The position numbers were made by a program, and so were the translations under genes. Positions 1 to 64,000 of a DNA stretch of 64,000 nucleotides are shown piece by piece (positions within the stretch are counted from its first letter, which is position 1; each line of letters begins with the position of its first letter). The notes beneath the pieces were generated by a model. That model saw only the letters and a list, made by a program, of their open reading frames with translations. It did no database searches and was not told where the DNA came from. Origin of the DNA: Haloarcula regularis (GTDB taxonomy: Archaea; Halobacteriota; Halobacteria; Halobacteriales; Haloarculaceae); the NCBI RefSeq assembly GCF_029338315.1, contig NZ_CP119794.1, positions 1,736,001 through 1,800,000 of the forward strand, written 5' to 3'.

Positions 1-1
1 A

Positions 2-3000
2 CCGGGAGAGACGGCCGACATCACTATCGAGTACGCGCCCAGCGAGATCGGGACAGATTCGGCTTCGTTGACGCTCTCGACTAACAATCCGTTCGGGTCA
101 TCCCGAAGTGTCAGGGTCGCTGGAACGGCTACTGGTCCGAAAGTCAGTCTCTCGGTTGCCTCCGGGGACACGGTCACGTTCGGCGACGTCGCAGTCCAGC
201 AGACGGCGACGCGGAGTGTCGTCGTCTCGAACGACGGAACGGAATCACTGTCGATCAACTCGATCTCGGCAAGTGGGGACTTCAGTGTCGTTAGTAACGT
301 CCCGGACAGTCTCGCTCCAGATGCCTCGACGGTGGTCGATATCGAAGCAAAGCCGACCTCAGCAGGCACGCAGACCGGAACGCTGAGTGTCGATACGAGT
401 GCCACGCAGTCGGCTGTGACCCGTGACCTCAGCGTGACGGGGAAAGAAGCCCAGATCTCGCTTTCGACAGCGAATATCGACTTCGAGGAAGTGCCGGCAG
501 GTGCGTCGGACGTCGAACCACTCACGATCTCGAACGACGCGACGGGCAGTACTGCAACTGACCTCACAGTCGATGTTGGGTCGTTCAGTGACTCGTCGCC
601 GTTCAGCGTCCAGCAGTCCGGTGAATCGCTGACGATCGAACCAGGGGAGTCCGAGACAATCAACGTCGTGTACGCACCGACGAGTGAGACGTCTTCCTCG
701 TCCTCGTTCGACCTGAGCACGAACGATTACGACGACCAGACGGAACCTGTCGGCGTTTCGGGAACCGGCGTCGCTCCGGCGTTCGTCGTCACTGACGCCT
801 CGCCGATCTCGTTCGGCCCGATCGCGCAGTCGGACACCCAGACCAAGACGCTGACTCTCGAGAACAAAGGGAGTGCGACGCTGACGAACTTCCGAGTCGC
901 CGGTGTCGGTTCCGACTACTCCGTGCAGGAGTGCCAGCGTCGATAGATCCCGGCCAGACAGCGACGTTCCAGGTGACGTTCAGTCCAGACAATCTTGGAA
1001 CTGCAACTTCCGATCTAACGCTCGCCGCGGACTCCAGTGGAACGACCGTGGGGGCAAACACGGTACTCGAGGGGACCGCAGAGGGCGAAGCCGTCGACAT
1101 TGACACCACGGAGCGTGACTTCGGCTTCGTCAACGTGAACGGTGGTACCGCAGAGCGGACGGTCACCGTCTCGAACACGGGACCGAGTGGAACGACACTG
1201 AGCATCTCGGACGTATCGCTGTCCGGACCGGGCTCAGGTGCCTACGAAGTCACCAGTCAGCCAACCAGCGTCGATGGTGGTCAGAGCGAGACGATCACCG
1301 TGGAATTCGACCCGAGTGCAACCGGTCGTAAGTCCGCAACGCTGGACGTTGCCACGAGTGACGGCACTGTGCACGTGCCACTCTCAGGGAGCGGCACTGG
1401 CCCGGACGCACAGTTCGAGACCGGGACGGTCGACTTCGGTGACGTCGTCTACGATCAGACGAGTCAGGAGAGCGTCCGCGTCACGAACGCTGGTGGTGTG
1501 CCGCTGTCGGTCTCCGACGTGAGCATCAGTGGGACGGACGCTGGACAGTTCAGTCTCGCAACCGATCCGGGCTCGTTCACGCTTGCCCCTGGCCAGTCGA
1601 AGAAACTCTCAGTTGCTGCCACGCCGTCGTCGACTGATGGACTGAGCGCATCGCTCGACCTGGCCACGAACGAGAGCGGTGGTTCGCCATCGGCCTCGCT
1701 CGAGGCAACCGGTATCAAACCAACAGTGAGTGAGAGTCCGGATGACGGGAGTACGCTCTCGTTCAGTGATACGCCGGTCGGGAGCGCCTCCCAGAAAACG
1801 GTGACTGTCACGAACACGGGGAGCGCACAGCTGGTCATCGGCGCCCCGTCGATTACCGGCGCCGATGCAAGCGTCTACAGTGTCGGAAAGGACGACGAGA
1901 CGCGCCTCAGTGCTGACGAGTCCGAGACGTTCCTGATCAGCTTCAGTCCTGAGCAGGCAACGACCTACAGTGATGCGGAACTGACGTTCGGGAACATCAA
2001 CTCACCCGACACGGATACGCTGACCTATTCACTCGACGGAACGGGAACGGAATCCAAAGCAACCCTCGGACAGCCGTCGACTGAGTTCGGACAGGTTCCG
2101 ACCGGATCGTCGCAGTCGACGTCACTGACGCTCAGTAACGAGGGTGGCGACACGCTCGACGTCAGTAGTGTCTCGATCACCGGGACTGATTCGACGGCCT
2201 TCAGCGTGTCGGGAATCGACAGTTCGACCTCCATCTCGGACGGGAGCTCACAGTCGTTCACCGTCACGGCGACACCACAGCTCCGCGGGAGCAATGCCGC
2301 ACTACTCGAGATCAAGACGGAAAGTGGTGATACCGTCACGTCGTCGCTGAGCGCGCTCGGGACCGAACCGGCGCTCGACGTCTCCAAGGGTTCGCTGACG
2401 TTCAGTGATACCCGACTCGGTGACTCGGCGACGAAGAGTGTCACGGTCACGAACACCGGCAACGTCCCACTCAGCGTGAGTGACCTGAGTCTGTCCGGGA
2501 CTGATGCCGGCCAGTTCAGCCTCGCACAGAGTTCGCTGACCGTGCCCGCGAAGGCGACGCGGACTGTCGACGTGACGTACAGTCCGGCGACGGATCAGAC
2601 TAGTGATGCGAAACAGCGCAATGGGCAGACTGCCAAACTGAGCATTACCACGAATGCGAGCGACAAGACCGTCTCAGTCACTGGGACGCCCGTGACGCCG
2701 GTGCTGAAAACGGGTGTCGACTCGCTCCAGTATGGGACTGTCGGAGTCGACGAGACCGTGACCCGGACGTTCACGATTCGGAACGATATCTCCGGCACGG
2801 CTGATCTGACAATCGAAAGCCTCGCCATTCGTGGCGCCGACGAGGGCGCGTACTCGATCCAAAGCAACCCAACCGGGAACACGCTCTCGGCGGGTGAGTC
2901 GCAGACGGTTACCGTCGAGTTCACCCCGCGGTCGACTGGGGCAAAGTTCGCCACGCTGAATCTGATTACCGACGACCCCGAGAGGACGCCCGGACGATCT

Positions 3001-4775
3001 TCCTCTCGAACAAGAAGACGGTCGTCAAGGTCAGCTACGGGAGTGTCACGCTCGATTACACCGATGCAGTGGTCGGTGCACAGCCGGAGATGAACGTCAC
3101 GCGTGGCCGTGACGTGAACGCGAGTATCCGGAAGTACCAGTTCGTGACGTCTGGAGACACCTCGGCAGGAGACTTCCAGTCCAAGCTGGACGACAGTGAG
3201 ACGTCGTTCAACAGCGGCGTGCGGTCGGAAAAAGCCGAGGTCTTCCGGTACATCGACGCGACCGAAACCTCCGATCAGTTCAAGAACGCCACGATGACGT
3301 TCGGCGTGAGCAAAGCCGCACTCGCGGCGGCAGACCAGAGCCGGAAGGACGTCGTGCTGTACCACTACGACAGCGACCAGAGCCGATACGAGGAACTCGA
3401 GACCACGCTCGTCGGCGAGACGAGGACGAAGTTCATCTTCGCCGCAACGGCGACTGAGTTCTCCGAGTTCGCGATCAGTGCGAAAAAGGGCCCGAGCTTC
3501 GACGTCAAGAATGCACGCCTGGATACCACCAGTATCGAGACGGGTGATTCCGTCGAGGCGGCAATCGATGTCACCAACATCGGCGGGACCACTGGCTCAC
3601 AGACCATCAACCTCGATGTCGATGGGACTGAGCAAGCGTCGAAGACGCTGACGTTGAGTAGTGGTGAAACCAAGACCGTCAGATTCGAGCTCACGTTTAC
3701 TAGCGCTGGAGACTACCAGATCGACATCGAGGATCTGAATGCAGGAACTGTGAGCGTCACGTCCAGTGGCGGTGACGGCGGTGGCGGTGGCGGCGGCGGG
3801 GTTGTCAGCAGTACTGGCACGTTGAAGAAAATCGCAACGATAACCACCCCCGGTGGCACGGCCACGGTGACTGTGCCTTCCGTTGCGGCCCAGCAATCCG
3901 TCGTGATGGACGTTATCGACCAGTCCAAGACGGAGAAAGGAGCATCTGTCAGCAAAGTCCAGTTCACGAGCCAGACGGATGCTCAGGACGTCAAACTGCG
4001 CGTTAGTCAGGCAGACAAGCCTGACGACACGACGCCGGAAGTCGACAGGACCCGGAACACCTTCCGTTACGTCAACGTCGACCTGCAGAACGTCGGCAAC
4101 TCGGACACGACGCCGGGCCAGTTCACCTTCACGGTCTCGGAAGAACGCCGTAACGCGGTGGGTGCCGCTCCCGAGGACGTCGTGATGTACCGGTACGACG
4201 GGAACTCCTGGGACGCCATCGAAACGACGCACCTCGGTGGCGAGAAGTACCGTGCCGATACGCCCGGATTCTCCTGGTTCGCCATCGGGACGGCAGAGCC
4301 GGCCATCTCGGTGACCGACGCCTCGCTGGGCGCCACGTCCGTCCAGAGCGGTGATGCGACGGACGTCACGGCCCAGCTCCAGAACAACGGCGAGCGGTCG
4401 GGCGACATCACCCTCGAGTTGACCGTCGATGGCGATGTCGTCGAGAGCCGCACCGTCTCGGTCGATGCCGACTCCACGACGTCGGAGACGTTCTCGCTGA
4501 CGCTGGATAGCACAGGCGAGTACGACATCGCGGTCAATGGCACGTCTGCCGGCACGCTCGCGGTGACCGAACAGACGTCGACGCCGGCTGACGGAGAGAC
4601 GGAGACGGAGACGGACAGCCCTGCGACGGACACGCAGACAGAGACCGAAGGCCCAGGTCAAGGCGACGGCCAAGGACAGGGCCAGGGGCCCGGCATCCCG
4701 CTGATCGGCGTGGGAATCGTGGTGATCCTGGCCGTCATCGCAGCGCTCGCGTACACCTACCGCGACCGTCTGTGA
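2..4775 (+). CDS. Giant cell-surface protein with choice-of-anchor-D-type repeats (5' partial, two frameshifts)
   Basis: The frame is open from the left edge, so the N-terminus lies outside. About nine Ig-like repeats of roughly 100 residues are visible, each with a D/S-F-G/S-x-V-x-x-G start and a V-T-N-T-G-x-x-x-L-x-V-S core, as in choice-of-anchor D domains. They are followed by two PGF-pre-PGF-like domains (the second ending TPGFSWFAIG), each followed by a CARDB-like Ig domain. A run of eight glycines, a Thr/Glu-rich linker and a final membrane helix (GIPLIGVGIVVILAVIAAL) with a basic RDRL tail complete it. The protein is probably exported and anchored by its C-terminus. The frame shifts near 925-931 and again near 2978-2985, with the repeats continuing in register, so the gene is either freshly broken or mis-sequenced. 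Confidence 0.8.
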
Positions 4776-4779
4776 ACCA

Positions 4780-4800
4780 CCTCGGGGTCAAGCCCCGAGG
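4780..4800. terminator. Hairpin after the surface-protein gene
   Basis: A perfect 8-bp inverted repeat, CCTCGGGG / CCCCGAGG, with a 5-nt loop starts 5 bases after the stop codon at 4775. It could act as a transcript end. Similar CCTCGGGG hairpins also occur at the ends of haloarchaeal IS200/IS605-type elements (from memory), so an IS end is an alternative. The rest of 4801-5048 holds no gene I can support. Confidence 0.45.
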
Positions 4801-5049
4801 CACTCGCCTTGATTATCTGTAGACCTCGCTGACTGCTCGCATCGCTTTTCGCGGTAGTTGTTTCGGATATCCAAGCGGCCATCGGAGGGTTTCGGTAGCA
4901 CTGGCCGAGAACAGACTGGCAAGGAATCGTCAGCCGACAGACCGGAGGACAGCCTCGGGACAGGCCGACCGGTGGCGGCGTTCGTAACCGACAACGAGAT
5001 GCCGACGATGAAATCGTCCACGCCGTTCTCAGTTCCGACACTCCTGGCG

Positions 5050-5061
5050 GAACTTATATTC
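5050..5061 (+). promoter_or_regulatory. TATA-like promoter element of cheF
   Basis: AACTTATATT lies about 45 nt upstream of the cheF ATG in an otherwise GC-rich stretch. It matches an archaeal TATA box and would give a short leader of about 15-20 nt. Confidence 0.45.
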
Positions 5062-5101
5062 ACCACTACCGACAACGACCAGTCGAGAGGCCGGTCACGG
5101 G

Positions 5102-5962
5102 ATGAGCGACACGGAAAAGAAGATCGCCGACACGCAGGGCCAGTACTTACAGGCGGTCTCGCAGGGCCAGCACCTCACGGACGCCGAGTGGCAGAACTGC
5201 CGGCTCATCCTCACCACAGAGCGCATCGCGATGATCGCCGACGGCAAGCGCCAGGTCGCCCTGTCGGACATCGACCGCATCGTCGACCGGTTCGACGTCA
5301 ACCAGCAGAGCGCCGGCGTCGCCGACTACGTCGGCTTCCACGTCGACGAGGACGTCATCCTCGTCTCGGCGGCCGACCACGCGGAGTTCGAGACGGACTT
5401 CTACCGAGCCAGTCTCGACGGCGAGATCATCCTCGTCCAGCACCCCGCCGTGAAAGGCGGCGTCGTCAAGAACGCCCCGTGGACGAAGGGGCGCCTCAAG
5501 ATCACCGACGAGGCCGTGAAACTCGCGATGGCCGACGGCCAGGCCGTCGTCATCGACCGGGCCGACATCGGCGACCTCGACGTCGAGGACAAGGACGTCG
5601 AGGGCGCCGAGCGGACCGTCATCCAGGTCGAACACAGCGAGGAGGGTATCAGCGTCGAGACCCACCTCGCCGGCGAGGAGTTCCACGCCACGGTGCTCCA
5701 GACGATGCTCGAAGAGAGCGCCGAGAAGAACCGGGCCGACATCGACCTCTCGGCGACGGAACAGCGCGTCATCATGGCGCTGCACTCGGGCGTCTCGCCG
5801 TTCGACATCCCGAACTTCGTCGGCATCGACGTCGAACAGACCGAGGAGATATTCGACCGCCTCATCGAACTCGACGTCATCAGCGTGGTCCGCGAGCGGA
5901 CCGAAGTGGACCTGACGACGAAGGGGCGGCGGGTCGCTGGCGAGCGGATGGGTGAGCAGTAG
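5102..5962 (+). CDS. cheF: CheF-family taxis protein (DUF439)
   Basis: This 286-aa acidic protein has no membrane segment or signal peptide. Sequence and length match haloarchaeal CheF, the archaea-specific adaptor known from Halobacterium to link the Che proteins (CheY, CheD, CheC) to the archaellum motor. The N-terminal half is a PH-like beta-rich fold (residues about 20-200: LILTTERIAMIADGKRQ, then GRLKITDEAVKLAM), and the last 70 residues form a winged-helix-like end (TEQRVIMALHSG to LTTKGRRVAGERM). The ATG sits just after GGTCACGG and behind a TATA box. No other che or arl gene lies in the window, so this may be an isolated paralog (CheF2-like). The family call is from memory of the sequence. 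Confidence 0.75.
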   Translation: MSDTEKKIADTQGQYLQAVSQGQHLTDAEWQNCRLILTTERIAMIADGKRQVALSDIDRIVDRFDVNQQSAGVADYVGFHVDEDVILVSAADHAEFETDFYRASLDGEIILVQHPAVKGGVVKNAPWTKGRLKITDEAVKLAMADGQAVVIDRADIGDLDVEDKDVEGAERTVIQVEHSEEGISVETHLAGEEFHATVLQTMLEESAEKNRADIDLSATEQRVIMALHSGVSPFDIPNFVGIDVEQTEEIFDRLIELDVISVVRERTEVDLTTKGRRVAGERMGEQ

Positions 5963-6088
5963 CGAGGGCCTGAGCGCAGCGAAGGGCCTCGAAGCGAGCG
6001 GTGAGCAACGGGAACCGCGAGCAGTAGCGAAGGGTGCAAAAGACGATTGACCAGCAGACTTTTCCAGATCGGTGGTTAATTTAGTTCT

Positions 6089-6241
6089 ATGAGCCTTACT
6101 ACGGATGATTTCAGGAATTTTCTAAACAAAGACCCAGAAGACGATGATAGCGTCTCGCTGGGTGATGCCCTCGCCGAATTGGCTGTCGACGTAGAGACTG
6201 ACTCCGTTGAGGAAGTGCGTGACGTTCGTGAGCGGATATGA
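6089..6241 (+). CDS. Small antitoxin of a VapBC-type pair
   Basis: This 50-aa acidic protein begins MSLTTDDFRNFL and ends VRDVRERI. Its stop overlaps the start of the downstream PIN-domain gene in an ATGA arrangement, the usual coupling for VapB-VapC. No ribbon-helix-helix or AbrB motif is evident, so the DNA-binding part is not recognised; the family is inferred from size, charge and position. The pair lies in a stretch visibly richer in A/T than the flanking genes, which suits an acquired toxin-antitoxin unit. Confidence 0.6.
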   Translation: MSLTTDDFRNFLNKDPEDDDSVSLGDALAELAVDVETDSVEEVRDVRERI

Positions 6242-6627
6242 GGCTTCTTCTCGACACGAATATTCTCGTTGCGGCCGTGACACACGACACGAAACGCTCC
6301 GAAAGAGCCGTCGAGTTGCTTAATACCGCTGATGAGCCGTACGTGTCCGTTCTGAATCTGATGGAGTTACGGAGCGTGCTCAGCAAAAAGAAACAGTTCG
6401 AACGGGAGCGGATAGCGCAAATCGAATCTCGGATTACTTCACGAGCAACGGTGACATTTCCAGATGCATCCGACATGATTTCGGCCAATCAACTCCAGTC
6501 CGAAACTCTTCTCTATCCAATGGATGCACTCATCCTTGCAGCAGCGGACGCAGTCGACGCCACCCTCGTTTCCTTCGACACCGAATTAGTTGAACATGGC
6601 GCGGAACGCCCAGGGAACATTTTCTGA
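6238..6627 (+). CDS. vapC: PIN-domain ribonuclease toxin (VapC type)
   Basis: This 129-aa protein is the normal size for VapC. The PIN acidic residues are visible: MRLLLDTNIL (first Asp), LMELRSVL (Glu), MDALILAAA (Asp) and LVSFDTEL (last Asp). VapC toxins are metal-dependent endoribonucleases, often cleaving tRNA or rRNA, that are held inactive by the partner protein. The start overlaps the stop of the upstream small gene by 4 nt, so translation is probably coupled. The 3' end overlaps the tail of a convergent minus-strand ORF by about 40 nt. Confidence 0.85.
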   Translation: MRLLLDTNILVAAVTHDTKRSERAVELLNTADEPYVSVLNLMELRSVLSKKKQFERERIAQIESRITSRATVTFPDASDMISANQLQSETLLYPMDALILAAADAVDATLVSFDTELVEHGAERPGNIF

Positions 6628-7059
6628 AAGCACAATGTCGGTAGTCCGGTCTACAGGCAGGTCGAGTGTTGATTCTCGACGACTCACTCCCAAATCCATC
6701 CGTGCATTCGAGTCGGTGGTTGGCAGTCGTAGTTTTCCAGCCCCGATGGTCCATAGATAGTCGCCATACAGAGGGCGCGCGAGGCAGATGCAATCGTCAC
6801 GTTCGATGGCGTCATCGGTGACGCTGGCTACCAAACGGTCTGGGCGTAACGCCGCAGAGACCGAGCCCGCTCTGTCCAGTTCGTCTGACTGGAGAAGTAA
6901 CCGCCTACCCCGCAAAACCAGCCCCTGCAGCGCGTGCTCGTCGGCGATTCGGGCAAACTGAAGCGATCCGGACGAACGTCCAGTCAGGGTGGGATATCGT
7001 AACACGGTATACGAACGATCACCATACATGTCGGCCAGAAACACTGTTAAGGCCGGCAT
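6586..7059 (-). CDS. Hypothetical protein, divergent from glmU
   Basis: A 157-aa reading frame with balanced composition (MPALTVFLADMYGDRSY at the start, VPWAFRAMFN at the end) lies antiparallel to glmU and shares its short upstream region. An internal ATG at 7029 (MYGDRSYTVL) is an alternative start and would suit a leaderless transcript. It contains a single Cys pair (DDCICLARPLYGDYLW) and no membrane helix. I recognise no family. It fills what would otherwise be a 460-bp gap, and its residue usage is unlike a random shadow frame, but it overlaps the end of the vapC gene, so it may be a remnant. Confidence 0.45.
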   Translation of the reverse strand: MPALTVFLADMYGDRSYTVLRYPTLTGRSSGSLQFARIADEHALQGLVLRGRRLLLQSDELDRAGSVSAALRPDRLVASVTDDAIERDDCICLARPLYGDYLWTIGAGKLRLPTTDSNARMDLGVSRRESTLDLPVDRTTDIVLSENVPWAFRAMFN

Positions 7060-7089
7060 ATTGAAACCCCTTCTCCCACATGTTGGAGT

Positions 7090-8280
7090 ATGCAGATCGA
7101 CACCGCGGTCGTCCTCGCAGCTGGGGAAGGGACCCGGTTGCGCCCGCTGACGCGCAATCGGCCCAAGCCGATGTTGCCGGCGGCTAACCGCCCGATTCTC
7201 GAACACGTCTTCGACGCGCTCGTCGAGGCGGGCATCGAGCGGCTGGTGGCCGTCGTCGGCTTCAAGCGCGACCGGGTCCAGGACCACTTCGGCTCGACGT
7301 ACCGTGGCGTACCGATAACCTACGTCGTCCAGAAGAAACAGCTGGGCAGCGGCCACGCGCTCCTGCAGGCCCGCGAGGTCGTCAACGGGTCGCTGCTGGT
7401 GCTGAACGGCGACCGGCTCATCGACCCAGGGACCGTCGAGGCGGTGGCGAACTCCTTCGCCGAGACCGGCGAGACCAGCATCTCGGTGGTCGAGCGCCGG
7501 GACACCCACCGGTACGGCGCCGTCGAACTCCGTGGCAACGTCATCACCGAGTTCGTCGAGAAACCCCAGAGCGACGACTACCGGCTGATCAACGGCGGCG
7601 TCTACGCCTTCGCCGAGACCATCTTCGACGACATCGAGGCGACGCCGCGCGAGCACGGCGAGCTGGGCCTGACAGACACCATCGAGCGCCTGGTCGACCA
7701 GAACCGCGTCCGGGGCGTGGAGGTCGACGGGATGTGGGTCGACGCGACCTACCCCTGGGACCTGCTCTCGGTCGCCCGCGAGGTGCTAGCCCGCGGTCGC
7801 CTCGTCGAGCGCCGACGGGAGAACCGCATCTGGGTCGACGACTCCGCGACCGTCCACGAGCGCGCGGTGCTCCAGGGCCCCGTCGTCGTCGGCCCCGACT
7901 GCGAGGTCGGCCCCGGTGCTGTAATCGGCCCCAACACCGCGCTGGGGAGCAACGTCACCGTCGGCGCGAACGCCGTCGTCGAGCGCTCGGTGCTCGATGC
8001 CGACACGCGCGTCGACCCGGGGTCGACGCTCATCGACACCGTCACCGGCCAGGGCGTCGACCTCGGCGCGAGCACCGTCGTCCCCGGCGGCCCCGCCGAC
8101 GTCCAGGTCGGGACCGAGGTGTTCGAGGACCAGCGCCTCGGCGCCGTCATCGCCGACCGGGTCAGCGCCCGCGGGAACGTGAGTCTCGACCCCGGCGCGC
8201 TCGTCGGCCCGAACGCCACGCTGCACGCCGGCGTAACCGTGAGTGGGAACGTCCGCGAGAACGCGGAGGTGGTCCGCTGA
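7090..8280 (+). CDS. glmU: Bifunctional sugar-1-phosphate nucleotidyltransferase / acetyltransferase (GlmU-like)
   Basis: The 396-aa protein has an N-terminal nucleotidyltransferase domain (residues 1-230) with the signature [12 protein letters not shown], then KPMLP and the LVLNGDRL metal site. A C-terminal left-handed beta-helix of hexapeptide repeats follows (about 245-396: GPDCEVGPGAVIGPNTALG). This layout matches archaeal UDP-GlcNAc pyrophosphorylase / GlcN-1-P acetyltransferase. Its stop overlaps the start of glmS by one base, so the two form an operon making UDP-GlcNAc for N-glycans and exopolysaccharide. Exact sugar specificity cannot be read from sequence alone. Confidence 0.8.
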   Translation: MQIDTAVVLAAGEGTRLRPLTRNRPKPMLPAANRPILEHVFDALVEAGIERLVAVVGFKRDRVQDHFGSTYRGVPITYVVQKKQLGSGHALLQAREVVNGSLLVLNGDRLIDPGTVEAVANSFAETGETSISVVERRDTHRYGAVELRGNVITEFVEKPQSDDYRLINGGVYAFAETIFDDIEATPREHGELGLTDTIERLVDQNRVRGVEVDGMWVDATYPWDLLSVAREVLARGRLVERRRENRIWVDDSATVHERAVLQGPVVVGPDCEVGPGAVIGPNTALGSNVTVGANAVVERSVLDADTRVDPGSTLIDTVTGQGVDLGASTVVPGGPADVQVGTEVFEDQRLGAVIADRVSARGNVSLDPGALVGPNATLHAGVTVSGNVRENAEVVR

Positions 8281-10074
8281 TGTGTGGCATCATCGGCTGT
8301 GTCGGCCGCGAGGACGCGACGCTGGATACGCTCGTCCACGGCCTCTCGAAACTCGAATACCGGGGCTACGACTCCGCCGGCGTCGCGATCACGAGCGCGG
8401 ACGCCCCCGTCGACATCTGCCGGACCGCCGGCAAGATCGACGACCTCCGCGAGTCCCTGGAGGCCGTCTCGCTGTCGGGGACCGTCGGCGTCGGCCACAC
8501 CCGCTGGAGCACGCACGGGCCGCCGACCGACGAGAACGCCCACCCACACCAGGATTGCCGCGGCGACGTCGCGGTCGTCCACAACGGCATCATCGAGAAC
8601 TACCAGTCGCTCCGTGACCGCCTCGTCGCGGCCGGCCACACGTTCACCTCCGACACCGACACCGAAGTCATCCCCCACCTCGTCGAGGACGCCCTCGACG
8701 ACGGAGCCGACCCCGAGGCCGCGGTCCGCGAGGCCGTCGCCCAGCTCGAGGGGAGTTACGCCGTCGCCGTCGTCGTCGCGGGGACGGAAGCGGTGTTCAC
8801 CGCCCGCCACGACTCGCCGCTCGTCCTCGGCCTGGACGGGGACGCGACCTACCTGGGGAGCGACGTCCCCGCCTTCCGCGATTTCACCGATCAGGTCGTC
8901 TACCTGGCCGACGGCGAGTTCGCCCGCCTCGACACCGACGGCTGGGTCGTCACCGACAGCGACGGGGACCCCGTCGAGAAAGAGGTTAACACCGTCGAGT
9001 GGGACGCCGAGGAGACCGGCAAGAGCGGCTACGACCACTTCATGCTCAAGGAGATTCACGAGCAACCGCGCGCCCTGCGCCAGTGTCTGCGCGGCCGCGT
9101 CGACGAGATGGCCGCCAGCGTCGACATCGGCGATCTGGGCGACCTCTCGCCGACGGGCATCCAGTTCGTCGCCTGTGGCACCTCGTATCACGCCGCGCTC
9201 CACGGCGCGCAGCTGTTCAGAGAGAGCGGCATCCCCGCCCAGGCGTTCCTCGCCAGCGAGTACGCCACGGCGCCCGCCCATCGGCGACGCGCTCGTCGTC
9301 GGCGTCACCCAGAGCGGCGAGACGGCCGACACCCTCTCGGCGCTCCGGGAGGCCCGTCGCCGGGGGGCGCGGACGATGGCCGTCACGAACGTCGTCGGGT
9401 CGACGGCCGCCCGCGAGTGCGACCACGCGTTCTACATCCGCGCCGGCCCCGAAATCGGCGTCGCCGCGACCAAGACCTTCGCCTCGCAACTGGCCGCGCT
9501 CAACCTGCTAGCGCTCGGGATGACCAGCTGTCCCGACGCTCGCGAGGTCATCGCGGCCCTGCGAGACCTGCCGAGCAACGTCCAGCAGGTCCTCGACGAG
9601 TCGGCCGCCGCCGAGGTGGCCGAACTCTACGAGGACGCGAACGCGTACTTCTTCATCGGCCGCGGCTACCAGCACCCCGTCGCACTCGAGGGGGCGCTAA
9701 AGATGAAGGAGATCACCTACAAGCACGCCGAAGGTTTCGCCGCCGGCGAGCTGAAACACGGCCCGCTCGCGCTCGTGACCCAGCACACGCCCGTCTTCGC
9801 CATCGTCACCGGCGACGACGAGCGCGCCCGCAAGACCGTGGGCAACGTCAAGGAGGTCGAGGCCCGCGACGCGCCGGTCGTGGCCATCTCCGACGGCCAG
9901 AGCGACGTGGACCGCTACGCCGACCACGTGCTCGAACTCCCCGAGACTCACCCGCGCGCGGCGGCCATCCTGGCGAACATCCACCTGCAGCTGGTGTCCT
10001 ATCACGTCGCCGCTCGACTGGGCCGGAACATCGACAAGCCGCGCAACCTCGCGAAGAGCGTGACCGTCGAGTAG
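8280..10074 (+). CDS. glmS: Glutamine-fructose-6-phosphate aminotransferase (frameshifted)
   Basis: GlmS makes glucosamine-6-phosphate from fructose-6-phosphate and glutamine. The ATG overlaps the glmU stop (TGATG) and exposes the catalytic Cys as residue 2 (MCGIIGCVG). The N-terminal glutaminase carries EYRGYDSAG and HTRWSTHG; two SIS domains follow (GVTQSGETADTLSA, then the second with YKHAEGFAAGELKHGP), and the C-terminus ends KSVTVE as expected. One extra base in the C-rich run near 9272-9279 shifts the frame between EYATAP and IGDALVV. Both halves are otherwise full length and conserved, so a sequencing error is more likely than a true loss of this central enzyme. Confidence 0.9.
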
Positions 10075-10123
10075 TCGGGGCGAGTCGGGTCTCGCGTCGT
10101 TCCCTCAGGTTCCGAGTGGTACC

Positions 10124-10660
10124 TCAGACCCCGACGTCGTATGTCAGTTCGACCATCCCATTCTCGTACGTCGTCGTCTCCTGGTGCTGGAGTAGCGTCT
10201 TTTCTCCGCCGTCGAAGAGTCGAATCCCGTCGCCCAGGAGCACCGGCGCCAGCGTCAGTCTGAGTCGGTCGATCTGCCCGAGCCTGAGGAACGTCTGGGC
10301 GAGCTGTGCACCGCCGACCAGCCAGACGTGGTCGTACCGGCGCGTGAGGTCGGCGGCGAGTTCGGCGAGGTCCCCCTCGACCAGTTCGACGGCGTCAGTC
10401 GCCAGCGGCAGGTCGCGGCTGGTGACGACGGAGGTCGGCCGGTCGTCGTAAGGCCAGTCACCGAAGTCCAGGACCTGCTCGTAGGTGGTCGCGCCCAACA
10501 CGAGGCAGTCGACCGTCTCGTAGAACGCCTCGTACCCCCGGCTCACGTCGCTGTCGGCGTCGGGCTGGAAGTCATCGAGCCACGCGACGCCACCGTCCGG
10601 TGTCGCGATGTACCCGTCGACGCTGGTCGCGATGTAGAGGGTGAGTCGGCCATCGGGCAT
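10124..10660 (-). CDS. Dihydrofolate reductase family / RibD C-terminal-domain protein
   Basis: The 178-aa protein (start MPDGRLTLYIATSVDGY) matches the RibD_C/DHFR-like fold: an early SxDGYIA motif, LVLGATTYEQV, a VVTSRDLP strand and the NADPH-binding turn VWLVGGAQLAQTFL near residue 120. Members reduce pteridine- or riboflavin-like substrates, but this small haloarchaeal subgroup has no assigned reaction. A longer in-frame extension upstream starts with Arg-rich sequence and was not chosen. It lies convergent with glmS. Confidence 0.75.
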   Translation of the reverse strand: MPDGRLTLYIATSVDGYIATPDGGVAWLDDFQPDADSDVSRGYEAFYETVDCLVLGATTYEQVLDFGDWPYDDRPTSVVTSRDLPLATDAVELVEGDLAELAADLTRRYDHVWLVGGAQLAQTFLRLGQIDRLRLTLAPVLLGDGIRLFDGGEKTLLQHQETTTYENGMVELTYDVGV

Positions 10661-10809
10661 ACCCGCTATGTCGCGCTCAGCACAGATACTGCGTTCGCTC
10701 GGGGCGACTGCCACCGGAGCTCGGCGTGGGCGCCGGGCAGCGGACGAGACTCACTACCTCTCGAATCGGGACCGCACGGTTTTGTCAGTGGAGGATAAAT
10801 TGGGATAGC

Positions 10810-11807
10810 ATGGCGCATCGACTCGGCCTGACCGGGGACGTGATGCTCGGCCGCCTCGTCGACGAGTACCAGCAGCGCCGGCCCGCGCCTGCGGTGTGGG
10901 GTGACCTCGAGGACCACTTGCGGGGACTCGACGGCCTGGTCGTCAATCTCGAGTGCTGTCTCTCGGCGCGGGGCCGGCAGTGGCGACGCACTGAGCGGGC
11001 GTTTCACTTCCGCGCCGAACCCGAGTGGGCGGTGCCGGCCCTCGAGGCGGCCGGCGTCGACGCCTGCGCGCTGGCGAACAACCACGTCCTCGACTACGAG
11101 GAGGAGGCACTGCTCGATACGCTCGGGCACCTCGACGAGGGGGGGGGATCGCCCACGCCGGAGCCGGCGAAAACCGCGAGGCGGCCTTCGAGCCGGCCGT
11201 CGTGGCGGTCGGCGACCTCGACGTGGCGGTCTGCTCGCTGACCGACAACACCCCGGAGTACGCCGCGGGCGCGGAATCGCCGGGGACGGCATACGTCGAT
11301 ATCGACATCGAAGACGCGAAGACACAGACTGCCGTCGAGGACACGCTCGCCCGCGCGATGGCTCACGACCCGGACCTCCTGGTTGCGTCCCTGCACTGGG
11401 GGCCGAACATGGTCGAGACGCCGCCACAATCGCATCGGGACTTCGCCCGCTGGCTTGTCGACCAGGGCGTCGACGTCGTCCACGGCCACAGCGCCCACGT
11501 CTTCCAGGGCATCGAGGTGTACCAGGGGCGGCCCATACTGTACGACACGGGCGATTTCGTCGACGATTACGCCGTCGACCCGCGCCTCCGGAACGACCGG
11601 AGTTTCCTCTTCGAGCTGGCCGTCGGTGAGGCCGGCACCCCGCTGGAACTTCGCTTGCTGCCGACCGAGATCGACGACTTCGCCGTCCACCGGGCGAGCG
11701 CCGAGGCCGCCGACTGGAGCCGCGAGCGCGTCCAAGACCTCTCGGACCCGTTCGGGACGACGTTCGAGCGCGAGGACGAGTCGCTCGTGGTCGGTCTGGA
11801 ACCGTGA
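10810..11807 (+). CDS. CapA / poly-gamma-glutamate synthesis-like protein (frameshifted at a poly-G run)
   Basis: Two overlapping frames together give one PGA_cap-family protein of about 330 residues. Its motifs are LTGDVMLGR at the N-terminus, ACALANNHVLDY, then after the shift SLHWGPNM and the metal-site GHSAHVFQGIEVY. The fold is calcineurin-like. CapA proteins take part in capsule synthesis in bacteria, while most archaeal members are uncharacterised. The frame breaks inside nine consecutive G residues at 11139-11147. Seven or ten G would restore the frame, giving a Gly-Gly(-Gly)-Ile-Ala-His junction. There is no signal peptide. Confidence 0.7.
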
Positions 11808-11871
11808 CCCGCCGTACTCGTCACGTCACTGGCCGTTCAATGGCGACCCGACCAGCCAGCAGTCGGGGACG

Positions 11872-12902
11872 ATGCGCACGATAGACGGTTCCGAGGGCGG
11901 CGGCCACTCCTCCGGACAGCCCTGAGTCTCTCGGTCGTCACCGACGCGCCGTTTCGCATCGAGAACGTCCGCGGGTCCCGGCCCGACCCTGGCCTCAAGC
12001 CACAGCACCTCGCGGCCGTGGAAGTCGTCGCCGACCTGTGTGGGGCAGCGGTCGACGGGGCCGACCTGGATTCGGACACGGTGACCTTCCGGCCCGGCGA
12101 CGACCGTCGGTCGGCGGTGGCGACGGACATCGGCACCGCCGGCAGCGTGACGCTCCTGTTCGACACGGTCCTTCCAATCGCCGTCACCACCGACGAACCG
12201 CTGCTCCTGACCGTCTCGGGCGGGACCGACGTGAAGTGGTCACCGACGGTCGGCTACCACCGCTGGGTGAAACTCCCGCTGCTGTCCCGGTGGGGGCTTG
12301 AGGCCGACATCGACCTGCTCGCGACGGGGTTTTACCCTGCCGGCGGTGGTCGGGCGGTCCTGCGGACGACTCCCTCGACGCTCGCACCCATCGAACTCGA
12401 CCGGCGCGGAGCCCTGGAGCGCGTCGACGTCTACTCGACGGCGGCTGCGGTCCTCGAAGACCGGAACGTCGCAGCCAGACAGGCGGCCCACGCGAAAGAC
12501 GAGCTCGAGGAAGCGGGGTTCACAACCGAGGTGCAGCGCGTGGCCTACCCCGAGACGCGATCGCCGGGGTCGTCGCTCCTGCTTCGTGGGGTGTACGAGC
12601 ATACGATGACGGGCGTCGACGCGCTCGGTGAGCGGGGCCGCACGTCGGAGGCAGTCGCGGAGGGAGCCGTCGAGCGGTTCGTCGCCCTTCACGAAACCGG
12701 CGCCCCGGTCGACGAGCACATGGCCGACCAGGTGATGGTGTTCCTCGCGCTGGCGGGCGGGCGCGTCCGTCTCCCGCGAGTGACCGACCACGTCAGGACG
12801 AACCTCGACCTGCTCGCCGCGTTCGGGGGCGATATAGCCCTTACCGAACACCAGGACGGGAGTGCGACACTGCGAGCATCGCCCCATCCAGCGATCGAGT
12901 GA
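11872..12902 (+). CDS. rtcA: RNA 3'-terminal phosphate cyclase (frameshifted near the start)
   Basis: RtcA converts an RNA 3'-phosphate to a 2',3'-cyclic phosphate using ATP. The frame opening at 11872 reads MRTIDGSEGGG and then runs into a stop. Restoring one G near 11906 gives the family-typical continuation QLLRTALSLSVVTD, which joins the long frame SRPGLKPQHLAAVE-like onward. Later motifs include the GFYPAGGG loop and the C-terminal HMADQVMVFLALAGG, where the His is in the position of the adenylylated catalytic residue. Total length is about 343 aa, normal for the family. Because the lesion removes the substrate loop, either the sequence is wrong or the gene is dead. Confidence 0.8.
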
Positions 12903-12937
12903 CTCGGAAGATGCCCCGAAGACATCGCGAACGCCTC

Positions 12938-13327
12938 TCAGGCGCTGAGCGACCGCGAGAGGTGCGCGGTCAGGTCCATCGTCGTGATGATGCCGACGAC
13001 CTCGTCGCCCTCGACCACCGGGACGTGGTGGATACCGTGGTCGAGCATCTTCGCGGCCACCTCGCTGACCGGCCGGCTCTTCGTCGTCGTCACCACGTCG
13101 GTGTGCATAAACTCGCCGACGGTGGCGTCCGGCGACACTGCACCGTCCCGAATCATCTGGACGAAGTCTGTCGCCGTGAGGATGCCCGCCAGGCGATCCG
13201 CGTCGGCGACGATGACCGCGCCGACGTCCTGTTCGATGAGCCGCGCTGCCGCCTCTGTGACCGGCGTCCCCGACTCGACGGTCTCTATCGGCCGGGACAT
13301 GAGCTGGTCGACGTACGTCTCTCGCAT
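12938..13327 (-). CDS. Paired CBS-domain protein
   Basis: This 129-aa protein (start MRETYVDQLMSRP) consists of two tandem CBS motifs, TVESGTPVTEAAARL to LAGILTATDFVQM and VVTTTKSRPVSEVAAKML to VVGIITTMDL. Stand-alone CBS pairs bind adenine nucleotides or SAM and act as regulatory modules; the partner is unknown. A longer in-frame start upstream is possible, but the ATG at 13327 lies the right distance from a TATA box. A second CBS-pair gene with the same layout is at 51764-52135. Confidence 0.85.
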   Translation of the reverse strand: MRETYVDQLMSRPIETVESGTPVTEAAARLIEQDVGAVIVADADRLAGILTATDFVQMIRDGAVSPDATVGEFMHTDVVTTTKSRPVSEVAAKMLDHGIHHVPVVEGDEVVGIITTMDLTAHLSRSLSA

Positions 13328-13345
13328 ACCCGTACTATCAATCGG

Positions 13346-13360
13346 TTGAATAATAAGTCG
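13346..13360 (-). promoter_or_regulatory. TATA-like box of the CBS gene
   Basis: On the minus strand the sequence reads CGACTTATTATTC, an AT-rich block about 25-30 nt before the ATG at 13327. That spacing fits a leaderless haloarchaeal transcript and supports the short start. Confidence 0.45.
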
Positions 13361-13476
13361 TTCGCGCACGCCGGCGGCGAGGGGTGACAAATCAGGGTCC
13401 GGCAAGCCGGGACAGTCAGTGGAATCGATAGAACTTTCCTGTCAAATATCCAATCTCACTGGTGGAGGCCAAGACC

Positions 13477-13923
13477 ATGAGTACACACAGCAACCCCTTC
13501 GAGGAACTCGAACGACTGTTCGAACGCATGAGCCGCCAGTTCGACGAGGCATCGCAATCGTGGGAGACAGAAGGTCCCCTCGCCAACTGGATGCCCGAGA
13601 CCAAGTCGATGGCCATCGACCTCGTCGAACGCGACGAGGAGTTCGTCGCCACCGTCGACCTGCCAGGGTTCGAGCGCGACGAGATCAGCATCAACGTCAC
13701 CGACCACACGCTCCGGATCGAGGCCGAACACAGCGAGGAGATGGACGAAGAGAGCGGCGACTTCCTCCGTCAGGAGCGACGCCACGCGACCACCAAGCGG
13801 TCGATCCGCCTGCCCGAGGAAGTCCAGGCCGAGGACGTCCACGCGAGGTTGTCCAACGGGGTCCTGACCGTTACGCTCCCGAAGCGTGAGGTCGAGCCCG
13901 CGCGGAGTATCGAGATCGAATAG
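13477..13923 (+). CDS. hsp20: Hsp20/alpha-crystallin small heat-shock protein
   Basis: This 148-aa chaperone has a variable N-terminal arm (MSTHSNPFEELERLFERM), a central alpha-crystallin domain (residues about 45-135, with VDLPGFERDEISI and the signature LSNGVLTVTLPK) and a C-terminal ARSIEIE tail, a variant of the I-x-I oligomerisation motif. It holds unfolding proteins in the cytoplasm without ATP. A GGTGGAGG Shine-Dalgarno-like sequence ends about 8 nt before the chosen ATG; an in-frame ATG 15 nt further upstream is less likely. Confidence 0.9.
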   Translation: MSTHSNPFEELERLFERMSRQFDEASQSWETEGPLANWMPETKSMAIDLVERDEEFVATVDLPGFERDEISINVTDHTLRIEAEHSEEMDEESGDFLRQERRHATTKRSIRLPEEVQAEDVHARLSNGVLTVTLPKREVEPARSIEIE

Positions 13924-13981
13924 ACGGGCGTTCAGCTTTCGATTTATTCGGCCCCACCGACATCGGTCAGCGACGACTGTG

Positions 13982-14590
13982 TTACCGTGTTCGAGGCTGC
14001 CGTTCGCTCATTTCTGACTCCATCCCGTCGTCGTCAGCAGGAATTTCAGGCGGTGCCAGCAGCGCAACTGCGAGGGCGTACGCTCGCGTCTCGGTCAGTT
14101 CGGCCCACGAATACCGTACCTGGGTACCGACGACTGCGAGCAAGAGCACAGCGACACGGAGACTCAATTCGAGCGGCGTCACCGTCGCTGTTACCAGAGC
14201 GAGGAGCGTGCGCACCGCGAGTGCGACGACGAGCGCGAGACTGACGAACCGGATTGGCTGGGTCCTGAAATCCTGCGCCGTGGTACCGACGAGAGTCTGG
14301 ATTCGCGAAGATTCCCAGGCTCGTCCCACAACAGGGACGAGTCTCTCGAGAACCGCGAGAAAGGGGCCGACAGTCACCGTCTCGCGCAGGTCGATGACGA
14401 TGACGTCGGGTTCCGGTTCCGCGGTCAGCCACCGGAAGAGATACGACTCGCGAACGAAGTGGCCGAGTGTGTCGATACCGTGCCCGATGCTGGAGTAGTG
14501 ATAACTCGCCTCGAGGCCCTCCTGGAATGAGCGAGCCAGGTCTGCGAGTTGCTTGACCGACGAGGCTTCGTAGATCTCCGTGGAATTCAT
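13982..14590 (-). CDS. Haloarchaeal membrane-associated protein, downstream of DUF4330 gene
   Basis: This 202-aa protein has a soluble N-terminal half (SFQEGLEASYHYSSIGHGID, then DVIVIDLRETVTVGPFLAVLERL) and two hydrophobic segments near residues 113-160 (RFVSLALVVALAVRTLLALV and LSLRVAVLLLAVVGT). The tail is acidic and polar. I know no function. It starts 21 nt after the stop of the DUF4330 gene and reads the same way, so the two are probably co-transcribed with the sugar-transferase operon, suggesting an envelope or polysaccharide role by position only. Confidence 0.7.
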   Translation of the reverse strand: MNSTEIYEASSVKQLADLARSFQEGLEASYHYSSIGHGIDTLGHFVRESYLFRWLTAEPEPDVIVIDLRETVTVGPFLAVLERLVPVVGRAWESSRIQTLVGTTAQDFRTQPIRFVSLALVVALAVRTLLALVTATVTPLELSLRVAVLLLAVVGTQVRYSWAELTETRAYALAVALLAPPEIPADDDGMESEMSERQPRTR

Positions 14591-14611
14591 CGGTTACGTA
14601 TGATGTGGGGC

Positions 14612-15391
14612 CTACGTGCCGACCGACACATTCGTCGTTCCGACCGTGTAGACTTGTCCGTGAAGGGTGGTGGTTTCCGTCACGATAGTCACGTCGTTGT
14701 CCACCCGTAGCGCTCCGCCGGCGAACTGTGGCACCGGTTCCGCGTCCCAGGCCACGAGTTCGACGCCCACCAGTAACTGACGTCGGTGCTCTGTTCGCGA
14801 GCGTTCGGTCACCGTTTCGATCGTCGCGACGGTTTCGTCACCGATGGTGGCCTCCTGCCCGGGTTCGAGCGCACGGGCCGTCGCATCCGTCACGTTCGCA
14901 CTGAGGACGACGGACACACGCGTGGTCGGGATGTCGGTAGCTGTTTGGTTCACCGCGAGGGCATGGGCAGAGACGCGGTAGGAACCCGTCGAGAGACTCG
15001 TATCATCGCCACCGTACAGTCGACCGTCAGTTCCCGATGGTGTGCCGTTGTACGCCACCCGAGTCAGGACGTGGGTCTGGCCGTCGGTCGTGAAACTCCG
15101 GTACACGTCGACGACCGTGAACGTCGTGTCCGCCCCTGGCGGCGTTACCGTATCGTCAGTGTCAAGGAGTGCCGCGTCGCTCGAGAGCGGCGCCGAGTAC
15201 GACAAGGTCGCGTATCGCGTCGTTTCCGATTCGCTCGCTCCAGAGTTCCCGCCACTCGATTGAACCAGCGCCACTCCCGCGACGCCGACCGCAAGAACGA
15301 GCAAGACGACGAGGAGGTCGACGACGTTGACGAGTCCGAGGAGTTTCCCCTCGTCGTCGATGAGTCCTGCAGATTCCTCCGGATCGGTCAT
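14612..15391 (-). CDS. DUF4330-family membrane protein
   Basis: The 259-aa protein begins with the family hallmark LIDDEGKLLGLVNVVDLLVVLLVL, in which a single N-terminal membrane helix follows a short cytoplasmic start. The rest is an extracytoplasmic beta-rich domain with several N-glycosylation sequons (for example NQT, NVT, NVS). DUF4330 genes are commonly found among polysaccharide and glycan genes in haloarchaea, and here it lies directly downstream of a sugar transferase. The molecular function is unknown. Confidence 0.75.
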   Translation of the reverse strand: MTDPEESAGLIDDEGKLLGLVNVVDLLVVLLVLAVGVAGVALVQSSGGNSGASESETTRYATLSYSAPLSSDAALLDTDDTVTPPGADTTFTVVDVYRSFTTDGQTHVLTRVAYNGTPSGTDGRLYGGDDTSLSTGSYRVSAHALAVNQTATDIPTTRVSVVLSANVTDATARALEPGQEATIGDETVATIETVTERSRTEHRRQLLVGVELVAWDAEPVPQFAGGALRVDNDVTIVTETTTLHGQVYTVGTTNVSVGT

Positions 15392-15480
15392 ACGTCACTT
15401 CTTACACAGCCTATGTATTGGTCTTTCCATTCTGTACGAGCAATTGTCTGTCGAACCTCCCTCCGATGGCTCATTCGTCG

Positions 15481-16893
15481 TCAGACGTGGGAGACTATCG
15501 AAAGCACGTCGAGACCGACGCTGTAGATCTCTCTGATGACGATTTTCATGTCGAACCAGACGGACTGCCGGCGAATGTACTCGATGTCGTATCGAAGTTT
15601 CTCCTCCGGATTGTGGCCGGTAACGTCGTTGATCTGTGCGAGCCCGGTGAGGCCCGGTTTGACGAACCAGCGACTCCGCCACTCGTCGACGTCAGACTCG
15701 ATGTCGGTGTCCAGTTCCGGACGCTCCGGCCGCGGGCCGACCACACTCATGTCGCCGACGAGTATCGACCAGAGCTGGGGGATCTCGTCGAGGTGGGTCC
15801 GGCGAAGGACGCTGCCGACAGCCGTGACCCGCGGGTCGGTTCCCCCGGCGTCTTCTTCGCTCAGTTTCACACCCGTGTCTGCCTCGGCGTCAGCCACCAT
15901 GCTGCGGAACTTGTAGACGTCGAAGGTCTCCCCGAACTCCGCAGTTCGGCGCTGGCTGTAAAGAACCGGGCCGGAGGAGTCGAGTTTGATGCTGACTGCG
16001 ATGACGAGAAGTAGCGGTGACAGGCCGATCAATCCGACAGCAGCGAAAACGACGTCAAAGATGCGTTTCGCCACGTAATCCTGCCAGTCCCACGGTTCGA
16101 GGTCCGTCTCGACGATATCACTGCCGGCGGCGTTCGTCACGAGGACGCTATCGGCGTGCCCTCGGTGGACTTTCGCCTGAACGCCGTGTTCGTAACAGGT
16201 CGCGATAGCGCCGAAGAACTCCTGTCGGTCGGGTCGCTGGAAGCCAAGCAGGACGGTGTCGACGTCGTACTCGACCAGAATTTCGGACAGTCGTGAGAGT
16301 CCACCGAGACGCGTGAGTCGTTCAGTGGAGTCCACGAGCACCCCACCATCCGGGAGTCTACTCTCGGTTACCTGAACACTGGGTGGGGCGACGAACCCGA
16401 GTATCGGCACCTCGGCTGCTTCGAACAGCTTTTCCATCGTTTCCGAATCGTCGCCAACCAGTATTGCACGTGAAGACGACTGTGGCCGCTGTCGGATGTA
16501 GACGAACCACAGCGGCAGTGCAAGTGTGAGGAGAACCGTCACCCCGATGAGCGTCGGCCGCGGTAACCGCGTCGACCAGTCGAAGTACCCGATCGTCGCC
16601 AACAGTGCCGCAGCCACCAGGACGCGCTTCTGTGCCAGCGAGATGACGTCGAGAATCCGGCGTGGACGCGGCTTGAACAGTGGCCACAGCGCACCGAGGA
16701 CGATGACCAGTGTGGTGACGAGTTCGTCTCGGAGGCCCACAAGGCTCAGCGTCGTCGGTTCCAGTCGAGCAACGATCGGGAGCGAGGTCAGCACGGACTG
16801 GACGACTGCTGCATTCGCCACTGCAACGGCGGCTACGACAATCCCGCTTGCACCCAGGATAGCGATGAGTCGATACCGCCAACCGGTCCTCAT
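15481..16893 (-). CDS. Polyprenyl-phosphate sugar-1-phosphate transferase (WbaP/exopolysaccharide type)
   Basis: The 470-aa protein starts at MRTGWRYRLI. About four to five N-terminal membrane helices (residues 1-160) precede a nucleotide-binding-like CoA-binding middle domain (RAILVGDDSETMEKL, VLVDSTERL). One more helix (VVFAAVGLIGLSPLLLVIAV) leads into the bacterial sugar transferase domain with KRIFDV, YKFRSM, LRRTHLDEIPQLWSIL, MSVVGPRPE and KPGLTGLAQI. These enzymes load the first sugar-phosphate onto a lipid carrier at the inner face of the membrane. It is probably the initiating enzyme for the glycan whose nucleotide sugars are made by the next genes. Confidence 0.9.
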   Translation of the reverse strand: MRTGWRYRLIAILGASGIVVAAVAVANAAVVQSVLTSLPIVARLEPTTLSLVGLRDELVTTLVIVLGALWPLFKPRPRRILDVISLAQKRVLVAAALLATIGYFDWSTRLPRPTLIGVTVLLTLALPLWFVYIRQRPQSSSRAILVGDDSETMEKLFEAAEVPILGFVAPPSVQVTESRLPDGGVLVDSTERLTRLGGLSRLSEILVEYDVDTVLLGFQRPDRQEFFGAIATCYEHGVQAKVHRGHADSVLVTNAAGSDIVETDLEPWDWQDYVAKRIFDVVFAAVGLIGLSPLLLVIAVSIKLDSSGPVLYSQRRTAEFGETFDVYKFRSMVADAEADTGVKLSEEDAGGTDPRVTAVGSVLRRTHLDEIPQLWSILVGDMSVVGPRPERPELDTDIESDVDEWRSRWFVKPGLTGLAQINDVTGHNPEEKLRYDIEYIRRQSVWFDMKIVIREIYSVGLDVLSIVSHV

Positions 16894-17010
16894 TGTGGGA
16901 GTTGTGTTACCAACCGGATAAAAGAGTTCCGAGCCAGATCTCACGGACGAGGACGGGGCCCTTGCACGGCATGCCCGAACTTATCGAAGAAGGTAGTCTT
17001 CTATCACGGC

Positions 17011-17765
17011 TCACTCGCTCGCGGCGAGATTCTCGGCTGCCAGTTCGGGATTGATTTCGCCCTGCAACCGCTCCTCGGCTTCGTCGCGGTCCTCCGGATA
17101 GCCGATGTCGTTGCGCCAGCCGTTCATCCGAATCGCATCGATCGTGCGGCCGGAGTGGAGCAGGAGGTCGATGGCGTCCGAAATTTCGTACTCGCCGCGG
17201 TTCGACGGCTGCACCAGATGACAGGCGTGGAAGATCGCCGGCGTGAACGTGTAGAAGCCGGTCATCACGAGATTCGACGGCGGGTCCTCGGGCTTCTCGA
17301 TGACCTCGGTTATCTCGCCGTACTTGTTGGTGTCACAGACGCCATAGCGGCTCGCCTCGTCCCAGGGCACCTCCTCGACGAGGAAGGCGGCGTCGGCCCG
17401 GTCTTCCTGCTGGCGGTTGACGACATCCTGGAGGTTCGCCTGGAAGATGTTGTCCCCGAGCATCAGCATGAAGTCGTCGTCGATGTGCTCCTCGCAGGTG
17501 ATCAGCGCATGTGCCAGCCCGTTCTGCTCGCGCTGGTGGGTGTACGTGATGGGGACGCCCTCGAACTCGTCCTCGAAGTGGTTGATGATGGCCTGTTTCT
17601 TGTAGCCGACCACGACCAGGAGTTCGTCCGCGCCGAGGTCGATGAGCTGTTCGAAACAGTGAGCGAGGATGGGTTTCCGGCGACTTCGACCATCCCTTTC
17701 GGCTTGTCTTCGGTCAGTGGGCGAAGTCGCGTTCCCTCTCCAGCGGCGAGTACGACAGCCTTCAT
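17011..17765 (-). CDS. Sugar-phosphate nucleotidyltransferase (UTP/dTTP-glucose-1-phosphate type, AglF-like; frameshifted)
   Basis: The protein starts [25 protein letters not shown] and continues after a one-base shift with [27 protein letters not shown], the metal site LMLGDNIF and [18 protein letters not shown] at the end. The total of about 251 aa is the usual size for haloarchaeal AglF/RmlA-type enzymes, which activate glucose-1-phosphate to UDP- or dTDP-glucose. The break is a missing base in a short A run (plus-strand TTT near 17674), which would restore GKPILAHC. It lies between the sugar transferase and three SDR genes and so fits the same glycan pathway. Confidence 0.85.
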
Positions 17766-18021
17766 GCTCCCCTGTTGGTCCGCCGGGTGCTAAAACTCTT
17801 GTCGAAGTCTCAACGTGATATCGCAAGAGTGTATCAGAGTTCCGCTCGCCGAACCCCGACCATCGACCCTGATCGCCTCAGACCGCTATGCGCGGCCGAC
17901 GGGGTGGGGGTGTTCACGGGATGCTGAGCAAGAGCAGAATATCGCCGAGACCGTGGCTGAGAGACTGGCCGCCGATAGCCGTTTCATCTCGGCGCGCTCG
18001 AGAACTAACGACGGGCCTCCG

Positions 18022-19008
18022 TCAACTGAGTTCGTCGTCGAGGACCGCCTCGATCGTCGACGTGACAGTCTGTTCGGGTTCCCAGCCGAGTCGGTCGTGC
18101 GCTCGAGTCGTATCCACCTCGAACGAGTCGACGAGCGTCTCCTCCCCCGCGCGCGGATTCTCGACCAGTTCGACGTCACAGTCCAAGTTGCGCTCGGCTG
18201 CGGCGTCTCGAACCATGTGAGCGACCGTGTGGACGCCGGGGTCTTCGTCGCTCGCGATCTCGTACTTCTCGGTGCCGGTGGAACCGGCTTCGAGCTGCTC
18301 CAACATGCGTTCCCCACTCCGGACGTACGCTCTGGCCACGTCTTTCACGTGGACGAAGTTCCGCGACTGCGTGCCCGGTTCGTAGACGGTCAGCGTCTCG
18401 CCGGCCAGCGCCCGGGAGAGGAAGAAGTTGATCACGGTCCCTTTCGAGATGCGGTCGCCGTCGATCTCGTGGTCGCCGTAGAGGTTCGAGATCATGAACT
18501 GGTGGGCGGGGAACGCACCGTCGGCGAAGTCCTCGATGGCGCGTTCGTTGAGCAGTTTGGTCCGCCCGTACCAGTTCATCGGATCGCGCGGGTGGTCGAC
18601 GGTCAGCGGGAACTCCTGGGGGTCGCCGAGGACCGCCATCGAGAACGGGAATATCAGCCCGGCACCGGTCTTCCGGCAGAACCAGGCGACGTTCTCGGTC
18701 CCCTGGACGTTGACCTCGTAGGCGAGGTCACGTTGTTCGTCGCAGTCGTCTACGCCGGAGACGGCAGCGAGGTGCATGACGATGTCCGCGCCGGAGAGCG
18801 TTCGTTCCAGGCGGTCGCGGTTCCGGATGTCGACGTGCTCGACGTCGACGTCACCGATCGACCGAACCTGGCCGCGGTAGAAGTTGTCCAGCGCGGTCAG
18901 CTCCCACTCGGGGTACTGTTCCTGCAGGTCGTGGACGACGCGGCTGCCGATGTAGCCGGCCGCACCGGTCACTGCAACGTGTGGCGTCTCGATATCTCCG
19001 TTAGGCAT
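18022..19008 (-). CDS. NAD-dependent epimerase/dehydratase (extended SDR)
   Basis: The 328-aa protein has the Rossmann motif TGAAGYIGSRVVHDL, the acidic end of strand 2 (LTALDNFYRG), an LAAVSGVDDC strand and the catalytic pair in NWYGRTKLL (Tyr-x3-Lys). It belongs to the nucleotide-sugar epimerase/dehydratase group, but the substrate is not readable. The start at MPNGDIETPH overlaps the end of the upstream SDR gene by 8 nt, showing tight operon coupling. Confidence 0.85.
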   Translation of the reverse strand: MPNGDIETPHVAVTGAAGYIGSRVVHDLQEQYPEWELTALDNFYRGQVRSIGDVDVEHVDIRNRDRLERTLSGADIVMHLAAVSGVDDCDEQRDLAYEVNVQGTENVAWFCRKTGAGLIFPFSMAVLGDPQEFPLTVDHPRDPMNWYGRTKLLNERAIEDFADGAFPAHQFMISNLYGDHEIDGDRISKGTVINFFLSRALAGETLTVYEPGTQSRNFVHVKDVARAYVRSGERMLEQLEAGSTGTEKYEIASDEDPGVHTVAHMVRDAAAERNLDCDVELVENPRAGEETLVDSFEVDTTRAHDRLGWEPEQTVTSTIEAVLDDELS

Positions 19009-19930
19009 TGGTGAACTCCGCTGCAAGGTCGCGGACGCCCTCGCGGAGCGTCCATTCGGTCTCGAAGCCGGTACTCGCGAGGCGGTCGAAGTTGACGTGA
19101 TACGACGGGCCCGGATGCTCGTCTTCGAGATAGGTCACGTCGACGGGTGCCACCTCGTCGGCCACGATGTCAGCAATCTCCGCGACGCGGTAGTTGCCGT
19201 CCTCGGAGCCGACGTTGTACACCCACTCGTCCCACGTCTCGGGATGTAACACGGCGTCAGCGTACGCGCGTGCCGCGTCTCGTACATGGACGAACGGGCG
19301 CCAGTTCGAGCCGTCGCCGTAGACGGTCAGCGGCCGGCCAGTCAGCGCGCGGAAGACGAAGTAGTTGACCACGAGGTTGAACCGGACACCCGGCGAGTAG
19401 CCGTAGTTGGTCGCCATCCGCAGGGAGGTGCCGGTCATGTCGAACTCCTCGCAGTACTCGGAGAGGAGCGTCTCGGACTCGAGTTTCGACTCCGCGTAGG
19501 GGTTGATGGGGTCGGGGTCGACCGTCTCGTCGATGTCGGTGCTGGTCGCGCGGCCGTAGACGTTACACGAGGAGGCGAAGACGACGTGGTCGACGCCGAG
19601 TTTGCCCGCCGCGGTCAGGACGTTCTCGGTGCCGTCGTAGTTCACCGCGAAGGTCTCCTCGCGGCGGTCGTGGGTGCTCGCCGCGCCGGTGATAGCCGCG
19701 AGGTGGACGACGCGGTCGACGCCGCGCATCGCGCTCTCGACGTCGCCGTACTCGCGGACGTCGCCCCGGCGGAAGTCCAGGTCCTCGCCCAGGGTGCCCA
19801 GCAGGGCGCGTGGCGACCCCGAGTCGAGGCTGTCGAGGACGACCACGCGGTCGACGCGGTCGTCGTCGCGCAACAGGGGCAACAGCGCGCTGCCGATGTA
19901 CCCACACGCCCCGGTGACCAGCACGTCCAT
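19001..19930 (-). CDS. NAD-dependent epimerase/dehydratase (extended SDR)
   Basis: The 309-aa protein has MDVLVTGACGYIGSALLPLL at the N-terminus (Rossmann G-x-x-G-x-x-G), a HLAAITGAAST strand, SSCNVYG and the catalytic INPYAESKLE. A substrate-domain end with VYNVGSEDGNYRVAEI completes it. It probably works on a UDP- or dTDP-hexose and is a paralog of the gene at 18022-19008. It follows the sulfoquinovose-synthase-like gene with a 3-nt gap. Confidence 0.85.
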   Translation of the reverse strand: MDVLVTGACGYIGSALLPLLRDDDRVDRVVVLDSLDSGSPRALLGTLGEDLDFRRGDVREYGDVESAMRGVDRVVHLAAITGAASTHDRREETFAVNYDGTENVLTAAGKLGVDHVVFASSCNVYGRATSTDIDETVDPDPINPYAESKLESETLLSEYCEEFDMTGTSLRMATNYGYSPGVRFNLVVNYFVFRALTGRPLTVYGDGSNWRPFVHVRDAARAYADAVLHPETWDEWVYNVGSEDGNYRVAEIADIVADEVAPVDVTYLEDEHPGPSYHVNFDRLASTGFETEWTLREGVRDLAAEFTNA

Positions 19931-19933
19931 CGG

Positions 19934-21106
19934 TCAGTCCTCGCTGAGCACGCCCGGGAGGAAGCGGTCCTCGTGGGCCTCGATGGTGTCGGCGTAGCGG
20001 GTCAGCGTCCCGAAGATGTCCCGCACGCCCTCCTCGAAGGTCTGGGACTGGCCGCCGATGAGGGCGGCGTAGCGGTCGTTCTCGATCTCCATCTTGTGGG
20101 TCTCGTCCTCGTCGCGGGGGTTCTCGAAGTGCTCGACGGCCACGTCGAGGTCGAACTCGTCGCCCACCTCGGCGATGGTCTCGGCGATTTCGACGATGCT
20201 GATGGCACGCGTGACCTGGTTGTAGACGGTCAGGCCCTCGGGCCGGTCGTCGGGATCGACGAGCGCGACCTGAGCCAGCCCCTCGACGGCGTCTTCGAGC
20301 GAAATGAACGGCTTTCGCTGCTCGCCCTTGCCGTAGACAGTCACGGGGTAGCCGGCGACGGCCTGCGCGGCGAAGCGGTGGCCGACAGTGCCGAAGTAGT
20401 AGTCGAAGTCGAAGCGGGTCTTGAGCGCGTCGTCCGCGCGGGTCTCCTCGGTCTCGGTCCCGTAGACGATGGCCGTCCGGACGTCCGAGACGGGGATGTC
20501 GAACTGCTTGTGCGCGAGGCGCATGTTGGCCGCGTCGTGCGATTTCGTGAGATGGTACCAGCTACCCGCCATCGCCGGGAACGGCACGTCGTCGCGCTCG
20601 CCCTGGTTCTCCATCGTCGCGCCGCCCTCGGGGATGGGGAACTCGGGCGCGCCGTACACGCCGGTCGTCGTCGTCTCGACGAAGTGCGTGTCGGTGAGGT
20701 CGTGCTCTTCTAAGCCCCACAGTAGGTTGCGCGTCGCCTGCAGGTTGTTGTGCTGGGTGTAGTTGGCCCGCTCGCCGTTGATCTGCGAGTACGGCGCGGA
20801 GGGCTGGGCGGCCGCGTGGACCACGACGTCGGGTTCGTGGACCGCGAGCAGCTCGTCGACGAAGGACTTCTCGACGAGGTCGCCCTCGACGAAGGAGAGG
20901 TTCGACAGGCCGTGGACCTCGCGGGCGGCCTCCAGGCGCTCGTCGATGCTGGCGACCGGCGTGGCGCTGGTCGCGCCGACCTCTTCGACCCACTCGCGGC
21001 GGGCGAAGTTGTCCACGAGAATTACTCTGTCGTCGGTCCGGTCCGCGATCCGCAGGGCCGCCGGCCAGCCGAGGTAGCCGTCGCCCCCAGTGACGAGGAT
21101 CGTCAT
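19934..21106 (-). CDS. SDR enzyme resembling UDP-sulfoquinovose synthase (SQD1/Agl3-like)
   Basis: The 390-aa protein aligns by eye with SQD1-type enzymes along its whole length. It has the GGDGYLGWPAALRIA Rossmann loop, VDNFARREWVEEVG, TPVASIDERLEA, the AAQPSAPYSQI loop, NYTQHNNLQATRNLL, the TGVYGAPEFPIPEG segment, WYHLTKSHDAANM (Tyr-x3-Lys), RFDFDYYFGTVGHRFAAQA, VTVYGKGEQRKPFIS and TVYNQVTRAISIVEIA. SQD1 and Sulfolobus Agl3 make UDP-sulfoquinovose from UDP-glucose and sulfite. The catalytic Tyr/Lys and several substrate loops are present, but substitutions relative to plant SQD1 mean a sugar-modifying relative cannot be ruled out. Confidence 0.75.
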   Translation of the reverse strand: MTILVTGGDGYLGWPAALRIADRTDDRVILVDNFARREWVEEVGATSATPVASIDERLEAAREVHGLSNLSFVEGDLVEKSFVDELLAVHEPDVVVHAAAQPSAPYSQINGERANYTQHNNLQATRNLLWGLEEHDLTDTHFVETTTTGVYGAPEFPIPEGGATMENQGERDDVPFPAMAGSWYHLTKSHDAANMRLAHKQFDIPVSDVRTAIVYGTETEETRADDALKTRFDFDYYFGTVGHRFAAQAVAGYPVTVYGKGEQRKPFISLEDAVEGLAQVALVDPDDRPEGLTVYNQVTRAISIVEIAETIAEVGDEFDLDVAVEHFENPRDEDETHKMEIENDRYAALIGGQSQTFEEGVRDIFGTLTRYADTIEAHEDRFLPGVLSED

Positions 21107-21286
21107 TAGTTACTCAGTTCGTGAGTAACTCCGATATGATAAATATCTTCTGTCCGTCGGCGTCTCGGACCGGGATGTTCGATGGACTGTTCGACGACAC
21201 AGGGAACGTGGCTTGAGCGGTAATTATCGGCAGAATCGGCGGTGAGTTGGACGGCAAACGAGGTGTCGAGCGACCGAGCGGGGGGA

Positions 21287-22536
21287 TTAGGGCCAGGTCC
21301 CGGTCTGGTCGCTGGCGTCGAGAACCCGTTCGAGCGCGACGACGTAGGCGGCGGTCCGGAGCGACGGCAGGGACCGATCCTCGTAGGCCTCGACGAGGTT
21401 CCAGAACTGCTCGACGATGGTCGCGTCGAGTTCCTCGTTGACGCGCTCTTCGGACCAGTAGAAGCGCTGGCGGTTCTGCACCCACTCGAAGTACGAGACG
21501 ACGACGCCGCCGGCGTTGGCGAGGATGTCCGGGACGACGAGGACGTCGTCGTCGCTGAGAATCTCGTCGGCCGCGGGCGTGATGGGACCGTTCGCCGCCT
21601 CCGAGACGACGTCGGCCGAGATCTCGGGCCAGCGATTCGTCGATGGCGTTTTCGAGGGCGGCCGGGATCAACAGGTCGACGTCCAGGGTCAGCAGCTCGT
21701 CGTTGGTGAGTTCCGCCGCAGCGTCGGGGTAGCCGACGACGCTCCCAGTCTCGCGTTTGAACTCCTTGACCGCGACGGGGTCGAACGACTCCTCGTTGTA
21801 GATGGCACCGCTGGAGTCCGAGACGGCGACCACGTCGGCACCCATCTCGTAGATGAGCTTCGCCGCGATCCACCCGGCGTTGCCGTAGCCCTGGACGGCG
21901 ACGGTCGCGCCTTCAAGGTCCTTGTCCAGGTAATCGAACGCCTCGCGCGCGGCGACGACCGTCGACCGGCCCGTCGCTTCGACGCGGCCCTCGCTGCCGC
22001 CACTGGAGAGGTCTTTCCCGGTTATCACGCCGGGTTCGGTCGTGTTCTCGATGGTCTCGTAGGTGTCCTTGATCCAGTTCATCTCGCGCTGGCCCGTGTT
22101 GACGTCGGGCGCGGGCACGTCGCGGTCGACGCCGATCATGGGCGTCAGTTCCTTCGCGAAGGCGCGCGTGATGCGCTCCATCTCGCTCTCGGAGTACTCG
22201 CTCGGGTCGATGACGATGCCGCCTTTCCCGCCGCCAAGGGATGTCGCTCGTGGCCGTCTTGTAGACCATCCACCCGGAGAGCGCCTTGACCTCGTCGCGG
22301 CTCACCTCCGGGTGATAGCGGATGCCGCCCTTGTACGGGCCGCGGTCGCCGTTGAACTGCGACCGGTACGCGCGAAAGACCTCGATGGAGCCGTCGTCCA
22401 TCTCGACGGAAAGGTTCGTCTCCAGGATTCGCTCGGGATTTTTCAGCCGCTCGACGTGGCCGTCGGAGACGTCCAGGTACTCGGCCGCCTCGTCGATCTG
22501 TGTCCGCAGGCTCTGGTACGGATTGACGTCGGACAT
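21287..22536 (-). CDS. gdhA: Glu/Leu/Phe/Val-type glutamate dehydrogenase (two frameshifts)
   Basis: Three successive frames spell one dehydrogenase of about 417 aa. They cover the N-terminal part from [14 protein letters not shown] through [17 protein letters not shown] to SDIP, the middle part [17 protein letters not shown] and the Rossmann domain [17 protein letters not shown], and a C-terminal [16 protein letters not shown] ending QTGTWP. It interconverts glutamate and 2-oxoglutarate. Two 2-base deletions explain the shifts: near 22236-22240, where the Gly/Lys-rich loop GGGKGG should follow SDIPL, and near 21619-21627. Restoring both gives a length divisible by three. The start at 22536 is supported by the TATA position; an upstream in-frame ATG at 22575 would lie at or before the transcription start. 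Confidence 0.85.
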
Positions 22537-22583
22537 GTATCGACCAGTGAAATCGACGTACCAAAAGCTATCCATTCAGTCCG

Positions 22584-22608
22584 ATATTTTATACGAAATT
22601 ATCGTATA
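22584..22608 (-). promoter_or_regulatory. gdhA promoter with palindromic operator
   Basis: On the minus strand CGTATAAAATATC forms a clear TATA box about 50 nt before the gdhA ATG. It overlaps a perfect 7-5-7 inverted repeat, TATACGA-AATTA-TCGTATA, at 22590-22608. The site resembles operators of Lrp/AsnC-type regulators, which often control nitrogen genes in archaea; that assignment is inference. Confidence 0.6.
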
Positions 22609-22659
22609 GTTGTGACTGAGTGAAGGGCTTACATCGCGTGATTTCTCGAATTTATTTCA

Positions 22660-22962
22660 CTAGAGCACTATTTTTCTGTCAAACTCATTTACTATCAGGC
22701 CGCCCGGTTCCTCCGAGACGTGGACAGTGGTGTCCGTCTCGAGTGCCACGGCATCGTTGACGCAGTTCACCGCACTCGCTGGAACGTCGACGCGGTCGAC
22801 GTCCGGGAGGAGACAGTCGCGTCGCTCCTCGCGTTCGAGGAGGACGTCCCCGCTGGGGAAGTGCCAGACGTGCGTGACGGCCCGGAACGCCGGCACGGAC
22901 GTCGGATCCTCGATGTACCTGACGGGTCGCCGTGCCTCGAGGCGAGTCTGGACGTCCGTCAT
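22660..22962 (-). CDS. Small haloarchaeal hypothetical protein
   Basis: The 100-aa acidic protein (MTDVQTRLEARRPVRYIED to NEFDRKIVL) has no membrane helix. It contains VTHVWHFPSGDVLLE and a single Cys in LLEREERRDCLLPDVDRVD. It reads toward gdhA and lies 46 nt downstream of a zinc-ribbon microprotein gene on the same strand, so the two may be co-transcribed. The longer upstream frame is Arg/Ser-rich and was rejected. Confidence 0.6.
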   Translation of the reverse strand: MTDVQTRLEARRPVRYIEDPTSVPAFRAVTHVWHFPSGDVLLEREERRDCLLPDVDRVDVPASAVNCVNDAVALETDTTVHVSEEPGGLIVNEFDRKIVL

Positions 22963-23008
22963 GGCTGGGCCGAAGTGTGCAGGGGTGGTGAGGGAGCGCC
23001 CGTCATCG

Positions 23009-23152
23009 TCACTCGAGTGGCGTCTGTCGATTCCGCATCTCGCCACCGCAGCTCGGGCAAGGATCGGGGTTGTCCTCTGCGACGACGACGGCACCGCACT
23101 CGAAACACTCGTACGGCGTTTCCTCGTCGGGGGTTTGCGTGACATCTCTCAT
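23009..23152 (-). CDS. Rubrerythrin-like zinc-ribbon microprotein
   Basis: This 47-aa protein starts MRDVTQTPDEETPYECFECG and carries a four-Cys zinc-ribbon, CFEC(x15)CPSC, ending NRQTPLE. Such rubrerythrin-like zinc-binding microproteins are widespread and numerous in haloarchaea; they bind one zinc ion and may act as small regulators. The ATG and TGA are unambiguous and codon use matches the chromosome. Confidence 0.75.
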   Translation of the reverse strand: MRDVTQTPDEETPYECFECGAVVVAEDNPDPCPSCGGEMRNRQTPLE

Positions 23153-23264
23153 GGTGCGTTCACGAGCGCCAGTCGCCGGCCGCGGCACTCACGTCGACCG
23201 AAGAACGGGACAGCTGAATACCCGGTAGTTGAGAGCCAAAGTACGCTTCGAGGTGGGGTGTTTA

Positions 23265-26143
23265 CTATTGAACCCCGTGGCGCGTGGGGACCGAGACGTT
23301 CCGCTCCTCGAAGAGGGTCCTGAACAGCTTTCGCTGCACCGTCCGGACGTGCTGGTAGAAGGCGGGCGGGGAGATGTCGAGTATCGCCGCGACGTCCTCT
23401 CCGGTGCTCTCGCGTGGCGACTCGAAGAACCCGCTGTAGTAGGCCGTCTGTACGACCTCGAGTGGCGGTCGGTGAGCGCCGAGAGGAAGCGCTCGTAGAC
23501 GTCGTGTTCGGCTGCCTGGTCGAGCGTCTGCTTGCTCTTGAGGGCGATCTCGGCGAAGGCCTCGTCCAGCAACCGCGTGACGGTCCTGACGTCGATGCTG
23601 TCCGGGACGTCGACGGTGAGCGTCGCCGAGGTCGAGTCGGCGGTCGCCTCCCGGACGACGGCCCCGTGATCGGCCAGTTCCAGTGCGAGGAACGGCCGCG
23701 CGAGCCCCAGACGGAGGACGCCACCGTTGCCCCCGTCGCTGATGCGTCGGACGTCGTCGACGTCGGCTAACTCCGTCGCAGCGGCTACCACAGTGTCTAT
23801 GTCACCCTCCTCGACGGTGACGAACACGTACCTCCCGTCGGTGGTCTGCTGGACGCCGCCCTGGTAGGAGAGGGTGGTGCCGGTCGCCCGCGCCAGCCGT
23901 GAGAGGACGAACGTCTCGTCGTCGACGTCGAAGGCGATGCGTGTCGCCGACGTCGTGAGCAGCGCGTTCTTGCGCTCGATGGCGCTGAGGGCGGAGGCGA
24001 TGGTCTCGCCCAGTTCGGCCAGGACGGCACGGGCAGTCTCGTCGAACGCGTCGCGGACGTCGGCGTAGACCGTCAGGACGCCGTGCGTGAGGTCGTTGTA
24101 CTCAAGCGGGATGCTCAGCACCGACATGAAATCGCGGGTGAGGGCGTCAGCGCGCCACGCGTCGTCCCGGAGATCGGTCGCGACGTTCGACACCATCGTC
24201 ACTTCGCCGGTCGCCGCGGTCCGGCCGGCCGGTTCGGTGCCGTCGGCGTCGACGTCGAACGCCTGGCTCTCGAGATACCCCTGCTCGTCGCCCGCCCACG
24301 CACGCGGTTCGAGCGTCTCCGTCGTCGAGTCGACGCTGCCGACCCAGACGAAGCTGAACCGCTCGTCGCTGGCCAGCAGGTCGCTGACCGCGTGGTCGAT
24401 CTCGTCGCGAGAGTCCGCCTGGACGATGGCCCTGTCGATGGCACGGATCGTCTCGTTGATGCGGTTCAGCGTCGTGAGCTGTTCGTTTTGCTGCTGGAGC
24501 TGTCGGTCCTGTTCCCGGAGCTGTGACTCGCGCGAGACGCGGTCGAGCGCGGCCTCGGCGGTCGCCGCCAGCAGGTCGGCGAGCTCCCGGGTTACGTCGT
24601 CGAACGCGCCGACGTCGGCCGACCCGGCGACGAAGACGCCGTGGTCGCCCAGCGGGACGTAGCCCGCACTGCGGAGGTCCGTGGCGCGGTTGTCGAGTCG
24701 GTCGGCCTGGTGGACGTCGTCGAAGAACAGCGTGGTCCCCTCGATGAACCCGTAGCCCGGGAGCGTGTCGCCGTCGACGTGCAACCGCGGGAGCGGCCCG
24801 TGGAGGTTCCGCATCGCCGGTGAGCGGGTGACGGGCCGGAGTTCGTTGGCGTCGGCGTCGAACAGGTAGACCGCCGTCGCGTCGAGGTCGAGGACGCTCG
24901 GCGCGTCGTCGACGATGTGCTGGGCGATCTCGTCGTGCGTGCCCGCGTACAGGAACCCCCGGGCCAGCTCCTGAAGCGTCGCCAAGGCCTCCTCGCGCTG
25001 TTTCCGCTTCGTGATGTCACGGCAGCTGTAGAGGAGCTTCCCGCCCTGGATGTCGACCTCTCTGACGTTGACCAGGAGCGTGTGTTCCCGGCCGGCCTTG
25101 TCCGTCGCCGTGCATTCGATGTTCTTCAGGCTCCCCGTCTCGGCGAGTTCCTCGCGGTCGAAGAGGTCCTCCCCGAGGAGATCGCCGATTGTCTCCTTCT
25201 CGCGGATCTCGTCGGCCGTGTACCCGAAGATAAAGTGGACGTTCGGGCAAACGTAGGTGTATTCGCCGTCCTCGTCGGTGATGAGGACTGTGTCGGTCAT
25301 GTTGTTGAGCGTTACCCGGTGGAGTTCCTCGGACTGGCGGAGGTCGCGCTCCAGCGAGACCCGCTCGGTGATGTCGACGCCCCTGATGACGATGGAGACG
25401 AGGTCGCCCTGTGCGTTCTCCACGGGACGTACGGAGAGGTCGATGACGCGCTCGAACTCGCTGCTCGACGGGGCGGAGATGATCGCGTTGCCTGAGGTCC
25501 CGTCGCGGGCGGCCGTGACGAGCTGGCGGATGTCGTTCCGCGTCGCCTCGGTGTGGGACCACCACGGCAGCGACCAGAACGACTCACCAAGAACGGCTTC
25601 GACGTCGACGTCGACCATCTCGAAGGCCCGCTCGTTCGCCCGCACGAGCGTCCCGTCCGGGTCGAGCACCCACGTCGCCGCCTGCGAATCGTGGAACACG
25701 GCGTCGAACTGCCGGGCTCGGTCGCGCTGGGTCGTCGCCTGTCGCGTCGAACGGAGCGCGGTTTCCACGCGGTCCAGGATCGTCTCGACCGCCTGGTCGA
25801 CCGGGTCGTCGACCACGAGGTAGTCTGTGACGCCGGCCCCGATCGCCTCGCTCGCGATGGCTTCGTCGCCGTTCGCGGTCGCGAGGAGTACCGGCACCGT
25901 CGACTCGTCGGTACGGATGCGGTCGACGAGGTCAACGCCGGTCGCGCCGTCGAGCGCATACGCCGTGACGACACAGCCCACATGGCCAGTGTCGGTCGCC
26001 CCGATGGCCTCCTCCGCGGTCTCGGCCGTTCGGACCGTCGCATCCGTGCTTGATTCGATTCGTCCAGCGAGTTCGGCGAGCCACTCGGGGCTGCCAACGA
26101 GGAGGACGGTCGCAACCCCAGGTGGTGATGCAAGACCCGTCAT
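23265..26143 (-). CDS. Bat-type multidomain sensor and transcription regulator (frameshifted before the HTH)
   Basis: The corrected protein is about 959 aa. In order it has a receiver-like domain (1-130), a PAS domain (about 145-270), a second PAS (270-390), a GAF domain (390-545), a coiled segment, a second GAF (560-710), the bacterio-opsin-activator ligand domain (710-880) and a C-terminal HTH-10 ending SVPTRHGVQ. Haloarchaeal Bat proteins sense light or redox and activate target promoters. The receiver-like domain reads CVVTAYALDG where SDY is expected, so the phosphoacceptor Asp is missing. A missing base near 23462 shifts the frame after SALTDRH, just before the HTH (EVVQTAYYSGFFESPR). 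Confidence 0.8.
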
Positions 26144-26524
26144 CAGTCACGCGCAAGGAGCGTGAGAGTTCGGTACACTGCATCGCGTCGGGATTCGGAC
26201 CGCATCTGGACGCTCACTGGCGCCTCGAGCGTGGAGGGCATCGGTGGTTGATAATCCAACCGCTCGCAAATATAGGTGTTTGGTAGTGAACCACCTTGTC
26301 GTTCGTACTGTTCGTGCGCGACGAGTCTCGAAGGTGGAGACGCGACCCCCACCTCAGCCCAGAGAGCCGCTCGAAAGAGTCCGAACGTACGCGATTCGAG
26401 ACGGTGTGAGAAGTGATGCACGCGTCCTGAAGAGCCAGGGGGCTGAATCGATCGGACCCGAGAACGGCCTCGCGTTTCGCAACGATTAAACCCGCAGCAC
26501 TCGTCGGACTAGTTGCTATCGCAC
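26144..26524. other. Intergenic region upstream of bat-type gene and tRNA-Pro
   Basis: No gene is supported here. Two AT-rich blocks stand out: CAAATATAGG near 26270, which on the minus strand could be a distal promoter for the sensor gene, and CGATTAAACCC near 26482-26492, about 35 nt before the tRNA and plausible as its TATA box. Confidence 0.4.
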
Positions 26525-26597
26525 GGGCCGGTGGGGTAGCCTGGTATCCTTCGGCCTTCGGGTGGCCGTAACCGCGATTCGAATTCGCGCCGGCCCA
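26525..26597 (+). tRNA. tRNA-Pro (anticodon CGG)
   Basis: A full 73-nt cloverleaf is present. The acceptor stem GGGCCGG pairs with CCGGCCC, and the discriminator base is A. The anticodon stem CGGCC/GGCCG closes the loop TTCGGGT, giving anticodon CGG. The T stem CGCGA/TCGCG encloses TTCGAAT. CCA is not encoded. The 3' end is duplicated at 36633-36645, marking it as an integration site. Confidence 0.93.
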
Positions 26598-26652
26598 TAC
26601 CATATAAACCCATTTTCCAGGGTTCTCTGACAGTTAGCCGCCGGTTTAGGGG

Positions 26653-26772
26653 GTTCCCGAAAGGAGTCGTTCAGTCGAATCTGAGCGGCGCATCTGTGAC
26701 TACTGCGGTGAGTTCATCGGGGAACCGCTCCAGCGCTGCCCACCGCTCGACGACGGGAGGTGTCGGCCATGA
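26653..26772 (+). pseudogene. Zinc-finger ORF without a start codon
   Basis: An open frame of 39 codons encodes RRICDYCGEFIGEPLQRC and ends LDDGRCRP, a four-Cys zinc-finger pattern. Upstream it is closed by TAG with no ATG or GTG between, so the 5' end is missing. Its TGA overlaps the ATG of the next zinc-finger ORF (ATGA), suggesting a former two-gene unit cut at the island boundary. Confidence 0.4.
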
Positions 26773-27056
26773 GTCCGCAGTGCGACAACTGCAGCGTGCA
26801 CGTCTCGGCGGAGTGCCACCGCGTTCGATCGGGCAACGACGGCATCCTCCACGGGTGCTCGTCATGCACGTCCTCGATGTTTCGCCAGTCGGTGCGCCAT
26901 GGCCGACGCGAGGAGTCGCCCCCGCTGTCCGGCGGTTCGTCGCCGCCGGCCCTGGTATCGGGCATGGGTAGGGGTACAGCCCGTGAGGTGCTCCGTCCAC
27001 GTCGTAAAATCGTCAGCGCTGAGAAAGACGAGGTGTACACACTGTGTGCCCCGTAG
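26769..27056 (+). CDS. Small zinc-finger protein (DUF7563-like)
   Basis: The 95-aa ORF begins MSPQCDNCSVHVSAECHRV and continues GILHGCSSCTSSMF, which fits the haloarchaeal C-x2-C ... C-x2-C microproteins annotated as DUF7563. Those are about 50-60 residues long; here the frame runs on through a Ser/Pro/Gly-rich and then Arg-rich tail, so the native stop may be lost. The DNA- or protein-binding role is unknown. It overlaps the previous zinc-finger frame by 4 nt. Confidence 0.5.
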   Translation: MSPQCDNCSVHVSAECHRVRSGNDGILHGCSSCTSSMFRQSVRHGRREESPPLSGGSSPPALVSGMGRGTAREVLRPRRKIVSAEKDEVYTLCAP

Positions 27057-27131
27057 CAACGTGTAAGATCCACGCCATGGGCGCGGTGGGGAACGATACA
27101 GAAATTACAGAATCACGATGGCTCCGGAGTT

Positions 27132-27335
27132 GTGACGATTCCGAAGCGTGACCTCGAGCGTGACGGGCTGGTCGACGACGACGGCACGCCAGCTGGCGTG
27201 CATCTGACTGCCGAACGGTTCGACGAACGGGCCTACGTGGTCCGAATCTATGACGACGATATCCACGAACTGCACGAATGTGAGGCGATTCAGCGGGTCG
27301 CTGCCGAGCGGGTGTTGGTTGATAATTCGGAGTGA
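27132..27335 (+). CDS. Small AbrB/SpoVT-like haloarchaeal protein (start uncertain)
   Basis: From a GTG at 27132 the frame encodes 67 aa starting MTIPKRDLERDGLVDDDG and ending AAERVLVDNSE. In-frame codons upstream add QNHDGSGV, giving a segment that looks like the swapped-hairpin AbrB motif (G-x-V-T-I-P-K-x-x-x-x). Without an ATG upstream, either the GTG is used or the 5' end was lost. Proteins of this kind are DNA-binding antitoxin-like regulators, but no toxin gene is next to it. Confidence 0.45.
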   Translation: MTIPKRDLERDGLVDDDGTPAGVHLTAERFDERAYVVRIYDDDIHELHECEAIQRVAAERVLVDNSE

Positions 27336-27477
27336 GCGCGTACAACGTCTCCACGCCTGGTCGCCTACGCTATTGAATCCCTAAGAGACTGACAGTACCG
27401 TCGTGGGAGATACAGGGGGTGCGTTCGGGAGGAATGTCTATTTCATCCCATCGATGTTCAAGCAAAACAAATACTCA

Positions 27478-27495
27478 GTATAGTTATAATTTGAG
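27478..27495 (+). promoter_or_regulatory. TATA-rich promoter of the PP2C module
   Basis: AGTATAGTTATAATTTGAG is a strong AT-rich block in this region. A transcript starting about 25 nt downstream would begin near 27515, leaving a leader of about 100 nt before the ATG at 27616, or a very short leader before a GTG at 27520. Confidence 0.45.
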
Positions 27496-27615
27496 ATCCA
27501 GAAGTGTCAGCCTGAGAACGTGCCGAAGCTGCTCACTCCCGATAGTATAAATTCAGCTCTGGCTTCCATTCAGCGTTCAAGCAAGCTATTTCAGGGGAGG
27601 TGCGAAAATTGGAAT

Positions 27616-28464
27616 ATGATGAATATCGAACAACGAACCGTCTCAGGTCCTCCTCCGAACGAAGATCATGTCTGGACTGATACCGGAGCTGCTATCGTGC
27701 TTGATGGGGCAACCGGACTCACCGACGCCACGTACACGGATGCTGAATCAGATGGACGCTGGTACGTGGAGACATTATCCAGAGAGATCCAACAACGTAT
27801 TAGAGATGGCAAATCCCTGACTGAAATAGTTGAGGCGAGTATCGTGGCAGTTTCGGAACGATTTGAGGAGCTTACCGGAGCAGAGAAGCTTGAGAAACAC
27901 GAGAAACCATCGGGAGCTGGAGCCATCGTTAGATGGCAGGGAGAGACCCTGGAGTATTTCATCCTTGGTGATTGCAGCGTCGTCCTTGAGACTGCGGACG
28001 GTACGATCCCAGTTCTCGGTAAAGGACCACGGGATTTGGACAACCGAGTCGTTGATCGAATCGAAGCAATCCGTGCTGAATCTACAGAGCCGGTCTCTTA
28101 CAATGAGGTCCGTGAGCGTGTCGATGACATGCTGATCAAGCATCGTCGGATGATGAACGAGCAGGACGGCTATTGGACACTTGGACAAACTCCCGAAGCA
28201 GTACAGTATGCTCAAACTGACGAAATCCCAAAGGAGAAGGTTGAACAGCTAATTGCCTTCACTGATGGTTTTGAACTGCTTGTCCCCACATATGATGTCT
28301 TTGTTGACTGGGAGGGACTGGTTCAATACATCTCGCATAACGGACTTGACCGGGCAATCAAGACGCTTCGGGCATTCGAACAGGCAGACCCTGAATGCCG
28401 GGCATACCCTCGCCTCAAACCCTCCGATGATATCGGTGTTGTTCATGTGGAATTTGATGGGTAA
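27616..28464 (+). CDS. PP2C-type protein phosphatase
   Basis: The 282-aa protein shows the PP2C metal and phosphate motifs in order: PNEDHVW, VLDGATG (the DG-x-G metal site), GAGAIVRW, FILGDCSVVL, IAFTDGFELL (Asp-Gly) and PSDDIGVVH (last Asp). These Mn/Mg-dependent enzymes remove phosphate from Ser/Thr. The ATG at 27616 follows GGGGAGGTG by about 12 nt; an in-frame GTG at 27520 would add 32 unconserved residues. The stop is 5 nt before the next gene, so the two form an operon. Third codon positions are much richer in A/T than in neighbours (many AAA, GAA, ATT), suggesting recent acquisition. No partner kinase is adjacent. Confidence 0.75.
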   Translation: MMNIEQRTVSGPPPNEDHVWTDTGAAIVLDGATGLTDATYTDAESDGRWYVETLSREIQQRIRDGKSLTEIVEASIVAVSERFEELTGAEKLEKHEKPSGAGAIVRWQGETLEYFILGDCSVVLETADGTIPVLGKGPRDLDNRVVDRIEAIRAESTEPVSYNEVRERVDDMLIKHRRMMNEQDGYWTLGQTPEAVQYAQTDEIPKEKVEQLIAFTDGFELLVPTYDVFVDWEGLVQYISHNGLDRAIKTLRAFEQADPECRAYPRLKPSDDIGVVHVEFDG

Positions 28465-28469
28465 TAAGT

Positions 28470-29606
28470 ATGTCTCTCAGTGAGGAGAATCGCGAACGAA
28501 TCGATGCACTCAGTCGAGGTTCGGGAACTGGCGACCTGATTGAGTTCTTTGCTAGCCTTCCCAGAGAGACTGACCGTAACTGGGAGTTGCAGTTGACAGA
28601 ATTAGTCCGGAGCGCACCGGAGCGGATTGATGATGTCGAGGAAGTAATCGATACCGAACTTTCTGAAACAGATCACTCACAGGATGAGATCAAGTTTGCA
28701 GCGCTCTTTGCCTATTTTACCTACCACCGGCATCACGAGAATTACGATATTCTCAATAATCTTCTCAGGAGACATGAGTCATTTGAACCTCATCCAATGT
28801 TTCCACACCTGCAGGCTCTCTACGAAAAACGGAGAAATACACCAGATAGCCATCAGAAAGCAATTGATTACGCCCGTGAGGCAGTCCAGAGGGTCGGCAC
28901 GGCTCATCCGGGGGTAACGAACAGTCTCGCGACAGCCATACTCTATCCATTAGAAGAGGATAAGGCAGAACTGCTGGATGACCGTCGGACCGATCTGCTC
29001 GATGAGGCAGAGCGGAACATCCAACGTGCGATAGACCAGTCAAACTATCCGAAATTTAAGGCTACATACGGTCGTATCCTGGCAATGCGGGGCCAGTACG
29101 ATGATGGTATCAATAAAATTCGAGAGGCGATTAATGACGAGGATGTCTCACAGGATAAATACGCACTTCGAATCGGTGAGTATCGGAAACACGAGTTCCG
29201 GGTCTTCCTTGAAAAGTACGCAGAAGAACTCCGAGATGAACAAAAAGAGATCAGAGAGACACAGACCGAGCTTGACGATGAGCTTGACCAAGCTATTGAA
29301 CGGCTGGAATCTGTAAGGGACGATTCCGAATCGAGGCTCCGCGATCTCCAGGCGCAGACGCTTCAGTTCCTCGGATTCTTTGCTACTCTTCTTGCGGTCA
29401 TTATTAGCTCAATTCAGATCGCGACGAGTTTTACCGTCACAGGAGCGGCTGGACTAATTCTGGTTTTAATAGGGGGATTATTAATCGCGTTCGGTGGGTT
29501 CAGCATCATTCTCCCGGTTGACGAGGGGAATGCGGATTCAAAGACGATTGTCTCTATTGGTGCCGTACTAACAGTTTTGAGCCTGTTGTACGTTTTCTTG
29601 ATCTAG
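28470..29606 (+). CDS. Helical-repeat, coiled-coil and three-TM protein, partner of PP2C
   Basis: The 378-aa protein has a soluble helical N-terminal part of about 245 residues with TPR-like pairs (HENYDILNNLLRRHESF, AIDYAREAVQRVGTAHP, AERNIQRAIDQSNYPKF, RILAMRGQYDDGINKIREAI). A strongly charged coiled coil follows (about 250-297), then three C-terminal membrane helices (FLGFFATLLAVIISSIQIA, GLILVLIGGLLIAFGGF, IVSIGAVLTVLSLLYVFLI). This sensor-plus-membrane layout resembles effectors of immune or stress systems. The ATG lies 5 nt after the phosphatase stop, and its A/T-rich codon use matches that gene. No known family was recognised. Confidence 0.75.
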   Translation: MSLSEENRERIDALSRGSGTGDLIEFFASLPRETDRNWELQLTELVRSAPERIDDVEEVIDTELSETDHSQDEIKFAALFAYFTYHRHHENYDILNNLLRRHESFEPHPMFPHLQALYEKRRNTPDSHQKAIDYAREAVQRVGTAHPGVTNSLATAILYPLEEDKAELLDDRRTDLLDEAERNIQRAIDQSNYPKFKATYGRILAMRGQYDDGINKIREAINDEDVSQDKYALRIGEYRKHEFRVFLEKYAEELRDEQKEIRETQTELDDELDQAIERLESVRDDSESRLRDLQAQTLQFLGFFATLLAVIISSIQIATSFTVTGAAGLILVLIGGLLIAFGGFSIILPVDEGNADSKTIVSIGAVLTVLSLLYVFLI

Positions 29607-29707
29607 GCGGCGCCATCGAACTCTGCTCCGTAGAGAGTATCTGTGTTGACAGTCAGTAAGTGAATTTGCGCCATTGAGCGATTCGCTATGCTATCGTTTC
29701 GGAAAAC

Positions 29708-29738
29708 ATCCGTGACCGATTCACGCGCTGTATTCAGC
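29708..29738 (-). repeat. 31-bp inverted repeat, left copy
   Basis: On the minus strand this reads GCTGAATAC-AGCGCG-TGAATCGGTCACGGAT. A near-identical copy in the opposite orientation is at 33742-33772; the two differ only by a 2-nt shift on each side of AGCGCG. It lies in a gene-poor stretch (29607-29822) that otherwise holds a minus-strand frame I cannot assign. Confidence 0.55.
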
Positions 29739-29822
29739 ACGACCTCAACAAACTGTCTGGGAACGAGGAGTTCAACAATGCCCGTTTCCGATTTTCGTCG
29801 ATAGCACGAAGAACCAGATGCG

Positions 29823-29936
29823 CTACAGCCCGACTTCGGCGAACGCGTCGTCGATAACGTCCTCGGTCGGCGCGTTGAGGTGCGGTTCGATGGCGGCGAA
29901 GCTATCCCACCCGCCGAAGCTGCCTCGTGCCAGTCC
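29823..29936 (-). pseudogene. C-terminal relic of an integrase-like protein
   Basis: On the minus strand a short frame reads RGSFGGWDSFAAIEPHL, then NAPTEDVIDDAFAEVGL and a stop at 29823. The upstream context TYVDWHEAA lies in a shifted frame. This looks like the tail of haloarchaeal site-specific integrases (aromatic-rich GGW-x-SF-x-AIEPYL), but I rely on memory of that family. It is too short to function. Confidence 0.4.
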
Positions 29937-30059
29937 ACGTACGTCTGCCTTTCGAGGGTACCGGCGTTGTGGAAGACGCTTGTTGGAAGCAGCCTAAATG
30001 AATGAGGCGATGGTGTGGACCGTCCATGATCCAATAAAACGTGACCGGCGGCAGACGGC

Positions 30060-30608
30060 CTACGTGAGCAATACCGTGTTCCCCATTCCACGCCGCTTGC
30101 GCTCAACGAAGTCTTTGGCCTCCAGGCTGTCGAGCGTACGGCTGACGGTCGCTTTCGAAAGGTCCGTCCGGTCAACGATCTCACTCTGTGGCAGGACGCC
30201 GTCAGCGTCAAGGACTGTTTTGTACACCAGTTCCTCATTGCTCGCAAGCTGTTCTGAAATGGTCTCCCACTCCTGCCGACGGGCCTGCAGTAGCTCGTTG
30301 CTGGTTTGGGTGGACTGCTGCGTAGATGGGCCCGGGCGCTCGGTGTCTGCCGTGGTCGTCGACGTCGAATCAGTATTGTTGAAGAGCGCTGTCACGCTCG
30401 TTCCGGCGGCACACGCTGCAACAGCGATGACGATCACATTAGAGAGCCCGAACTGCCACCCGAGAGTCCCAGCTCGCATTCGCTCGTCTCCGACCACGAC
30501 AACGGGCGGTGTCGCGATCAGGAACTGTGCGACGAGAATCGCTGTGGATATGACGAGAACTCCCGTAGCCAGTAGCTCAGAGCGCGAGAGTGGGCGTATC
30601 TGTGTCAT
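30060..30608 (-). CDS. Membrane-anchored winged-helix transcription regulator
   Basis: The 182-aa protein starts MTQIRPLSRSELLATG. Two membrane helices (VLVISTAILVAQFLIATPPVV and LSNVIVIAVAACAAGTSVTAL) are followed by a Thr/Ser linker, a short coiled segment and a C-terminal MarR/TrmB-like winged helix (NEELVYKTVLDADG, LPQSEIVDRTDLSKATVSRTL, then the wing VERKRRGMGNTVLLT). The DNA-binding domain must face the cytoplasm, so this is a candidate membrane-linked sensor-regulator. It lies 136 nt downstream of an exported protein gene and is the best candidate to bind the operator at 31435-31470. Confidence 0.75.
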   Translation of the reverse strand: MTQIRPLSRSELLATGVLVISTAILVAQFLIATPPVVVVGDERMRAGTLGWQFGLSNVIVIAVAACAAGTSVTALFNNTDSTSTTTADTERPGPSTQQSTQTSNELLQARRQEWETISEQLASNEELVYKTVLDADGVLPQSEIVDRTDLSKATVSRTLDSLEAKDFVERKRRGMGNTVLLT

Positions 30609-30744
30609 TGGTGTTCTCCGAACCGGATGGGAAACGACCAGCGCCTCGTACACTTCGAGGTAGCGGTGTGGCCGACAGCGACCGAAAGCGGATGCCATGT
30701 GGAGTCATGGCCATCGATCTTGCAGCGGAGCGAACAGTCCCTGT

Positions 30745-31386
30745 TCATTGGCCACCCCAGTTGAGTCGAACGAGCGATTCAATGGTCTCAGTACGGAGAT
30801 CGACCACGGCACTGTACTGTGCTCCGGACTCGTTCGGTGTCACAACGACGAGTATGCGGTCATCGCTCCACTGCGATTCACGTCGCTCGAAGACGATGGA
30901 GTCATCATGTTGTTGGACAGTGAATGCGGATGCATTGGGGGCGATCTCAGTCCGCAACGATGCGTTCGGTGTGGCCCCGATGACTGCAGCACGGTCGCTT
31001 GAGAGCCGTGCCGGAATCCGACGAACAGTGTACACTGCGCTCTCGGGTGTTGGAATGTCGCCGTCGACGGTCTCAGCAGCCGTGATAACTTGCTGTACCT
31101 GCATACGTGTTCGTATATCCACTGCTGGCGGTTCACGACCGTTCGTTCGGACGACGTGATGACCGTCGACGTGGTTGATCTCGATTCGGGAGACCGTCCG
31201 AATGTCTTCGACCAGTACGTGCTGTTGCCCGCCGCCGGTCGTGGCGACGAGGGCACCGTCCTTAATGTTGAACTCGTGGGTTTCGTTAGGGACGATGCCA
31301 GTGACACTGCCAAAGACCGCGAGACTACTGCCCAGGACGATCAGCGAGAGGACCAGTGCCAGTCTGGAGGGGGGGACTGGGGACAT
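30745..31386 (-). CDS. Exported haloarchaeal protein, operator-flanking (minus side)
   Basis: The 213-aa protein starts MSPVPPSRLALVLSLIVLGS, a Sec-type signal or membrane anchor. The mature part is beta-rich with sequons (NET, NAS). Its C-terminal stretch DRILVVVTPNESGAQYSAVVDLRTETIESLVRL resembles a PepSY-like unit, in which a strand pair is followed by D-x-x-T-x-x-x-x. The protein diverges from the exported protein at 31656 across a nested palindrome and precedes the membrane-anchored regulator on the same strand. Function unknown. Confidence 0.65.
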   Translation of the reverse strand: MSPVPPSRLALVLSLIVLGSSLAVFGSVTGIVPNETHEFNIKDGALVATTGGGQQHVLVEDIRTVSRIEINHVDGHHVVRTNGREPPAVDIRTRMQVQQVITAAETVDGDIPTPESAVYTVRRIPARLSSDRAAVIGATPNASLRTEIAPNASAFTVQQHDDSIVFERRESQWSDDRILVVVTPNESGAQYSAVVDLRTETIESLVRLNWGGQ

Positions 31387-31434
31387 GGTTCCTTTTCGAA
31401 ACATCGGCAGTATGAATCTGATGGTTTCAGGGCG

Positions 31435-31470
31435 TGAAACACCTGTGAAACGCGTTTCAGTCGTGTTTCA
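31435..31470. promoter_or_regulatory. Nested palindromic operator between divergent exported-protein genes
   Basis: The outer arms TGAAACAC (31435-31442) and GTGTTTCA (31463-31470) are exact reverse complements. Between them, with 3-nt spacers on both sides, is a perfect 14-bp palindrome TGAAACGCGTTTCA (31446-31459). Further GAAAC/GTTTC half-sites lie at about 31398, 31423 and 31476. The symmetry suggests two stacked dimers of a winged-helix regulator. It lies upstream of both divergent genes. Confidence 0.75.
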
Positions 31471-31513
31471 TCGCCGTTTCCAATGGTGATTTACAAGGAC
31501 TTTCTTCCAAACT

Positions 31514-31666
31514 ATGAGCACAGCAGTCGGCGACGACAGACCGAATCGACTACGGGACCGGTTCCACGGTGTCCGTAGCCGCCCTGTCGGTCCCCGCCCG
31601 GCTGTTGTCAGAGTGCCAATGATACGACGTAATCGACGCGACTGGAGTGAGAGAAATGCAACGTGA
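31514..31666 (+). CDS. Possible small basic leader protein
   Basis: A 50-codon frame starts MSTAVGDDRPNRLRDRF and ends DWSERNAT, rich in Arg and Pro. ATTTACAAG about 25 nt upstream could serve as TATA box for a leaderless start. Its TGA lies 8 nt inside the next gene, so it may couple translation, or it may simply be leader sequence. No homology is recognised. Confidence 0.3.
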   Translation: MSTAVGDDRPNRLRDRFHGVRSRPVGPRPAVVRVPMIRRNRRDWSERNAT

Positions 31667-32627
31667 CTACAGACTCGCGATATACGCCCTCGGCATCTCG
31701 ACTGTATTGCTCGTCGCCAGTGGCGCCGCTGTTATCGCAGGGGCCAGTCTGTCTCCCGGACCGACAGACGACCCCGGCAACGAGACGAACGCCACCAAGC
31801 TGGACGCGGACCATCAGCAGCAATTCAACGAAACGCCGACGCAGACTGGCGACAGCAGATACACCTTACGGCCAGCCCAGCGCACGTGTAGTGGTGCCCT
31901 CCGCCTCAACAGTCCAGACCGCAACAGTACCAGCCACCAGGTCGGAGACGTGACCGTCACACTGGTCTCACACCATGATAGTGCGCCGATTGACGAGATC
32001 GGACGGCAGCGGTTAGCCGAACTCGTCGTCGAAGCAACGAGCAACCGTGCAGGTCTAAATGAGTACAGCCATCTCGAGGTACGGGTAAATCAGTACTACG
32101 AGTCCACGGCACGTGACGAACCGCTGGACATCGCTGGCATCCACGTTCGTCCCACTGACGATTGTCTTCCGTCGGTTCGAGGAACAGTCAACCTCACCAA
32201 CGAGACGGTTGATGTGCGGACTGTCCGTCCGGACATCGACGAGGTGAGTCTGAACTACACCGACAAGATTGGCGTACTGGATCAGGCCGATCGAGAACTG
32301 ATCGAGCGCCTCGTCGTGGCCGACAAACAGACGAGCTACAACGTTCGGGCACATTTGGATGCCACGGCGCTGGAGGCGACTGTCACGGAGGCAACCGCCG
32401 ATGGTCACGTCGATATCAAACTCCAGCGCTCCGACGGGAACGCGAGTTCGGTCATGCTGACTGTCGATCTCGACGCGGAGACTGTCGTCCACTCGTGGGT
32501 CAAGATACAGATTGATGAGTCGAACACTGAGATAGTCGAAGTCCAGAATACGTCCGAACAGGCTGAGAGCGTCAGTATCGGCCTCGACGGATCAAACGCC
32601 ACGGTGGTGAACGGCACAGGTGGGTGA
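31656..32627 (+). CDS. Exported haloarchaeal protein, operator-flanking (plus side)
   Basis: The 323-aa protein starts MQRDYRLAIYALGISTVLL with an N-terminal hydrophobic helix, then an Asn/Thr/Gln-rich stalk and an extracytoplasmic domain with several sequons (NRNST-type, NLTNET, NYT). The last part SSVMLTVDLDAETVVHSWVKI parallels the PepSY-like end of the divergent exported protein, so the two may be distant paralogs. GGAGTGAGAG sits just upstream of the ATG. Function unknown; probably co-regulated with its neighbour through the shared operator. Confidence 0.65.
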   Translation: MQRDYRLAIYALGISTVLLVASGAAVIAGASLSPGPTDDPGNETNATKLDADHQQQFNETPTQTGDSRYTLRPAQRTCSGALRLNSPDRNSTSHQVGDVTVTLVSHHDSAPIDEIGRQRLAELVVEATSNRAGLNEYSHLEVRVNQYYESTARDEPLDIAGIHVRPTDDCLPSVRGTVNLTNETVDVRTVRPDIDEVSLNYTDKIGVLDQADRELIERLVVADKQTSYNVRAHLDATALEATVTEATADGHVDIKLQRSDGNASSVMLTVDLDAETVVHSWVKIQIDESNTEIVEVQNTSEQAESVSIGLDGSNATVVNGTGG

Positions 32628-32793
32628 GCGCGGCCATCGGTCAGAACAGGACTACGTCTCCGCACCTGTGCTCTTGCTCACTGCCAGGAACGCGAGGTAG
32701 CATATCAGGATACAATTTCCGTGGTAGCACCTGTTCGTCGACACGGTATCGACCCAAGTTCCAAACCGCAATCGAACGCTTCGACCCGCTTCT

Positions 32794-32927
32794 CCTGTTT
32801 TTCGAGCGGTCGTTGTCGATCTGCTTTTGGTCGACCGTGACACGCGGATCGTTGGCGATGCGAAATGGAAGACCGGGAAAGTGGATAACGACGATGTGTA
32901 TCAACTGACGTCGTATATGCTGGCGCA
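32794..32927 (+). pseudogene. Relic of McrC-type restriction component
   Basis: A plus-strand frame reads RAVVVDLLLVDRDTRIV, then GDAKWKTGK, and further on DDVYQLTSYMLAQAQ. D-x-K-W-K is the PD-(D/E)xK nuclease core and DVYQL-x-SY the following helix of McrC proteins, which act in modified-cytosine-dependent restriction. Upstream coding is degraded, and downstream the frame is cut by an IS element at 32928. Confidence 0.5.
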
Positions 32928-33696
32928 GGCACAGTCTGTTCTGACCCTCCTCAGCTGGCGTTTGTCCATCGAGCGCTTGGTTCGGTCGTTCGTGGTTGTA
33001 GTGCTGTCTGAAGCGTCGTGCTCACCGTTTTGCGCTGGATTGACAGCCCCAACAGACGGAGTGAGAGCGGTCGATTCGCATGGTCACAGTCTGGCACCAT
33101 TTTTCGGTGTGGTTCCGGATTCGATAGTAGAGCCGACCGGTTAAATCGTGGCGAGCGATGGCAGTCAGATACCCTTCAGCATCGACGAGAAAGTCTGTCT
33201 CGGAGACATCGTGCTTCTCGGTGAGCCGATGCAGGAACGCCGTCTTCAGAAATCTACGATTTCTGATGGGCTGCACGAGAACTGCGTTCTCGTGAACGCC
33301 GCGGGATCAGTTCTGGGGGGCTGAACACGTCGACTTCGAGCAGTAATTTTGACTCTGTGTCGACCGCCGCGTACAGCCACTTTTTCTCGCCGTCAATCTC
33401 TATTAATGTCTCGTCGACCGCGACGGCTCCGCAGTCGGCGGATTTCTCTGGGCCTCAGACAGTGTATGCACCCAGTTCCAGACCGCACCGTAAGAGCGAT
33501 CGACACCGTCTCCCTGATCGACAGCCCCGCCGCGTGGAGACGCACCCCAGACCACCGAACGGGTGTCGGCGTGCGCTCGTTCTTCCAAACATCTTGGCTA
33601 TCCTCATCTAGCGTCTCTCTGAGGAGATCTGCGAGTTGTATAGGCACGTCTCGCTACGGCCCCCCGCTTCTCAAACTCGCTCAACTAGACAGTGCC
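32928..33696 (-). mobile_element. Degenerate IS6-family insertion sequence with broken transposase
   Basis: Minus-strand frames between about 33650 and 32930 spell a haloarchaeal DDE transposase in pieces: WSGVRLHAAGLSIRETV, NWVHTLSEAQ, EKKWLYAAVDTESKLLLEV, LTEKHDVSETDFLVDAEGYL, EKWCQTVTMRIDRSH and NHERPNQALDGQTPAEE. Several frameshifts separate them. Imperfect ends GGCACAGTCTG (32928) and its inverted partner at 33685-33696 (GGCACTGTCTAG on the minus strand) give an element of about 770 bp, normal for the family. It sits in the McrC relic. Confidence 0.65.
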
Positions 33697-33741
33697 TGGC
33701 CGCGAGATCTGTACCAGTTCCGATCACGTTCCATCGGGCGC

Positions 33742-33772
33742 GCTGAATACACAGCGCGAATCGGTCACGGAT
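33742..33772 (+). repeat. 31-bp inverted repeat, right copy
   Basis: The sequence GCTGAATACACAGCGCG-AATCGGTCACGGAT is the inverted partner of 29708-29738, about 4 kb away, just outside the IS6-type element. The flanking sequence is not visibly shared. Confidence 0.55.
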
Positions 33773-33928
33773 CAGTAGACATCTGGTGGTCGGTGAGAAC
33801 CACGATATGAAGCGCACCCTCGCTCCAGAGAGTTTCCGGAGTAGTGCATTCAGTTCTCCATACCGGTCTATTGCACACATTGAAACTGTTGTCCCTCATT
33901 TAAGTACGTCACCAGCAAAACACCTCGG

Positions 33929-34524
33929 ATGATGGGAGAACCGCAACAATACGCGATCACTGCGCTTGAGCTCTCTGGCAGTCGGTATACCGTCGAACAG
34001 ACGGGTACGGACAAGAACTTCCAACCGGAGTATGAAGCCAGGGACATCACTGGTGACACGATCTTCCGCTGCACTCACCAGATGTACGAGGGGAACGATA
34101 CCTTCCCCTTCCTCGACACTGACGGAACGGAGTTATTTACTGTCGAAGCCAGCGGGAAGTGGGATATCGCCGGCGACTATCTGCTCACAGATAGCCAAAC
34201 TGGGGAAGAGCTCGTTGTTTGGACAACGACTTTTCGCTCTTCCAAGACACCTGGCGAATCCGCGACGCTGAGGACGAGTCGGTTCTCGCCGAGATCAGCT
34301 CACGTGGCGCACTCTTCACTATGGGTCGAAAAATCCTGCCAGTGGGCCAGTGGATCGGACATACATTCGAGATAACTGATGCAGAAGGCACTGCTGTTGG
34401 AACCATCGAGAGCGGTTTCGCCGTGTTTGATCAGTACGAGATCACGATTAGCGATAGCAGTTCGGTGCCGATCGACCCGATCGTGGCAGGAACAGTCGTC
34501 ATCGATGCAATTCAGGGAAACTGA
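33929..34524 (+). CDS. LURP-one/scramblase-like protein (frameshifted)
   Basis: Two frames join into one protein of about 198 aa, from MMGEPQQYAITALELSGSRY through TVEASGKWDIAGDYLLTD to LDNDFSLFQDTWRIRDAEDESVLAEI and DQYEITISDSSSVPIDPIV. The repeated D-x-W/F-x-I-x-D units match the LURP-one/Tubby-like beta-barrel fold seen in small haloarchaeal proteins of unknown role. The shift lies in a T run near 34218, where one more T restores EELVVLDND. ATTTAAG about 30 nt upstream suggests a leaderless start. Confidence 0.6.
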
Positions 34525-35263
34525 CCAAGATCAACAGAGCCTCGGACGTTCGACGTACTCCCCCAACTTTCCTCGGTTCTGTCACATGCCCAGTGAATCG
34601 AGATCAGTTTGAGTACTGCATTCACCCTCCTGTACCTCGCACGCCGTTCTTGACAGGTATCGAGTGATGCAACGAGCAGACCGGGACGTGGCTCATCTCT
34701 GTGGACCGAATCGCCACTTCTTGGACAAGTCGTTACGCTCGGTTTCAGACCGAGAGTAGGGGAGTAGCCACTCGGTTTATGTGTCTATATATCACGGTGG
34801 TCAGCAGCAGTTCACCGAACAAAGCCGTCGTGATCAGGAGGACGACAGCGAATGCAGGGCGGCGGAGTGATCGCTCGGTGCTGAAGCAGGGACATATCGA
34901 ACGTCTCTCTTTGCGACCATTATGTATGGGGGCCGACACTCTGTCTCGACAGGAATACGAGCAGCAGAGTATCTACGCCGAGAATTGAAACCGTTGGCAG
35001 TGCCAGATTCGAGCGAGGCCTCCTCCCGCTGACGTCGTCAGCGTCTTGGTGGCGCTCGAGTTCGCTGTCATGTCCGCAGTGGTGCTGCTTCTGGCGTCGT
35101 TTGAAGTCGCAGCACCACTGATGCCGCTGTTACTCGTCTTCGTGGTTGCGCTTCTGCGCTACGGTCGTAAGTCATTCAGTGGTCTGTACTGACCGGATTG
35201 TGGCTCGTCTATGAAGTCGTTACTGCGGATTCGCTTCGTGTCAGTGGTAGCTGAGCGAATATA
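34525..35263. other. Degenerate stretch of the island
   Basis: No full gene is supported. The only coding-like remnant is a plus-strand frame near 35041-35191 encoding a hydrophobic peptide (LEFAVMSAVVLLLASFEVA, then LMPLLLVFVVALLRYGRK) without a convincing start, probably the end of a lost membrane protein. Confidence 0.4.
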
Positions 35264-35461
35264 CTACGTAGTAGGTGTGCGTCTCAAATATTTAGCTGCA
35301 CACTGGCCAGCTGTTCGGCCAAGCGTAGTCAAGCCGACAAGTAGACCCGCACACAAGCATATTACTGCGAGGTTGGATCCAACTGGGTTGTAGAGGAACC
35401 ATCCCGTTACGATATTCAACAGAATCAAGATGAACGGGTAAAGTGTTTGGAGCGGACTCAT
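35264..35461 (-). CDS. Small two-helix membrane protein
   Basis: This 65-aa protein has two hydrophobic helices (YPFILILLNIVTGWFLY and LAVICLCAGLLVGLTTLG) and a basic tail KYLRRTPTT. A TATA-like block (TGATTATTTAATC on the minus strand, 35488-35502) lies about 30-40 nt before the ATG, supporting real transcription. The fold could sit in the membrane as a hairpin. No family is recognised. Confidence 0.5.
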   Translation of the reverse strand: MSPLQTLYPFILILLNIVTGWFLYNPVGSNLAVICLCAGLLVGLTTLGRTAGQCAAKYLRRTPTT

Positions 35462-36084
35462 TGATCTTGGACGGATGTAGTTGCGGCGTGATTAAATAAT
35501 CACCTAAGACACAAAATCAATTTGTAGCGTTTTGCAGGCAGTATTCTGAGTCCTTCGCTACACTGCTCGTTTCACTGAAAGTACGCACCTTCAAGACTGC
35601 AGACGGACTGATTCGTTCGCGGAGACGCGAGATTCGAGTGATAGAGCGGCCCGGTATCGGCACGGTTTCGCGTTTTTGGGAAAATATAATGGTGCATCTC
35701 AAATGGGAGTCCGTCAGAAACGAGCCAGACCGAAAGGTACCTGCTATTTTCGCCCACGAGCGCCCCAGCCCCTTCACAGGGTGGGTCGACGGCCCTGAGA
35801 TGGCAGTGGAGCGAAACTCACGGTCGACTACTGTACAGTCGGGTGAGCGAACGAGTGCTAGCCGTCATCTTTCTTGACTCACCAGACTACGACGCGCAGG
35901 TCGTCGGCAAGAAGGCTGGCAGCTGCGAGCGCTGGAGTGTTCGGTGTGGCGGAGGTCGACGTATGAGTGGAGTGGGAAGACGGCCGCCGGCCATAGATGG
36001 AGATTATGGAAGTGAATTGCAGCTCGTGGGTGGCCGATGGCCCACTCGAGACTCTGCTGTCGTCGTACAAAAGCGACGGACCGG
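35462..36084. other. Gene-poor stretch of the island
   Basis: I see only short unsupported frames. An AT-rich block GAAAATATAATGG near 35679-35691 precedes a 60-codon frame starting MVHLKWESVRNEPDRK, but its later part is low-quality. The region looks like decayed accessory DNA. Confidence 0.35.
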
Positions 36085-36425
36085 TTAGACCTGACGCCCC
36101 GTTTCGACCACTTCCCGGCCGGTCTCCCGCCAAGCACAGCCCATCCAGACAGACTCGAGGCGCACGAAGCCACCGTCCGAGCTCGGTTCGAATTCGGCGG
36201 TCCGTTTCGGACCGCGGAGTGACTCGCGCGCGAGCGTCCACGGGCGACCCGCCGATGTGCTCGCCCACGTCCCAGCCGCGCTCTCGAGCGACGTGTGTGC
36301 AGTACTGCCCGGGCGTGCCGAGGGGCGTGTCGGCGAGCGCGAGCGTCTCGTGGTCGCCGTCGCGACCGACAACCGCGAACGTGCGCTCGTAGCCGTCCCA
36401 GTAGATCGCGACGTCGCCGAACGCA
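36085..36425 (-). pseudogene. 5'-truncated, frameshifted hypothetical gene antisense to the integrase tail
   Basis: A minus-strand frame reads FGDVAIYWDGYERTFAVVG, then TLALADTPLGTPGQYC and THVARERGWDVGEHIGG. After a shift near 36230 it continues TAEFEPSSDGGFVRLESVW and ends ETGREVVETGRQV with a stop at 36085. Codon ends are strongly G/C as in real genes of this genome. The 5' part is lost where the opposite-strand integrase tail begins, so this is a junction of two decayed genes. No family is recognised. Confidence 0.4.
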
Positions 36426-36568
36426 TCAACGCGACCCGCAAGACCACCGAAGAACACTACGCCAAGGCATCGCCCGGGGAGCGACGGCGCCGCCAACGCG
36501 AGCGCATGGAAGATCGCCGTCGCCAGCTCGTCACTCAACTCGAGTTCACCCCCACAGATGACCAGTAA
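36413..36568 (+). pseudogene. C-terminus of a tyrosine-recombinase integrase
   Basis: The frame VAERINATRKTTEEHYAKAS followed by a long Arg/Glu helix (GERRRRQRERMEDRRRQLV) and QLEFTPTDDQ matches the last helices of haloarchaeal integrases. There HY in the EEHYAKA segment is the likely catalytic Tyr position. The rest of the enzyme is absent. It ends 64 bp before the tRNA-Pro-derived repeat, as expected of an integrase gene next to an att site. Confidence 0.55.
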
Positions 36569-36632
36569 CACCCAACCCAGAATTCCGACGAATTGCCACC
36601 CACAGCACCCCCAAAACAGCGAACAGTCCGAA

Positions 36633-36645
36633 TCGCGCCGGCCCA
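36633..36645 (+). repeat. Copy of the tRNA-Pro 3' end (putative att site)
   Basis: TCGCGCCGGCCCA is identical to the last 13 bases of tRNA-Pro (26585-26597). CGAA precedes both copies, directly here and with one extra T in the tRNA. The similarity stops right after the discriminator A. Confidence 0.65.
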
Positions 36646-36715
36646 GTTTCCGACTCACAGCGCCCTCAGCGACGCCTGTCGACGCACGTAAGTACGCGAC
36701 CCTGTTGCAGCGAGT

Positions 36716-37312
36716 ATGCGCCAGTTCGTCGTCGTCGGTCACGACGCCCCGACCACCCCCGACTTCTCGCTCGACGACCTCGCCGGAGCGGCCGGCCGTC
36801 TGGACGTCCTCTGTCGCTGTGTCAACAGCGCGTTCTTCCTGAGCCACGACATCCGGAAAGACGTCCGTGCCCACCTCGTCCTGGGCGACGAGTACACCGT
36901 CACCTTCGACGGGCGCGACCTCCGGCGACTCAACCCCGACGAGCGCTCGACGGCCGCCCTCGTCCGGAAGGCCGTAGAAGAGCGCGAGGAGGCCATCGGC
37001 CACATCCCGGTCGAGACGTCGCCCGGCGTCTCGCTCACCCGCCGTGGGTTTAGAGGGACCATCGAGGACGTCGCCGCCCGCGGGACGGTCGTCCAGCTCC
37101 ACGAAGACGGCGACCCAGTCGTCGACGTCGACCCACCGACGGACCCGGTATTCGTCCTCTCTGACCACCACGACTTCGCGTCGAGCGAGGCCGACCTGCT
37201 CGCAGACCACGCCGACGAACGCGTCTCGCTGGGCCCGCGAGCGCTCCACGCCGACCACGCCATCACGGTCGCCCACAACTACCTCGATACCGACGGGTTC
37301 ACCTCCTACTGA
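36716..37312 (+). CDS. trmY: tRNA pseudouridine(54) N1-methyltransferase
   Basis: The 198-aa protein matches archaeal TrmY throughout: [68 protein letters not shown], and a C-terminal SPOUT knot with [10 protein letters not shown] and [14 protein letters not shown]. It uses SAM to methylate pseudouridine 54 in the tRNA T-loop, forming m1-pseudouridine as found in haloarchaea. It is the first core gene right of the tRNA-Pro island. Confidence 0.93.
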
Positions 37313-37399
37313 GAGTGAGAGCAACCGAGTTCAGGAGTCGTGAGCTCGAGCCACAGACTATACATACCCGTTCTGTAAACTACCGGCCATCCACCGAGC

Positions 37400-37855
37400 A
37401 TGACGATTCGAGTACCACTGTTACCGCGCTGGCTCCGCTGGAGTTTCGTCGTCGGTATCGCGGGGTTCATCTTCTACACGTCGATTCTCGCCGCCCCGCC
37501 AAGTACGGCGATCGATACGCTTCGGTTCGAACTCATTCCGCTCGACAAGTGGCGTCACTTCCTGGCGTACGGCGTGTTAGCCGGAGCGATCCTGTATGCC
37601 ATCGTAGATTGGCAGTTGCCGATAGTACGGGACGCGTCACTCGTCATCGGTCTCGCGTTCCTCTACGGTGTCGGCATCGAGTTCGGCCAGTCGCTGATTC
37701 CGAACCGGTACTTCTCGCTGGGGGACGCCTATGCCAATTTTCTGGGGACGATCCTCGTCACGCCCTGGTATCTCGTCCGGCGACACGTCGAGTTCGTCGA
37801 GGTCCGAACATGGGTGGCAGCGTTCGGATTCACGACAGAGACACAGCAGAAGTAG
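37400..37855 (+). CDS. VanZ-family membrane protein
   Basis: The 151-aa protein has four hydrophobic helices. VanZ landmarks are DKWRHFLAYGVLAGA (the D-K-x-x-H motif at the start of helix 2) and YGVGIEFGQSLIP followed by R-x-F-S-L-G-D-A-Y-A-N. VanZ proteins are integral membrane proteins of unclear role, linked to glycopeptide resistance in bacteria. A second member is at 57827-58201. Confidence 0.85.
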   Translation: MTIRVPLLPRWLRWSFVVGIAGFIFYTSILAAPPSTAIDTLRFELIPLDKWRHFLAYGVLAGAILYAIVDWQLPIVRDASLVIGLAFLYGVGIEFGQSLIPNRYFSLGDAYANFLGTILVTPWYLVRRHVEFVEVRTWVAAFGFTTETQQK

Positions 37856-37985
37856 CCACAGTCGGCGTCTCCTGCCAGAAGAACTTTGCCGCGCCAATCG
37901 TTGGGGCCCGTATGGTCGGTCCCCGCAGCAACGCAGACAGCGCAGTCGAGAGCCAGCCTCCCGATCGCTGGCCGGTCACAGACCG

Positions 37986-40103
37986 ATGACGGGCCGCGAG
38001 TCACTGACCCGGCGGACGGTCCTCGGGGCACTCGCCAGCGCCGGTGCGACCTCGGTCGCGGGGTGTAGCGCACTCCAGGGCGAGAGCGACAGCGAGGCGA
38101 CGGAGGTGGAGGACGACCAGGCCCGTGAGCTCGCCGCGCAGTTCGCCCCCAGACTGTACTTCGACGAACACGAACCGTGGTTCCCGACGGACCCGCGCCC
38201 GTACACCAGCGAGCAGGACGGCGAGAGCGTCGTCACCGGGTTCGACGCCTTCGACGGCTACCACGAGCAGTTCACGGGCGAGCAGCCGCCGAACCCGACG
38301 GTCTTCTACAACGTCGTCCAGTACGAGGAGTCGCCGCTCGCGGCGGTCCAGTTCTGGATGTACGCCGCGTTCGACCAGTTCACCACGAACTTCCACTGGC
38401 ACGACTGGGAGGTGTTGCACGTCTTCATCGACACCGACTCCGGGGCGCCACAGCTCTACGTCGCCAGCTCACACTCCCGGAACGTGCCGAACAACGAGTT
38501 CCTGGACCCCGACCCCGAGAGCGTCCCGCGCATCCTCTCGGAACTGGGCTCGCACTCGAGTGCGCTCTCGCTGAACGACATTCCCGACCGATTCCAGCGG
38601 TTGCCGACGGGGGATTCCTTCGCCGACATCACGAACCGCCCCATCGAGACGCTCGAGGACATCGCGTCGATTCCGCTGGCCTACGGCCTCCCGCGGGACG
38701 AGGGACGGGTGCTGCCGTACGTGATGCCCGAACTGGACGGCGCACCTATCTACGAGGACGACCGCCTGCCGTCGGTCGAGCAGTCGGACCTCGTCAGTCA
38801 GGATCTGACGATTCGATCGTTCGACGCGCTCTCCTCGCCCCCGACGACGCTGCCGGAGCGCGCGACGGGGCTGGTGTTCGACCACGAAGAGCGGGAGGGC
38901 GACGCCGAGGTGGGGTACTCGCTGGTGCCGACCAGCGAGATCGAACACATCACCGACTTCACGGGGCCGCAGTTGAGCTTCGAGTTCGCAGTCCCGCAGT
39001 TCGCCGAGGACGCCATCGCCGGGCACATCACGACCACGGGCGCACCCTGGGGCCAGCCCCGCTATTCGAACCCCGCGGCGGATATCTCAGAGCCGGCCCA
39101 CCGGGCGGCGCTGGCCGAGCGCTACGACGCCATCGGCGCGCCGTCGTCGGTCAACACGGTTGTCGCGAACGTCACCGAAGCGGTCGTCACCGATGACGCG
39201 CCCGACGGCGAGGGACTGACCACCCAGTCCTCGCACGTCGAGGCGCTCGTCTTGCTCGAGAGCGAGCCCGAAGCCGCGCCGACGTTCGGTGGCGTCGCTG
39301 CGCTGCAGGGCATTCCGGTCGGCGAGCACCGGCTCACGGTCAACGGCGCGGGACAGGCGCCACACAGCGAGACGATCGCCGTCGAAGACGGGGGCGGCAA
39401 CGCGGCGCGCCCGGTGACGGCCGCGGGCGTCGAGGGCGAGATCCCGCTCGTCGCCCGCGAGTCGGCGACGAAACTCGAAGTCGACAGCGAGGGCGCCGAC
39501 AGCGACCTCACCGACCTCGCCGTCGAGGACGACTTCGCCGGCCGGCTGTACGACGCACCGCTCGCTGGCCCGGACGCCGTCTACGTCCACCGCGGCGGCG
39601 CGTACACGACGGAGGTCCGGGACAGCGACGACGAGATCGGGGCGTTCCGGGTGAATCCCGACCCCGAATCCGACGATGGCGTCCGCATCGACGAGCCGAA
39701 CACCGGCAAGGCGTCGCTGGCGCGGTTCCTGGCCGACATCAGCGACGAGACCCGGGCCGGGATCGCCGCAGTGGCCGACAGCGACGGCGACGACGATAGC
39801 GGGTCCTCCGGCGGGGAGCAGGGACAGACCGGCGGCGGGCGGTCGAACGCCGTCCGGGGCCTCGCGCAGGCGCTCGGTGCCGTCGCCGAGGCAGCCCGAC
39901 GCGCGGCCGAGCGTGCCGAGAACGGCGATCGCGGCCGGGCCGACGAGAGTCTCGGGACGGTCGTCGACCGCCTCCAGCGCGTCGCGGAACGGCTGTCGGA
40001 AGCCCGCGGGGACCTCCCGAACGGGCTGGGGAACGCGACGGAGCGACGGCTCGAACAGGCGAATCGCCGCTCCGAGCAGGCTCGCAGTGCCGATAAACTC
40101 TGA
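37986..40103 (+). CDS. Large Tat-exported lipoprotein of unknown function
   Basis: The 705-aa protein begins with a twin-arginine motif (SLTRRTVLGALAS) and a lipobox VAGCS, so it is probably exported folded and lipid-anchored. The N-terminal third carries YFDEHEPWFPTDPRPY, FYNVVQYE, NFHWHDWEVLHVFIDT and YVASSHSR, motifs seen in Vps62-like or phospholipase-type secreted proteins. A beta-sandwich region (RLTVNGAGQAPHSETIAV) and a C-terminal Arg/Glu-rich coiled region follow. The start was chosen at the ATG preceding the Tat motif. Function not established. Confidence 0.7.
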   Translation: MTGRESLTRRTVLGALASAGATSVAGCSALQGESDSEATEVEDDQARELAAQFAPRLYFDEHEPWFPTDPRPYTSEQDGESVVTGFDAFDGYHEQFTGEQPPNPTVFYNVVQYEESPLAAVQFWMYAAFDQFTTNFHWHDWEVLHVFIDTDSGAPQLYVASSHSRNVPNNEFLDPDPESVPRILSELGSHSSALSLNDIPDRFQRLPTGDSFADITNRPIETLEDIASIPLAYGLPRDEGRVLPYVMPELDGAPIYEDDRLPSVEQSDLVSQDLTIRSFDALSSPPTTLPERATGLVFDHEEREGDAEVGYSLVPTSEIEHITDFTGPQLSFEFAVPQFAEDAIAGHITTTGAPWGQPRYSNPAADISEPAHRAALAERYDAIGAPSSVNTVVANVTEAVVTDDAPDGEGLTTQSSHVEALVLLESEPEAAPTFGGVAALQGIPVGEHRLTVNGAGQAPHSETIAVEDGGGNAARPVTAAGVEGEIPLVARESATKLEVDSEGADSDLTDLAVEDDFAGRLYDAPLAGPDAVYVHRGGAYTTEVRDSDDEIGAFRVNPDPESDDGVRIDEPNTGKASLARFLADISDETRAGIAAVADSDGDDDSGSSGGEQGQTGGGRSNAVRGLAQALGAVAEAARRAAERAENGDRGRADESLGTVVDRLQRVAERLSEARGDLPNGLGNATERRLEQANRRSEQARSADKL

Positions 40104-40157
40104 CCCGGGGTCGCCGGAATCGCCACGGGTAAGTCCGCGAGGGCCGCAGGGTCGCCC

Positions 40158-40703
40158 ATGACCGACTACCTCGCGTGGGAGACGCTCGACGCCGAGACGG
40201 CCTACACCTGTCCGGGGTTCGACGTCGTCCACGAGGCTGTACGCCTGCCCGACGGGACCGAGACGGACTTCGACTTCTTCCGCGAGGGCGACAGCGTGGT
40301 CGTCCTCCCGTTCACGCCCGACGGCGACGTCGTCGTAATCGAGGAGTGGCGCCAGGCGGTCAAACGAGTCAACTACGGCCTCCCGGCCGGCAGCGTGGAG
40401 TCTCACGACGACGAACCGGCGGCAGCCGTCGGCCGCGAGCTCGCCGAGGAGACCGGCTACGAAGCGGGGTCGGTCGAATACCTCTACAGTGCCGAACCGG
40501 CCAACGGCTTCGCGGACTCGGAGTTCCACTACTTCGTCGCCCGCGACTGCGAGCCGACCGCCCAGCAAGACCTGGACTTCAACGAGTCCATCCGCGTCGA
40601 GACGACGGAGTTCGACTCGCTCGTCGAGGGCGTCCGGGACGGTAAATTGCGCGACGGGCGCTCTGCGGTCGGGATCCTCTACTACGCGCTGTTCGAGCGG
40701 TGA
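40158..40703 (+). CDS. NUDIX hydrolase (ADP-ribose pyrophosphatase-like)
   Basis: The 181-aa protein contains the Nudix box GSVESHDDEPAAAVGRELAEET (broken here for length: G-S-V-E-S at the start, R-E-L-A-E-E-T-G-Y at the end), in the correct G-x5-E-x7-R-E-x2-E-E-x-G spacing. VIEEWRQAVKR and AEPANGFADSEFHYF are typical of the ADP-ribose/nucleoside-diphosphate-sugar group. It hydrolyses nucleoside diphosphate-linked compounds. It starts 54 nt after the lipoprotein gene. Confidence 0.88.
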   Translation: MTDYLAWETLDAETAYTCPGFDVVHEAVRLPDGTETDFDFFREGDSVVVLPFTPDGDVVVIEEWRQAVKRVNYGLPAGSVESHDDEPAAAVGRELAEETGYEAGSVEYLYSAEPANGFADSEFHYFVARDCEPTAQQDLDFNESIRVETTEFDSLVEGVRDGKLRDGRSAVGILYYALFER

Positions 40704-40857
40704 GTGGTCTGTGTGGATTGTCGGTTCTCGTTCAGAGAACCCCGTGAGCAGCCGTCCGGGAGGAGGCGACATCGGCGAGATTCTGTACGGCTGAATGTCG
40801 GTCTGACCGCTAGCCCGGAACACAACCCTTAGGCGCGCGCCCCGCCCACGACGGACA

Positions 40858-42330
40858 ATGACGAACTTCGAGGTCCGCCAGTACGACGCCGCGGGCCGGT
40901 TAGGGAAACTCGAGGTCCCACGCGCCGGCGTCACCGTGGAGACGCCGACCATCCTCCCGGTCGTGAACCCGCACGTCCAGACCATCGACCCGGCGGCACT
41001 GGCGTCCGAGTTCGGGGCCGAGATACTCATCACGAACAGCTACATCCTGCACAAGTCCGACGAACTCCGCGAGCCCGCCCTGGAACAGGGGCTGCACGAC
41101 CTGCTGGATTTCTCGGGGGCCATCATGACCGATTCGGGGTCGTTCCAGCTCGCCGAGTACGGCGAAATCACCGTCACGACCGAGGAGATCCTGGCGTTCC
41201 AGCGCGACATCGGGAGCGACATCGGGACGCCCGTCGACATCCCGACGCCGCCGGACGTCGACCGCCAACAGGCCGAGGCGGAGCTGTCGACCACCCAGGA
41301 CCGGCTGGAGCGGGCCGCGACCGTCGACACCGACGAGATGCTCGTCAGCGCGCCCGTCCAGGGCTCGACGTATCCGGACCTCCGGGAGGCGGCCGGCCGC
41401 CACGCCGTGGAGACCGGGCTCGACGTCTTCCCCCTGGGCGCGGTCGTCCCGCTGATGAACGAGTACCGCTACGCCGACCTCGCGGACGTGGTGGCGGCGT
41501 GCAAGCGCGGCCTCGGCGAGGTGGGGCCGGTCCACCTGTTCGGCGCGGGTCACCCGATGATGTTCGCGATGGCCGCCGCGCTGGGCTGTGACCTCTTTGA
41601 TTCCGCCGCGTACGCGCTCTACGCTCGCGACGACCGCTACCTGACGGTCCGCGGGACCCAGCAACTCGACGACCTCGAGTACTTCCCGTGTCACTGCCCG
41701 GTCTGTACCGACTACACGCCGGCCGAACTCGACTCGCTCGACGAGGACGCCCGCGAGGACCTGCTCGCGCGACACAACCTCCACGTCACATACGGCGAGA
41801 TTCGCACGGTGAAGCAGGCCATCCGGAGCGGGAATCTCATGGAGCTAGTCGACTCGCGGGCCCGCGGGCATCCGTCGATGGTCGACGGCTACCGCACCCT
41901 GCTGGACCACGCCGAGCAGCTCGAGCGGTCGGACCCCGCCTCGAAGCACGCGATGTTCTACACCTCACACGAGAGCGCCCGTCGGCCCGAGGTACTACGG
42001 CACCACGAACGCCTCGATCGGTTCGAACTCGACGGCGACGAGGTCCTGCTGACCGAGGGCGGGTCGAACGACCGCTACGACGAGACGTGGGGCGTCCTGC
42101 CGCCCTTCGGCCCGTATCCTCGGGAACTCTCCGAGACCTATCCGCTGAACGCCGAGACGCCCGAGCGAGCAGACGGGGCCGCGTGTGAGATGGCCGCCGA
42201 CGGCGTCGCGCGACTGGTCGACAGGCATCCCGACGTCTCCTTTACGCTGGTCCACGACGACTGGCCGGAGACGGCGCTCGAACGGGTGCCCGAGAACGTC
42301 CGCGTCCGGGACCTGCACGAGCGGGAGTGA
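40858..42330 (+). CDS. tgtA: Archaeosine tRNA-guanine transglycosylase
   Basis: This 490-aa enzyme exchanges guanine-15 of tRNA for preQ0, the first tRNA step to archaeosine. Hallmarks are [42 protein letters not shown] (catalytic Asp), [13 protein letters not shown] and the zinc site [14 protein letters not shown]. The PUA domain of longer archaeal TGTs is absent, as in other haloarchaea, where it resides on the ArcS paralog. arcS and raSEA follow at 53.4 and 59.7 kb. Confidence 0.95.
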
Positions 42331-42341
42331 GCAGTGGCCAC

Positions 42342-43103
42342 TCAGTCGACGAGGGCGACAGCTCGGATGGGCGATCCTGACCCCTCCTCGATCTTGAGGG
42401 GGAACGTAAACAGGAGGGATTCCGGCGGCAATTTCTCGAGGTTAGTGAGGTTCTCGACGATGTACGTCTCGTTACCGAGTAATTCGTAATGTGCGGGGAA
42501 CTCCTCGGCTCCAGCGGCGTCGATGGCGGCTGTGTCGCAGCCGACGAGCGCCACATCGCTGTCCGTGAGGTAGCCGGCAGCGTCTGCAGAGAGTCCCGGC
42601 CACTCTGTGAGGAATTCGTTCGCATCGTCGTCTGCAGACCAATACCGATCCCAGCCGAACTGGAAGAGGACTCGATCGCCCGGCTCGATGGGTACGTGCT
42701 CCGCTTCCCACGCTTCGATTCGCTCGCGGGAGACCGTCTCGCCGGGACCCACGTCAGTCACGTCGATGGTCACAGCCCGCCCGACGAGGCGAGCTATCGG
42801 GACCGACGCGATGTCGTAATGCGCCGCTCCGTCGGGGATGAAGTGAAGGGGTGCATCGATGTGCGTCCCAGTGTGTTCCCCCATCGAGATCCGGTAGTGA
42901 CACGCTGGATCCCCCCGGTTGTAGGACTGGTAGAGCGTATGGCCATACCGAGCGTGGCTCGGGACCGACGGGATGCCTTCCTCGAGGGAGTGGGTCAGAT
43001 CGACCCAGTCCGCGTCGGCGAACAGCTGGACCGCCTCCAAGACAGTGGATTCGCTGTCACTCATGCGTGACTCCTCGTCTCCGGGTCGTTCGTCCGTGCT
43101 CAT
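42342..43103 (-). CDS. Cyclase-family metal hydrolase (kynurenine formamidase-like)
   Basis: The 253-aa protein has the family signature EHTGTHIDAPLHF (H-x-G-T-H-x-D-x-P-x-H), with VDLTHSLEEGIP near the N-terminus and AVALVD at the end. Members hydrolyse amide or cyclic amide bonds (kynurenine formamidase, isatin hydrolase). It is the last gene of the ABC-transporter operon, 85 nt after the permease, so it probably acts on the imported compound. An in-frame second ATG (MSDSEST) is an alternative start. Confidence 0.85.
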   Translation of the reverse strand: MSTDERPGDEESRMSDSESTVLEAVQLFADADWVDLTHSLEEGIPSVPSHARYGHTLYQSYNRGDPACHYRISMGEHTGTHIDAPLHFIPDGAAHYDIASVPIARLVGRAVTIDVTDVGPGETVSRERIEAWEAEHVPIEPGDRVLFQFGWDRYWSADDDANEFLTEWPGLSADAAGYLTDSDVALVGCDTAAIDAAGAEEFPAHYELLGNETYIVENLTNLEKLPPESLLFTFPLKIEEGSGSPIRAVALVD

Positions 43104-43188
43104 GACACATATCGAGAACGTACACTGTGGTTGCTAGTATACCGTCGGCCAATTAAATCTAAGGAAGGCACGAGTCGTTCGTCCCCGG

Positions 43189-44195
43189 TCACTTGACGAT
43201 GTCAATCTTGTCTCGATCCATCGACATCGCGACAGCGAAGATGACGACGAATCCGAGGATGATCTCTTGGACGAACGACTGGATACTCAGCAGGTTCATC
43301 CCGTTGGTCAGCACACCGATAACGAGGACACCGAGGATGGTTCGGTGGGGCCCGCCCACGCCACCGGTCAGTGCGGTGCCACCCATCACGATGGCTGCGA
43401 TGCTTTGGAGGAGGAGCCCCTCCCCCATGCCCGGCGTCGCCGAGGAGATCCGTGCAGTCAAGAGAACGCCGGCCAGCCCACAGAGGGTCCCGGAGACCAC
43501 GAACGCACCGATCTTGTACCGATCGACGTTGACCCCGAGAAGTCCGCGACCCGCTCGTTTTCCCCCAGTGCGTACGTGTAGCGCCCGAAGGTGGTCTTCC
43601 ATGCGAGGAGCGAAACGAGTATGTAGAAGATGATACCCCAGACGACGAGGTTCGGGACCTGTGGAATCGTGTTTCCGATCGCGATCTGTCTGATCCCGGG
43701 TGAGTTGAAGGGGATCGAGTACCCGCCAGTCATCAGGAGGGCCGTGCCGCTGAAGACGGACAACGAACCGAGGGTCACGAGGAACGAGGGTATCTTTGCT
43801 TTCGCGAACACCACGCCGTTCAGCAGGCCGACACCCGTCCCCGCAAGTACCCCGAGGAGGAGTGCGAGTAACCCGAGATTGAAGTCGTTGATCAGCATCG
43901 CCGTAATGACGCCGCTCAGCGAGACGATAGACGCCACGGACAGATCGATACTCTGTTGCAGGATGGGAAAGGTTCCGGCAAGCGCCACGAACAACAGGAT
44001 GATGCTGTTCATCATCACGTTCCCGACCAGGTTCTCGTAGGTCAGAAACACGTTCGAGGTGGCGGTGAAGATACCCATCAGTATCAACAGCATCAAGAAC
44101 GGTCCCAGATCCACGAGGATGTCCGTAACCGAGCGGTTGTTCCGATACTCACTGAGCCAATCGAATACGAGGTTTCCACGTGTTTCTCCTGACAT
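43189..44195 (-). CDS. Sugar-type ABC transporter permease (RbsC-like, frameshifted)
   Basis: Two frames join into a permease of about 336 aa, with MSGETRGNLVFDWLSEY, eight to ten hydrophobic helices and the BPD_transp_2 features FPILQQSIDLSVASIVSLSG, AGTGVGLLNG and, after the shift, YKIGAFVVSGTLCGLAGVLL with QSIAAIVMGGTALTGGVGG. The break is one missing base near 43551-43556, just after ALGENER in the cytoplasmic EAA-like loop. It starts 2 nt after the ATPase stop. Confidence 0.85.
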
Positions 44196-44197
44196 TG

Positions 44198-45790
44198 TTA
44201 GATCATTTTCTTGATTATTTCTGATTCGGATGGTTTGTCGCCGCGTGGTGCATCGACTACGTCGACGAGTTCGCCCTCGTGCATCACGCCGATCCGGTTA
44301 CTCATCCCGATCAGCTCGGGGAGCTCGTCGGCGATGAATATCATCGCGACGCCGTCCTTGGAGAGCTGCCTGAGGATCTGGTAGACCTCCTCCTTCGCAC
44401 CGACGTCGATACCGCGCGTCACGTTGTCCAGTACGAGGACAGACACCTCCCGTTGGAGGTTCTTCCCGAGAACGACTTTCTGCTGATTCCCACCGCTAAG
44501 CTGGATGAGTGGGGACTCGATGCCGGGCGTCTTGACGTTCAATCGGTCGACGACCTCCTCGGCCATCTCGTCTTCCTTGTCGAAGTCGATGAGCCAGGGC
44601 ACCGACCCGAGCCCCGGGAGGTTGTCCGCGATGAGGTCGGTTCCGAGACTCGGGAGCGAGACGTTCACGCGCAAGGGCTGGTAGAGGAGTGTCCCCTCGG
44701 ATTGGCGTTCCTTGGGGACGTACCCGATCCCCTCTTCGACCATCCTGTGGACCGAACCCGGTTCGACCGATTCACCGCCGATGGAGATCTCGCCTTCGTC
44801 CGGCGTGTCGACCCCGCTCAAAACACGGCCGAGGGCGCTCTTCCCGCTCCCCATGACGCCACAGATGCCGAATATCTCACCGGCACGGATGTCGAACGAG
44901 ACCGAATCGAAGTGGTCCTCCTTGCTCAGGTCCGACACCGAGAAGCAGATGTCGTTGTCCTCGACGCTGCGCTGGTCTGAGACCTGATAGTACTCTTCCG
45001 AGACTTCTCTGCCGACCATACTCTGCTGGAGTTTGTCCTCAGTGGCATCCTCCCGGGGAAGATGGTTGACGACTTCGCCATCGCGGAGCACGTAGATACG
45101 GTCGCTGATCTCCAGAACCTCGTCGAGTTCGTGTGAAACGAAGACGAACGAGGCCTGATCGCGCAGGTCGTCGATACGGTCGAATAGAAGGTCGCGTCCA
45201 TCTTCTTCAAGCCCGGCAGTCGGCTCGTCGAGCAGTATGATCGGGTGATCGGTGTGGACCGTCTCGGTGAACGCTTTCGCGATGCTCAGCATCTGCCGGT
45301 CGCTGAACGAATAAGACGCGACACGCTTCTCGAGGTCGAGATCGATCCCGAGCGTGTCGAGGACGTTCTCACCCTCACGTTTGAGCGTGTCTACGTCCAG
45401 GACACCTGCCGTGGAGTAGTCCGGAAACTGCTCTAAGAACAAGTTCTCGTATCCCGAGAGATTGGGAATGACGTTGTGTTCCTGGTGGACGATGGCGATG
45501 CCGTGGTGCGAGGCCTCCCGTGGGTTCGTGATCGTTACTTCGTTGCCATCGACGAAGATACGTCCCCGGTCCTGTTGGTAGATGCCACTGAGGATATTCA
45601 AGAGAGTGCTCTTTCCCGCACCGTTTTCGCCGACGAGTCCGACGACTTCGCCGGTCCGGAGTTCGAAGTTGACGTCGTCGAGTGCGACGACGTTCGTAAA
45701 CTCCTTGCGGACGTTCTCGACCCTGAATCGGACCGTCGAATCGGAATTGTCCACGGCCTCATCTTCCGTAGAATCGGTCTCTACGCTCAT
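44198..45790 (-). CDS. Sugar-type ABC transporter ATP-binding protein (RbsA/MglA-like)
   Basis: The 530-aa protein is a fused double NBD. Domain 1 has Walker A GENGAGKST and Walker B ILLDEPTAGLE; domain 2 has GVMGSGKSALGR, the full signature LSGGNQQKVVLGK and VLVLDNVTRGIDVG. Two deviations stand out: the first signature is degenerate (FSDRQ) and the second Walker B lacks the catalytic Glu (Asp-Asn instead of Asp-Glu), so only the composite site using the first Walker B may hydrolyse ATP. It lies in an operon with the permease and binding protein. Confidence 0.9.
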   Translation of the reverse strand: MSVETDSTEDEAVDNSDSTVRFRVENVRKEFTNVVALDDVNFELRTGEVVGLVGENGAGKSTLLNILSGIYQQDRGRIFVDGNEVTITNPREASHHGIAIVHQEHNVIPNLSGYENLFLEQFPDYSTAGVLDVDTLKREGENVLDTLGIDLDLEKRVASYSFSDRQMLSIAKAFTETVHTDHPIILLDEPTAGLEEDGRDLLFDRIDDLRDQASFVFVSHELDEVLEISDRIYVLRDGEVVNHLPREDATEDKLQQSMVGREVSEEYYQVSDQRSVEDNDICFSVSDLSKEDHFDSVSFDIRAGEIFGICGVMGSGKSALGRVLSGVDTPDEGEISIGGESVEPGSVHRMVEEGIGYVPKERQSEGTLLYQPLRVNVSLPSLGTDLIADNLPGLGSVPWLIDFDKEDEMAEEVVDRLNVKTPGIESPLIQLSGGNQQKVVLGKNLQREVSVLVLDNVTRGIDVGAKEEVYQILRQLSKDGVAMIFIADELPELIGMSNRIGVMHEGELVDVVDAPRGDKPSESEIIKKMI

Positions 45791-45870
45791 CGTGAGGCCC
45801 GTCGTAATTTACGTTCGGTTGTCGATAATGTGGTGTGCATACTAATTTGGAAACGGATAAATGACGGCAG

Positions 45871-47284
45871 TTAGAGGTACGGGTTCATGCCGTTCTCGTT
45901 GCGCGTCCTGTAGTCTTCCTCGACCTGATCGAACAGCTGCGTGTCGTCGTACGCGTCCGGGATATCGAGGTTGTTCGGCTTGTTGTCCTCGGTCCATTTG
46001 AGCTGCTCCCATTCCGACTTTCGAATCGGCACGAGTTCGTGTTGGGGGTCCCAGTCGTCCCCGCTCTCGTGGACCGACATCTTCTTCCAATCGTAGGGCG
46101 AGTGGCCGTCGCTGTACGCCACGTCCATGTACCGGTCCGGCGTGGCGAACCTCGTCTCGAGGTCACTGAACTTCGACTGATCGAGCTCCGGGTTAAGGAC
46201 TGTGAGGGTCCGAACCCACAGCATCCGCTCCGGCGTCTTGGGCCGCCACCCGTGGAGCCAGTCCCACGCCTTGGCGACAGCCCAACCGCCCTGCCAGAAC
46301 GGCGGCGCGGCTTGCTCTTGCACCTGGTACGGTTCGCCGGAGTCAGGACCGTTGTTGTTGAGATACTCGATGTTCGAGAGCGCGCCGTCGAATCCGGTGA
46401 ACGGAATCGCCATGTCGTTCTCCGAGAGGATCGACGCCGCACCGAGACCGAGGGTGCCGTTGTTACAGTAGACGCCGTCGATGTCGTCGCCATAGTTCGA
46501 GACGAACGCCGACATGACCTGGCGTCCCTTCTTCCGTGTCCACCCACCGGAGTACTGGTGGGCCAGAACGTTGATGTCGGGATAGTCCTCGGCCGCCTGC
46601 TTGAACCCTTCATAGCGGTACGATCCGATGTGGCCCTTGGGACCGAGGATCACGACGACGTTCCCCGACCCGCCCATCTCTTCGAAGAGGACCTTCGCGG
46701 GAATTGCGCCCGCGTGGTAGGTTTCGGGGATCTGGTACTGGACGAACTCCGGCCCGACAGACTCCGGAACCAGCCACTTCCCCATCGACCAGTATTCGAA
46801 GAAGGGAACCCCCTGGGCCACGGCGGTTTCGGCGAGCGATTTCACACCCGAGTCGCTCGGAGCAGTTGCCGCCACCATATCGGCACCACTGGTGATCGCT
46901 CCTTCGATCTGGGAGATCTGCTTGCTCAGTTGACCGCCGTGGTCCTGTGCGCTTGCGGTCATCCCGAAGTCGTTCGCTGCCTCCTTCATGCCGTTTCGGA
47001 AGGCCTTCCAGAGGTCGATCTTCAGGCTGTCCGGGGACATGAACGCCTTGTCGATCTCGCGGTCGTAGCCACTCTGTTCGGTTGTGTCGTCACCGCCGCC
47101 ATCAGAGCCACCACCGCCATCGGAACCGCCGCCACCGGAACCGCCGGAGCCACCGGAACCGCCATCGCTGCCTCCGCCACATCCTGCCAAAGAGCCCATC
47201 ATCGACACGCCAACGACTCCCCCTATCTTTCAGATATGTGCGCCGTTTTCTTTTTCTGCCAAACGAGGTGGTATCATCCGACAT
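45871..47284 (-). CDS. Sugar-type ABC transporter substrate-binding lipoprotein (frameshifted in signal peptide)
   Basis: The start at 47284 gives MSDDTTSFGRKRKRRTYLK and then, after restoring two bases near 47224, AIGGVVGVSMMGSLAGCGGG, a Tat-like lipoprotein signal. A long Gly/Ser/Asp linker precedes a periplasmic-binding-protein fold of the PBP1/RbsB type (IEGAITSGADMVAATAPSD, VVVILGPKGHIG, GVYCNNGTLGLGA, IPFTGFDGA). The ligand is unknown; a sugar, nucleoside or the substrate of the downstream cyclase is possible. TAAAAAGG at 47311-47318 suggests a TATA box on the minus strand. Confidence 0.85.
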
Positions 47285-47485
47285 GCGATTGAGAATCATA
47301 AAACGTGAGTAAAAAGGTTTCCGGTATTTCTCATATTCAAACATTATTGTACTGAATGCCCCAATACCTCAGATAATATTACTCTCAGACAATTTTGAGG
47401 ATGTTTGTTAACCCCACACGAACACTATTGTGCAATATTTAATTACGCGTGAAAGAGGAGGCAGCGGATTTTGTGGTTTCTATAC

Positions 47486-47673
47486 CAAAACAACTGTCTG
47501 AGCGGCAGTGGGGAAGAGATCGATTTAGGGTTGTGTAGTGTGAGTGGACTTCTAGGCCGGTGATGACACCGGCAATTCATTCGAACGTTGGGGGGCTGTC
47601 GCTGTCGAAAGTGCTGAAATACTCGATCGCTGTTGGGTTGATCGATGTACTCGACATCCGATACGAGCGATAA
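47486..47673 (+). pseudogene. N-terminal relic of an IS6-type transposase
   Basis: The frame NNCLSGSGEEIDLGL (47489 on) and, in another frame, AIHSNVGGLSLSKVLKYS to RYER resemble the start of haloarchaeal IS6 transposases (x-x-x-LSG-x-x-x-EIDL-x-F and x-x-HLAGLSLSNTV). No catalytic part is present. The rest of 47345-47949 shows no gene. Confidence 0.4.
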
Positions 47674-47949
47674 TCTGTCACCGGCATAGAACCGAAAGAC
47701 GACCTACAGCCCGGATCTGTGTGCGCCCCGTCTCTGTTGAAATCACTAGAGGGTTAGAAGGCCGACCAGTAGAGTGGCCGAAGGCAGAACTTGCCGAAGT
47801 CATGCAGTGAGCCACAAGATGACTGTTCCTGTTTTGAACGCTCGGATGAAATAGTCGACCTGCGAGCCACCGGTGCGGCGTGACTCTACTCCACTGTTTG
47901 CTCAGTACAGTGCAAACACTGATAGGTGAGAAATTCACTAGGAATTCAT

Positions 47950-48144
47950 ATGAGCCGAACGTCCATTCCGATAGACTCCGACACGAAAAACAGGCTTGAC
48001 GAAGTAAAGCGAGAGGACGAGACATGGGATGAGTTCTTACTTCGGATCGTTGCATCAACTGGTGATGGAATGTCTCCGGGGACACTATCTGATGAAGAAG
48101 CCGAAGAAGCAATGGAAATTGTACGAGAAGGCCGCGAACGGTAA
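47950..48144 (+). CDS. vapB: VapB-like antitoxin
   Basis: The 64-aa protein reads MSRTSIPIDSDTKNRLDEVK, then REDETWDEFLLRIV, followed by an acidic toxin-binding tail (SDEEAEEAMEIVREGRER). The short beta-strand plus helix pattern is that of haloarchaeal ribbon-helix-helix-like antitoxins. Its TAA shares a base with the ATG of the downstream PIN gene. A related antitoxin lies at 52585-52806. Confidence 0.75.
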   Translation: MSRTSIPIDSDTKNRLDEVKREDETWDEFLLRIVASTGDGMSPGTLSDEEAEEAMEIVREGRER

Positions 48145-48530
48145 TGTTTCTCGACACCTCTGCGATTATCGCCTACCAGCAAGGGGACGAGCGCGTTGTC
48201 AAGTATCTCGATGACGGGCGACTATGGTATACCTCCACAATCTGCGCCTTCGAGTACATCAACGGCCGCCTTGGAAGTGGTGAGACTGACGTACTAGCCG
48301 TCAGACAAGAGTTTTCGGATGTACAGACGCTTGACCTGAACGAACCCATTGCAGTCGAGGCTGCACGCCTCCAAGACGAAATTATGACCGACGGAGACCG
48401 GCTGGCAACTGCCGATATGCTCATCGCGGCCACAGCCCGCTCGACCGGTGACGAACTCGTCGTCGCGGATAGCGACTTCGAGACCGATCTTCTTCAGACC
48501 GTGATGGAGGTCACAAACCTCCACAAATGA
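48144..48530 (+). CDS. vapC: PIN-domain ribonuclease toxin (VapC type)
   Basis: The 128-aa protein has MFLDTSAIIAY (first Asp), TICAFEYINGRL (Glu), ATADMLIAATAR (Asp) and VVADSDFET (last Asp), all in VapC order. The start overlaps the antitoxin stop by one base (TAATG). It probably cleaves RNA when the partner is degraded. Confidence 0.87.
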   Translation: MFLDTSAIIAYQQGDERVVKYLDDGRLWYTSTICAFEYINGRLGSGETDVLAVRQEFSDVQTLDLNEPIAVEAARLQDEIMTDGDRLATADMLIAATARSTGDELVVADSDFETDLLQTVMEVTNLHK

Positions 48531-49203
48531 ACAGTACGCAGGTCTACTGACCGACTGATTCAGCACAGAGCGCCCCGAACAAAGGAGATCGATGAGCCGA
48601 ATTCATGTGCCCTATCAAGCACACGATGTCAGTCAAGTATCAACGGATTCGACAGAGCCCGAACATGGTTTTCGTGGATGCGAAGCCATGGGCAGCGTGA
48701 GGGTTCTGCACTCACGTTTCCAGTAGGGAAACCGAGGTCCCGATACCCGGCCACGGAGCGAGTGGAACTGAAAATCGACGTCGGTCAGCAATTTCGCCAG
48801 CAGGTAGTCATCCGTCTTCCTGTGTATCCCAGAGGCTGAGACTCCAGGTTGGTATCGTCGAGATGGGCGTCGATTCAGTCTATCGCCCCGGTGAGGCGTT
48901 CACGTGGTGACTGAGTTCAGCGTCGACTGGCAGCACCCAGTAGCGAAGTTCGGTGGCGTGTTCCCGGTCACCGACGAGAACCACTCCGTGTTCGAGTTGT
49001 CATTGTTGTCCAGTCACTCGCATCCGTCTCGCCAAAGCACCTGCTGGCTGTCTGGATCATCTTCGACAATCCGGCCTCTGTACCGTCGTCCCCTTCGCGA
49101 TCGGAGTGCGCATCTCCACGACCGCCCCCAGACCGCGATACTGAAATCGCAGTAGCCTGTCCTGACCAGATTTATTTGGATTGAATGACAAGACCAGCAT
49201 GGT
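48531..49203. other. Gene-free stretch after VapBC
   Basis: No gene is supported. A minus-strand fragment near 48870-48975 (HGVVLVGDREHATELRYW, then PVDAELSHHV) looks coding but is cut by stops, so this is probably decayed accessory DNA. Confidence 0.35.
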
Positions 49204-50507
49204 ATGTCACAACAAGTCACGAAAGAACTCGAGGTCGACGAGTACACGCTGGGCCTGGTCGGGCCTGAGCAGGAGTGGGCCGGCACGGTGGCCGACGGCG
49301 GGACCGTCAAGACACACACGCCCCCGGCCTGCTGGGGCCCGATGATCACACCGGACTTCCGCGGCGGTCACGAGGTCACGAAGCCGATCCGTGTCGACGG
49401 GGCGGCGGTGGGCGACGCCATCGCCATCCACATCAACAGCATCGAGGTGACGAGCGTCGCGACCAGTACCGGGTCGATGAGAGAGCGGGAGGGAGCCTTC
49501 GGCAGCGACCCGTTCGTCGACCACAAGTGCCCCGAGTGTGGCGAACCCTGGCCCGAGAGCGTCGTCGAGGGCACCGGCGAGGACGCCATCCGATGCGCCG
49601 AGTGTGGCGCCAACGCCTCTGCCTTCGGCTTCGAGTACGGCATCACGGCGGTCTTCGACCACGAGAACGAGGTCGGCCTCACCGTCGACAAAGAAGCCGC
49701 CCACGAACTCGCCGAGAACGCCCGGGAGAACATGGCCCTGCCCGAGAACTGCCGACAACACCCCATCCTGCTGTACGAGCCCTCCGAGATGCCGGGGACG
49801 CTCGGCCATCTCCGCCCGTTCATCGGCAACATCGGGACGACGCCGCCCATCGAGTGCCCGACTCGCACAACGCCGGCGACTTCGGGCAGTTCCTCATCGG
49901 TGCCGACCACGAGTGGGGGTTAGAAGACGAAACTGCCCTCGCCCAGCGCACCGACGGCCACATGGACATCAACGCCGTCCGCGAGGGCGCGATACTCGTC
50001 TGTCCAGTCAAGGTCGACGGCGGGGGCATCTACGTCGGCGACATGCACGCCAACCAGGGCGACGGAGAGCTGGCGCTGCACACCACCGACGTCAGCGGCC
50101 GCGCGGAGTTCGACGTCGAGGTCATCGAGGGCCTCGACATCGACGGCCCAATCCTCCTCCCGAACCGTGAGGACCTCCCGCACATCGCCGAGCCCTACAC
50201 CGACGACGATATCGCGGCCGGCGAGGCCCTGGGCGAGCAGTACGGGGTCGACGTCGAGACCGACATGGGGCCCATCCAGATCGTCGGCTCCGGCGCGACG
50301 GTCAACGACGCCACCGACAACGCCTTCGACCGGGCCGGGACGCTGCTGGACATGTCCGAGGGCGAGGTCCGCACCCGCTGTACCTTCACCGGCGGCGTCG
50401 AGATCGGACGCCTCCCTGGCGTCGTCCAGCTGAACATGCTCGCGCCGATGGACCGCCTCGAGGAACGCGGCCTGGCCCACCTGGTCCGCGAGCAGTACGA
50501 CCTGTGA
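49204..50507 (+). CDS. Acetamidase/formamidase family protein (frameshifted)
   Basis: The corrected protein of about 435 aa begins MSQQVTKELEVDEYTLGLVG. It has THTPPACWGPMITPDFRGGH, AIAIHINSIEVTSVATSTGS and an inserted zinc-finger-like pair, HKCPECGEPW and IRCAECGANA. After the shift come DSHNAGDFGQFLIGADHEWG and VGDMHANQGDGELALHTTDVSGR. FmdA/AmdA-type enzymes hydrolyse short amides to ammonia. The break is one missing G near 49853-49855 (EVPDSHNAG expected). The Cys4 insertion is notable compared with bacterial enzymes. Confidence 0.85.
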
Positions 50508-50738
50508 ACGGGGCTGCCACGGGACGGTATCCTGCCCCTCCGCTGACGTCCCCGCCGCGCGCGACGCGTCTGTCGGACCAGTTCTATCGGCGTCGACCAT
50601 CCAGCGGACGGGAGGCGAACAATCCGAGTCGGCCACGGGTAATCCGGCTTGCGTCGGGCTAAATCGGCTCGAAACCCGGCTGAAACCGGCTTCACTGTCA
50701 CCCCCTGTTTTTCCCTGTCTCGCCACGACCCGAGTGCA

Positions 50739-51017
50739 ATGTTGGAAGCAGACCTGCCTGCGATGGCACAGTTCGCACACGACACGGCCCGGCTGGCCAT
50801 GCAGGCCGGTCCGCCCGCCGACCTGCCCGCCCAGGTACCGGACTTCGTCGGGAACATCCTCGGCGAAATCGGCTCGTCCGCGGGCGAGGCGAAAGACGGA
50901 ATCGGTGAGGCCATCAGCGGCATGACGCCCGGCGGTGCGGAAGCGACGACCGGTGCCGAGACGGCGACCAACGAGACCGGTCACCCCGAGCACGCGGCGA
51001 ATGCGCCCGAGAAGTAA
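50739..51017 (+). CDS. Small haloarchaeal hypothetical protein
   Basis: The 92-aa acidic, Ala/Gly-rich protein (MLEADLPAMAQFAHDTARLA, DFVGNILGEIGSSAGEAK) has an amphipathic N-terminal helix, a low-complexity tail and no membrane helix. Codon use fits the chromosome. Function unknown. Confidence 0.6.
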   Translation: MLEADLPAMAQFAHDTARLAMQAGPPADLPAQVPDFVGNILGEIGSSAGEAKDGIGEAISGMTPGGAEATTGAETATNETGHPEHAANAPEK

Positions 51018-51139
51018 GCCCTCCTACTGCCGCCCCCACGTCACTGACCCCGGCCCTCCACACACCGAGTGACGCCAGCTTTTTCCGCGGCGACACGCGA
51101 GCCAGCACCGACTTGTGTCGCGCCGTCGTACTGCGTTCC

Positions 51140-51754
51140 ATGAAGAAGTCCCTCGAGGAACACGCAGAGCGCTTCTCCGAACACGCCGCCGACTACGACG
51201 AGAGCCAAGACGCACCCGAGTACCGCGCCTGTGCCGACCTCGTCGTGGCACACGCCGACCCCCGGGCCGACGACGTGGTGCTGGACCTCGGCACGGGGAC
51301 GGGCGCTATCGCACTCGCCGTCGCCGACGCCGCTAGCGAGGTCGTCGGGCGTGACATCAGCGAGAGGATGCTCGAGAGAGCGCGCGAGAAAGCCGCCGAC
51401 GCGGGCGTCGAGAACGTCGCCTTCGGCGAGGGGCGCTTTCGCGACCCGCAGGTGCCCGACAGCATCAACGTCGACGTCGTCACCTCGAACTTCGCGATGC
51501 ATCACCTGAGCGACGCCGAGAAGCGCGAGGCCATCGACGTGATCGCCGGCCTGGGGCCCCGGAAGATCGTGCTCGGGGACGTGATGTTCTTCGGCCACCC
51601 GGACCCCGACGAGCCGTTCTACAGCCCCGAGGTCGACGATCCGGCGACCGTCGGCGTGCTCGCAGACGCCTTCACCGACGCCGGCTACGCCCTGACAGCC
51701 GTCGAGATGGTCGCCGAGCAAGTGGGCGTGCTGGTCGCAGAGAAGCCGGACTGA
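51140..51754 (+). CDS. Class I SAM-dependent methyltransferase
   Basis: The 204-aa protein has an N-terminal cap (HAERFSEHAADYDES), motif I VLDLGTGTGAIALAV, the acidic loop VVGRDISERMLERA and the post-motif strand VVTSNFAMHHL. The fold and the NFAMHHL segment resemble small-molecule methyltransferases of the UbiE/Methyltransf_25 group. The substrate is unknown. Start chosen at MKKSLEEH. Confidence 0.82.
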   Translation: MKKSLEEHAERFSEHAADYDESQDAPEYRACADLVVAHADPRADDVVLDLGTGTGAIALAVADAASEVVGRDISERMLERAREKAADAGVENVAFGEGRFRDPQVPDSINVDVVTSNFAMHHLSDAEKREAIDVIAGLGPRKIVLGDVMFFGHPDPDEPFYSPEVDDPATVGVLADAFTDAGYALTAVEMVAEQVGVLVAEKPD

Positions 51755-51763
51755 CCGTCGGAC

Positions 51764-52135
51764 TCAGTGCAGCTGCTTCGTGATGTCCGACGAGGAGACC
51801 ATCCCGATGTAGTCATCGTCGACGACCGGGAGGTGGTTGATACCGAAGTTGGTCATCATCGCCGCCGTCTCGCCCAGCGGGAGGTCCGGCGGGACCGTCT
51901 CGACGTGTTCGGTCATCAGGTCCGAGACCAGCAGGTCGTCGGTGTCCATCCCCTCGGCGACGGCGTCTAAGACGTCCGTGCTCGTGATGATCGACGGCGG
52001 CGCGGTCGTCACGAGCAGCGCGCTGATGTCCATGTCCCGCATCACGGCCGCCGCCTCGACGACTTTCGCGTCAGGCGAGATCGTCTCCAGCGGCGTGGTC
52101 ATGATGTCTTCTACCAGAGTACGTTCGTTACCCAT
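51764..52135 (-). CDS. Paired CBS-domain protein
   Basis: The 123-aa protein has two CBS motifs (TTPLETISPDAKVVEAAAVM to SIITSTDVLDAV, and HVETVPPDLPLGETAAMM to YIGMVSSSDITKQL). Like the gene at 12938-13327 it is a free-standing regulatory pair, likely binding an adenine nucleotide. The partner is unknown. It lies convergent with the methyltransferase gene, 9 nt apart. Confidence 0.85.
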   Translation of the reverse strand: MGNERTLVEDIMTTPLETISPDAKVVEAAAVMRDMDISALLVTTAPPSIITSTDVLDAVAEGMDTDDLLVSDLMTEHVETVPPDLPLGETAAMMTNFGINHLPVVDDDYIGMVSSSDITKQLH

Positions 52136-52180
52136 GTGAGCAGTAGTCTCGTGCCGGGGATATTGCTTTCCACACCACCG

Positions 52181-52438
52181 TCACCGCGACTCCGCCGGTT
52201 CGAGCCGGCTCCCGTCCCGTGGGCAGTAGTCGTGGTCCTCGACGGTCGACCGGAACCCACAGCGGGGACACTCGCGAACCGGCGGTGTCTCCTCCCGTCC
52301 CATCCCCCTGAACAGGAACGGGACGAACGGCACGAGCAGGAAGACCAGCAGGGTGTCGAAGTACCACCACAGCGCCACCGTGACTGCGAGACTGACCCCG
52401 AGGCCGACGAGTGCCGTCAGCGTCCGTGACCCGGCCAT
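52181..52438 (-). CDS. Small membrane protein with zinc ribbon
   Basis: From MAGSRTLTALVGLGVSLAV the 85-aa protein has two short hydrophobic helices (VTVALWWYFDTLLVFLLVPFVP) and a C-terminal zinc ribbon CPRCGFRST ... YCPRDG. An ATG at 52477 would add 13 residues. Such small membrane zinc-ribbon proteins are common in haloarchaea and uncharacterised. Confidence 0.65.
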   Translation of the reverse strand: MAGSRTLTALVGLGVSLAVTVALWWYFDTLLVFLLVPFVPFLFRGMGREETPPVRECPRCGFRSTVEDHDYCPRDGSRLEPAESR

Positions 52439-52584
52439 GGGTTCGCTTTCGGCTGCGACGGCGAAAAGTCCAGGCATTGTGGCGAGTAAATACGTGGGTG
52501 TGGCTGATTCCGGACGTCCGCCTCCAGGAAGCACTGTTGGGGGCGAGCGAAACATCTACCACAATCTGCATACAATGTATTCGC

Positions 52585-52806
52585 ATGAGCACGTCGATTC
52601 GTATATCCGAAGAGACGAAACGGAAACTCGAGGCGGTGAAACGAGACGACGAGACCTTCGATGAGTTACTGGACCGGCTAGCGGTGACGCGAACGCCGGA
52701 CGACGTCGAAGCGATGGCTGGGTTCGGGGGCGAAGGAGTCGAGGAACACATGGAGAACACACACGAGGCGCTGTCCGACTCGCTCGAAGAGAACAGTACA
52801 CGTTGA
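52585..52806 (+). CDS. vapB: VapB-like antitoxin
   Basis: The 73-aa protein reads MSTSIRISEETKRKLEAVKR, then DDETFDELLDRLAVTRT and an acidic tail. It shares the strand-helix head and the D-E-T-x-D-E motif with the antitoxin at 47950. Its stop is 2 nt before the PIN-like gene. TACAATGTATTCGC upstream may be part of the promoter. Confidence 0.72.
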   Translation: MSTSIRISEETKRKLEAVKRDDETFDELLDRLAVTRTPDDVEAMAGFGGEGVEEHMENTHEALSDSLEENSTR

Positions 52807-52808
52807 CG

Positions 52809-53228
52809 ATGCTCTGCCTCGACAACAGCGTGGTCGCGAAGTTCGCCCGACCGGACCCGGATGCAAACGTCGTTGCGTACCTGAAACGCAATGCATCTGA
52901 CCCCTGGGCGGTCCCAGCGACCGTGCTGTTCGAGTACCTTCGGTACTATTCGTCACAGTCTGCGGTCAATCAGCAGCACCACGCGCTCACCCAGCGCATA
53001 CAGCGGGTGTTGGCGCTGAACGAGGACGTCGCAGTCGAGGCGGTGCTGCTCGAGCACGCGCTGACAAAACAGGATGTCAGCCTCGATCTGGCCGACCTCC
53101 TCCACGCTGCGACCGCCCGTGCGAACGACGCAACGTTCGTCACCTGTGACACAGAGGACTTCGACAGACCGCCGATCCGACAGTTGCTGGATATCGCTAT
53201 CGTCGAGCCCGCCGACGCCGCACAGTAA
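52809..53228 (+). CDS. vapC: PIN-domain toxin (VapC-like)
   Basis: The 139-aa protein has MLCLDNSVVAKFARPD (first Asp), ATVLFEYLRYYS (Glu), LADLLHAATARAND (Asp) and TFVTCDTEDFD (last acidic pair), fitting a PIN fold with a slightly divergent start. A TTG at 52803 is a less likely alternative start. The 200 nt that follow hold no gene. Confidence 0.78.
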   Translation: MLCLDNSVVAKFARPDPDANVVAYLKRNASDPWAVPATVLFEYLRYYSSQSAVNQQHHALTQRIQRVLALNEDVAVEAVLLEHALTKQDVSLDLADLLHAATARANDATFVTCDTEDFDRPPIRQLLDIAIVEPADAAQ

Positions 53229-53431
53229 CCAGCTCCGTCAAACAGGGATGGGTCTGGCAGCGGTCGGAATGTGCGCTCGTACGGCGTTCAGGTGTCCCCG
53301 CACAGCGCAACGTGGATTAAGGTGGCGGTCAGAGTGGACACCGAAGGAGAGTCGACGACGTATCGGCCGAGGCTGAATCGGCTGCCCGCCGAAGAGCAAG
53401 ATAGTTACTCGCCCGCGGCCGACGCTACCCC

Positions 53432-55219
53432 ATGACCGACTACTTCGAGGTCCACGAGCGCGACGCCGCCGCGCGACTGGGCGAATTACGCCTCGCCGAG
53501 TCCGTGACGACGCCGGCGATCGTGGACGACGTGGAGGCTGACACCCCGGGAGCCGTCCACACCCTGCTTCGCGACGGCGGGAGTCTCTGGGCCCAGGACG
53601 GGTCCGACCCCGAGGGCGACGACAGCGCGGTGACCGTTCTTCCCTACCGCGGGCTGCCGGCCGGCACGCCCGACGAGGTGGCCGACGCCTTCGCCGGTGA
53701 CTACCCCGACGTCGACTTCCCCAGCGCGGCCGTAGTGTCGCCCCGGACCGCAGGACAGCACACCGGCGACGTGACCGTCCTCTCGGGGGCCCCGGGCTAC
53801 GTCGGCCACGGTGAGGCCTTCGTCGACGCCATCACGGCCGTCCGCGAGGCGACGCCGAGCGACACGGCGCTCTACCTGCCCGGCGTCGCCACCCCGCGCA
53901 ACGTCGCGACGCTGGTCTATGCCGGTGTGGACCTGGTGGACCCGGACCGAGCGGTCGTCCGCGGCACCGAGGGGCGCTATCTCACCACCGACGAGGCGTA
54001 CTTCCTCGAGGACCTCGAGGAGCTGCCCTGTGCGTGTCCGGCCTGTCAGGTCCCGCGCGACGAGTTCGACCGCGAGGCCTGCGTCGCCCACAACGTCAAC
54101 GCGCTGGCCGCCGAACTGCGTCGGGTCCGCCGGCGCATCCGCGACGGCCGCCTCCGGGACTACGTCGAGGGGCAGGCCCGCCAGGACAACTGGCTCACGG
54201 CGACGGTCCGCCTGCTCGACCAGCAGTACGGCTACGTCGAACAGCGCACTCCGCTCATCCGCCGCGCCCAGCTCTCAGCCGCAACGGAGGACGCCATCCG
54301 CCGCGTCGAGATTCAACGGTTCGCCGAGCGCGTCACCGAGCGCTACGTCCCCCGCTTCGACGACCGCCCGCTCGTGCTCGTCCCCTGTTCCGCGCGCAAG
54401 CCCTACAGCGACTCCCAGAGCCACGAGCAGTACCACGACGCCGTCCACTGGCGCGCGCACATGGTGTCGATGACCTCCCCCATCGGCGTCGTCCCCCAGG
54501 AGCTCGAACTCACCTACCCCGCACAGCACTACGACTCCGTGGTGACCGGCGAGTGGAGCGCCAACGAGGTCGAGTTCGTCAGCGCCGTCCTCGAACGGTA
54601 CCTCGAAGACGCCGACTACCCGGAGATCATCGCGCACGTCCCCGGGGAGGGGTACCGGGACATCTGCGAGCGCGTGGAGGAGTCGCTGGGCCTCGAGTTC
54701 AGCTACACCGTCTCGGACCACCCGACGACGGCCGACTCGCTGGGCAACCTCGCCGCGGAACTCGAGGGGTGGGACACCTACCGGAAGTCGACCCGCGAGG
54801 CAAACACCGTCCGCGCCGTCGCGGACTACCAGTTCGGGGAGGGTGCCGGTGACTCACTCTTCGACGACATCCAGACGACGGGTCGCTATCCCCAGCTGCG
54901 CGCGGACACCCAGGACGGCGAGCAGCTCGCCGCGCTCGCCCAGCAGTACGGCGTCCTCTCGCTGACGCTCGCCGGCGCCCGCCGTTGGGTCGAGAGCGAC
55001 GTGCCGACGAAAACGGTGGAGATCGAACCGTTCGTCCCCCACGGCTCCGTCCTTGCCCCTGGCATCACCGACGCCAGCGACGACATCCGCGTCGGCGACG
55101 ACGTGGTCGTCCGCGGGGACGCCGCCTTCGGCGTCGGCCGTGCCCAGATGAGCGGGCCGGAGATGCGCGACTCGACGCGTGGTATCGCCGTCCAGATGCG
55201 CCACGTCGAGGAACAGTAG
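53432..55219 (+). CDS. arcS: Archaeosine synthase (ArcS, TGT paralog)
   Basis: The 595-aa protein starts MTDYFEVHERDAAARLGELR with a degenerate TGT-like half (zinc site ACPACQVPRDEF). It then has the ArcS-specific core VLVPCSARKPYSDSQSHEQY and a C-terminal PUA domain (FVPHGSVLAPGITDASDDI, VGDDVVVRGDAAFGVGRA). ArcS adds lysine to preQ0 at tRNA position 15, and RaSEA then releases archaeosine. The catalytic Asp loop of TgtA is replaced, as expected. Confidence 0.92.
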   Translation: MTDYFEVHERDAAARLGELRLAESVTTPAIVDDVEADTPGAVHTLLRDGGSLWAQDGSDPEGDDSAVTVLPYRGLPAGTPDEVADAFAGDYPDVDFPSAAVVSPRTAGQHTGDVTVLSGAPGYVGHGEAFVDAITAVREATPSDTALYLPGVATPRNVATLVYAGVDLVDPDRAVVRGTEGRYLTTDEAYFLEDLEELPCACPACQVPRDEFDREACVAHNVNALAAELRRVRRRIRDGRLRDYVEGQARQDNWLTATVRLLDQQYGYVEQRTPLIRRAQLSAATEDAIRRVEIQRFAERVTERYVPRFDDRPLVLVPCSARKPYSDSQSHEQYHDAVHWRAHMVSMTSPIGVVPQELELTYPAQHYDSVVTGEWSANEVEFVSAVLERYLEDADYPEIIAHVPGEGYRDICERVEESLGLEFSYTVSDHPTTADSLGNLAAELEGWDTYRKSTREANTVRAVADYQFGEGAGDSLFDDIQTTGRYPQLRADTQDGEQLAALAQQYGVLSLTLAGARRWVESDVPTKTVEIEPFVPHGSVLAPGITDASDDIRVGDDVVVRGDAAFGVGRAQMSGPEMRDSTRGIAVQMRHVEEQ

Positions 55220-55226
55220 CGAACGG

Positions 55227-57566
55227 TTATCCGACCGTCACGTTCTGGCCGTCGTAGACCGCCGCCTGGGAGACGTCGATCCGACGGGTTTCGCCGCCCG
55301 CTACCGTCACGGTGTACGGTCCGGGGTTCGCGACGGTCACCGCGAACGCGCCCGTCGCGTTCGTCGTCGCCTGGCGCTCGTACTCGAACGACGTCCCCGA
55401 GACGGTGACGTCCGTCGTGACCGTCACGGTGGCGTTCGCCGCCGCGGTTCCACGGACGGTGGCTCCCGGCACCAGGGCGAACGCCTTGTGGCTCCCGCTC
55501 TCGCTGGCGTAGACTGGCTGGAGATGTCCCAGTCCAGCGACGTCGCCGTTTCGACTCCCCATGGCGTCGTGCATCCGGCCGTACATCGTCTCGGCCGGCA
55601 GGTCGGGCCCGTCGGTCGTGACGACGTAGCCGACCCGGCCCGAATAGCGGTCGTAGACGCCCGCTGGCGACTGGGAACTGAGAAACTGTGGGTGGTTGCT
55701 CCGGGCGTAGCCGTAACTTTCGGATTCGCCGCTCACGAAGTAGTTGTACACGCGGCTTTGCCCCCACCGACTGAGGACGTAGTTCTGATTGTATTCGAGT
55801 TCGCGCTCGGCGGCGTTCGCCTCGATAGCACTCGCCGCCTCGTAGGTACCGTCCTCGATGACGACCTGGCTCGTCTTGACCGGGACCTGCAACATTCCGA
55901 AGCCGCCAAACAGCAGGAAGAGGACGACCAGCGCACCGAGGGTGCGTGTCTCCGGGACGACGACGTCGACGACATCTCGGCCGCCATCGGTCGAAAGCGG
56001 CCGGGCGAGGTCGATCCAGGAGGCCACCCACACGAACGCGACGCCGGTAAACAGCGCGGCGAACGTCGCCAGTTCGCCGACGAACCGGACCTGGATGGTC
56101 GCGAGCGCGAAGAAGAACCACGCGTAACTGCTGGCGACGAGCCATCCGAGCGACCCCTCACGTGCTTGCTGGACGCCCCAGGCCATCGCCGGGAGCGAGA
56201 GGATGAGCGTGAAGCCAAAGAGGAGCAGGAAGCCAAAGGAGTCGGCGTTGAAGAGCCCGTACGTCTCGGCGATGGCGTCCGAACGAAAGAGCGTATCGAG
56301 ACGGCCCCGTACGGTCGCCCACTGCGCCGGGAGGCCAAAGCGGAGGACGAGGAACCCGACGACACCGAGCCCGACGTCGATTCCGGCCAGTTGTCTCGCG
56401 GTGCCGTCGGCTCGACGAACGGCCTCGGCAGTCAACGAGACCGCCAGTATTCCGACGGTCAGCAGTGCTGGCGTCGAGGCGACGAGGGCTGTCTGCCAGC
56501 CGGCAACCGCGTGGACGCCCCAGGCGAGGACAGCCCCCAGCGTCGTCCCTGCGAGGACCGGCGCGTTCGTGCGGAGCGACGACCGGTCGGCCGAGACGTC
56601 GAGAATCGTCTTGCCCGTCAGGGCGATACCGACGGGCAAAATCAGCAGCGGGCCTGCCTCCCACGCGAGGACCTGTCCGGCCAGACCGAGTCCGAGCCCA
56701 CCGGCAGCGAGCCAGATGCCCGGTGCGCGTAGCGAGTTCCTGTCCACGTCAGCCGTCAGCAGGACGACCAGCGCCAGCGTCGTCAGGCCGAGCCACGGGT
56801 AGTCGAAGGCGTGGTGGTCGGCGAACCCCAGACTCGTGCGGAACGCGTGGCCGGGGATAAAGGCCAGAAAGAGGACCGAGGCCAGGCCGACGCGTCTGTC
56901 GTTGGTCACGCGAAGCGCGAGCGCGTAGAGCAAGACGGCAGTGACGAGCGCCGAGACGACCGGGTACCACGCGAGTACGTGCCCGATGGCCTCGGTGCTC
57001 CCGCCGAATAGACTGGCGACCCACCAGAGGGTCGCGACCATCAGTGGTTCGCCCTTGACGAGGCTGCCGGCCATCGCCGAGAGCGCGCCGAAGTCGGCCG
57101 CGCTCCCGGCCTGGGCGGCGACCTGTTCGACGTGGTACCGGTAGAAGTACGGGTCGTTCCCCGAGAGGACGATGTCGCCGCCGCGGTATATCGAGCCGAC
57201 GACGTAGGCGCGGGCCACGACGACGACGGCCAGCGCGGCGGCCAGAAAGCCGACCGCCCGCGACTCCAGTTCGAAGTCTGTGAGCGAGGAAAGCGATTCG
57301 GAGCGGCCTCGCGACCCGGAACCAGCCTCGGCGGCGGGCTCCCCGTCCAGGATCGCGCGAACGGTCTGCGGGTCGGCGACGCGGTACTGGCCGTTTGCCT
57401 TCTCGACGAGACCGGCCGAGACGAGTTCGCCGAAGTGGCCCGAGTCGACGGGGACGTCGTCGAAGTCCCAGCCGTCGGCCTCGTCGTCGACGGCGAGGAC
57501 CGCTTCAGCGGCGGATTGCAGTTCGGGGCGGTCTTCGAGGACCGCCGCCCCGGACTCGTCGTTCAT
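55227..57566 (-). CDS. STT3/AglB-family membrane protein lacking the canonical WWDYG motif
   Basis: The 779-aa protein has an N-terminal winged-helix-like stretch (about 30-75: FGELVSAGLVEKANGQYRV), about 12 membrane helices starting near residue 105, GNDPYFYRYHVEQV in the first external loop and GFADHHAFDYPWLG in the second. Both are in the positions of the acidic metal motifs of oligosaccharyltransferases. In the C-terminal part NYVLSRWGQSRVYNYFVSG stands where AglB has WWDYG. It ends in a carboxypeptidase-like beta domain. It is an STT3 paralog; whether it transfers glycans is unknown. Confidence 0.8.
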   Translation of the reverse strand: MNDESGAAVLEDRPELQSAAEAVLAVDDEADGWDFDDVPVDSGHFGELVSAGLVEKANGQYRVADPQTVRAILDGEPAAEAGSGSRGRSESLSSLTDFELESRAVGFLAAALAVVVVARAYVVGSIYRGGDIVLSGNDPYFYRYHVEQVAAQAGSAADFGALSAMAGSLVKGEPLMVATLWWVASLFGGSTEAIGHVLAWYPVVSALVTAVLLYALALRVTNDRRVGLASVLFLAFIPGHAFRTSLGFADHHAFDYPWLGLTTLALVVLLTADVDRNSLRAPGIWLAAGGLGLGLAGQVLAWEAGPLLILPVGIALTGKTILDVSADRSSLRTNAPVLAGTTLGAVLAWGVHAVAGWQTALVASTPALLTVGILAVSLTAEAVRRADGTARQLAGIDVGLGVVGFLVLRFGLPAQWATVRGRLDTLFRSDAIAETYGLFNADSFGFLLLFGFTLILSLPAMAWGVQQAREGSLGWLVASSYAWFFFALATIQVRFVGELATFAALFTGVAFVWVASWIDLARPLSTDGGRDVVDVVVPETRTLGALVVLFLLFGGFGMLQVPVKTSQVVIEDGTYEAASAIEANAAERELEYNQNYVLSRWGQSRVYNYFVSGESESYGYARSNHPQFLSSQSPAGVYDRYSGRVGYVVTTDGPDLPAETMYGRMHDAMGSRNGDVAGLGHLQPVYASESGSHKAFALVPGATVRGTAAANATVTVTTDVTVSGTSFEYERQATTNATGAFAVTVANPGPYTVTVAGGETRRIDVSQAAVYDGQNVTVG

Positions 57567-57826
57567 GTATCGGTTCTTCGCTGTGGGGCGAATAAATCCA
57601 TCGGGACGTGGGAGTCAGTCGAAACGTCGGAGTCGGTTGTGGCGACGGGATCCGCCCCGTCCGCAGGTTTACCACATCGCGCGGCGACGTGCGCAGAGAT
57701 GTGCTGACCGGTAGCTCCCACTCGTCGTGGGGAGAGTTATCTTTTTCACCGGAGGAACGTGGTCGCTTCGGCAGTCCCCGTTCCGAGCACCGCGTGGCTT
57801 ATTCGCCGCGACGGCGAACCCGGGGT

Positions 57827-58201
57827 ATGGAACGGTCGGCGTTGCGCCGGTGGCTGCCCGCCCTCGCGCTCGCGCTCGGCTTGCTGGTCACGTCGCTGGT
57901 GCCGCTGCCACAGAACGGCGGCGAGGTGCCGACGCTACTGGGCGTGGCGCTGGACAAGTGGGTCCACGCCGCCGGGTACGGGACGTTCACCGTGGCGCTC
58001 GCCAGCGGCCGGCGCGCGGGAACCCGTGGCACCGTCGCCGTGGTCGTGATATTCGCCATCGCCTACGGTGCGGGCATCGAGGCGTTGCAGGGCCTCCTTG
58101 CCTCGCGGTCGACCAGCGGCGCGGACGTGCTGGCCAACGGCGTCGGTGCCGTCGTCGCCGGCGCCGGGTGGCACTGGTCGCGTCGGTCAAAGCGCGACTG
58201 A
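57827..58201 (+). CDS. VanZ-family membrane protein
   Basis: The 124-aa protein (MERSALRRWLPALALALGL) has four helices with DKWVHAAGYGTFTVAL and YGAGIEALQGLLASRSTSGADVLANG, the VanZ pattern. It is a shorter paralog of the gene at 37400-37855. Start chosen at the ATG just before the first helix. Confidence 0.8.
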   Translation: MERSALRRWLPALALALGLLVTSLVPLPQNGGEVPTLLGVALDKWVHAAGYGTFTVALASGRRAGTRGTVAVVVIFAIAYGAGIEALQGLLASRSTSGADVLANGVGAVVAGAGWHWSRRSKRD

Positions 58202-58242
58202 GCCTCCGGAACCACCTTTGGGTCGGCGCCGAGAGGTAGCGT

Positions 58243-59635
58243 ATGGCCTCCCGGAGAGCGTACCTCCGCGCCGCCGGCCTCGCGCTCGTCGGGGTCGCCG
58301 GGTGTAACGGACTCGGCGAGCGCGACGGGACGGCGACCGACGCCCCGACCGCGTCGCCGGCGGACCCGGAGCGAACGACGTCGACGCGGACCGAGCGAAC
58401 GACCACCGAGGACACCGACACGGAGCCGGCCGGGTCAGACGGCCTCGACGAGTGGCGACCGACCTGGTCGTTCGACGTCGAGTTCGGCGACGTGCTGGCG
58501 CTGACTGCCGACGGGAGCGACCTCTACGCGACGCTGAGCGACGACGCGGGGCGGTCGGCCGTCGCGAAGGTCGACCGGGCCCGACAGGACCTCGCCTGGC
58601 AGACGCAGTTCCCCGGCGAGGCGGTCACCAGTACTCACCTCCGGCAGACGAACGCCAGGGACACGCGGAGCCTCACCGTCGCCGACGCAGCACTGTATGC
58701 CGTCACCGGCCCGAGAAGAGGACGACACCTGGACGCGCATCCACGCGCTGGACCCTGACAGCGGGAGGGAACAGTGGTCGTTCGCCAGGGACCGTGAACT
58801 GGCGGTCGCCGGGGTCCGCGACGGCACCGTCGTCGCCGGGGGCCTGGAGTTTTTCGTCCCCGATTCGACACACGACATCCCGGAGGAACCACTGACGACC
58901 GTCGTCTACGGCATCGACGCCACGAGCGGCGACGTGCGCTGGAGCCGAGAGTTCACCGCCGTCGAGGCGGCGACCACGGCGACCGGTGGGCTCGCCGTGG
59001 CGTCTGCGTCGGGCGTGACGGCACTCGACATGGACGGGACCGAACGGTGGTCGAAGTCGACCGGGGAGGCCCGGACGGTCGTTCCGGTCGGCGACGGCGT
59101 CGTGGTGGCAGTCGAGGACGGGGACCGGTCGACGCTTCGCGCCTTCGGTCCCGACGGGTCCGAGCGCTGGCAAAAGCGGCGAGCGGTCGAGGTCTTTCTC
59201 GCCGACGGAGACCGTCTGTACGCGCTGGGCGAGGAGACCGTGGCGTTCGACGCCGACGGGACCGTCGCGTGGGCCGTCGACGGTCACGGCCAGTGGCCCC
59301 TGCTCGCGCCCGACGGGGAGACGCTCTATGCGCGTGCCGGCGTCGGTGCGGACGCCGTCGACGCGTTCTCCGTCCCCGAGGGCGGTCGCCGCTTCCGCTG
59401 GACGACGCCGTCGAACAACGGGTGGCCGACGGGGGCGACCGATTCCTTCGTCGTCGCCGAGGCCATCACGCCCGAGACGGCCGAGTTCACCAGCCTGTTC
59501 GCCGTCGACGAGCAGTCCGGGGAGCCGATGGCCGTCTACCGCCCCGCAGAGCGGGTCCTCGACGTGGCCGGGTTCGCCGACGTCGCGTACGCCGGCACCG
59601 GCGGCCGACTGCTCGCCTTCGAGCGCCCCGGCTGA
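58243..59635 (+). CDS. PQQ-type beta-propeller lipoprotein (frameshifted)
   Basis: It starts MASRRAYLRAAGLALVGVAGC with a Tat-like RR and a lipobox, then a Thr-rich stalk and propeller blades (WSFDVEFGDVLALTADGSDLY, then after the shift IHALDPDSGREQWSFARD, VYGIDATSGDVRWSREF and ALDMDGTERWSK). The blade ends show the A-x-D-x-x-x-G-x-x-x-W pattern. The total of about 463 aa suits a surface lipoprotein. The frame shifts near 58711-58720 (one base extra or two missing). Confidence 0.8.
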
Positions 59636-59683
59636 CGTCGGCTAACGAAGCCGCTTTACGCGCCCGTCGGTTACCCTGGCCCA

Positions 59684-60760
59684 ATGAGCAAGCCCAGTCC
59701 CGACGTCTACGAGCAGGGCAAGGGCATGGACGCCCACAACGCGGTGATGCGTGAGGTTCGAGCACGCAACGACTCGACCTACGACCCCCGCGAACCGACC
59801 AGGGTCTGGCTCGACGAGGACAACACGCCCGACGGGGTGTACCAGAGCCTGACCATCATCTTAAACACCGGCGGCTGCCGGTGGGCCCGCGCCGGCGGGT
59901 GTACGATGTGTGGCTACGTCGCCGAGTCCGTCGAGGGCGGCAGCGTCGCCCACGAGGATTTGATGGCCCAGATACAGCACTGCCTGGACCACGAGGCGGA
60001 GAACGCGGACGAGACGTCCGACCTCATCAAGATCTACACCTCCGGGTCCTTCCTCGACGAGCGCGAGGTGCCGGCCGAGACCCGACGGGCCATCGCCGAG
60101 ACGTTCGCCGACCGCGAGCGCATCGTCGTCGAGTCGCTGCCGGACTTCGTCCAGGCCGACCGCGTCGGCGACTTCGTGGACGTGGGCCTCGAGACGGACG
60201 TCGCCGTGGGCTTGGAGACCGCGACCGACCGCGTGCGCCACGACTCGGTGAACAAGTACTTCGACTTCGCGGACTTCGAGGACGCCTGCGCCGCGGCGAC
60301 AGAGGCCGGTGCCGGTGTGAAGGCCTACCTCCTGATGAAGCCGCCCTTCCTCACCGAATCGGAGGCCGTCGCGGACATGAAACGCTCCGTGCGGAGGTGC
60401 GCCGCCGTCGAGGGCTGTCACACCGTCTCGATGAACCCCTGTAACGTCCAGCGCTACACGATGGTCGAGGAACTGTACCACGACGGCGGCTACCGCCCGC
60501 CGTGGCTCTGGTCGGTCGCCGACGTGCTGGAGTCGACCGCCGACGCGGACGTCATCGTCGTCTCGGACCCCGTGGGCCACGGGAGCGACCGCGGGCCGCA
60601 CAACTGCGGCGAGTGCGACGACCGGGTCCAGCGCGCGATCAAGGACTTCGACCTGCGACAGGACGAGACGGTCTTCGAGCAGGTGTCCTGTGAGTGTGAG
60701 GCGACGTGGGAGGCGGTGCTGGAGCGGGAGAAAGGGTACTCGCTGCCACTGGCGCGTTGA
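59684..60760 (+). CDS. raSEA: Archaeosine synthase radical-SAM subunit
   Basis: The 358-aa protein has NTGGCRWARAGGCTMCGY, a radical-SAM cluster motif of the MiaB-unlike C-x6-C-x2-C type used by RaSEA. GSFLDEREVP, VESLPDFVQ and AVGLETATDRVRHDSVNK follow, with C-terminal Cys pairs (HNCGECDDRVQ, VSCECEATW). It cleaves the lysine adduct made by ArcS to form archaeosine-15. It lies 49 nt after the propeller gene. Confidence 0.9.
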   Translation: MSKPSPDVYEQGKGMDAHNAVMREVRARNDSTYDPREPTRVWLDEDNTPDGVYQSLTIILNTGGCRWARAGGCTMCGYVAESVEGGSVAHEDLMAQIQHCLDHEAENADETSDLIKIYTSGSFLDEREVPAETRRAIAETFADRERIVVESLPDFVQADRVGDFVDVGLETDVAVGLETATDRVRHDSVNKYFDFADFEDACAAATEAGAGVKAYLLMKPPFLTESEAVADMKRSVRRCAAVEGCHTVSMNPCNVQRYTMVEELYHDGGYRPPWLWSVADVLESTADADVIVVSDPVGHGSDRGPHNCGECDDRVQRAIKDFDLRQDETVFEQVSCECEATWEAVLEREKGYSLPLAR

Positions 60761-60781
60761 GGACTGGCCGTTCCGCCGGGG

Positions 60782-61078
60782 TCAGAGCACGTCGTCCGGG
60801 TCGTGTTTCCCTTGCATCCGGTCTGCCTCGTCCGCGTAGCGCTCGCGCGTCTCGGCGTCGTCGACGGTCCCGAGGTTGTCCGGCGAGACGGCCATCGAGA
60901 CGGGCGTCTCCCGGTGGTCGCCGGTGTAGGAGGTCAGCGCCCGTTCCTTCCGGAAGTCGCGCCGGCCGTCCGGCGTCGCGTAGGTGAGGATGATGAGGTT
61001 CTGTTCGTCGTCGGAGTAGGTCCGTTCGACCAGCCAGACCCTGACGGTCTCCTGTGTGGTCGCGTGTTCGGTGCCCAT
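60782..61078 (-). CDS. Small haloarchaeal hypothetical protein
   Basis: The 98-aa protein begins MGTEHATTQETVRVWLVERT and contains YSDDEQNLIILTYATPDGRR and GDHRETPVSMAVSPDNLGTVDD. It is acidic and soluble, conserved-looking in composition, and without a recognised domain. It lies convergent with raSEA; the following 290 nt hold nothing supported. Confidence 0.65.
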   Translation of the reverse strand: MGTEHATTQETVRVWLVERTYSDDEQNLIILTYATPDGRRDFRKERALTSYTGDHRETPVSMAVSPDNLGTVDDAETRERYADEADRMQGKHDPDDVL

Positions 61079-61373
61079 AGGTGACAGTACGCTGACGACC
61101 GGGAAGTAAATGTCGGCGGCGTCGGGCGGCCGCGTGGACCACTTTCACTTTCACTCCGGTAGGATGGCCCTTTTGTAATCAGGGGGTGTACGCTGTCGTA
61201 GGGGCCGCCGGGACTGTCACACGCTCCAGATGGCCCCGTTCCCATCCATCTCCCTTTGGATTCGACGCCGTGAGCGACGGCATCGCCACGCCCCGGGGTT
61301 CGAGCAAGACGTAACGACGGTGAGCGTTGCTCTCAGGTCACTCGGTAGCACGCGAGAACGGCAGAACGAGTCG

Positions 61374-62047
<674 letters not shown>

Positions 62048-62051
<4 letters not shown>

Positions 62052-62302
62052 TCCGCCTGGTCGACCTCCACGTCGTAGTCGTGGATGGTCGGGTTCGCGA
62101 GCAGGCGTTCGGCCATCTCCGCGGCCCGGTCGGCGGCCTCGTCCGCCGACGCGGCGTCGATGTCGAGCTCGAACTGATCCGCAGACCGGAGGTCCTCGAG
62201 CTCGAAACCCAGCCGTTCGAGCGAGTGCTGGGTCGTCTCGGCCTCGGGGTCCAGGACTCCCCGTTTGAGTCGGACGGTCACCGTTGCGGTGTAGACGGTC
62301 AT
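62048..62302 (-). CDS. purS: Phosphoribosylformylglycinamidine synthase subunit PurS
   Basis: The 84-aa protein starts MTVYTATVTVRLKRGVLDPE and contains LGFELEDLRSADQFELDI and the end LLANPTIHDYDVEV, all standard for PurS. PurS bridges PurQ and PurL. The longer upstream frame was rejected because the ATG at 62302 gives the normal length. Confidence 0.93.
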
Positions 62303-62340
62303 TACACGCAAGCGGGCGTGGGGCGGAGAAAACGCTTGTG

Positions 62341-62994
62341 TTATCTCATCGGCGTCCACTCGCGTGGCTGGTCGGGCAGGCCCTTCACCCGGATTTCGGG
62401 GCCGTCGTCGCCCCCGCGAACGTCGACCCGGCCGTCGAACGACTGGGCGATGCTGCCGACGACCTGGTCGTCGTGGGCCTCTGGGTCGATGACACAGACG
62501 CCCAGGCCGTCGGCGGTCCGGATGCGGCTGGTGACGATGTTCACGAACCGGAAGACCGAGCGCACGTCCTCGCTGAACACCAGCAGCGGCGTCAGCGTGT
62601 AGATGCCTGTCCTGACGGCATCGTAGCCCCGCGCGTACAGCTCCTCGTACTGCCCGGAGTACTCGATGCCGATGCCCGTGAGGTCGGCGGGGGAGGACAC
62701 CGCCGTGACGGACTCGCCGAGTCCCTCGTCGTCCGCCCTGTTGCAGTCGACGACCCGAACCCGGCCGCCGGAGACGTCACAGTCCAGCGCGTCGAACCCC
62801 GTCAGGATCTCGCCGGCACTCGTGTCGGCGGCGACGACGACGATGCCGTCGGCCGAGTCGGCCGCGAGCAACCGCAGCGCCGTCTCGCGGGTGCCGTCGA
62901 GAATCGGCCCGGCGACCAGGATGTTGGTCCCCGGGTCGACGGGGTTCAGCGGCGTCCCCGCGAACGTATACCGGCCGTCGTGGCGCTGGCCCAT
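62341..62994 (-). CDS. RecA-superfamily ATPase-like protein (DUF7504)
   Basis: The 217-aa protein (NILVAGPILDGTRETALRLL at the N-terminus, SRIRTADGLGVCVIDPEAHD later) resembles the haloarchaeal KaiC/RecA-like family annotated DUF7504. The Walker A Lys is missing (GPILDGTRETA), so it probably does not hydrolyse ATP in the usual way. It ends 36 nt before purS and lies 1 nt after the sensor gene, suggesting a signalling operon. Confidence 0.7.
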   Translation of the reverse strand: MGQRHDGRYTFAGTPLNPVDPGTNILVAGPILDGTRETALRLLAADSADGIVVVAADTSAGEILTGFDALDCDVSGGRVRVVDCNRADDEGLGESVTAVSSPADLTGIGIEYSGQYEELYARGYDAVRTGIYTLTPLLVFSEDVRSVFRFVNIVTSRIRTADGLGVCVIDPEAHDDQVVGSIAQSFDGRVDVRGGDDGPEIRVKGLPDQPREWTPMR

Positions 62995-62995
62995 C

Positions 62996-63877
62996 TTACG
63001 TCACCCCGGCACCGAGTCGACGGCGCAGCGACAACTGTTCTTCGACTTCGTCGGCGAATCGCCGGAGGTCGGCCCGCTCGGCGGCCGTATACGAGCGGGG
63101 CTCGTCGTCGATACAGCAGACCGCGCCCAGGGCGTTGCCCGCCCCGTCGGTTATCCGGGCCCCGGCGTACGAGCGGATGTCGAGGTCGTCGAGTCGCTCG
63201 TTGGCGGCGAAGCGAGGGTCCTCGTGCGTGTCTTCGACCACGGTCAGTTCGTCCGAGAGGATGGTGTGCGTACAGATGGAGTCCTCGCGGGCCAGCGTCC
63301 GCCAGTTGGCACCCTCGCAGGCGACGAACCGCTCCTCGTGTTCGTCGACGAGTCCCACGAAGGCGACGTCGATGTCGAAATGCGTCGTCATCAGCGCCGT
63401 GAGGCGCTCGAACGTCTCCTCGGCGGCGAGCGCCTCGACGTCGTATCCGCGGACGGCCGCGAGGCGCTCTTTCTCCCGGTCCGGCACGGGGAACGCGGCG
63501 TGGGTCGACTCGGCGGCCGCCAGCGCGACGACGTCGGCGAGTCGCTCGCGGGCAGCAGGAATCGACCGCGGGACGTACTCGACGACCTGGTCCGGCCGGC
63601 CCCGGGGCAGGTCGGACGGCGACTCGTCGGTAAAGAGGATACAGACGCAGTCGTTGTGTGCCAGTCGGACCGCGTCAACGACGTCGAAGGCGTCTCCGTC
63701 GGGGAAGGAAAAGGCCGTGACCACGCAGTCGACTGACTCGTCGACGGCCGCGTCGACGGCCGCGACGGTGGCCGCGCCGACGACGTCCAGGTCCGCGGCG
63801 GTCAGCGCCTCGACCGTCGCCGCCCGTTCCGCGTCGTCCGGGTCGGCACAGACCACGGTCGGGTGGTGCTCGCTCAC
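62996..63877 (-). CDS. Receiver-like and GAF domain sensor protein
   Basis: The 293-aa protein starts at a GTG (reading MSEHHPTVVCADPDDAERAA). The N-terminal 120 residues look like a response-regulator receiver, but the phosphate site reads CVVTAFSFPDG, with Ala where Asp is expected. A GAF domain follows (ERLTALMTTHFDIDVAFVGL, FVACEGANWRTLAREDSICT, SYAGARITDGAGNALGAVCC) with the typical haloarchaeal C-T-H and CCIDDEPR turns. ACTATTACC at 63900-63908, read on the minus strand, sits at TATA distance. It is paired with the DUF7504 gene. Confidence 0.75.
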   Translation of the reverse strand: MSEHHPTVVCADPDDAERAATVEALTAADLDVVGAATVAAVDAAVDESVDCVVTAFSFPDGDAFDVVDAVRLAHNDCVCILFTDESPSDLPRGRPDQVVEYVPRSIPAARERLADVVALAAAESTHAAFPVPDREKERLAAVRGYDVEALAAEETFERLTALMTTHFDIDVAFVGLVDEHEERFVACEGANWRTLAREDSICTHTILSDELTVVEDTHEDPRFAANERLDDLDIRSYAGARITDGAGNALGAVCCIDDEPRSYTAAERADLRRFADEVEEQLSLRRRLGAGVT

Positions 63878-63967
63878 ACCGCAGGGGAAGCGCCCGTGGG
63901 TAATAGTTGTGGTGCCGCCTGGGCGAAAACGAAGCCTTTTGCTTGGGGCACGACCAACTGAGCGCCA

Positions 63968-64000
63968 ATGAAACACATCGAGCGCCGGAGGTGGTGGGCG
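63968..64000 (+). CDS. Start of a gene running off the right edge
   Basis: An ATG at 63968 opens MKHIERRRWW and is cut by the window end. GCCTTTTGCTTGGG about 25 nt upstream could be its promoter. The gene cannot be identified from 11 codons. Confidence 0.35.
   Translation, partial: MKHIERRRWWA

Follow-up and report, generated by a model that had tools for sequence, protein, structure and literature searches.

Results

The element between the divergent genes

The window, a 64,000-nucleotide stretch of the Haloarcula regularis genome, contains a palindromic element in the gap between two divergent genes, which raises the question of which protein reads the element and what it controls. The original prediction described a nested 8-3-14-3-8 palindrome, and this was found exactly as described at 31435-31470, where the sequence is TGAAACAC-CTG-TGAAACGCGTTTCA-GTC-GTGTTTCA with no mismatch. 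When up to three mismatches were allowed, the composite palindrome was the sole match in the window, where shuffled sequences gave an expectation of 0, and it occurred only once in the whole 3.6 Mb genome, again with 0 expected. The 14-mer TGAAACGCGTTTCA by itself is ordinary at the same tolerance (3 found vs. 2.2 expected), and the improbability resides in the composite and not in the 14-mer alone.

The core operator, kept in relatives, can be written TGAAAC-5-TGAAACGCGTTTCA-5-GTTTCA and is centred on 31452/31453. Its perfect 14-bp central palindrome at 31446-31459, a putative central dimer site, is the most conserved part of the logo. The half-site GAAAC at 31436-31440 on the forward strand (L2) lies 11 bp outside L1, and its reverse-strand counterpart R2 (GTTTC on the forward strand, 31465-31469) lies 11 bp outside R1. 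A further reverse-strand half-site, R3 (GTTTC at 31476-31480), is located another 11 bp outside R2, is conserved, falls outside the 8-3-14-3-8 pattern and abuts the promoter block of the rightward gene. The window array thus consists of five in-register half-sites beginning at 31436 (L2), 31447 (L1), 31454 (R1), 31465 (R2) and 31476 (R3). Extra half-sites had been claimed on both sides; R3 bears this out on the right, while on the left the GTTTC at 31424-31428 has the opposite orientation and does not keep the register, and the GAAAC at 31399-31403 is out of register and unconserved.

The flanking genes are divergent, as originally described, and each product has one predicted N-terminal membrane or signal segment. 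Gene A (30745-31386, reverse strand) encodes a predicted single-pass exported protein of 213 residues, modelled as one transmembrane helix with an outer beta-rich part (pLDDT 78.5). Gene B (31656-32627, forward strand) encodes a predicted exported protein with an N-terminal transmembrane segment and helix-helix-beta repeats, of which the model is weak. Neither A nor B matched a Pfam family or, at E <= 0.001, a PDB fold. Weak look-alikes of B, RsiV and MucB, were set aside because the B model is poor. The B-like proteins of other genera (L054 6923-7441; L042 6740-7132) carry tandem LTADESF-type repeats, which suggests fast-evolving secreted or surface proteins.

The candidate binder

The protein encoded at 30060-30608 on the reverse strand, wH, has two N-terminal transmembrane segments, a linker and a C-terminal winged helix of the DUF7343 / MarR-TrmB-like type. 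The two N-terminal hydrophobic regions are predicted in the window protein and in 19 of 19 homologues, and the linker is variable. The Pfam profile DUF7343 (PF24034) matched wH at 47.8 bits against a cut-off of 27.6, and it matched all 19 homologues at E <= 0.001. The protein also scored above the Pfam cut-offs of PF12802 and PF01047, which assigns it a MarR-type winged-helix domain, and above that of the TrmB profile. The recognition segment SKATVSR is invariant among the 19 homologues. The genome encodes other DUF7343-type proteins; their helices differ, and none lies near an array.

Conservation of the array and linkage to wH

A motif-only scan for GAAAC-6-GAAAC-2-GTTTC-6-GTTTC, made with no reference to any gene across 293 genomes of the order, returned 18 sites in 17 genomes; the reversed pattern, used as a control on the same 293 genomes, returned 0 sites. 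A wH homologue (32-75% identity) adjoins 17 of the 17 sites other than that of the window, and this unbiased result upholds wH as the candidate binder. The wH gene is present in 65 of the 293 genomes, and the motif occurs in 17 of these 65 vs. 0 of the 228 without wH (p = 1.2e-12, an optimistic value because the genomes share ancestry, which also means that the counts are not independent events). Despite the common ancestry, wH identities extend down to 32% and the gene order is reshuffled.

In the reverse test, the surroundings of 68 wH genes were searched for the sequence closest to the 20 fixed positions. The array was present at no more than 4 of 20 mismatches in 60 of the 68, with 0, 1, 2, 3 and 4 mismatches in 18, 18, 15, 6 and 3 loci, respectively, and 57 of these sites are upstream of wH. 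The best match in shuffled loci had 7 to 9 mismatches and never fewer than 7, and patterns of altered spacing mostly gave 5 to 8 mismatches, with few lower. The other 8 of the 68 loci are without a clear four-part array, and some of these have runs of GAAAC or GTTTC at 10-11 bp. Since the wH family was gathered by whole-protein similarity, the recognition helix is not an independently varied quantity in these comparisons. The array is found almost exclusively beside wH genes and is therefore very probably wH's own control switch.

A lack of conservation beside homologous genes had been set in advance as what would refute the proposal; the check was run and strongly favoured the proposal, as the element was found beside homologues in many genera. 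Orthologues of gene A occur in several Haloarcula genomes and in one other family. The orthologous intergenic regions within the genus keep the central TGAAACGCGTTTCA and nearly all flanking half-sites at identical spacing. Of the genes of the window that were checked, wH, A and B form a conserved group to which the PP2C, TPR and additional neighbours do not belong.

The possibility of a global regulon was considered and rejected, as a relaxed search of the same genome gave only one other decent match, at 50671-50693 of the window. This sequence, GAAACCCGGCTGAAACCGGCTTC, has 1 mismatch to three half-sites and lies between genes, ahead of a small ORF at 50740. A viral origin was likewise rejected: the three near-identical IMG/VR contigs that match have 47% GC and no homologues of wH, A or B, and the match was judged to be chance.

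A three-gene cassette

Among 43 complete named loci, 38 contain A, 37 contain B and 40 contain the site at no more than 4 mismatches; wH, A, B and the site occur together in 35 of the 43. Three of these loci are without A and B and likewise without a good site. The operator is thus part of a three-gene cassette composed of wH, exported protein A and exported protein B.

The gene order of the cassette varies: wH-A<op>B and A<op>wH-B were seen, and Halopiger has A<op>B, with wH further along. The distance from operator to wH is accordingly bimodal, 59-158 bp where wH is divergent from A and 715-981 bp where wH is behind A. Whatever the order, the operator sits between the predicted divergent promoters of the cassette, and this conserved placement despite reshuffling supports the proposal that both divergent genes are under shared control. 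A B gene that is separated from the main operator is often preceded by a shorter element of the form CGTTCCGAAACGCGTTTTCAACGG (no more than 3 mismatches in 23 of 39 cases vs. 0 of 39 when shuffled; the test is circular for L053, L055 and L056, the loci that suggested the pattern). The CAACGG block of the short element also flanks B in loci of the window type. The varied gene orders and the short copy before a separated B indicate that the site follows the cassette promoters and not a fixed order.

Many cassettes are on megaplasmids and others are on chromosomes. Public annotations at the cassette read 'MarR family transcriptional regulator' and 'hypothetical protein'. Several individual loci deviate. 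One Haloarcula locus (L064, genome G019) matches wH in part, lacks A, B and the array, and is apparently a decayed cassette. Three Natrialba loci (L160, L162, L166) have wH homologues, A undetected, and poor sites or GTTTC runs at 11 bp; perhaps they are a diverged branch. A second cassette copy near a contig end (L024, genome G020) has a seemingly frame-broken A, represented by two tblastn pieces in different frames.

Geometry of the array

Half-sites of the same orientation at wH loci are separated by 11 bp (112 pairs) or 22 bp (43 pairs), and facing half-sites by 7, 18, 29, 40 and 51 bp, that is, by 7+11n. These peaks all but vanish in control DNA. The majority of arrays comprise 4 to 6 half-sites, and the alignment of relatives contains an 11-bp insertion in the array (L023, L052) and an 11-bp deletion (L151). 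Within the group arranged wH<site>A, the inner AA of the site adjoining the core never varies (36 of 36 sites), which is what a 3-bp overlap between complete 14-bp dimer sites would predict. The concentric symmetry had been taken to indicate two dimers; the geometry points instead to at least three overlapping dimer sites phased at 11 bp. The array is best taken as a series of overlapping 14-bp dimer sites on one helix face.

Promoters and translation starts

A TATA-like sequence, TTCATA, at 31411-31416 on the reverse strand was tentatively assigned to the A-wH operon; it lies about 39 bp from the operator centre and 27 bp before the ATG at 31386. The TATA-like TTTACAA at 31490-31496 on the forward strand, putatively that of gene B, belongs to the conserved block CCAACGG..TTTACAAGGnCTTTC and lies about 40 bp from the operator centre. 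Another TATA for B is possible within CTTTCTTCCAA, at about 31500-31510. Gene A probably starts at the ATG at 31386, because the ATG at 31404 is unconserved. Gene B starts at the ATG at 31656, behind the Shine-Dalgarno-like GGAGTGA at 31644-31650 (forward strand), which is conserved in the alignment of relatives; the ATG at 31514 is unconserved. The conserved GGAGTGA implies a leadered B transcript. The apparent leader of about 140 nt, at 31514-31655, is unusual since haloarchaeal genes are mostly leaderless. It contains a 50-codon ORF, the start of which is not conserved.

Discussion

The element is in all likelihood the operator of the adjacent membrane-anchored winged-helix protein, through which wH would autoregulate a local cassette with A and B. 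Each 14-bp TGAAACGCGTTTCA-type site would take one wH dimer. With sites every 11 bp and a 3-bp overlap, successive dimers would be placed side by side on one helix face and may bind cooperatively. The central site would be the strongest, and the outer sites would be held chiefly through their outer halves. Given its position between the two divergent promoters, with a few bases separating its last half-site from the B promoter block, the array would govern wH itself as well as its exported partners A and B. An envelope signal, perhaps sensed via A, via the short outer loop of wH or via both, may alter occupancy. As to the sign of the control, activation or dual autoregulation is slightly favoured by this analysis, since a position immediately upstream of BRE/TATA is also where known archaeal activators bind (PMC2995911).

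A bolder extension is that the membrane-tethered regulator polymerises along the one-turn-phased overlapping array, the length of which evolves by exact 11-bp units, and pulls the locus that encodes it to the membrane; the three genes would then make up an envelope-sensing cassette so far unrecognised, its response set by the length of the array. We regard this as tentative, something that could be so but probably is not.

The strongest competing explanation retains wH as the binder and differs from the preferred one in sign only. In this case the occupied array would simply repress, blocking the preinitiation complex at both promoters until an envelope signal relieves it. MarR-like regulators are frequently repressors, and the position of R3, directly against the B promoter block, fits such a role. 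The central site, however, lies about 39-40 bp from each putative TATA box, which is compatible with activation (PMC2995911), and we consider pure repression a serious contender that falls somewhat short of an even chance.

It is considerably less likely that the array is bound by another regulator, one not linked to it, such as a soluble Lrp- or TrmB-type protein, and that wH is merely a target. Haloarchaea do have many soluble winged-helix regulators, but other targets would be expected of such a protein, and the full-match motif was absent from all 228 wH-less genomes and was never away from wH in the 293. The repeats could also be conceived as replication-origin iterons or part of the end of a mobile element, as short GAAAC-containing repeats are known in haloarchaeal origins and many cassettes reside on megaplasmids; this is very improbable, for the arrays lie between cassette promoters, travel with wH on chromosomes too, and number one main array per cassette, and a replication gene was absent from the annotated cassette neighbourhoods examined. 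A function as RNA (hairpin, terminator or leader element) would suit a perfect inverted repeat and a long B leader, yet it is hardly credible, as the palindrome is upstream of both predicted promoters and an 11-bp register across up to six half-sites speaks for the DNA helix rather than an RNA stem.

The autoregulatory operator of wH, the preferred explanation, gives an uncharacterised haloarchaeal family, which has the DUF7343 domain and is labelled 'MarR family' in databases, a specific candidate site with strong support, and it defines a cassette in which both exported proteins are without a family assignment. The cassette is present in Haloarcula hispanica (HAH_RS19035 for wH, HAH_RS19040 for A and HAH_RS19045 for B) and in Haloferax mediterranei, both of them genetically tractable, so that DNA reading by a membrane-bound archaeal factor is directly testable. 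In the literature searched, which left most subscription papers outside its scope, no account was found of the motif or of any DUF7343 regulator's operator. CsmR, whose motif is TATCA-N4-TGATA, and the halolysin sptA elements were considered and judged to be different motifs.

Several known systems resemble parts of this one. The wH domain passes the Pfam cut-offs of the MarR family, and like MarR-family autoregulators it would act at an operator between divergent promoters including its own. It differs in its membrane anchor, in a multi-unit phased array and in a DNA-binding domain at the extreme C-terminus, whereas in soluble MarR proteins the winged helix is flanked by dimerisation helices at both termini. 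The archaeal Lrp-type regulators Ss-LrpB, Ptr2 and LysM share autoregulation and clusters of helix-phased, semi-palindromic dimer sites beside the BRE; for regulators of this type, cooperative binding of helix-phased dimers and activation via a site a few bases upstream of the BRE are documented (PMC2995911). They are soluble, their sites are two or three turns apart vs. one here, and they combine an HTH with a RAM effector domain, which was absent from the Pfam matches of wH.

ArnR and ArnR1 of Sulfolobus are, like wH, archaeal membrane-bound one-component HTH regulators with two transmembrane segments, and two inverted-repeat boxes are required together for ArnR binding (PMC6396743). Their domain order is the reverse of that of wH, with an N-terminal HTH, a C-terminal transmembrane pair and HAMP and sensor domains; their boxes, TCGAC-N5-GTCGA, are different, and their targets are surface-appendage promoters vs. 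a self-contained divergent cassette here (PMC6396743). With a predicted transmembrane region and a DNA-binding domain in one chain, wH has the predicted architecture of the transmembrane transcription regulators, a broad class; the main text of the survey of that class does not contain 'Halo', and an operator of the present type was not seen in the part of the survey consulted (PMC10269533). A membrane-tethered one-component regulator with an autoregulatory operator is therefore an already known kind, and what is new, as far as seen, is the one-turn-phased overlapping array together with the A/B cassette.

Follow-up and report, generated by a model that had tools for sequence, protein, structure and literature searches.

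To our knowledge, enzymes of N-glycosylation carry the Ser/Thr-binding motif WWDYG as their hallmark in all three domains of life, and an STT3 homologue without it raises the question of whether such a protein still transfers glycans and, if so, to what. We analysed a window of 64,000 nucleotides (the whole stretch of DNA considered here) from Haloarcula regularis (contig NZ_CP119794.1, positions 1,736,001 to 1,800,000; assembly GCF_029338315.1). One gene in it (55227–57566, minus strand, ATG start) encodes a 779-amino-acid STT3/AglB-like membrane protein, here called STT3p. Genes of this type are already annotated, with their function unexplained; RefSeq labels them 'STT3 domain-containing protein'. 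A first-pass annotation made from the letters alone had described an STT3 paralogue with intact external-loop motifs, a replaced WWDYG and a winged-helix-like N terminus, and had proposed for it either another acceptor or a role as a non-catalytic regulator. The reading that we prefer, at a probability of about 0.5, is that STT3p has OST-like activity and transfers polyprenyl-PP-linked glycans to acceptors that are not chosen through the Asn-X-Ser/Thr pocket and are most likely surface proteins.

STT3p scored above the cut-offs of the Pfam families STT3 (PF02516; 31.6 bits, cut-off 24.5) and AglB_L1 (28.9 bits, cut-off 23.6), and far below that of the NCBIfam family TIGR04154, archaeosortase A system-associated AglB (138.7 bits, cut-off 450). 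No O-antigen ligase/polymerase family was found in it by a Pfam scan up to E 10. The sole other STT3 match in the genome, which the first-pass annotation had suggested looking for, is a canonical AglB with SWWDYGHW; STT3p is therefore a paralogue and not the only OST of the genome. Its AlphaFold2 model (mean pLDDT 90.3, from an input alignment of 46 rows, namely the window protein and 45 unchanged homologues) has the OST/GT-C fold. The closest match in the PDB is Archaeoglobus fulgidus AglB (AfAglB; 3waj, Z 35.0, 600 residues, rmsd 4.3), with 7e9s, 5gmy and then eukaryotic STT3 and PglB as further structural relatives. The GT-C membrane core (residues 101–530; 55977–57266, minus strand) aligned with AfAglB, and an AglB_L1-type peripheral beta domain occupies residues 701–775 (55242–55466, minus strand). 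STT3p is an STT3 homologue with the OST fold in which one defining OST motif is absent.

Conservation was read from 74 STT3p rows, from which hits spanning fewer than 600 query residues and duplicate sequences had been dropped beforehand; 52 representatives at less than 70% identity gave the same picture. In the EL1 motif G-N-D-P (residues 136–139; 57150–57161, minus strand), 73 of the 74 rows have D138 and one has a gap there. In the EL2 motif D-H-H (residues 250–252; 56811–56819, minus strand), position 250 is Asp in 67 rows and Glu in 6, and H251 is invariant (74/74). The TIXE-like motif A-I-A-E (residues 431–434; 56265–56276, minus strand) keeps E434 in 71 rows, and R494 is found in all 74 members. 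A sequence profile aligned EL1, EL2 and the TIXE region with AfAglB (GNDP with GNDP, DHH with DHH, IAE with IAE); the DK/MI segment lies outside that alignment. The loss of catalytic residues that marks a pseudoenzyme was not found in STT3p, the acids of EL1, EL2 and the TIXE-like motif being conserved. We confirm the first-pass description of GNDPYFY and DHHAFDY (residues 136–142 and 250–256) as kept and of WWDYG as replaced at residues 599–611.

In AglB, part of the acceptor is read by the motif that STT3p lacks: the accessible portions of two studies describe the WWD part and the DK/MI motif as holding the +2 Ser/Thr, and TIXE of AfAglB as pairing with the backbone of the acceptor peptide (PMC3703281, PMC8342417). 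The corresponding segment of STT3p is SRWGQSRVYNYFV (55734–55772, minus strand). WWD occurs in none of the 74 STT3p members and in 55 of 59 canonical STT3 proteins from Halobacteria and elsewhere in the phylum (three of the four exceptions are truncated). When STT3p is aligned with the AglB of its own genome, the second Trp of WWDYG is retained as W601 and the first is variable. The position of the WWD Asp is Gly in 55 members, Ser in 10 and Asp in 7, and because Asp still stands there in these 7 of 74, some +2 recognition might remain. The replacement has an invariant form of its own: all 74 members have W601 and N608, and 73 have R605. The pattern W...R..N, present in 73 of 74, is beyond chance, and the family form S-x-W-G-x-N-R-M-Y-N-Y-F-V-N-G falls at the start of a helix (residues 601–612) in the model. 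Judged from these alignments, catalysis has likely been kept and acceptor reading changed.

STT3p is widespread and, in the genomes sampled, confined to one order. At E ≤1e-20, 215 of the 391 Halobacteria genomes have it; they represent 60 of 86 genera and include every one of the 24 class-sample genomes that belong to the window's genus. Of the 69 named STT3p loci, 10 carry the name Haloarcula or Halomicroarcula. In a 196-genome sample of the phylum, strong full-family matches were confined to the same order, and those outside it were weak and STT3-like (E about 1e-9 to 1e-14). All 44 order-sample genomes with completeness of 90% or more and contamination of 5% or less contain a PF02516 match, which suggests that STT3p stands beside AglB and does not replace it. 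In a 72-row tree (IQ-TREE quick mode; 16 of 46 STT3p rows, taking every third, 29 haloarchaeal AglB and 27 other archaeal STT3, with three truncated rows dropped), a branch with support of 100 separates STT3p from haloarchaeal AglB and other archaeal STT3. The STT3p branch is long (1.53) and the exact root position is loose. As a separate clade, STT3p is not a recent copy of AglB; this, the complete absence of WWD and the ordinary AglB also present argue against an ordinary AglB with a displaced motif, which the first-pass annotation had named as the finding that would overturn its view. Between the window gene and its nearest complete relative (one pair), dN/dS is 0.15, and 0.11 in the TM core; for this pair, STT3p is under purifying selection.

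The gene tends to be inherited together with two parts of a lipid-linked glycan pathway, a bacterial-type phosphoglycosyltransferase (PF02397) and the polyprenyl-pyrophosphate phosphatase BacA. Enzymes of the first kind make polyprenyl-PP-sugars; the second recycles polyprenyl-PP. PF02397 is present in 202 of the 215 genomes with STT3p versus 39 of the 176 without (13 have STT3p only and 137 neither). The equivalent figures for BacA are 177 of 215 versus 33 of 176 (38 with STT3p only, 143 with neither). All three genes occur in 173 genomes and none of the three in 129. These genome-level counts treat related genomes as independent; it is the count by genus, made by hand, that reduces the effect of kinship (STT3p with PF02397 in 57 genera, STT3p only in 3, PF02397 only in 13, neither in 13; p 4e-6). 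We count as exceptions against the main reading the 13 STT3p genomes without PF02397, the 38 without BacA and the 39 genomes with PF02397 and no STT3p. The Haloferax volcanii control genome gave no PF02397 or BacA match, which fits absence of the pathway; it does match PF02516, a match that its AglB alone would explain.

Among the matches listed, 17 of the 91 genomes with positions for both genes, spread over six families, have STT3p no more than 1.5 kb from BacA, and in 68 of 85 the distance from STT3p to PF02397 is at most 50 kb; by rough arithmetic, such proximity in genomes of about 4 Mb is far beyond chance. Within 10 kb of the 69 named loci, several of which are short or end at contig ends, we counted epimerases (35 loci), PF02397 (33), UDP-glucose/GDP-mannose dehydrogenases (27), nucleotidyltransferases (25), GT4 glycosyltransferases (23), DUF4330 (15), sulfatases (10), flippases (9) and BacA (8), the classes being single-linkage clusters of ORFs predicted with a crude caller; for ten of these clusters, the name comes from a Pfam scan of a single member. 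On the five plasmids viewed, surface, S-layer or PGF-CTERM proteins were among the annotated neighbours of STT3p on three and not evident on the other two, and BacA was among them on two. The coupling to PF02397 and BacA, with their roles in polyprenyl-PP chemistry, points to a pyrophosphate-linked donor for STT3p. For Haloarcula hispanica, the sugar carriers reported for S-layer and exopolysaccharide synthesis are DolP-linked in the accessible text (PMC9943897). We also considered the exopolysaccharide genes HAH_1662/1667 of that species as a tie to STT3p and set them aside: in their accessible portions, the papers name GT-B glycosyltransferases and the AglB homologue HAH_1202, not STT3p (PMC5467301, PMC9943897).

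The window itself contains such a sugar cluster, all of it on the minus strand. The only PF02397 match of the genome, a bacterial-type phosphoglycosyltransferase (15481–16944), is the proposed starter of the lipid-linked glycan. On one side of it lie a DUF4330 protein (14612–15391) and an uncharacterised protein, 'c10' (13982–14590), which has no Pfam match; both are recurrent neighbours of STT3p elsewhere. On the other side are a nucleotidyltransferase homologue, for sugar-1-phosphate activation (17014–17676), an NAD-dependent sugar epimerase/dehydratase (18022–19008) and a homologue of a second sugar epimerase/dehydratase (19010–19930). Two features of this genome count against the main reading: STT3p stands 38 kb from PF02397 with direct neighbours that are not sugar genes, and some 226 kb separate it from BacA. 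STT3p and PF02397 are found together in other Haloarcula.

The N-terminal module (residues 6–74; 57345–57551, minus strand) has no Pfam family. Folded alone, the first 79 residues gave a pLDDT of 86.0 and the order H-H-H-E-E-H (helices at 6–12, 15–29 and 42–50, strands at 54–57 and 60–63, and a helix at 66–73). Its VIA neighbours are mostly ArsR/MarR/ORC winged-helix chains (best Z 6.6), and Foldseek returned no confident PDB match for it (best E 0.34). The module is predicted to have winged-helix topology, as the first-pass annotation had proposed, with a structural match that is moderate; the lack of a strong match is no sign of a new fold. If EL1 faces outward as it does in AglB, the module of STT3p would have to lie in the cytosol.

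Homologues of this module are found on other membrane proteins. Searched against 142 genomes of the family, its profile matched, besides STT3p, open reading frames of about 300 amino acids at E about 1e-10 to 1e-13; nine of these proteins were read, and a Pfam scan of four identified them as EMC3_TMCO1 (PF01956, E 1e-37 to 1e-47). Thirty EMC3 loci were sampled across the order and yielded 29 proteins, 28 of them matching the module at E ≤1e-3 and one at 0.0024; for the remaining locus (L261), the all-ORF scan gave a match at 2.3e-7. The EMC3 of the window's own genome (L235) matched at 1.7e-9, and comparison of the STT3p module profile with an EMC3 N-terminal profile gave E 9e-17. In the scan of all 10,980 ORFs of the loci collected, the matches weaker than 1e-18 were EMC3-type, as judged by locus and length, with the exception of three marginal ones (E 0.0009–0.0034); this distribution shows that the module is something more specific than a generic winged helix. 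A homologous module also begins two PMT_2-type proteins (L050 and L229), encoded about 15–19 kb from STT3p. It is thus common to STT3p, haloarchaeal EMC3/YidC-like insertases and two PMT-type proteins. In EMC3, an extra hydrophobic segment before TM1 falls below the threshold used, which bears on the membrane side of the EMC3 module. Several STT3p members lack the winged helix (their matches start at residue 83–136), so any docking through it is not essential for all STT3p.

From the computed fold, clade, conservation, gene coupling and shared module, we infer the activity, donor and carrier, acceptor and docking of STT3p along the following lines. The PF02397 phosphoglycosyltransferase would load a sugar-1-phosphate onto polyprenyl (presumably dolichyl) phosphate, and the glycan would be extended by enzymes of the cluster and then moved out by a flippase. 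STT3p, acting through its metal-binding external-loop acids and the Glu of the TIXE-like motif, would pass the glycan from its pyrophosphate carrier to the acceptor, and the released pyrophosphate would be recycled by BacA/UppP. Recognition of the acceptor would not use the Ser/Thr pocket of WWD; a different pocket may be shaped by W601-x3-R605-x2-N608, at the start of the same helix. The most likely acceptor would be a protein of the surface or membrane, at a site distinct from the usual sequon and either O-linked or N-linked under another rule. A protein is favoured as acceptor because the AglB_L1 domain and the TIXE-like motif are kept, surface proteins are neighbours on three of five plasmids and the N-terminal module is shared with an insertase. 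The winged helix, which would be cytosolic, may dock STT3p at a partner that it shares with the EMC3/YidC-like insertase. As a tentative extension, most Halobacteria genera may possess a second line of protein glycosylation, started by PF02397 and recycled by BacA, in which a non-sequon OST relative, held by its winged helix at an EMC3/YidC partner, would transfer the glycan en bloc, possibly in O-linkage; it is a real possibility that falls well short of even odds. The accessible text of one study calls the archaeal O-glycosylation pathway elusive (PMC8241124).

The main rival to this transferase reading has STT3p as a polymerase or ligase of surface polysaccharide that joins polyprenyl-PP units to another glycan or to a lipid in the manner of Wzy or WaaL. 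We consider it possible, if rather doubtful. The neighbourhood is of exopolysaccharide type (PF02397, UDP-glucose dehydrogenase, epimerases, flippase, GT4), a protein without a sequon pocket would suit such a role, the coupling to BacA suits Wzy/WaaL no less than an OST, and H. hispanica makes an acidic exopolysaccharide by a pathway that is incomplete as far as the accessible portions of the reports go (PMC5467301, PMC9943897). These points are set against the OST fold (Z 35 to AfAglB) with its AglB_L1 domain, a TIXE-like motif whose AfAglB counterpart pairs with peptide backbone in the accessible text (PMC8342417), a separate gene of O-antigen-ligase type in at least one STT3p cluster, and an N-terminal module common to STT3p and a protein insertase. 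Retention of every other OST element tested speaks instead for an ordinary N-OST that recognises Asn-X-Ser/Thr with a rebuilt +2 pocket (W601 with R605/N608), a second AglB serving a second lipid-linked glycan. W601 does align with the second Trp of WWDYG, with Asp following in 7 of 74 members, and AglB paralogues are described for several archaea in the accessible part of one study (PMC3703281). We judge this reading unlikely, however, as the change in WWD is fixed throughout a clade that is separate from canonical AglB.

Of the two functions that the first-pass annotation had offered, action on another acceptor is supported by the constrained catalytic residues and the invariant motif, and the non-catalytic regulator or sensor is disfavoured. 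The winged-helix fold and the missing WWDYG are what a regulator would share with STT3p, but its catalytic acids and R494 are conserved as in enzymes, it is associated with donor synthesis and carrier recycling, and the homologous winged helix on an insertase and two other GT-C proteins suggests a common docking module and not gene control; we hold this role to be very improbable. Least credible of all is a decayed aglB copy. Broken or split copies do exist in some relatives, but the gene is intact in most genomes listed, is found class-wide as its own clade, and has a dN/dS of 0.15 in the one pair compared.

Several known systems bear on STT3p, and it differs from each. It shares with the AglB/STT3 OST (A. 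fulgidus AglB-L in 3waj, 5gmy and 7e9s; TIGR04154) the GT-C fold, the EL1 and EL2 acids, the TIXE-like Glu and AglB_L1; it differs from that enzyme in its own motif WGxxRxxNY in place of WWDYG, its extra winged helix, its separate clade and its score below the TIGR04154 cut-off. With the bacterial PF02397/flippase/BacA pathway of Wzx/Wzy type, the link is that STT3p is co-inherited and often clustered with PF02397 and BacA, and at some loci with flippases and glycosyltransferases; unlike in that pathway, the terminal transferase is an OST relative, which would replace a Wzy/WaaL-type protein or work alongside one. With the haloarchaeal EMC3/TMCO1 (DUF106, YidC-like) insertase, STT3p has the homologous N-terminal module in common, whereas its membrane domain is unrelated and a shared partner is only suggested by the module.

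A literature search by title and abstract start, which covered subscription journals only in small part, returned nothing on the STT3p clade, motif or N-terminal module. A large clade with the catalytic centre kept and another invariant motif would show an OST re-aimed at a different acceptor, and STT3p is a concrete candidate for unassigned glycosylation of the haloarchaeal surface. Haloarcula is a genus with genetic tools. In the eukaryotic translocon, glycosylation and insertion are physically linked, and a module common to an OST relative and an insertase would suggest such a link in archaea. Several STT3 proteins in one archaeon have a precedent in the paralogues AglB-S1, S2 and L of A. 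fulgidus; unlike STT3p, all three are described, in the accessible text, with WWDYG and a DK-variant motif (PMC3703281).

A winged-helix module homologous to the one predicted at the N terminus of STT3p, the STT3/AglB-like membrane protein, also forms the N terminus of haloarchaeal EMC3/TMCO1-like insertases, including one in the window's own genome (L235, C1:1350103-1350603 and the sequence upstream) and those at other sampled loci (L225-L228, L230-L234 and L236-L264). The same module opens two PMT_2-type GT-C proteins (L050:9719-11548 and L229:1636-3984), both of which lie 15-19 kb from STT3p within their own genomes.

In many STT3p members the C terminus is extended by around 200 residues, as at L096:15001-17949 and in members of about 980-1080 amino acids; the Haladaptatus extension has a LamG-like fold according to RefSeq annotation. 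One near relative (G011) carries a second, split STT3p copy (L046, C1:3329494-3331829), and the gene is also split in Haloarcula japonica (L048/L132). In a relative that lacks STT3p, L051:9432-9800 comprises the first approximately 57 STT3p residues followed by an apparent part of a UDP-sugar dehydrogenase and, judged by eye, is probably a deletion remnant.

Elsewhere in the window, the ArcS-like protein (53432-55219, + strand; DUF5591, TGT_C2 and PUA) and the TGT protein (40858-42330, + strand) are an ordinary archaeosine pair; ArcS-type open reading frames also occur in the STT3p neighbourhood of a few other genomes. Two pieces of GlmS homology at 8280-10071 (+ strand) are separated by a frame change near 9270, which reflects either a frameshift or an assembly error.
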